From positions 1 through 20,050 of the IMG/VR virus record IMGVR_UViG_3300044643_000994: a DNA stretch of 20,050 nucleotides. One strand, 5' to 3'. Both the position numbers and the translations under genes were made by a program. Shown in pieces: positions 1-20,050 of the stretch (its first letter is position 1; each line of letters begins with the position of its first letter). The DNA is from a virus. The notes under the pieces are model-generated. The model was not told where the DNA came from. It ran no database searches and worked only from the letters and a program-made list of their open reading frames with translations.

Positions 1-88
1 GCACCACAAGTCACACCTGTTGACCGCTGACCTGCACCGCCAACAACGCGCGGCTGTGAAGGCTGATGAAGGGACTGAAAATGTCTGA
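1..88 (+). CDS. C-terminal end of an upstream gene (partial)
   Basis: Only one forward frame is open from the left edge; its first complete codon is at position 2 and it closes with TGA at 86-88. The visible 28 residues are polar and rich in His, Arg and Lys and end in ADEGTENV. The stop lies 8 bases inside the next small gene, the same tight packing seen across the window. From its place upstream of the head-tail connector it may be the end of a head gene, but nothing in the fragment identifies a family. It could also be chance open frame, since it is short. Confidence 0.45.
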   Translation, partial: HHKSHLLTADLHRQQRAAVKADEGTENV

Positions 89-185
89 CCCCAATGAGTT
101 CACTGTTTTATCGCAGTTGGTTGCTACGGCAACGATGGAAGTTACACACGCTGAACCCACTATTGAGAATGAGGAAACGAAATGA
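81..185 (+). CDS. Small hypothetical protein (34 aa)
   Basis: An ATG at 81 opens a 34-codon frame ending in TGA at 183-185. The stop overlaps the ATG of the next gene in an ATGA, the usual translational-coupling junction in this genome. The upstream bases (GAAGGGACTGAAA) contain a usable purine-rich ribosome binding site, GAAGGGA. The product is acidic (MSDPNEF...ENEETK) with no membrane segment, cysteine motif or recognisable domain. Its position in the head/virion block suggests a structural or assembly role, but that is inference from context only. Confidence 0.5.
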   Translation: MSDPNEFTVLSQLVATATMEVTHAEPTIENEETK

Positions 186-571
186 CCGTTGGTCTCTCCG
201 CCGATAACACGGCTAACAAGTTACTGAACACGATTGGCCGTACGGGCACCACGTTCACTGCTGGTGTTTTGTATGTGAAGCTGCACACTGGTGACCCTGG
301 GTCTGCTGGTACCGCTAATGCTTCTGCTGTGACCACGCGGGTTCAGCCCACGTTCAGTGCGGCTTCGGCTGGGTCTATGGCGATGACGTCTATGGCTTCA
401 ACGTGGTCGATGACTGCGACTGAGACGATCAGTCACATCAGTTTTTGGGATGCGTCAACGTCTGGCAACTTTATGTGGTCTGTTGCGTTGACTGCTTCCA
501 AGTCTGTTATTAATGGTGACACGTTGTCGATGAGCTCGCTCACCTTGGCCTTCACACCAATCGCGGCCTAG
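182..571 (+). CDS. Virion structural protein of the 'LHTGDPG' type (tail-fibre/decoration-like)
   Basis: The 129-residue product matches from memory a widespread actinophage family with an N-terminal 'DNTANKLLNTI' helix, the signature YVKLHTGDPGSAGTANAS near residues 31-46, and a Thr/Ser/Ala-rich beta-strand body ending LTLAFTPIAA. Members are usually annotated as phage tail fibre or minor structural protein. Their exact place in the particle is unsettled. The beta-rich composition, lack of cysteines and lack of signal peptide fit a secreted-free virion component. It starts in an ATGA overlap with the 34-residue gene and ends 2 bases before the next. Because it sits upstream of the head-tail connector, a capsid decoration or head-fibre role is as likely as a tail one. 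Confidence 0.7.
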   Translation: MTVGLSADNTANKLLNTIGRTGTTFTAGVLYVKLHTGDPGSAGTANASAVTTRVQPTFSAASAGSMAMTSMASTWSMTATETISHISFWDASTSGNFMWSVALTASKSVINGDTLSMSSLTLAFTPIAA

Positions 572-573
572 TC

Positions 574-858
574 ATGGATGAGGCCCAGGTTCTTGCGTTG
601 TTGCAACAAACTTTGGCTGACGCTGACGTGACGGATTTGCGCACGATCCGGTTGGCTGCGTTGGAGTTGGCTGTTGCCCACATCTCGCCACCGCCCGCGT
701 TTGTCCCTGTGGACTTGGCAACGATCAAGGAACGTACTCGTTCAGCGTGGGGTTTGGATTACGCCACAATCCTGACCGAGGCGGCAGTGACTTATGCGGA
801 CACAACGCTGACCGCGCCAGAAGTATTGACCGAGATCGCTGACACGCTAACCGCTTAG
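574..858 (+). CDS. Hypothetical protein (94 aa) in the head block
   Basis: This 94-residue acidic protein starts 2 bases after the previous stop and has no clear ribosome binding site of its own, so it is probably translated by coupling. It is predicted largely helical: the first 40 residues (DEAQVLALLQQTLADADVTD and following) look like a helical bundle, followed by a Pro-rich turn (ISPPPAFVPV) and further helices. No catalytic motif or cysteines are visible. The TAG stop contributes to the TAGGAG ribosome binding site of the next gene. Context suggests a small virion or assembly protein; I do not recognise the family. Confidence 0.65.
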   Translation: MDEAQVLALLQQTLADADVTDLRTIRLAALELAVAHISPPPAFVPVDLATIKERTRSAWGLDYATILTEAAVTYADTTLTAPEVLTEIADTLTA

Positions 859-868
859 GAGTTATCTG

Positions 869-2164
869 ATGGCTTCTGCACAGTGGTTGTTGAACGACAC
901 AAGCGTTGCTAATGGTGCGTATTGGACGGCTGAATCTGGCAGTTCGTACAAACTTAAAAACATTTTCGCCGCAACCGTTAACCGCGTTACTTCATCGCCA
1001 ACGCCTTACGAGGGTGCGGGTTGCTATCGTCCCCCGAACGATACTGCTAACTTGTACGAAATCACTGACTCATCAAACAATTCACTTACCGGCAACACTT
1101 ACTATTTTGATAGTTACGTTTACACGCGAAGTTCACCAACCGATGCAATGCTGCTTCTCATCACTGGTAACAACACTGATTTTGAGTATTCTTGGGTTTT
1201 AATAAAAAACGATGGAACACTTGAAATAAAAACTTATGACACGGTAAATGAAAACCTTGTTAGAACAGCATCTTCTAGTGGCGCGTGTCCGGACAATGAG
1301 TGGTTCAGGGTTCAAGTCAAAGCAACCGCTGCCGGTATCACTGAAACAAAACTGTTTAAGGGCACAAACATAAATGGCACGACTGCGGACACAACTCTAA
1401 CTTTTACCGCTGCATACAGTTCATTTGACATTCTTTACGGTGGCTCCAGTAACGGTGAAACTGCTGGGGCGGCTGTTGACAACATCAAGTTTGATAACGC
1501 CGCTTACCCAACGCGCGGTACTGCTCACACAGCGTCAGCAACAGCAACCGCAACCGCGACTGGCACCGCGGCAATGTCTAACGCTAGGACGTTGCAGGCC
1601 ACTGCCACGGGTACCGCTACGGGTACGGCTGCTGCCTCTAACCAACGCACGTTGGCTGCTAGTGCCAGCGTTACGGCTTCTGGCACGGCTGCTATGTCGA
1701 GCACGCAGGCAATGTCTGCGAGTGGCAGTGTTACCGCTTCTGGTACGGCTGCTGCCGATGTTACGTCTGTGGTCACTGTTGATGCTTCGGCCACGATCAC
1801 GGCTTCTGGTACTGCATCAATGGCCAGCACGCAGGCAATGTCTGCAAGCGCCACGATCACCGCTACTGGTACCGCTGACGCCAGTATCCGCCCATTGGTC
1901 ACTGTTGATGGTGCCGGCACGATCACCGCGACTGGCGCAACGACTTTCAACAAGTCGCAGGCTTTGGCTGCGAGTGCGACTGCGACTGCGAGTGCGACGG
2001 CTTCACTTATCGCGGTCACAGCTATTGATGCCACTGCGAGTGTGACCGCGACCGCGACCGCAACATTGTTGATCACCACACCAGGCACCCTGTATGGCAA
2101 CGCCGCGAAGGTGGCTGGTCTTTACGGTTCGAGCACTAAACCTACTTTGACAACGAGGAGCTGA
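869..2164 (+). CDS. Large repeat-containing virion surface protein (lectin-like N-terminus, Ala/Thr repeats)
   Basis: The 431-residue product has two clearly different halves. Residues 1-215 form a non-repetitive beta-rich domain, with stretches such as YSWVLIKNDGTLEIKTYD, WFRVQVKATAAGITETKLF and DNIKFDNA that resemble LamG/concanavalin-type jelly rolls. Residues about 219-400 are low-complexity Ala/Ser/Thr repeats built on 'ASATITASGTA', followed by a short tail with two LYG motifs (TLYGNAAKVAGLYGSSTKP). A TAGGAG ribosome binding site at 856-861 supports the start. The N-terminal coding region is more AT-rich than the repeats, suggesting mosaic assembly. Lying among head genes, it may be a capsid fibre or decoration protein that binds surface glycans. 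That function is inference. Confidence 0.65.
   Translation: MASAQWLLNDTSVANGAYWTAESGSSYKLKNIFAATVNRVTSSPTPYEGAGCYRPPNDTANLYEITDSSNNSLTGNTYYFDSYVYTRSSPTDAMLLLITGNNTDFEYSWVLIKNDGTLEIKTYDTVNENLVRTASSSGACPDNEWFRVQVKATAAGITETKLFKGTNINGTTADTTLTFTAAYSSFDILYGGSSNGETAGAAVDNIKFDNAAYPTRGTAHTASATATATATGTAAMSNARTLQATATGTATGTAAASNQRTLAASASVTASGTAAMSSTQAMSASGSVTASGTAAADVTSVVTVDASATITASGTASMASTQAMSASATITATGTADASIRPLVTVDGAGTITATGATTFNKSQALAASATATASATASLIAVTAIDATASVTATATATLLITTPGTLYGNAAKVAGLYGSSTKPTLTTRS
1523..2069 (+). repeat. In-frame Ala/Thr/Ser-rich coding repeats
   Basis: About eight degenerate repeat units of roughly 20-25 codons each carry the core 'ASxxxTASGTA' followed by linkers such as AMSSTQAMSAS or VTSVVTVDA. 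At DNA level this shows as recurring GCTTCTGGTACGGCT, ACGATCACCGC and CAATGTCTGC words. The linker TVDASATITASGTA alternates with the STQAMSAS linker, so the array is partly two-unit. Such arrays expand and contract by slippage or recombination. The opposite strand also stays open across this stretch, which is a by-product of the Ala-rich codon pattern and not a gene. Confidence 0.8.
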
Positions 2165-2166
2165 CG

Positions 2167-3000
2167 ATGCCGGTTTACGCAGGGGCTTCTGGTGTGAGCG
2201 GATACATCCGTTTGACGTTGAGCATTTACAACAGCGCGGGCACACTGCAAAACGCTACCGCTGTTGTTGCCACTGTCATCCTGCCCGATGGGACAACGGC
2301 AACGCCTAGTATTACTAACAGTGGCGCTGGCCTGTACCACTTTGATTACACGCCGTCCAGTGTTGGTCACTACGGTGTGTATTGGGTGGCCACTGGCACG
2401 AACGCCGGCACCCTTGAGGAATCGTTCAACGTCGATGACTTGACGATCTCACCGCCCCTGCCTTTGTCCCAGGTGAAGTCGCACCTGAACATTGTGGAGT
2501 CCAGCGTTGTTGACGACGACGAGCTGCGTGCTTACATCTTGGCCGCCACTGGGTTGATTGAGGGCGTGGTCGGGCCATTGTCTCGCAGGACTGTTACCGC
2601 GGAAACGCATAACGGTGGTCGCACCACTGTGTTGTTGAAGCAGGCACCGATCATCTCGATCACGTCGTGCCTTGAGAATGGGAGCGCCTTGCCCTCCACG
2701 TCTTATTCTGTGGACAATGAGTCAGGTGTGCTGACGCGCACCAGTGGGTACACGGTTTACACGTGGGGTGGTGACGTGGACTTCGCTAACTTCAACAACA
2801 TTAGCGTGACCTACGTTGCTGGTCGATCAATCATCCCAGCTGACCTTGCGCACGCAGTGTTGGAACTGGTGCGTCACTTGTGGACTACACAGCGTGGGTC
2901 TATTCGCCGATCAGGCACCGATGACTACGTACCTGGTTCGGGCTTCTCAATGCCTAACCGTGTGCGTGAAATGCTGAACCGCTACCAGCAGGTGAACTAA
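2167..3000 (+). CDS. Head-tail connector (gp6-like adaptor) with extra N-terminal beta domain
   Basis: Residues about 97-277 look like an HK97 gp6-type connector that joins portal and tail: LPLSQVKSHLNI, then an acidic turn and helix DDDELRAYILAATGLIEGVVG, a beta core, and a C-terminal helix (DLAHAVLELVRHLW) with a basic tail. Such connectors are usually 90-190 residues. This one is 277 because residues 1-95 form an additional Ig/BACON-like beta domain (SGYIRLTLSIYNSAGTLQNA ... GLYHFDYTPSSVGHYGVYWV). The ribosome binding site GAGGAG (2155-2160) fixes the ATG. The tail terminator follows 1 base after the stop, as expected for the connector-terminator-tube order. The assignment of the C-terminal part is fairly secure; the N-terminal fold is inference. 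Confidence 0.75.
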   Translation: MPVYAGASGVSGYIRLTLSIYNSAGTLQNATAVVATVILPDGTTATPSITNSGAGLYHFDYTPSSVGHYGVYWVATGTNAGTLEESFNVDDLTISPPLPLSQVKSHLNIVESSVVDDDELRAYILAATGLIEGVVGPLSRRTVTAETHNGGRTTVLLKQAPIISITSCLENGSALPSTSYSVDNESGVLTRTSGYTVYTWGGDVDFANFNNISVTYVAGRSIIPADLAHAVLELVRHLWTTQRGSIRRSGTDDYVPGSGFSMPNRVREMLNRYQQVN

Positions 3001-3001
3001 C

Positions 3002-3490
3002 ATGGCTGGCACACGAGCCTTTGACCTGATTGATTACGTTGTCACAAGCTTGCAGGCCGGCACTGGATTGTGCCCCCCTGGTGGGCTGACCATCCCTGTG
3101 TATGACGGGCCAGCGAGCACGCAGTATGACCCGCCTGTGTACGTCATTGTGGGGGGTTATGGGTTTGCCGATGAGGACGAGGTTCCTGAGACAACGGTGG
3201 ACGCACAGTGGGCTTCGTTGCCCATTGGTGCAGGGCACCGTTCAGAGACCGTCAGCGTGCCCTGTGCGGTCGTAGCGTGGTCTGGCAGTCAGGTATTCAG
3301 CACTACGCGCGGACAGGCTGAGATCGCCTTTGACGCCGTCTCAGCGGTACTTATGACCAAGGCCACGTGGGATGGCTTGAGCAACATTGACCAAATCATT
3401 ATGACGAATGTGCGCATGACGCAAACGGCAACAGACCTGGGTATTCAGGTGATGATGACGTTTGACATCGATGCCACGTTCCGTGTGTAA
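3002..3490 (+). CDS. Tail terminator / tail completion protein
   Basis: The 162-residue product begins with a helix (RAFDLIDYVVTSLQAG), then beta strands with PVYDGPASTQYDPPVYVIVGG, a middle strand pair (SETVSVPCAVVAWSG), a helix around FDAVSAVL, and a final strand (IQVMMTFDIDATFRV). This is the order seen in lambda gpU-like and actinophage tail terminators, which cap the tail tube and join it to the head. Position supports it: directly after the connector and before the major tail protein. Length is typical (130-170). No strong ribosome binding site precedes the ATG, which lies 1 base after the upstream stop, so coupled translation is likely. A minor head-tail adaptor role is the main alternative. 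Confidence 0.65.
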   Translation: MAGTRAFDLIDYVVTSLQAGTGLCPPGGLTIPVYDGPASTQYDPPVYVIVGGYGFADEDEVPETTVDAQWASLPIGAGHRSETVSVPCAVVAWSGSQVFSTTRGQAEIAFDAVSAVLMTKATWDGLSNIDQIIMTNVRMTQTATDLGIQVMMTFDIDATFRV

Positions 3491-3545
3491 GGACCGCAAT
3501 TGAGTGTGCCGCTGCCCAGTGGCCAAACAGTATCAAGGAGTGTGC

Positions 3546-3713
3546 ATGGCACGCGTGCGTTTAATCGCTAATGAGCCACGGTTCATCCCACTGATTCAGC
3601 GCCTCATCGAGGTTGATGAAGCGTTTGAGGTGGATGACAAGTTGTTCGCTGAACGCGCGTGGCCTGAAGACACGTTTGAGGTACTAACCGACATCAAGAA
3701 AGAAGAGGAATAA
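3546..3713 (+). CDS. Small hypothetical protein (55 aa) before the tube protein
   Basis: The frame is open from 3504, but AAGGAG at 3535-3540 with a 5-base spacer places the start at the ATG of 3546, giving 55 residues starting MARVRLIANEPRF. The protein is acidic in its second half (VDDKLFAERAWPEDTFEVLTD), with no membrane segment. Small proteins of this kind are often found between the terminator and tube genes of actinophages, some annotated as head-tail or tail accessory proteins. I cannot assign a family. It ends 3 bases before the major tail protein. Confidence 0.65.
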   Translation: MARVRLIANEPRFIPLIQRLIEVDEAFEVDDKLFAERAWPEDTFEVLTDIKKEEE

Positions 3714-3716
3714 ATC

Positions 3717-4751
3717 ATGGGTTTCGCATCAGGTTTGGTGTCGCAGCTTGGCTGGGCAGTGGAGAGCACTGCTGGCACTGCTGTGACCGTTAGCAAGTTT
3801 CAGCCCCACATCAGTGAGGGCGTACAGTTTGAGGTTAACCGCGCACAAGGTGAAGGCCTGTATGGGTCCACTAATGGTGTGGCTTTGTTGTCGCGCCACG
3901 TACTTACCACGAAGTCTGTGTCTGGTGACTTTGAGGTTGAGTTGACTGATAAGAGCCTTGGCACGTTGTGGCGTGCAGCTCTTGGTTCAACGACGACTCC
4001 GAGCACGTTGACCACTGGTGTGTACCAGTCAGTGTTCCAGCCAGGGGACCAGAAGTCTGCTGGCTCATCGTTGACCTTGCAAGTTGGCCGGCCACAAACT
4101 GATGGCACCGTGAAGCCGTTCACGTGGAATGGTGTCAAGATCAGTGGCTTCGAGTTCGGTGGTGGTGTCACTGACCCACTTACCGTCAAGTTTGATATTG
4201 ATGGCTGGACTGAAACCACTGCCACTGCCCTTGCCACTGCCTCGTATTCCACGACGCAGGAGCAGTTCACTGGTGCACAGTTGACTGTCGCCATTGGTGG
4301 CACTGCGTCAACGACCACTGGTGTTGTTGGTGTGACTGGTTCAACCGCGCTCGCTGGTGTGACGTCAGCCACGATCAAGGGTGAGAACCCATTGGCCACT
4401 GAACGTTACTACGCCAACGCCTCGGGCATTAAGGCCGAGCAACTGGTCAACGGTTTGCGCACCTATGAAGTCGAGCTTGAAGTTGACTTCATTAGCCAGG
4501 CCACGCTGTATGACCTTTACGTTGCCAACACAACCACGGCAATCAAGTTGACCTACGCAACTGCCACGTCGCTGACGGGTAGCAATAACCCTACGCTTGA
4601 GGTCATCATCCCCGCGGCGAAGATCACGAAGGCTGAAGTCAACGCTGAAGGCCCAGATGTGCTTGCACAAAAGGTCACTTTTACTGCCCTGTATGACGGC
4701 ACGAATGCGCCGTTCCAAATCCGCACCGTCAACACTGACGCTGCACTGTAA
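3717..4751 (+). CDS. Major tail (tube) protein
   Basis: The 344-residue product has the hallmarks of phage tail tube proteins that polymerise into the tail around the tape measure. The N-terminus is GLVSQLGWAVESTAGTAVT, then HVLTTKSVSGDFEVELTDKS typical of the tube fold, a glycine-rich strand pair (GVKISGFEFGGG), a TLTxx beta-sandwich (LTVKFDIDGW), and a C-terminal strand series (VLAQKVTFTALYDGTNAPFQIRT). Length agrees with actinophage tube proteins of about 250-350 residues. AGAGGA in the preceding coding end serves as ribosome binding site. The position just before the frameshifted chaperones is diagnostic. The product should be one of the most abundant virion proteins. Confidence 0.85.
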   Translation: MGFASGLVSQLGWAVESTAGTAVTVSKFQPHISEGVQFEVNRAQGEGLYGSTNGVALLSRHVLTTKSVSGDFEVELTDKSLGTLWRAALGSTTTPSTLTTGVYQSVFQPGDQKSAGSSLTLQVGRPQTDGTVKPFTWNGVKISGFEFGGGVTDPLTVKFDIDGWTETTATALATASYSTTQEQFTGAQLTVAIGGTASTTTGVVGVTGSTALAGVTSATIKGENPLATERYYANASGIKAEQLVNGLRTYEVELEVDFISQATLYDLYVANTTTAIKLTYATATSLTGSNNPTLEVIIPAAKITKAEVNAEGPDVLAQKVTFTALYDGTNAPFQIRTVNTDAAL

Positions 4752-4769
4752 CTAGAAGGCTGGGACCAA

Positions 4770-5060
4770 ATGAACATCACCATCGCTGGTGTGAAGTATG
4801 AGTTCGATTCTGAAAAGTTGATGCTCTCTGAGGCTCGCTCCATTGAGAAGGTTTGCGGGTGCACATTCCAGGAATGGAGTGAACGCCTGCAAGCCGGCTC
4901 AATGGAGGCCTTGGCGGCTTTGGTGTGGATTGTGCAAAAGCGCACGAACCCTGAGCTGCGTTTCAGTGAGGTTGACTTTGAGATTGGTTCGGTTGAGATC
5001 GATGAGGACGAAGTGGACGAGGTAAACCCCACGGTGCCCTCATCGGATACGACCGACTGA
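4770..5060 (+). CDS. Tail assembly chaperone, short form (gpG-like)
   Basis: This 96-residue acidic protein (MNITIAGVKYEFDSEKLMLS...) lies between tube and tape-measure genes, the conserved place of the G/GT tail assembly chaperones that keep the tape measure soluble during tail assembly. The front half has a short beta hairpin then helices (SEARSIEKVCGCTFQEWSER, EALAALVWIVQKR). The rear is acidic (EIDEDEVDEVNPTVPSSD). The ribosome binding site is AGAAGG upstream of the ATG. The frame stops at 5058-5060, while a second open frame continues to 5191, which is explained by the slippery site at 5024-5030. The terminal TVPSSDTTD is unique to the unshifted form. Confidence 0.8.
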   Translation: MNITIAGVKYEFDSEKLMLSEARSIEKVCGCTFQEWSERLQAGSMEALAALVWIVQKRTNPELRFSEVDFEIGSVEIDEDEVDEVNPTVPSSDTTD

Positions 5061-5191
5061 GGGCACAGTACGAACCATTGTTCGGCCACTTGTTTGGTTT
5101 GCATCCTTGGGATGTGGACCGTTTAACCGTTGGACAGTTCGAGGCATACAAGTCGTTCGCCGATTCGTGGCGCAAAAGTCAGGAAGGATGA
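4770..5191 (+). CDS. Tail assembly chaperone, -1 frameshifted long form (gpGT-like)
   Basis: A -1 shift on AAACCCC (5024-5030) joins the first 87 codons to the -1 frame from 5030, running to TGA at 5189-5191 and giving about 140 residues. The added part reads HGALIGYDRLRAQYEPLFGH, then LFGLHPWDVDRLTVGQFEAY, then KSFADSWRKSQEG. The sequence 'LHPWDVDRLTVGQFEAY' is the conserved T-domain pattern of actinophage second tail chaperones. There is no plausible independent start codon with a ribosome binding site for the second frame, which favours frameshifting. The long form is expected to be a minor product that contacts the tape measure. Coordinates are a join (4770-5030, 5030-5191). Confidence 0.8.
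5024..5030 (+). promoter_or_regulatory. -1 programmed ribosomal frameshift slippery heptamer
   Basis: The heptamer A AAC CCC sits in frame with the short chaperone (codons GTA AAC CCC) and fits the canonical X XXY YYZ rule with X=A, Y=C, Z=C. After slipping, both tRNAs re-pair as AAA CCC. It is inside the overlap of the two open frames and shortly before the short-form stop. I did not find a convincing stimulatory hairpin right after it. Confidence 0.8.
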
Positions 5192-5194
5192 TCA

Positions 5195-7204
5195 GTGGCA
5201 ACGTCTAACCTGATGCTGAAAATCTTGGCGGTCGATAAGGCTTCTGGGACGCTGGGCAAAATCGGTGGCTCAATGGGTGGCCTTGGTAAGAAGGCTGGCG
5301 CGATGGGTGCTGCGCTCGGTGGTGCTTTGTCGGTCGCCGCTGTAGGCAAGTTCGCTGGTGATTCCATCAAGGCTTTCGAGGAAACTGGTAAAGCCACGAT
5401 CAAGTTGCAACGCTACATGGGTGGCACAGCTGAGGATGCCTCTCGCCTCGGTCACGCTTTCACCATGACAGGTATCGATACTGATATGGCCACTAGGGCA
5501 TTAGGTATCTTTTCCAAGAACTCCACCAATGCTGGTGATTCGTTAACTGAGTTTGAGTCTAAGCAGGCTGCCGCCCTCGCTAGTGGTAAACCGTTTAACG
5601 GAACGCTGAAGGGTAACGCTGCGGCGTTCGCCACCCTTGGTGTGAACATCCGTGGACCTAAGGGCGAGTTGGCCAGCATGGGTGACTTGCTACCTCAAGT
5701 CGCTGAACAGTTCATGGACATGAAAGACGGACCAGAAAAAACTGCGTTAGCATTAAAACTGTTCGGGCGTAACGGCATGGCGATGATGCCATTCCTCAAC
5801 AAGGGTGCTGCTGGCGTAAAGGCTTTGATGCAGGAGTCGGACAAACTCGGCACAACGCTCAGCACGAAAGACCTCAAGGCTGTTAAAGAGGCAACGCTCA
5901 ATAAGCGTAAAATGGGTGAAGCGATCAAGGGATTGCAGATCGCCATTGGTAAGAACCTGTTGCCTGTTATTCAGAAGATGGTGACGTGGTTCACTGAGCG
6001 CATCGTGCCGGCCATTGGCAAAGTCATTGGTTTGATTGAGAAGAACAAAGACAAGCTCATTCCTTTGACTAAGGCCTTTGAGACTTTGGCTAAGTTCGTT
6101 GGTGAAAAGGTTGTGCCAGCTGTCGCCGCGTTTGGTGGCTGGCTGGTCAAGTACCAGGGCTGGTTGATTCCCATTGCTGGTGGTGTGCTGGCCATTGTTG
6201 CCGCGTTCAAATTGTATTCAATCTATGTGCGCATTGTTGCAGCTGTGACTAAAGCGTGGACCGCTGTTCAGGCAGCATTAAACATTGTCATGAACATGAA
6301 CCCCATTGGCTTGATTGTGCTGGCTATTATTGGCTTGGTCGCCGCCTTCGTGATTGCTTACAAGCGCAGTGAAACTTTCCGCAACGTGGTCGATGGTGCG
6401 TTCCGCGCCATTAAGACTGTTGTAATGAACGTGATCAACTTCCTCAAGCCATTCATCATGACCGCGTTCAGTGTGCTTAAGACTGTGTTTACGGTCTATT
6501 TCAACATTTATCGAGCAGTGTTTAGGGTGGCGTTCAGTGTCATAAAGACCATTGTCGTTGGTGCGTTTAACGCGATCAAGGCGACAGTCACATTCATCTT
6601 TAACGCCCTGCGGACCGTATTTACTTTCTATCTAAACATTTATCGCACTATCATTGGTGGGGCCATCAACATCATTAAGGGTGTGTGGACCGCTGGGTTC
6701 AACTTCTTTAAGACCAAAGTTGTGGGCACATTCAATGGGATTAAGACCACGATCAGTAACGCCCTGGGCACTGTGTGGGGTTTCATCACGGGCCTAAAGG
6801 ACAAGATCACTGGCATTGGCTCAAACCTGTGGGAAGGCTTGAAGACTGGCCTGACATCGGTCATCGGGTTCCTGCGCGACAGCCTCAACGGTTTGATCGG
6901 GCTGTTCAATAAGCCGATCGAGTTCTTCAATGACCATAATGGGCCACTGCCTGACATTCCCTTGATTCCAAACATCCCAGCACTGGCGATGGGTGGCATC
7001 GTCACACGCCCAACACTTGCTCTCATTGGAGAGCGTGGCCCTGAGGCTGTCGTGCCACTAAGCGGTGCTGGTGCTCGAGGTATCGGTGGCAGCTCAATCA
7101 TCATCCAGGGTGGCACCTTCATCGGTGCATCAAAGCAGGACACTGCACGCTGGATGAGTGAGATTATTCGTGAAGGTAAGTCGCGTGGTTTGGTGATGTC
7201 GTAA
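5195..7204 (+). CDS. Tape measure protein
   Basis: The 669-residue product sets tail length and is threaded through the tail tube. It opens with a Gly/Ala/Lys-rich helix (GKIGGSMGGLGKKAGAMG), then a coiled-coil-like region, several hydrophobic membrane-like segments around residues 325-345 and 365-390 (IPIAGGVLAIVAAFKLY, MNPIGLIVLAIIGLVAAFVI), and an aromatic repeat region holding two copies of VFTxYxNIYR. It ends in the family-typical motif MGGIVTRPTLALIGERGPEA. The start is GTG at 5195 with AGGAAGGA just upstream. At roughly 0.15 nm per residue, a tail of about 100 nm is expected. The next gene starts in the stop codon (TAATG). No peptidase or muralytic domain is apparent. Confidence 0.88.
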   Translation: MATSNLMLKILAVDKASGTLGKIGGSMGGLGKKAGAMGAALGGALSVAAVGKFAGDSIKAFEETGKATIKLQRYMGGTAEDASRLGHAFTMTGIDTDMATRALGIFSKNSTNAGDSLTEFESKQAAALASGKPFNGTLKGNAAAFATLGVNIRGPKGELASMGDLLPQVAEQFMDMKDGPEKTALALKLFGRNGMAMMPFLNKGAAGVKALMQESDKLGTTLSTKDLKAVKEATLNKRKMGEAIKGLQIAIGKNLLPVIQKMVTWFTERIVPAIGKVIGLIEKNKDKLIPLTKAFETLAKFVGEKVVPAVAAFGGWLVKYQGWLIPIAGGVLAIVAAFKLYSIYVRIVAAVTKAWTAVQAALNIVMNMNPIGLIVLAIIGLVAAFVIAYKRSETFRNVVDGAFRAIKTVVMNVINFLKPFIMTAFSVLKTVFTVYFNIYRAVFRVAFSVIKTIVVGAFNAIKATVTFIFNALRTVFTFYLNIYRTIIGGAINIIKGVWTAGFNFFKTKVVGTFNGIKTTISNALGTVWGFITGLKDKITGIGSNLWEGLKTGLTSVIGFLRDSLNGLIGLFNKPIEFFNDHNGPLPDIPLIPNIPALAMGGIVTRPTLALIGERGPEAVVPLSGAGARGIGGSSIIIQGGTFIGASKQDTARWMSEIIREGKSRGLVMS

Positions 7205-9006
7205 TGGCCATGCCAGCGCCGACACTAGAAATCTATTCAGATTATTTGATCACATGGACTGATGCGTCAAACGATTTGGTAATGAAATCTGGTATGACAG
7301 CAAAGCGTGGTCGAGCCTCACAATTTGATCTCAGTTCTCCTGGCACTTTGACCTTCACATTGGATAACAGTGATGGCAAGTGGACACCTGGGTCATCCTA
7401 TTATGCAATTAAGAATTACCCAGTGCGTTTAAGCATTAGTGGTTATGTGGTGTGGTATGGGTTCATTGATTCAATGACAACATCATTAGCGGCAGGTTAT
7501 GAACAAACAGTAACCTTTGCTTGCACTGATCGTTTCAAGCATTACTCTAAAATGACATTGGCTTCGTATGGTATTGAGAAGTCCCACGATTTAATTGGTG
7601 CATATTCGGCTGGTGCAACGTATGCTTTGCAGGCACCAAATAATGGTGTTGGTTCTTTTTGGCAAGCGTTCAGGGATACCACAGCCAGCCCTATTCGTAT
7701 CTATGGTGGCAGTGCTGGTTCACACGAGTTCTCTGAGGATGGCCCACCGTTCGCTAAACCATGCATTACGTTTACACCTGACGCTAATGTTATTGGCCCT
7801 GTGCTTGAACATCCCACAAGCTTTAACCCTGGTACTGAGAACGCTGTTGTTTCTTTTTGGTTCAGGTCAACAAATATTGCTCCGCCAGATGATGCTTATT
7901 TAATGGATATGCGTCGCACTTCTGGTGGTTCTGGTTATTTGAGTATTAAACTTGAATCACCTACTGGCAAACTTTCGTTCAGTGGTGCTGGTGATTCAAC
8001 TGGAACTATTAACCACACTTCAACGGCAACAAAGTTGTGGGATACAAACTGGCACCACGTTGCTGTTAAGTATTCTGTTGTCGCGTCAAAGACGACACTA
8101 AATATTTATGTTGATGGCGTGTACGAATCATCGCACACCGCAACCGCTGCTTGTTCTATTGCCGCAACTAATCGCCGTATTACTTTTGGTGGGTTGCGTA
8201 ACAGTGCATGGACTGATAATGCTTACTGTTTCCCAGGGTCAATGGCCATCATTGGTCTTTACAAATACACAGGAACACCTGATCTTGTTTCAATTTATGG
8301 TGCTTGCACTGATGGCGATTTAGGTGATTCAGTATCAACACGCGTCAACTCTTTGGCAGGATTCGTTGATACAACCACTGCAACATTTGCTAATGTTTCA
8401 TCAATTACCTTGGCTGGGCAAGGGCTTGAAGGCAAATCATATCTTGATGCTCTTCAAGAGATTGCTGAAACTGAGCGTGGTGTGTTTTACATGGACCGGC
8501 TCGGTACGGCAAAGTTTCGTGGGTCAGTAGCTCGAGCCAACACAGCATCAGTTGTTTTAACACTTGACGCTGCTAAAGACATTATGGGTGATTTTACTAT
8601 CTCAGTTGATGATGCTTTATTCGCTAACGTTGTTGTGGCCACTGGGCCTGTTGGTTCATACACTGTAACCAGCACAGCATCTGTTGCTTCAGTTGGACAA
8701 AACGTTGACCAGTTTTCCTCATTGGCTGGCACTGAAGCTGCTTTGCAAACATCAGCAAGTGATAGATTGACTGAGCGTTTGAGTGATGCTGCACGATTGT
8801 CAAAAATTAGTATTGATCTTCTGACCACACCTAGCAGCATTGTTGCCACAACAATTCAACTTGTCCCTATTGATCGTGTCAGTGTTACTAATCTTAATGC
8901 TGTGTTTGCTGGTGCTTCCACGTTTGATGGTTTTGTTGAGGGCTGGGAATTGTCCATAAGTGATAACTCTTACACGTGCTCACTTGACCTGAGCCCTGTG
9001 ATCTAA
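7204..9006 (+). CDS. Distal tail / minor tail protein with inserted LamG-like domain
   Basis: Residues 1-120 (DLVMKSGMTAKRGRASQFDL, TLTFTLDNSDGKWTPGS, YVVWYGFID) match the N-terminal fold of actinophage minor tail proteins that follow the tape measure (Dit/hub-like). Residues about 415-600 match the family's C-terminal part (YLDALQEIAETERGVFYMDR through WELSISDNSYTCSLDLSPVI). Between them, about residues 165-370, is a LamG/concanavalin-like jelly roll with WHHVAVKYSVVASKTTLNIY and VDGV as signature. Such domains bind glycans, so this may be the receptor-binding element, especially as no other fibre gene follows. The gene is clearly more AT-rich than its neighbours, suggesting separate origin. 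It overlaps the tape measure stop by 1 base. Confidence 0.75.
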   Translation: MAMPAPTLEIYSDYLITWTDASNDLVMKSGMTAKRGRASQFDLSSPGTLTFTLDNSDGKWTPGSSYYAIKNYPVRLSISGYVVWYGFIDSMTTSLAAGYEQTVTFACTDRFKHYSKMTLASYGIEKSHDLIGAYSAGATYALQAPNNGVGSFWQAFRDTTASPIRIYGGSAGSHEFSEDGPPFAKPCITFTPDANVIGPVLEHPTSFNPGTENAVVSFWFRSTNIAPPDDAYLMDMRRTSGGSGYLSIKLESPTGKLSFSGAGDSTGTINHTSTATKLWDTNWHHVAVKYSVVASKTTLNIYVDGVYESSHTATAACSIAATNRRITFGGLRNSAWTDNAYCFPGSMAIIGLYKYTGTPDLVSIYGACTDGDLGDSVSTRVNSLAGFVDTTTATFANVSSITLAGQGLEGKSYLDALQEIAETERGVFYMDRLGTAKFRGSVARANTASVVLTLDAAKDIMGDFTISVDDALFANVVVATGPVGSYTVTSTASVASVGQNVDQFSSLAGTEAALQTSASDRLTERLSDAARLSKISIDLLTTPSSIVATTIQLVPIDRVSVTNLNAVFAGASTFDGFVEGWELSISDNSYTCSLDLSPVI

Positions 9007-9035
9007 CCATGACTAATAGAGGGGAAGCGACAATC

Positions 9036-9314
9036 ATGATGAGCGTTGTGGGTTCGTTGGCCGCGGGTTCACCACTGGTCGCTGGCGTTGTGCTGACCAG
9101 TGACAACGTTGCTGGTGCGATGACGTTTGTTGTTGCCTTGATTGTTGGACTGATCAGTGTTGGCACTGGTGTGGGCAAACTGTACGCGCGACTGAAGGCA
9201 CAGGTCGCGGCGAGTATTCGCCGTGACGAATTGCTTGACGAAATCGTGAAGCGCATGGACCGCATTGAGGTTCGACAAATCGAGATACAGAAAAGGCTTG
9301 ACCAGCCTCATTGA
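9036..9314 (+). CDS. Small membrane protein with C-terminal coiled coil (possible holin or holin partner)
   Basis: AGAGGGGAAG at 9018-9027 favours the ATG ATG pair at 9036/9039 over the ATG at 9009, which would add 9 residues and has no ribosome binding site. The 92-residue product has two hydrophobic stretches, one weak (SLAAGSPLVAGVVL) and one clear membrane span (AMTFVVALIVGLISVGTGVG). A charged helix follows (RRDELLDEIVKRMDRIEVRQ) with heptad spacing of hydrophobic residues. Location between tail and lysin genes suggests a lysis role. Actinophage lysis cassettes often hold two small membrane proteins, and this would be the first. Confidence 0.6.
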   Translation: MMSVVGSLAAGSPLVAGVVLTSDNVAGAMTFVVALIVGLISVGTGVGKLYARLKAQVAASIRRDELLDEIVKRMDRIEVRQIEIQKRLDQPH

Positions 9315-9320
9315 CCGGCA

Positions 9321-9338
9321 GGCCAGTTAAGGCTGGTC
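9321..9338 (+). terminator. Weak hairpin after the first lysis gene
   Basis: GGCCAG (9321-9326) can pair with CTGGTC (9333-9338), with one G-U pair and a 6-base loop, followed by CCCCCTTT and not by a clear T run. A second small inverted repeat, GACAC (9346-9350) and GTGTC (9357-9361), follows. The 102-base gap 9315-9416 otherwise holds no gene that I can see. A partial terminator or processing site is possible. Confidence 0.25.
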
Positions 9339-9416
9339 CCCCTTTGACACTTCATTGTGTCCTGGCCTGCCTCATTTTGCACGACCAATCAATCACATCA
9401 ATTGAAGGGATCACTC

Positions 9417-9665
9417 ATGCCTGCATGGGTTCGTTCAGCATTAACTACGTTCATTGTCACGTTCATTGGCCTTGTGCCTGTGACCGCGCTCGTGGGTGGG
9501 GATACCACGTGGATTACAGCTGCTGTCACGGCAGCGGTCCTAGCCACGTTGCGCACCATTGTCGCAGCCATTGACCCAGGCAATACTTCCTACGGCATCG
9601 GTGCCCCTGTTGATGTCCCTGAGTTGGACACAGTTCAAGACGACGCACCCATTGAGGGCGAGTAA
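9417..9665 (+). CDS. Putative holin
   Basis: The open frame extends upstream to 9357, but GAAGGGA at 9404-9410 places the start at ATG 9417, giving 82 residues. There are two hydrophobic segments, about residues 8-26 (ALTTFIVTFIGLVPVTALV) and 31-50 (TWITAAVTAAVLATLRTIVA), with a short GGD turn between them and an acidic cytoplasmic-type tail ending DDAPIEGE. Size, two-span topology and position directly before the endolysin are typical of class II-like holins that permeabilise the inner membrane. Its stop overlaps the endolysin ATG by 1 base (TAATG). I rely on topology and context, not on a family signature. Confidence 0.65.
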   Translation: MPAWVRSALTTFIVTFIGLVPVTALVGGDTTWITAAVTAAVLATLRTIVAAIDPGNTSYGIGAPVDVPELDTVQDDAPIEGE

Positions 9666-10309
9666 TGGCATGGCACCTTGCACCATCACTGGTGCAATTA
9701 CGTAACGAGGTTAACGCTCGCTGGCCACGCCGGCCCAAGGGCAGTGACGGCACCGTGGGCGATACGTCGCACTCGGCCCGTGCCAGTGACCACAATCCAA
9801 ACAACCGCGACAGTGTTAACGCGTTTGATATTACTTATCCAGGTGTTGACCCGAAGGTGATCATTGCCGCGGTGGCTAAGCACCCTGCTGGTAACTATGT
9901 CATCTTCAATCGCAAGATTTACAGGCGCAACAATGGGTGGAAGGCTGAACCGTACAGCGGCACAAACCCTCACACAACGCATCTGCACGTGAGCATTTTG
10001 CAGACCGTGGCTGCCGAGCAGTCTAAGGCTAAGTGGCTAGCCACTGCCCCTGTGAGGCCTGTGCGTAAGCCGTTGCCTGCCTACCCAGGCAAGTCCGCGT
10101 TCCAGGTCCGTGACACGGGCGAGCACATCAAGGTTGTTCAGCGTGGCGTAGGCACAAAGGCCACTGGTGTGATGAGTGTTGCGGACAAAAACAAGGTGAA
10201 AGCCTTTCAACGTGTGCGACCATTGTTGTGGCCCGCTGATGGTGTTGTTGGGCCGAAGACCTACAAGGCTCTCGCTAACACGAAGGCCAACAAGCTCATT
10301 TACAAGTAG
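9665..10309 (+). CDS. Endolysin: M15-type peptidase with peptidoglycan-binding C-terminus
   Basis: The 214-residue enzyme should cut peptide bonds in host peptidoglycan. Residues 1-120 hold an M15/VanY-like zinc peptidase core: SARASDHNP (His43), AFDITYPG (Asp55) and THLHVS (His106, His108), giving the His-x(11)-Asp ... His-x-His zinc site. Residues about 145-210 resemble a PG_binding_1 repeat (FQVRDTGEHIKVVQRGVG ... KVKAFQR ... ADGVVGPKTYKAL). A basic Pro-rich linker (VRPVRKPLPAYPGK) separates them. No signal peptide is present, so export depends on the holin. It differs from multi-domain mycobacteriophage LysA and no mycolylarabinogalactan esterase (LysB) is seen, which argues against a mycolic-acid host. 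Confidence 0.85.
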   Translation: MAWHLAPSLVQLRNEVNARWPRRPKGSDGTVGDTSHSARASDHNPNNRDSVNAFDITYPGVDPKVIIAAVAKHPAGNYVIFNRKIYRRNNGWKAEPYSGTNPHTTHLHVSILQTVAAEQSKAKWLATAPVRPVRKPLPAYPGKSAFQVRDTGEHIKVVQRGVGTKATGVMSVADKNKVKAFQRVRPLLWPADGVVGPKTYKALANTKANKLIYK

Positions 10310-10338
10310 GACTATTGCTCGATGAGAGTGGGACTGGT

Positions 10339-10575
10339 ATGTCTTTACGAGATGATCTGCGAGACGATACAAACAAACCGCCGTGGCAAATGTGTGGTGT
10401 GCGCTGGGCCTTAAGCCTGGCCACTGGCCCTGACCTGATGGCACTTGAGTCCGCCATTGAGGGGACACTCAGTGGTGACAAGATCGCACTGGCTGTGCGC
10501 GACCACCTGAACCTGTCGATCAGTGGTGAGTCGGTTCGCCGGCATCGCCGCGGATCGTGCCGGTGCCCACGATGA
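10339..10575 (+). CDS. Small probable helix-turn-helix protein
   Basis: A TTG at 10315 also opens this frame, but ATG 10339 is the more likely start, giving 78 residues. The first part is charged (MSLRDDLRDDTNKPPW), followed by a helical region (ALESAIEGTLSGDKIALAVR) and then DHLNLSISGESVRRHRRGSC ending in CRCPR. The second half looks like a helix-turn-helix with recognition helix GESVRRHRRG and a short Cys-x-Cys tail. Similar small proteins ending 'SVRRHRRGxCxC' occur in actinophages near lysis or early genes. DNA binding is inference. The stop overlaps the exonuclease start as ATGA. Confidence 0.6.
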   Translation: MSLRDDLRDDTNKPPWQMCGVRWALSLATGPDLMALESAIEGTLSGDKIALAVRDHLNLSISGESVRRHRRGSCRCPR

Positions 10576-11348
10576 GTCTCGCCGATGAGCTGAACAAGGC
10601 CAGTAAGAGTGCCCGCATCCTGACCCTCGACATTGAGACCGCACCAATGCTGGTGCACTCGTGGGGATTATGGAATCAAAACCACAGCATCAACCAGATC
10701 GTTGACCCAGGCAGAGTCCTATGCTTCGCCGGCAAATGGTACGACGAAAAGAAAGTCCACTTCTACAGTGAGCACCACAACACACATGAGGAAATGATCA
10801 AGGCCGCGTGGACCATGCTCGATGAGTGCGACATCCTCGTGACCTACAACGGGCCAAGCTTCGATGTGAAGCACTTGCAACGTGAGTTCGTCCTGGCGGG
10901 CATGAGTCCACCATCAAAGTTTGACAACGTTGATCTGCTGAAGGTCGCGCGTGGGCAGTTCAAGTTCCCTAGCAACAAGCTTGACTACGTGGCACAGGCC
11001 CTCGGGCTGGGCAGCAAACTAGCCCACGAAGGTCAAGCCCTGTGGACTGCGTGCCTAGCAGGGGACGACAAAGCGTGGGCACGAATGCGCCGATACAACA
11101 AGCAGGACGTGATCTTGACTGAGGCCTTGTATGACCGCATGGGTGGCTGGATTAAGTCTCACCCACACATGGGATTGTTCACCCACCAGGCACGCTCCTG
11201 TTTCCGTTGTGGTGGCACAGCGCTGACTCCTAATGGTGTGACACGTTCCGCGTCCACAGCGTTCGCCTCATTCACCTGTGACGCGTGTGGTGCACAGTCG
11301 CGGGCCAGCACCCGCAAACATGGTGTGACCATGCGCGGTGTGCGATGA
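10572..11348 (+). CDS. DEDDy-type 3'-5' exonuclease / RNase H-fold nuclease with zinc ribbon
   Basis: ATG 10572 in an ATGA overlap is chosen over GTG 10557. The 258-residue product has the exonuclease motifs: ExoI LTLDIETAP (Asp20, Glu22), ExoII TYNGPSFDVKHL (Asp98), and ExoIII RRYNKQDVILT (Tyr175-x3-Asp179). These fit the RNase_H_2/YprB-like and DNA polymerase proofreading families, which use two metal ions to remove nucleotides from 3' ends. Residues 210-239 add a zinc ribbon (CFRCGG ... CDACG). The likely role is DNA processing in phage replication or host DNA degradation. No polymerase domain is fused or adjacent. Confidence 0.8.
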   Translation: MSLADELNKASKSARILTLDIETAPMLVHSWGLWNQNHSINQIVDPGRVLCFAGKWYDEKKVHFYSEHHNTHEEMIKAAWTMLDECDILVTYNGPSFDVKHLQREFVLAGMSPPSKFDNVDLLKVARGQFKFPSNKLDYVAQALGLGSKLAHEGQALWTACLAGDDKAWARMRRYNKQDVILTEALYDRMGGWIKSHPHMGLFTHQARSCFRCGGTALTPNGVTRSASTAFASFTCDACGAQSRASTRKHGVTMRGVR

Positions 11349-11671
11349 GCAGGCCACGCCTAGTCAAGATCAGCCCCTACACGTGGTCAATCAAGTGGTC
11401 ACGGCACGAGGTCCTGAAGCATCACCCCAACGGGGATGCCTGCGGTGCGTGCGACATGGAGTCAATGAGCATCGCCGTGGACCCTGGCAAGCACGAGGAC
11501 TACGCGCGGGCCACACTCCTGCACGAAATCCTGCACGCCTGCATCCGCAGCTCTGACCCCACGCTCGATGACGAGCATGAGGAAACCGTGGTCGCTGCGA
11601 TGACCGGCCCACTGCTGTCCATGCTCAGGGATAACCCTGACGTGCTGGACTACCTGACGGATGACGCATGA
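11345..11671 (+). CDS. HExxH metallopeptidase-like protein
   Basis: The start is the ATG in the ATGA overlap at 11345 (108 residues). The frame is open further upstream, but that part lies within the exonuclease. Residues 55-66 read RATLLHEILHAC, an HExxH zinc site (His60, Glu61, His64) in a helix. The acidic stretch DDEHEETVV (residues 75-83) could give the third ligand. A short Cys-x2-Cys (DACGACD, residues 31-37) precedes it. Small proteins of this kind are common in actinophages and are usually called metalloproteases. They resemble the ImmA/IrrE or SprT-like fold at motif level. Substrate is unknown; ImmA-like cleavage of a repressor is one possibility but no partner repressor is seen. 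Confidence 0.7.
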   Translation: MSRPRLVKISPYTWSIKWSRHEVLKHHPNGDACGACDMESMSIAVDPGKHEDYARATLLHEILHACIRSSDPTLDDEHEETVVAAMTGPLLSMLRDNPDVLDYLTDDA

Positions 11672-11874
11672 TGTGGGTGTCGTTTCTGTTGGCCGCGGGC
11701 AGTATCGCTGGGCTGTATTTTGTGAAACGTAATCCGCGCGTTGGCTGGGGTTGGTGTCTGATCATGGAAGTACCATGGGTGATCTACGCGCTCAGCATTG
11801 GTCAGCCAGCATTGGCCGTGTTGTGCGCGTTCTACGCAGCCGTTTACGCCAACAACTTGCGAGGGACTAAATGA
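11668..11874 (+). CDS. Small membrane protein
   Basis: The 68-residue product starts and ends in ATGA overlaps. It has three hydrophobic segments: FLLAAGSIAGLYFV, WCLIMEVPWVIYALSI and ALAVLCAFYAAVYA, separated by KRNPRVGWG and GQP turns, with a short basic C-terminus (NNLRGTK). It is therefore probably an inner-membrane protein with two or three spans. There are no catalytic motifs. Possible roles are superinfection exclusion or accessory lysis, but nothing decides between them. Confidence 0.7.
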   Translation: MMWVSFLLAAGSIAGLYFVKRNPRVGWGWCLIMEVPWVIYALSIGQPALAVLCAFYAAVYANNLRGTK

Positions 11875-12080
11875 AAAACATCATTGACTGTGTGCCTGAT
11901 TTATCTGAGGCCGTGGACTATCGACCAATGATCACACATGAGTGTGTGTGTGGCTCACCATTGTTCAGGGTGATCTGCGCATTCGCCGACAACGAGATCG
12001 CCCAATACTTCCTAGACATGGAGTGCATTGCGTGCGGGTCCAGGTATCACGCACCCACATTGGCCGATGACAATGAGTGA
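11871..12080 (+). CDS. Small zinc-ribbon-like protein
   Basis: This 69-residue acidic protein starts in an ATGA overlap. Cysteine pairs ECVCGSP and ECIACGSRYH are about 30 residues apart, giving a C-x-C ... C-x2-C metal-binding pattern around a hydrophobic strand (LFRVICAFA). No further domain is present. Several other small Cys-pair proteins occur in the window. Function is unknown; such ribbons often bind nucleic acid or host polymerase subunits. Confidence 0.65.
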   Translation: MKNIIDCVPDLSEAVDYRPMITHECVCGSPLFRVICAFADNEIAQYFLDMECIACGSRYHAPTLADDNE

Positions 12081-12384
12081 CTACGTGGGTGATGGTGGCC
12101 CCATCATTGGCCGGCCAGCAGAAGTCTTGGTCCCTGAGGCTGACATCGCTGGGCTAATGGCTGTGCGAGGCTCCGCCTACGGCAGCCCGCTGATCAATCA
12201 CCAGCGCATCGCTGACCTGTGGTCCGCCTATCTGCGTACTGAGATCAAACCTGAGCAGGCCGCAATGATGATGGCCCTGCTCAAGGTTGCACGCCTGATT
12301 CAATCACCTGACCACGCGGATTCCATTCACGACCTTGCCGGCTACGTCGAGGTGTACCGCCAAATCATCAACGAGAGTGACTAG
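12073..12384 (+). CDS. DUF6378-like protein
   Basis: The start is ATG 12073, 8 bases inside the previous gene, giving 103 residues. The sequence from about residue 32 contains RGSAYGSPLINHQRIADLWS, then AYLRTEIKPEQAAMMMALLK, then VARLIQSPDHADSIHDLAGY. This is the characteristic pattern of the DUF6378 phage family: a 'YGxP', an 'LWsayL', an 'MMaLLKvaRl' helix and 'DsxxDlaGY'. The helical, acidic-residue arrangement recalls MazG-type all-alpha nucleotide pyrophosphohydrolases, but the canonical ExxE motif is not seen, so catalysis is uncertain. It ends the rightward run, its TAG overlapping the stop of the converging gene. Confidence 0.7.
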   Translation: MSDYVGDGGPIIGRPAEVLVPEADIAGLMAVRGSAYGSPLINHQRIADLWSAYLRTEIKPEQAAMMMALLKVARLIQSPDHADSIHDLAGYVEVYRQIINESD

Positions 12385-12530
12385 CGCGACTTCATGATGA
12401 AGTCAGTGAGCGCGAGGCGCATCACTTCACTGACACTGAGCCCTGTCTGTTCACCAATCTCACGCAACGCATCCCAAATGTCATCGTTGAGGCGGACACT
12501 GCGGTGCGGGGTTTTGGGTTGATTGGCCAT
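12381..12530 (-). CDS. Ribbon-helix-helix (CopG/Arc-like) DNA-binding protein
   Basis: On the reverse strand from ATG (12530-12528) a 49-residue protein reads PKTPHRSVRLNDDIWDALRE, then IGEQTGLSVSEVMRLALTDF and IMKSR. This is a textbook ribbon-helix-helix: a strand with alternating residues (HRSVRLN), helix A (DDIWDALREIGEQTG), and helix B starting LSVSEVMRLAL. RHH dimers bind inverted repeats in DNA and often autorepress their operon. It is the last gene of the leftward operon, its ATG overlapping the previous stop (ATGA). It may control the divergent region at 13573-13851, where small inverted repeats lie. No toxin partner is adjacent in the usual antitoxin-toxin order. Confidence 0.8.
   Translation of the reverse strand: MANQPKTPHRSVRLNDDIWDALREIGEQTGLSVSEVMRLALTDFIMKSR
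12388..12404. terminator. Hairpin at the convergent gene junction
   Basis: GACTTCATGATGAAGTC is a near-perfect palindrome (7-bp stem, 3-base loop), flanked by GCGC (12384-12387) and GCGC (12410-12413), which can extend it across a bulge. It lies where rightward and leftward operons meet with overlapping stops. There is no T run, so an intrinsic terminator is uncertain. It also encodes the end of the RHH protein. Confidence 0.35.
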
Positions 12531-12697
12531 CAGGCAATCCTACCTACACGCTTAATGGGTGGTGTCTTTGACATCTCAACACCAAATGACTCACCACACT
12601 TAGGGCACTGATACCACGACGACATTGTTCCCATCACCAGCTCGAAGCGGCGCGGGCGTTCACACTCACCACACTGCGTCCTGATCGTAAACTTCAT
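12530..12697 (-). CDS. Small zinc-ribbon protein
   Basis: On the reverse strand the sequence GGGGAGG, 6 bases before the ATG, sets the start at 12697, giving 55 residues beginning MKFTIRTQCGECERP. Two Cys pairs, QCGECE and QCPKCGESFG, lie about 24 residues apart with Trp-Tyr between, giving a classic treble-clef or zinc-ribbon pattern. The C-terminus is basic (KTPPIKRVGRIA). It overlaps both neighbours by ATGA. The role is unknown; phage zinc ribbons of this size often bind host transcription or replication proteins or nucleic acid. Confidence 0.7.
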   Translation of the reverse strand: MKFTIRTQCGECERPRRFELVMGTMSSWYQCPKCGESFGVEMSKTPPIKRVGRIA

Positions 12698-12867
12698 GGC
12701 TTGCCTCCCCATCCTTGACCCTTAAACGACACATTAGGGGCCGAGTAAATACGTGTCAATGATTCCTTGCACGTGTAGCACGATCGCTGTTCGTCGCGTT
12801 GCTCAACTGGTACGCGCAAGATCGTGGTGTGTTCGCACCCACATCGATACTCATAGGTCACTGGCAT
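12694..12867 (-). CDS. FmdB-type zinc-ribbon protein
   Basis: The start is taken at MPVTYEYRCGCEHTTILRVP (ATG at 12867; the ATG at 12873 is an alternative), giving 57 residues. The MPxYEYRC opening, a second Cys pair (SCYTCKESL) and the ending RIYSAPNVSFKGQGWG together match FmdB/CxxC_CxxC_SSSS-type putative regulators, which end in 'fsap.v.FkGsGf'. The first ribbon half is C-x-C where C-x2-C is usual. It overlaps the previous gene by 17 bases. FmdB-like proteins are common in phages, but their function is unproven. Confidence 0.72.
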   Translation of the reverse strand: MPVTYEYRCGCEHTTILRVPVEQRDEQRSCYTCKESLTRIYSAPNVSFKGQGWGGKP

Positions 12868-13078
12868 TGTCATCCCATTCGTCAACGTGGTGGAACGGTC
12901 CGTTGGGTGTATCGCATTGCTTCCACTTATTCTTGCCACACATAGGGCAGTCACCTAGTGGCTTGCGTGACTTCCTAAAACCTGATGGTGCATAAACAAT
13001 GGTGCCACAGTTCGGGCAGACTACGAGCCTGGCGTGACCAGTGAGCATTGATGGTGTTTGATACAAGTCAAGCTGCAT
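12851..13078 (-). CDS. Small zinc-ribbon protein
   Basis: AGGGGAA is 6 bases before the ATG at 13078. The 75-residue product has VCPNCGTIVYAPSGFRKSRK and then PLGDCPMCGKNKWKQC, two C-x2-C-G knuckles 24 residues apart joined by a basic loop, plus an acidic, His-containing tail (HHVDEWDDNASD). It is the first of three zinc-ribbon genes in the leftward operon. A hairpin at 13098-13122 separates it from the upstream gene, so it may be expressed at a different level. Confidence 0.7.
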   Translation of the reverse strand: MQLDLYQTPSMLTGHARLVVCPNCGTIVYAPSGFRKSRKPLGDCPMCGKNKWKQCDTPNGPFHHVDEWDDNASDL

Positions 13079-13097
13079 AATGTTCCCCTAATTTAGT

Positions 13098-13122
13098 GCC
13101 CCTCACCGACATGGTGAGGGGC
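13098..13122 (-). terminator. Strong hairpin between leftward genes
   Basis: GCCCCTCACC (13098-13107) and GGTGAGGGGC (13113-13122) form a perfect 10-bp stem with a 5-base loop. In the leftward direction it follows the stop at 13134 by 11 bases and precedes the next gene's ribosome binding site by about 10. No T run follows on the leftward strand (ACTAAATTAGG), so it is either a weak or partial terminator, an RNA stability element or a processing site. On the rightward strand it is followed by CATTGTTGTGTTT. Confidence 0.5.
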
Positions 13123-13133
13123 CATTGTTGTGT

Positions 13134-13382
13134 TTAGGATTCGTCCTGAACGATCACAAGTTCACACGTATTCATCCACAGATTGAGCACATGGATTAGG
13201 TCTTTGTGCCCCTGCTCGTCACGCATCCAGTGATCAAACTGATCATGCAACGCGGTGATCAAACGTGCCACGTCGTTGCTCGTCGGGTTGTCCTCGGCGA
13301 TCTGCTCACAGTCCTCAAACGCTTGACGCAGGTACGTGATGATTGCTGTGTCGCCGATGGTGGTGTCAATTGCTGTGTTCAT
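13134..13382 (-). CDS. Hypothetical acidic helical protein (82 aa)
   Basis: CACAAGGAGAAGCACA directly before ATG 13382 sets the start, so the longer open frame to 13430 is not used. The 82 residues are acidic and predicted helical (ITYLRQAFEDCEQIAEDN, DVARLITALHDQFDHWMRDE, KDLIHVLNLWMNTCELVIVQ). No motif is recognised. The translation leader is almost identical to that of the neighbouring gene (CACAAGGAGAA), suggesting duplicated or selected strong initiation sites. As part of the first two genes after the leftward promoter it is probably expressed early and strongly, which would fit a host-takeover protein, but this is inference. Confidence 0.65.
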   Translation of the reverse strand: MNTAIDTTIGDTAIITYLRQAFEDCEQIAEDNPTSNDVARLITALHDQFDHWMRDEQGHKDLIHVLNLWMNTCELVIVQDES

Positions 13383-13413
13383 TGTGCTTCTCCTTGTGTT
13401 GGGTGTGGGCTGG

Positions 13414-13572
13414 TTAGTTGCTGGCGACACGGATGCGATAGTCGCGAAGTTCGCGGGCTAGGTCTTCATTGAGCTTCTCAAAATCGCCGTCAAACTTTTT
13501 TAAGATTTTTGCGGTCTGAATCTCAAGAATGTAAGCGGGGGAAAAAGGTAGTGAGTTTAGGTAAGTAATCAT
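13414..13572 (-). CDS. Hypothetical small protein (52 aa), first gene of leftward operon
   Basis: CACAAGGAGAACACA before ATG 13572 sets the start and gives 52 residues starting MITYLNSLPFSPAYILEIQT. The first half is hydrophobic and aromatic. The second is a charged amphipathic helix (KILKKFDGDFEKLNEDLARE). No family is recognised. The 5' leader is only about 26 bases from the predicted promoter start, so this is the promoter-proximal gene. Coding bases are more AT-rich (AAACTTTTTTAAGATTTTT on the plus strand) than surrounding DNA. Confidence 0.65.
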   Translation of the reverse strand: MITYLNSLPFSPAYILEIQTAKILKKFDGDFEKLNEDLARELRDYRIRVASN

Positions 13573-13604
13573 TGTGTTCTCCTTGTGTCTGGGCTGTTGA
13601 GATA

Positions 13605-13634
13605 AACCTAGTCTGGGTGTCCCACACCTGTCAA
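13605..13634 (-). promoter_or_regulatory. Leftward sigma-70/SigA-type promoter with internal inverted repeat
   Basis: Read on the reverse strand, a perfect -35 TTGACA (13634-13629), an 18-base spacer and a -10 TAGGTT (13610-13605) lie about 33 bases before the first gene of the leftward operon. The spacer contains the inverted repeat GGTGT-GGG-ACACC (13628-13616), placed where a repressor would block polymerase. Confidence 0.65.
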
Positions 13635-13661
13635 CACTTGTGGCAAATAAAGATTCTTGAC

Positions 13662-13753
13662 CGTGTCGCACACCTACGGCCCACGCCTAGTCAGGCACAG
13701 CAATAGCCCTCAGAGGGCACAGGAGCCGATCTAAGCCACTAACACGCGACACG
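13662..13753. other. Inverted-repeat element in the divergent control region
   Basis: CGTGTCGC (13662-13669) and GCGACACG (13746-13753) are perfect 8-base inverted repeats enclosing two smaller ones: GCCT-AGTC-AGGC (13685-13696) and GCCCT-CAG-AGGGC (13706-13718). This could be a multi-stem RNA, a DNA operator complex or chance. The 92-base span resembles a tRNA in size, but T-loop and anticodon arm are missing. The rest of the 279-base gap 13573-13851 holds no convincing gene. Confidence 0.4.
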
Positions 13754-13770
13754 CCGTCCGTTAGGCACAG
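13694..13770 (+). repeat. Three direct GGCACAG repeats
   Basis: GGCACAG occurs at 13694-13700, 13716-13722 and 13764-13770, the first and third as the longer AGGCACAG. Start-to-start distances are 22 and 48 bases. All lie between the two divergent promoters. They may be operator half-sites for a phage regulator. Confidence 0.45.
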
Positions 13771-13784
13771 ATTGCTCAGTGTCC

Positions 13785-13814
13785 TTGCACGCGGTCACAT
13801 GGCAGGTCTAAGGT
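13785..13814 (+). promoter_or_regulatory. Possible rightward early promoter
   Basis: TTGCAC (13785-13790), an 18-base spacer and TAAGGT (13809-13814) form a weak SigA-like match 38 bases before the ATG at 13852. The -35 matches only TTG of TTGACA, while TAAGGT is an acceptable actinobacterial -10. A promoter is required in this region by gene orientation, but its exact place is uncertain. Confidence 0.35.
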
Positions 13815-13851
13815 CAATGACATCAGCCCAGCACAACCATCGGAGGAAACA

Positions 13852-14109
13852 ATGAGTTACATCATCCACCCGCGGAACATCGCGATCTCGCAGCTCCTGG
13901 ACGAAGGCGACGGCATCAACCAAGCCATCGTCATGATCGATCACCGCACCAATGACCCCTACATCGTGCACCTCAACGATGAGCAAGCCAGCGACCTTTA
14001 CTACCAGCTGCAGCGCATCCGCAATCTGAGTGTGCAGGCCGCACTCATGGACGTCAACGCTGAAGCCATGCGCAAGATTCAAGCGGACGTGTTTGGGGAC
14101 TTCTCATGA
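13852..14109 (+). CDS. Hypothetical protein (85 aa), first gene of rightward early operon
   Basis: CGGAGGAAAC just before ATG 13852 is one of the best ribosome binding sites in the window. The 85 residues begin MSYIIHPRNIAISQLLDEGD, continue with a beta hairpin (QAIVMIDHRTNDPYIVHLND) and then a long helix (QASDLYYQLQRIRNLSVQAA). No catalytic or metal motif is visible and no family is recognised. As the promoter-proximal early gene it is likely made soon after infection. The stop overlaps the next ATG (ATGA). Confidence 0.7.
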   Translation: MSYIIHPRNIAISQLLDEGDGINQAIVMIDHRTNDPYIVHLNDEQASDLYYQLQRIRNLSVQAALMDVNAEAMRKIQADVFGDFS

Positions 14110-14228
14110 CCGCGGACACCATCACCATCCTGCTCATGGTCATCGCATCATCGGGCATGGCCTACTTCGCTGGCTACGTCAGCGCACTACAGGACGAGCA
14201 ACAACGCAGGAAGGCTGGTAAGCGATGA
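14106..14228 (+). CDS. Single-span small membrane protein (40 aa)
   Basis: The frame starts and ends in ATGA overlaps with both neighbours. It encodes MTADTITILLMVIASSGMAY, then FAGYVSALQDEQQRRKAGKR. One hydrophobic span (about residues 6-27) is followed by a charged, mostly basic tail, giving an N-out/C-in topology by the positive-inside rule. It is a typical tiny actinophage membrane protein; function unknown. Confidence 0.65.
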   Translation: MTADTITILLMVIASSGMAYFAGYVSALQDEQQRRKAGKR

Positions 14229-14638
14229 CGTGGCACAACCGCGCGGCGTGCGCCGGATACTCAGACCCCGACGCATTCGTTCCACACACCACGAGCGAAC
14301 GTGAACAGTTGCGCGAGACGAAAACAGCTCGTGCGATCTGCGCGATGTGCCCTGTCAGTGACGAGTGCTTAACTGATGCCAAGAAAGAGCGTGACTTTTA
14401 CACGGTGCGTGGTGGGACAGTGCCTATCGCCCGCGTCCCAGGGAAGAAGCACTTGCCACCATCACTACCAAGAGCAGGTGAGGAAGCGATGTGGTTGTGG
14501 GACGGTGGACTCGGCCCTGAGCACATTGCGCAAGCAATGAACGTGAAGGTCGCCAGTGTTGAACGCGCGATCATGCGAGCCGGCATCCAGATTCCGTGGA
14601 CACAGACGGGCACTGACTTTGAGCGGGCCACAGCATGA
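14225..14638 (+). CDS. whiB: WhiB-family Fe-S transcription factor with C-terminal helix-turn-helix
   Basis: Residues 1-70 form a WhiB domain: four cysteines Cys9 (RAACAGY), Cys39 and Cys42 (AICAMC) and Cys48 (DECL) in the family spacing C-x29-C-x2-C-x5-C, which ligate a 4Fe-4S cluster. The family turn 'GVWGG' appears here as TVRGGT. WhiB proteins bind the host principal sigma factor and regulate promoters, and occur only in actinobacteria and their phages. Residues about 85-120 (GEEAMWLWDGGLGPEHIAQA then MNVKVASVERAIMRAG) add a sigma-70 region 4-like helix-turn-helix. Phage WhiB proteins (such as TM4 WhiBTM4) are known to affect host septation and superinfection. ATGA coupled at both ends. 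Confidence 0.88.
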   Translation: MTWHNRAACAGYSDPDAFVPHTTSEREQLRETKTARAICAMCPVSDECLTDAKKERDFYTVRGGTVPIARVPGKKHLPPSLPRAGEEAMWLWDGGLGPEHIAQAMNVKVASVERAIMRAGIQIPWTQTGTDFERATA

Positions 14639-14826
14639 CCGCGCAATGGCCAGAAGGTGAAACCTACAACGCGGACTTTGAGGACGGTTGGAAAGTTGAG
14701 CTGCTCGCTATGTACCTGCGCAATCGCATCGCCGAAGAGTCACCCGTGTGGCACTTCATGCCAATGGCCAAAGAGGCCTGGCACTTCATCAACAACGACA
14801 ACAACAACGGAAGGCAATACGAATGA
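14635..14826 (+). CDS. Hypothetical protein (63 aa)
   Basis: This small acidic product has ATGA overlaps at both ends. It contains YNADFEDGWKVELLAMYLRN, then RIAEESPVWHFMPMAKEAWH, ending in an Asn-rich tail (FINNDNNNGRQYE). The charged helix in the middle and tryptophans spaced 10 residues apart suggest a small folded protein. No known motif. The start at 14635 is well supported by coupling. It lies between the WhiB and RecB-like genes, and so is likely co-expressed with them. Confidence 0.6.
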   Translation: MTAQWPEGETYNADFEDGWKVELLAMYLRNRIAEESPVWHFMPMAKEAWHFINNDNNNGRQYE

Positions 14827-15758
14827 CTGACATCGCTAGGGACCACTACGGTCGCCCACTAATCACACCACTCGGCGGCGGTAAGCCAGTCGGATACACA
14901 CGCACCACCACCTACGTTTCCGCGCTTGAGGACACGTACAACCTTGAACAATGGAAGTGCCGCCAGGTTGCTCTCGGCCTGGCCCAACGCTCAGACCTCT
15001 TGGCCTTGGTGCACAGCAAGGGTGATGACAAGGCTGAGATGAATCGCATAGTCAAGGATGCATTGGAAGCATCGAACAGCTCTGGTGCGGCGAACCTTGG
15101 CACCGCAATCCACGGCATGACCGAACTCGTGGACGCAGGAGCCAGCGTTGACTCAATTCCCGCTGATCATCGAGCAGACATTGAAGCGTACCTGGACGCC
15201 ACCAAAGACATCATGCACACGTGGATTGAAACATTGACTGTGCTGGACTCACACAAAATCGCGGGCACACCAGACCGAATCAGCACACTGCCAACAGGTC
15301 AACGCGTCATCTTTGACCTGAAAACAGGGAGCATTGACTACGGCATTGGCAAGATTGCTATGCAACTCGCGGTCTATGCACACTCCGCGATCTACAACGT
15401 TGACACCTTTGAGCGCACACCACACAACGCGGACAAAACCATTGGCATCATCGCTCACCTACCCGCTGGCAGTGGCAAATGCGAACTTGTTGAAGTGGAC
15501 CTTGTTGCTGGTTGGGAAGCAGTGCAGCTCGCTAAGGAAGTGCGTGAATGGCGCAGTCGCAAAGGATTGAGTAAGCCTTATGTGGCACGCACCATTGTCC
15601 CTGAGCCTGTCCGCGCACCCAGCGTTGACGCGATCATTGAACTGATCAACGCCTGCGACACCATCGATGCCCTTGAAGGTGTGTATGAACTACACATCGG
15701 TGAGTGGAAGAACGAGCACACCGCTGCCGCCGCTGAACGCAAAGCGCAGTTAGTGTGA
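14823..15758 (+). CDS. RecB/Cas4-like PD-(D/E)XK exonuclease
   Basis: ATG 14823, in an ATGA overlap, gives 311 residues; an upstream extension to 14748 lies in the preceding gene. RecB-type motifs appear in order: GTAIHGMTE (His97), TWIETLTVL (Glu136), AGTPDRI (Asp151), VIFDLKTGS (Asp165-x-Lys167) and MQLAVYAHS (Gln181-x3-Tyr185). This is the RecB nuclease-like metal-dependent active site, seen also in Cas4 and phage lambda exonuclease relatives. It probably resects DNA ends for recombination-dependent replication. No Cas4-type cysteine cluster is evident at the C-terminus, so a Fe-S cluster is unlikely. The small OB-like protein two genes downstream may be its ssDNA-binding partner. The gene ends in GTGA overlapping the next start. 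Confidence 0.8.
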   Translation: MTDIARDHYGRPLITPLGGGKPVGYTRTTTYVSALEDTYNLEQWKCRQVALGLAQRSDLLALVHSKGDDKAEMNRIVKDALEASNSSGAANLGTAIHGMTELVDAGASVDSIPADHRADIEAYLDATKDIMHTWIETLTVLDSHKIAGTPDRISTLPTGQRVIFDLKTGSIDYGIGKIAMQLAVYAHSAIYNVDTFERTPHNADKTIGIIAHLPAGSGKCELVEVDLVAGWEAVQLAKEVREWRSRKGLSKPYVARTIVPEPVRAPSVDAIIELINACDTIDALEGVYELHIGEWKNEHTAAAAERKAQLV

Positions 15759-16075
15759 GCGCGTGGGATGTGAAAGGCACCGACGTAATCAAGAGCTGTA
15801 AACGGTGCAACGAACCAGTCTTCATTGTCCACACTGAGACACCAGGACCAATCCTGCGCGTCCCACTGGACATTGAACCAGTCAGTGGCCCAGCCGTAGG
15901 GTTAATGTTTGAGCACTGCGGTGACGGTTACTGGCTGGAAACAAAGGCAGTGCGACCTGGCATGGACGCAATCCACGTCACACACCACTGCCAACCACCT
16001 GCACGCTGCAAATGGTGCGAGCAGGTACACACAACAACAATAACAACAACAAGGAAGAAGGACCACAATGAGTGA
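15755..16075 (+). CDS. Small Cys-pair (zinc-binding) protein
   Basis: The start is GTG 15755, in a GTGA overlap. The 106-residue protein has SCKRCNEPVFIV near the N-terminus and HCQPPARCKWCEQV near the C-terminus, plus EHCGDGYW between, a pattern suggesting one zinc site formed across the chain. A beta-rich middle (ILRVPLDIEPVSG) lies between the pairs. The end is low complexity (TTTITTTRKK), coded by a CAACAATAACAACAACA tract. Function is unknown. The neighbours (RecB-like nuclease, OB-like protein) suggest DNA metabolism. Confidence 0.65.
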   Translation: MSAWDVKGTDVIKSCKRCNEPVFIVHTETPGPILRVPLDIEPVSGPAVGLMFEHCGDGYWLETKAVRPGMDAIHVTHHCQPPARCKWCEQVHTTTITTTRKKDHNE

Positions 16076-16391
16076 CATCCAATGGGACGAATTCGGTGCA
16101 AGTGAATTCGTCAAGTTCAGTGCAGTAGGCGACACCATCAGTGGCAAGATCACGAACATTCGTATCGGCCAGGACTTCAACGGCAACCCATGCCCCGTCC
16201 TCGACCTCGACACAGGCAACGGTTCACGCACCGTCACCGCTGGTCAAGCGAACCTGAAGTCCCAGATCGTCCAGCTCCGCCCAAGTGTCGGGGACGCCAT
16301 TAGCATTACCTATGATCGGGATGAGAAGGCTGAGAAGGGCATGAAGAAGGTGTTCGCCATCAAGGTGGACTCCAACACAACACCCTTCTAA
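16068..16391 (+). CDS. OB-fold-like protein, possible ssDNA-binding protein
   Basis: The ATG at 16068 is 8 bases inside the previous gene, with GAAGGA (16053-16060 region) upstream. The 107 residues show an OB-like strand order: FVKFSAVGDTISGKITNIRI, then GQDFNGNPCPVLDLDTGN, then GSRTVTAGQANLKSQIVQLR and GDAISITYDRDEKAEKGMKK, ending FAIKVDS. Proteins with 'VGDxxxGxixxixxGxDFNGNxCPxLxLD' are common beside RecB-like nuclease genes in actinophages. The charged loop and acidic start fit a small ssDNA-binding protein, but there is no classic acidic SSB C-tip, so this is inference. It ends the early operon; the structured leader follows. Confidence 0.55.
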   Translation: MSDIQWDEFGASEFVKFSAVGDTISGKITNIRIGQDFNGNPCPVLDLDTGNGSRTVTAGQANLKSQIVQLRPSVGDAISITYDRDEKAEKGMKKVFAIKVDSNTTPF

Positions 16392-16406
16392 CAAGACTTG
16401 TCGCGC

Positions 16407-16551
16407 TGGGCTGCGTTGACAAACGCCTCCCTGCTCTATTCTCCGGAGCAGGGGGGCACCACCCTCCCAGGTGAAAAGCCCACACAACTGAATAGCACCG
16501 GCCTTGAAGTGGGGAAGACTGATAGGCCGGTGCACAGTGATAAGCAGCCCA
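16407..16551 (+). ncRNA. Structured RNA leader upstream of PrimPol (riboswitch-like)
   Basis: TGGGCTGC (16407-16414) pairs with GCAGCCCA (16544-16551) as an 8-bp closing stem. Inside, GCCTCCCTGCTC (16425-16436) pairs with GAGCAGGGGGGC (16446-16457), 12 bp with one G-U. GCACCGGCCT (16495-16504) pairs with AGGCCGGTGC (16524-16533), a perfect 10 bp. Loop one contains TTCTCC (16439-16444) and loop two GGGGAA (16511-16516), which can pair, giving a kissing interaction. A small GCGTT/AACGC hairpin (16413-16417, 16422-16426) is an alternative. The junction 16458-16494 is unpaired. The closing stem ends 5 bases before AAGGAG (16557-16562). The 178-base gap holds no convincing gene. No known class is assigned. 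Confidence 0.65.
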
Positions 16552-16569
16552 CGATCAAGGAGCCACAAC

Positions 16570-17211
16570 ATGAACACCGATCACATCCAAAACCTCACGG
16601 ATACGCCCCTAACATTTACGCAGAAAGAACGCGACGAAATAGCGGTCCACCACTACCTGTCAACCATTGACCCGCAACACTGGTTCGAGCAGATCGCACC
16701 ACGCCTTGATGAAGGCCGCAACAGTGAGCAATACCGCAAACTCAGTGCACCAGGCATACTCGCATCAACCGCGTTATGGTACGCCGATCAAGGCATAGCA
16801 GTGTTCCCATTGCAACCAAACACCAAGACACCAATGCCAGGCTCACGCGGGTTCAAAGACTCAACAACAAACCCTGAACAGATCAGTGCGTGGTGGAAAG
16901 ATAACCCCACAGCAAACATCGGAATCCCAACAGGGCACAACTTTGATGTCCTAGACATTGACGGTGCAGTAGGTTTCGACAACCTTCAGCTACTAGAGGT
17001 TGAACAACCCCTCGCCTACGTGATCACCCCGCGACCTGGTTTGCACATTTATCAACCAGTTGAGCAGGGCGCTGGCAACGCCGCCGGCATCCTCCCCGCC
17101 ATTGACTACCGCGGGCTCGGTGGCTACGTCGTCGCACCACCATCAATCATCGATGGTGCACTGTACGAATGGGTGAAGCCACCACTGGCACTCCTAGCGC
17201 ACATCAAATAA
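16570..17211 (+). CDS. PrimPol: bifunctional DNA primase/polymerase N-terminal domain protein
   Basis: AAGGAG (16557-16562) sets ATG 16570 and 213 residues. The archaeo-eukaryotic primase PrimPol fold is indicated by GIAVFPLQPNTKTPMPGSRG (Lys86), ISAWWKDNPTANIGIPTG, the catalytic FDVLDIDG (Asp129, Asp131), PRPGLHIYQP (His159) and AIDYRGLGGYVVAPPSI (Asp179). Such enzymes make primers and can extend DNA at replication start. The protein ends right after the domain (PPLALLAHIK), whereas many phage homologues continue into a helicase. Here a nuclease gene lies between it and the helicase gene. It is preceded by the structured RNA leader, which probably affects its translation. Confidence 0.85.
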   Translation: MNTDHIQNLTDTPLTFTQKERDEIAVHHYLSTIDPQHWFEQIAPRLDEGRNSEQYRKLSAPGILASTALWYADQGIAVFPLQPNTKTPMPGSRGFKDSTTNPEQISAWWKDNPTANIGIPTGHNFDVLDIDGAVGFDNLQLLEVEQPLAYVITPRPGLHIYQPVEQGAGNAAGILPAIDYRGLGGYVVAPPSIIDGALYEWVKPPLALLAHIK

Positions 17212-17223
17212 GGAGTAATCGTA

Positions 17224-17880
17224 GTGATAACGGCTAAGGAAACGATTTACGCTGGGCACCATTTCAGGTCAAGGCTTGAAGCTCGATGGGCCGTTTATTT
17301 TGATGCGCTTGGAATTGAATGGATTTATGAACCACAAACATTTACAAATTTTGATTTTGAGGGTACGGCAGGGCAAAGTTATTTGCCAGATTTTTATTTA
17401 CCAGAATGTGATCTGTTTGTTGAAGTAAAAGGCTCATTGGATAATTTTAATTATCAAAAAATGGATGATTTTGTTGATTGGGTTTTGACGAACAAAGAAG
17501 AGTTTATTGATTTCTATGGTTGCACTGGTGATGGTGGAACATTGCTAGTCCTATCTGACATCCCGAAACAGGGTGTAGACACATCACATTTATTTATGAG
17601 GTGCCGAAAGGGAACAGAGAGTAGTTTTATTCCATTGTTTGTAATTTTGCTTTGCAATGGGGCTGGTAAGTTAAAGCCAAAAGGTTGGACGCGAGTTGAT
17701 AATCCGATTTGGATGCTTATGTTCTCAACATCTTTTCAGCCTGGTCCGGTTGACGCATTACAAATTATTCACCCAACAAGGATTAATTACTACGGTGACT
17801 ATGAATACCTTTATCAATTGCATTGTTTGGCATTAGATAAGGCACGTATGGCAAGGTTTGAGTGGGGCCAAAATGGCTGA
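17224..17880 (+). CDS. PD-(D/E)XK nuclease-like protein, AT-rich insertion
   Basis: AAGGAG (17210-17215) with 8 bases to GTG 17224 gives 218 residues. The front holds FRSRLEARWAVYFDALGI (Glu19), SYLPDFYLPE (Asp56) and LFVEVKGS (Glu67-x-Lys69), the restriction-endonuclease fold active site E ... D-x10-ExK in the arrangement of small phage nucleases. The rear, about residues 75-218, has no recognised domain. The gene is strikingly AT-rich (runs such as ATTTTTATTTA) while both neighbours are not, and codon third positions differ, so it was probably acquired separately. It sits exactly between PrimPol and helicase genes and overlaps the helicase start by 8 bases. A homing-type or host-DNA-cutting role is possible. 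Confidence 0.7.
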   Translation: MITAKETIYAGHHFRSRLEARWAVYFDALGIEWIYEPQTFTNFDFEGTAGQSYLPDFYLPECDLFVEVKGSLDNFNYQKMDDFVDWVLTNKEEFIDFYGCTGDGGTLLVLSDIPKQGVDTSHLFMRCRKGTESSFIPLFVILLCNGAGKLKPKGWTRVDNPIWMLMFSTSFQPGPVDALQIIHPTRINYYGDYEYLYQLHCLALDKARMARFEWGQNG

Positions 17881-19615
17881 AAAACTGACAGCCCGCCAAC
17901 AAGCGTTGAAGATCAAAGCTGAACAGCAGGCCAAAGCGAAACAGCCCACGGCACCAGCACCAGCAGTGACCAACGTGACCAACATTGACAATGCCCGCGA
18001 CAGCAGGCACCAACGCTACTTCGATCAAGCGTTCATCCGCATCATGAACGACTTCAACGCCAGTGCCGAAGGCACACGCAACGACGCACTCAACAAAGCA
18101 ACATACGCCCTGGCACAAATCGTGGCCGGTGGGTGGCTACTACAAGGCCCAACAGTTGCCACACTACGTTCCGCCGCCCTAGCCAAAGGGTTAGGGCAAG
18201 ACGAAATTAGGCGAACCATGGACTCCGCGTGGGAAAAGGGGTGGCTACAACCACGACCAGCACCACCACAATCGCCCTACTACAGTGACGGCAACATCAA
18301 CTTCACCTACGACCAACACACAGGCGAAATCGTTGAACAAACCACCAACACTGAACCAGCACTAACGCCAGAAGAATACGACAAGTTTTGGTCAGCGACC
18401 GAACAACTAGAAATTATTCACGCATCAGCTAGAGCTAGGCTCGTAGGTCCCTGGGCACTGCTCGGTGCATGCTTCACACGCATCAACGTCATGGTCCCCT
18501 ACTTCGTCACCATCCCACCACTGACAGGTGGTCGAGCAAGCCTGAACCTATTCGTTGGGCTAGTCGGCCCATCAGGTGCAGGCAAAGGTGGTGCAACAGC
18601 GGCGGCAACAGACACCATAGACACAGGTGCAACATGGCTCGGTGGTGAAGATGGTCAACGCATGGTCAACCTGGGCAGTGGTGAAGGCATCATCCACGCA
18701 TTCCGCAAACGCACCAAAGACGGTGACGAATGGAACACTCACGCCGTCGTGTTCAACGTGCAAGAAATTGACCTACTCACCGCCACAGCAACCAGGTCAG
18801 GGGCAACAATCCTGCCAGTGTTGCGATCAATGTGGAGTGGTGAGCAGCTCGGCTTCCAAAACGCTGACCCCACGAGGCGCATACAAGTACCCCCACACCA
18901 ATACAGGGCCAGCCTCCTAGTCGGAATCCAGCCACTACGAGCGGGAAGCCTGCTCGATGATGCTGACGGTGGCACCCCGCAACGTTTCCTATTCGTGCCC
19001 ACCGATGACCCTGGTGCACCAGATCAGCCACCGATAAAGCCTGAGAAGATTAAGTGGCGTAAACCCTTGTTTGATTCCCTGCGTGACCCTTTTACTGACA
19101 CATACGACATTACCCTCCCAGAGGCCGTAGAATCGCTTGTAAGGGACCAACGCCTAGAGATGCTACGGAACCAAGCGGAAGGGTCTAAAAACGCTTCAGG
19201 GCACGACACACTGGCCAGAATCAAGTACGCAGCACACTTTGCGCTACTCGCTGGGCGCACAACCGTCACCGACGACGATTGGGACCTAGCCGGCACCCTC
19301 CACAAAATCAGTGTCCACACACGCGAAAACATCCAAACACAACTACGCCAACAAGCCCAACTCAAAGCCCACAAAGTTGCCATCGCCCGAGGAGCTGAAG
19401 CCAGCACCGTCAGCACCCGCATCGATGATGACTCAATGGGAGCAACGAAACACAAAATCAAGATTCTGCTCGGCAATGGGCCGCTCAAGATTTACGAAAT
19501 CAAAAAGAAAATCACTCCCCGTTTACGCGAATACGTTCACCCAGCAGTGGACGAATTGCTAAATGAAAACACAATTAACCTTGTGGATAAAGTGTGCTCA
19601 TTGGCCGTTAAATGA
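17873..19615 (+). CDS. Primase/replicative helicase-like ATPase
   Basis: ATG 17873 is preferred over TTG 17858; 580 residues. Residues 1-40 are a basic, Gln/Ala-rich linker. Residues 70-130 (LNKATYALAQIVAGGWLLQG, then AALAKGLGQDEIRRTMDSAW) are the helical module that follows PrimPol in fused actinophage primases. Residues 225-385 form the ATPase: Walker A GPSGAGKG (232-239), Walker B-like HAVVFNVQEIDLL (290-302) and a likely arginine finger GGTPQRFLF (Arg371). The end, about 525-575, is winged-helix-like (HKIKILLGNGPLKIYEIKKK). It should unwind DNA at the fork with PrimPol. A DnaA-type box lies in its last codons and a palindrome array directly after its stop. Confidence 0.8.
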   Translation: MAEKLTARQQALKIKAEQQAKAKQPTAPAPAVTNVTNIDNARDSRHQRYFDQAFIRIMNDFNASAEGTRNDALNKATYALAQIVAGGWLLQGPTVATLRSAALAKGLGQDEIRRTMDSAWEKGWLQPRPAPPQSPYYSDGNINFTYDQHTGEIVEQTTNTEPALTPEEYDKFWSATEQLEIIHASARARLVGPWALLGACFTRINVMVPYFVTIPPLTGGRASLNLFVGLVGPSGAGKGGATAAATDTIDTGATWLGGEDGQRMVNLGSGEGIIHAFRKRTKDGDEWNTHAVVFNVQEIDLLTATATRSGATILPVLRSMWSGEQLGFQNADPTRRIQVPPHQYRASLLVGIQPLRAGSLLDDADGGTPQRFLFVPTDDPGAPDQPPIKPEKIKWRKPLFDSLRDPFTDTYDITLPEAVESLVRDQRLEMLRNQAEGSKNASGHDTLARIKYAAHFALLAGRTTVTDDDWDLAGTLHKISVHTRENIQTQLRQQAQLKAHKVAIARGAEASTVSTRIDDDSMGATKHKIKILLGNGPLKIYEIKKKITPRLREYVHPAVDELLNENTINLVDKVCSLAVK

Positions 19616-19643
19616 TGGTGACGAATGGTGACGATCGTCACCA
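19616..19643 (+). repeat. Half-site and 18-bp palindrome, left copy of mirrored array
   Basis: TGGTGACGA (19616-19624), one base, then TGGTGACGATCGTCACCA (19626-19643), a perfect 18-base palindrome. The two elements give three TGGTGACGA sites: two in the palindrome and one in direct orientation with its left arm. The right copy is the reverse complement with one mismatch in the spacer. Confidence 0.85.
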
Positions 19644-19730
19644 AGTGTCATTAAAAAAAAGGGACATAATGGTACAAATAGAAAAAAATAGTGTGCCCCT
19701 TAGGGGAAACCTCGTTTTAACGAGACACAG

Positions 19731-19758
19731 TGGTGACGATCGTCACCAATCGTCACCA
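19731..19758 (-). repeat. 18-bp palindrome and half-site, right copy of mirrored array
   Basis: TGGTGACGATCGTCACCA (19731-19748), one base, then TCGTCACCA (19750-19758). The 28 bases match the reverse complement of 19616-19643 at 27 of 28 positions, the only difference being the spacer base. The copies are 87 bases apart. This symmetry suggests binding of a dimeric or higher-order protein on both sides of the AT-rich core. Confidence 0.85.
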
Positions 19759-19774
19759 CTGTGGATAACTTCTA

Positions 19775-19972
19775 ATGGATAGCCTCCAACAAGTCATCGA
19801 CAAGCTCATTGACCTCAGCGTGAACCTCCTTTACGCGATCAGTGAAATCACAGCAATGCACCTCCCCGACAACGACCTGGGATGCTGCAAAGAATGCTTC
19901 CAAGCATGGCCATGCCAAACAGTGAACGCACTCACCGAAGCGTTTCGTGAACTGGACGACGACGATGAGTGA
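19775..19972 (+). CDS. Hypothetical small protein (65 aa) with Cys cluster
   Basis: The ATG at 19775 follows the putative origin without a clear ribosome binding site. The 65 residues start with a hydrophobic helix (LIDLSVNLLYAISEITAMHL), then DNDLGCCKECFQAWPCQTVN, which has cysteines in a CC-x2-C-x4-C pattern that could bind a metal, and an acidic tail (FRELDDDDE). Codon pattern agrees with neighbours. Function unknown. Its stop is 8 bases inside the next gene, consistent with an operon continuing rightward. Confidence 0.55.
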   Translation: MDSLQQVIDKLIDLSVNLLYAISEITAMHLPDNDLGCCKECFQAWPCQTVNALTEAFRELDDDDE

Positions 19973-20050
19973 TCAACCATGCACAGCCTGTGGACAGGAG
20001 TGGGGACAAGTTGATGCCACCCTGCCAAGTGGCGAGATTGTGACCTTGTG
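19965..20050 (+). CDS. Start of a small zinc-knuckle protein (partial at right edge)
   Basis: The frame from ATG 19965 is open to the window end: MSDQPCTACGQEWGQVDATL and then PSGEIVTL. It begins with a C-x2-C-G knuckle (PCTACGQEW), like the other small metal-binding proteins in this window. It overlaps the previous gene by 8 bases (ATGAGTGA). The remaining part is outside the window, so length and second Cys pair are unknown. Confidence 0.55.
   Translation, partial: MSDQPCTACGQEWGQVDATLPSGEIVTL

Follow-up and report, generated by a model that had tools for sequence, protein, structure and literature searches.

In this virus, the intergenic gap that separates the SSB-like gene from the PrimPol gene holds a conserved structured RNA, which is supported by covariation and selectively kept before PrimPol, and which adopts a multibranch fold made up of an outer helix and the helices P1 to P4 (Table 1). 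The window, which is the complete virus record of 20,050 b, also carries tail genes, a WhiB-like gene and a gene for a Cas4-type exonuclease; the WhiB gene and the relatives of the virus point to an actinobacterial host. The function of the element is something that we infer: the reading we favour, to which we give slightly less than an even chance, is that of a cis-acting intercistronic RNA in the SSB-PrimPol mRNA that sets, and probably also regulates, the expression of the following primase gene.

Architecture and conservation of the leader

The leader strand has a minimum free energy of −81.3 kcal/mol, as compared with −59.9 kcal/mol for shuffled sequences (z −4.55), and none of 200 dinucleotide shuffles reached this value. 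When the entire window was scanned for structure, the leader was within its top three structured places (z −5.55). An earlier note, made from the sequence of the window, had described a 178-base gap before PrimPol, which is confirmed (16392-16569), and had drawn in it an 8-bp closing stem, a 12-bp arm and a perfect 10-bp arm. The closing stem and the 10-bp arm are where the note had put them, and the 12-bp arm proved to be the 13-bp P2; the outer helix, P3, P4a and a small hairpin have to be added to this scheme. The letters of the two loops (TTCTCC and GGGGAA) had been read correctly, and the element does end about 5 bases before the Shine-Dalgarno (SD) sequence AAGGAG (16557-16562).

Table 1. 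Features of the SSB-PrimPol junction and of the adjoining replication module, in window coordinates
Feature	Position	Strand	Remarks
SSB-like gene	16068..16391	+	107 aa, C-terminal tip ..TTPF; element begins directly 3′ of stop codon
Whole intercistronic structured element (PrimPol leader)	16392..16569	+	178-b gap; z −4.55 and −5.55; covariation; six leaders
Outer helix, 5′ strand CTTGTCG	16397..16403	+	Partner CGA-T-CAAG 16552-16559, T16555 bulged; overlaps first part of SD
P1 closing stem, 5′ strand TGGGCTGC	16407..16414	+	Partner GCAGCCCA 16544-16551, 8 bp; invariant in six
Small hairpin GTT-GACA-AAC	16415..16424	+	3 bp; between P1 and P2; invariant
P2 hairpin	16425..16457	+	13 bp, 16425-16437/16445-16457; loop ATTCTCC
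P3 hairpin CACC-CTCCCA-GGTG	16460..16473	+	16460-16463/16470-16473; compensatory change
Junction AAAAGCCCACACA	16474..16486	+	AGCCCA 16477-16482 can substitute for P1 3′ strand
P4	16487..16538	+	P4a ACTG/CAGT 16487-16490/16535-16538; P4b 10-bp arm 16495-16504/16524-16533
P4 tip GTGGGGAAG	16509..16517	+	Invariant in six leaders; U[GGGGAA]G loop recurs elsewhere
3′ strands of P1 and of the outer helix	16544..16559	+
PrimPol SD AAGGAG	16557..16562	+	Partial pairing within fold A in five of the six leaders; hardly any in L011
PrimPol gene	16570..17211	+	213 aa, PF09250 domain only; heads exchangeable replication module
Endonuclease-like gene	17224-17880		Between PrimPol and helicase
DUF3987-type helicase, or second half of a PrimPol-helicase	17858..19615	+	Same module as PrimPol
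Palindromic stem-loop	19614..19768	+	TGGTGACGATCGTCACCA repeats, AT-rich centre, TGTGGATAA; z −7.5; 3′ end of module

The element was found directly 3′ of the SSB-like gene in seven IMG/VR contigs, in one copy each. These contigs represent five variants other than the window's own (L003, L007, L009, L010 and L011), with leaders 87-99% identical to that of the window. Comparison of homologous leaders, which the earlier note had proposed as a check on its arms, revealed covariation in P2, P3 and P4. The alignment, which comprises only six leaders including the window's and owes most of its covariation to L011 and L007, contains five base pairs with two-sided compensatory changes, one in P2, one in P3 and three in P4. 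In both L007 and L011, P3 reads CATC..GATG, a compensatory C-G to U-A change. P2 of L011 has one C-G to U-A change and is lengthened to 14 bp by an extra A-U pair, and the P4 strands GCACCGGCC/GGCCGGTGC are replaced there by GTGCTGGCC/GGCCAGCAC, which accounts for three two-sided pair changes. Overall, 99.4% of the alignment cells pair, as compared with 39-54% when the partners are slid. The outer helix is preserved in all six leaders, two of its pairs through G-U changes. P1, P4a and the small hairpin are invariant in the six, and covariation thus neither supports nor opposes them. On the sense strand, G-U pairs occur at six places as against one A-C mismatch; these are few events, and the pattern leans toward RNA of the coding strand as the selected form.

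Fourfold-site identity between the window and L011 is 46.5% in the SSB gene and 34% in the exonuclease gene, whereas the element is 85% identical at paired and about 92% identical at unpaired positions (gaps left out). Because the identity of the element is far above that of the fourfold sites, we conclude that the element is under purifying selection of its own. Two other readings of the conservation were discarded: the window does contain an ORF at 16398-16670, but its frame is broken by indels in L007, L009 and L011, and a mobile repeat does not agree with the single copy per record.

The earlier note's description of the RNA as unassigned held in the covariance search that it had suggested, in which the window gave no match to any Rfam family at the gathering score; with E values up to 10, the sole match within 16300-16700 was a human lncRNA model, far under threshold. 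A covariance model of the whole element, with 71 and 70 loci and five genomes of prokaryotes as targets, likewise yielded no credible wider homologue; the candidate L090 (E 0.44) was rejected, being a hairpin followed by promoter-like sequence. The SSB-like protein has no Pfam or PHROG match, and relatives of it were found neither in genome contigs nor in 395 genomes of the class to which L033's genome belongs. L011 carries a DNA cytosine methyltransferase-like gene (1525-2697) between the exonuclease and SSB-like genes, and L115 and L117 also have inserts at this place.

Loop contacts and the junction

The earlier note had likened the element to a purine-type riboswitch, with a closing stem, two arms whose loops kiss and an unpaired junction that would hold the ligand. 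A closing stem and arms before a coding region are indeed common to both, but the leader has more helices, being a multibranch structure with P2, P3, P4 and the small hairpin, and no purine riboswitch model of Rfam matched it even at E values up to 10. The six-base complementarity between the loops is at chance level, since a complementary run of at least 6 is present in 42.5% of the composition-shuffled loop pairs. Nor do the relatives preserve the contact: TTCTCC has become TTCTAC in L009 with GGGGAA unchanged, and no contact pair has changed on both sides. We also considered contacts of the P4 loop with CCCAC of the junction or with the P3 loop; these hold in all six leaders, yet they are unsupported because they rest on invariant letters or on one-sided change.

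The junction GGTGAAAAGCCCACACAACT, which the note had taken to be unpaired throughout, is paired and covarying in part, given that its GGTG is the partner of CACC in P3 and its ACTG that of CAGT in P4a. Its AGCCCA has, in addition, an alternative partner in the closing stem, which further argues against a ligand pocket at this position. The pairing of AGCCCA with the P1 5′ strand (fold B) is adopted in all six leaders by a transcript cut before the P1 3′ strand, but not by the full transcript, which takes up fold A. A two-step folding path, fold B and then fold A, is a suggestion of these folding models, and we keep the switch as an idea only, because shuffles of the junction letters give an equal fold A/B gain in 2-18% of cases.

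A metabolite riboswitch is, in our estimate, extremely improbable. Such an element could well be a multibranch leader before an SD sequence, and all six leaders allow two mutually exclusive folds to be drawn; however, no riboswitch family of Rfam was matched, the kissing loops are unsupported, the element is restricted to one lineage, and there is no conserved pocket besides segments that are paired or alternatively paired. The translational control of PrimPol that the note had envisaged is still plausible, whereas no sign of a small-molecule ligand was seen.

Recurrence of the loop and exchange of the replication module

Hairpins read by proteins usually consist of a rigid stem that is free in sequence and a loop that is fixed. 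The GGGGAA motif of the loop was defined on the window, and only then searched for among relatives of the exonuclease and PrimPol. The leader of L012, whose SSB is 72% identical to the window's, lacks the branched element and has instead a 12-bp hairpin with a U[GGGGAA]G loop; in shuffles of this leader, GTGGGGAAG appeared in 10 of 20,000 and the exact hexaloop hairpin in none of 1,500. In L130, the U[GGGGAA]G loop caps 22 pairs of unrelated sequence with one bulge, between an SSB-like gene ending in ..KAPF and PrimPol. Two further cases were accepted on somewhat looser position criteria. One is L067, in which a U[GGGGAA]G hairpin precedes a small ORF between the likely SSB counterpart and PrimPol, about 420 b before the latter. 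The other is L035, with the near-match AGGGGAAGC (loop AGGGGAA, then GC) about 380 b before PrimPol. The distance from the loop to the PrimPol start is 57-59 b in the six leaders, 60 in L012 and 46 in L130, and in L012, L130, L067 and the lineage of the window, the next start follows the loop at 46-60 b, the loop being always on the sense strand. Because of the positions in L067 and L035, we regard the target as the next gene, which is not always PrimPol. GTGGGGAAG is present in a single copy per record, in this hairpin (window, G007, G008, G009, G011, G012, G408 and G409), L035 being the exception among the full records checked. Among 126 other strong hairpins, a single one has GGGGAA in its loop, namely that of L130.

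Hairpins at this junction are common beyond the GGGGAA form. At 38 of 82 loci, PrimPol is directly preceded by an ORF that ends in PF, and a hairpin of at least 12 bp is present in 15 of 20 gaps between such a PF-ending SSB-like gene and PrimPol (two of the 20 being from the window's own lineage), as compared with 2 of 14 other gaps (p 0.001). These hairpins carry other loops too, several of them C-rich; since they are so common in these gaps and their loops so varied, we take a hairpin at the SSB-PrimPol junction to be an old actinophage habit. On this view, the GGGGAA tip is a recurrent special form of it, and the branched element an elaboration in the window's lineage. C-rich loops (CCCCAA, CCCCGA and CCCCAC) recur on different stems in the SSB-PrimPol gaps of L033, L038, L039, L040, L043 and L139 and may represent a second loop class beside GGGGAA. 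The gap contains tRNA-Val and tRNA-Leu genes in two phages (L139 2814-2896 and L141 2832-2906).

That a hairpin of 12-22 bp with any of many loop sequences is usual in actinophages directly 3′ of the SSB-like stop codon suits another explanation, in which the element is a terminator, an attenuator or a 3′-end stabiliser that provides for much SSB and little primase, the loop motif being incidental. The attenuator between rpsU and dnaG is a precedent for such unequal expression within one operon. A search of the leader for consensus promoters found none, and at the element there is no terminator-like site and no U tract after the G+C-rich stem, though actinobacterial terminator hairpins may be without a U run. 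We consider this explanation unlikely: in the window's lineage, loops and junctions show more conservation than termination requires, the element of the six phages is a large branched fold, and GGGGAA sits on unrelated stems while being absent from other strong hairpins.

The genes behind the leader have been exchanged. When compared with L007, L009, L010 and L011, the window loses homology at 16576, within the first PrimPol codons, and regains it at 19772; these phages carry another PrimPol (45-50% identity) together with a RepA-like ATPase helicase. This is a clean swap of the PrimPol-helicase module (16577-19771) between close phages, with the PrimPol start codon and 19772 as its borders, and every exchanged module opens with a PrimPol gene. 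Leaders about 99% identical to the window's (L003 and L010) precede different modules, which indicates that the element either is part of the SSB side or exerts its action on any gene that follows. An origin would travel with its replicase; here the leader stays while the module is replaced, though a PrimPol homologue is always present. The stem-loop at the 3′ end of the module is absent from the swapped-in modules, and the TGTGGATAA within it is presumably a DnaA-like box. This stem-loop is likely a better origin candidate than the leader, and we prefer it because it is analogous to the pRN1 stem-loop (PMC4234260).

Two observations concern the modules themselves. The region 17208-17871, which includes the endonuclease-like gene, is an insert, as L113 of the same lineage joins 17207 directly to 17872; the gene has a weak match to Phage_endo_I and looks like a free-standing mobile endonuclease. 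In L115 (14085-14165), and equivalently in L117, L114 and L116, homology resumes after a conserved stretch of noncoding DNA (GGTCGCTTGCCGCGACTGCTAGGATCGG...), which may be the other module's origin or another structured RNA.

The main competing reading is that the leader acts as DNA, a single-stranded hairpin offering GTGGGGAAG to PrimPol as a priming site in the manner of RSF1010 ssiA/ssiB or the pRN1 stem-loop. The leader strand folds with DNA energies too (z −3.9), the single-copy GTGGGGAAG adjoins PrimPol in an invariant loop on unrelated stems, and a DNA hairpin explains the recurrence of the loop equally well. The pRN1 PrimPol starts at GTG and its replicon requires the stem-loop beside the gene (PMC4234260), and the NrS-1 PrimPol requires an 8-nt template motif that occurs twice in its genome (PMC7102993). 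We nevertheless find priming on the leader rather improbable. The sense-strand deviations are G-U and not A-C; the multibranch RNA, the outer helix at the SD and the constant sense orientation would all be superfluous; and a replicon-specific stem-loop with a DnaA-like box, that at 19614-19768, swaps with the module, whereas the leader does not. As to the precedents, the GTG motif of pRN1 can be mutated without loss of replication, and the long stem-loop that adjoins the pRN1 replicase gene, with GTG in its loop, lies 3′ of the gene, so that its better counterpart in the window is 19614-19768 (PMC4234260). RSF1010 ssiA/ssiB resemble the leader in having a loop on a stem near a primase gene, but they act as DNA in an iteron replicon (PMC4234260).

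A possible operator for the following gene

Structured phage leaders that control replication genes are classical in T4 and a few others; we know of none in phages with PrimPol replication. We favour an intercistronic operator because the loop is fixed while the stem is free, the spacing is 46-60 b, the sense strand is constant and the outer helix reaches the SD. As in an operator, a conserved hairpin with an invariant loop stands near the ribosome-binding site of a replication gene. The P4 hairpin displays GGGGAA 57-59 nt ahead of the start codon of PrimPol; a protein that binds this loop would lower translation. PrimPol itself is the first candidate for this protein, because every exchanged module begins with its gene; the SSB or a host protein would be the other candidates. 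The outer helix would at the same time cover part of the SD, comparable to T4 gp43 at its own operator hairpin, although only part of the SD is occluded, and hardly any of it in L011. Less certain steps are that the leader might pass from fold B during transcription to fold A once complete, and that ribosomes finishing the SSB gene might open the outer helix. We infer the partner, the repression and the RNA as the acting form.

In the T4 gp43 operator, a hairpin with conserved loop letters lies some 40 b 5′ of the start codon, and its stem may vary in length and sequence (PMC3014915). What the T4/RB69 gene 43 operator shares with the leader is thus a hairpin with a conserved loop that precedes the start codon for a replication enzyme; it differs in being a single hairpin of 16-18 bases, whereas here the RNA is branched, spans 162 b, bears its hairpin 57-59 b upstream and has other loop letters. 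It also has a bound polymerase, whereas PrimPol is a putative binder. The autogenous leader pseudoknot of T4 gene 32 is likewise a structured RNA in a phage SSB/replication mRNA (PMC535899, PMC3014915), but it acts on gene 32 itself, while our element is 3′ of the SSB gene and contains no supported pseudoknot.

The preservation of the structure whatever gene follows, and its place before a long operon, could also suggest that the gap yields a small RNA that acts in trans, or an antitermination RNA similar to the put or LoaP hairpins. We hold this to be very unlikely, as the element is without promoter-like or terminator-like signals of its own, and in seven leaders loop and start are 57-60 apart, which suggests that the element acts on the gene that follows.

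An extension of the operator, and a distinctly unlikely one in our judgement, is that PrimPol reads GTGGGGAAG twice, in the mRNA leader, where it would shut off its own synthesis, and in single-stranded DNA, where it would start primers. If this is true, the dual reading would couple the priming of the genome to the supply of the enzyme through one sequence, whose stems drift while its loop survives module exchange.

With regard to the operator that we favour, a regulatory element would here outlast the exchange of the enzymes behind it. The element is one outside Rfam that is supported by covariation, with a loop that recurs in unrelated phages beside PrimPol, and it can serve phage genomics as a marker of the SSB-PrimPol junction.

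Structure was also detected elsewhere in the window. The stretch 4761-5015, around an ORF at 4770-5060, is highly structured (z −5.8, −107 kcal/mol over 261 b), and 9181-9350 is structured as well (z −4.45), with a G+C-rich hairpin toward its end that may be a terminator.
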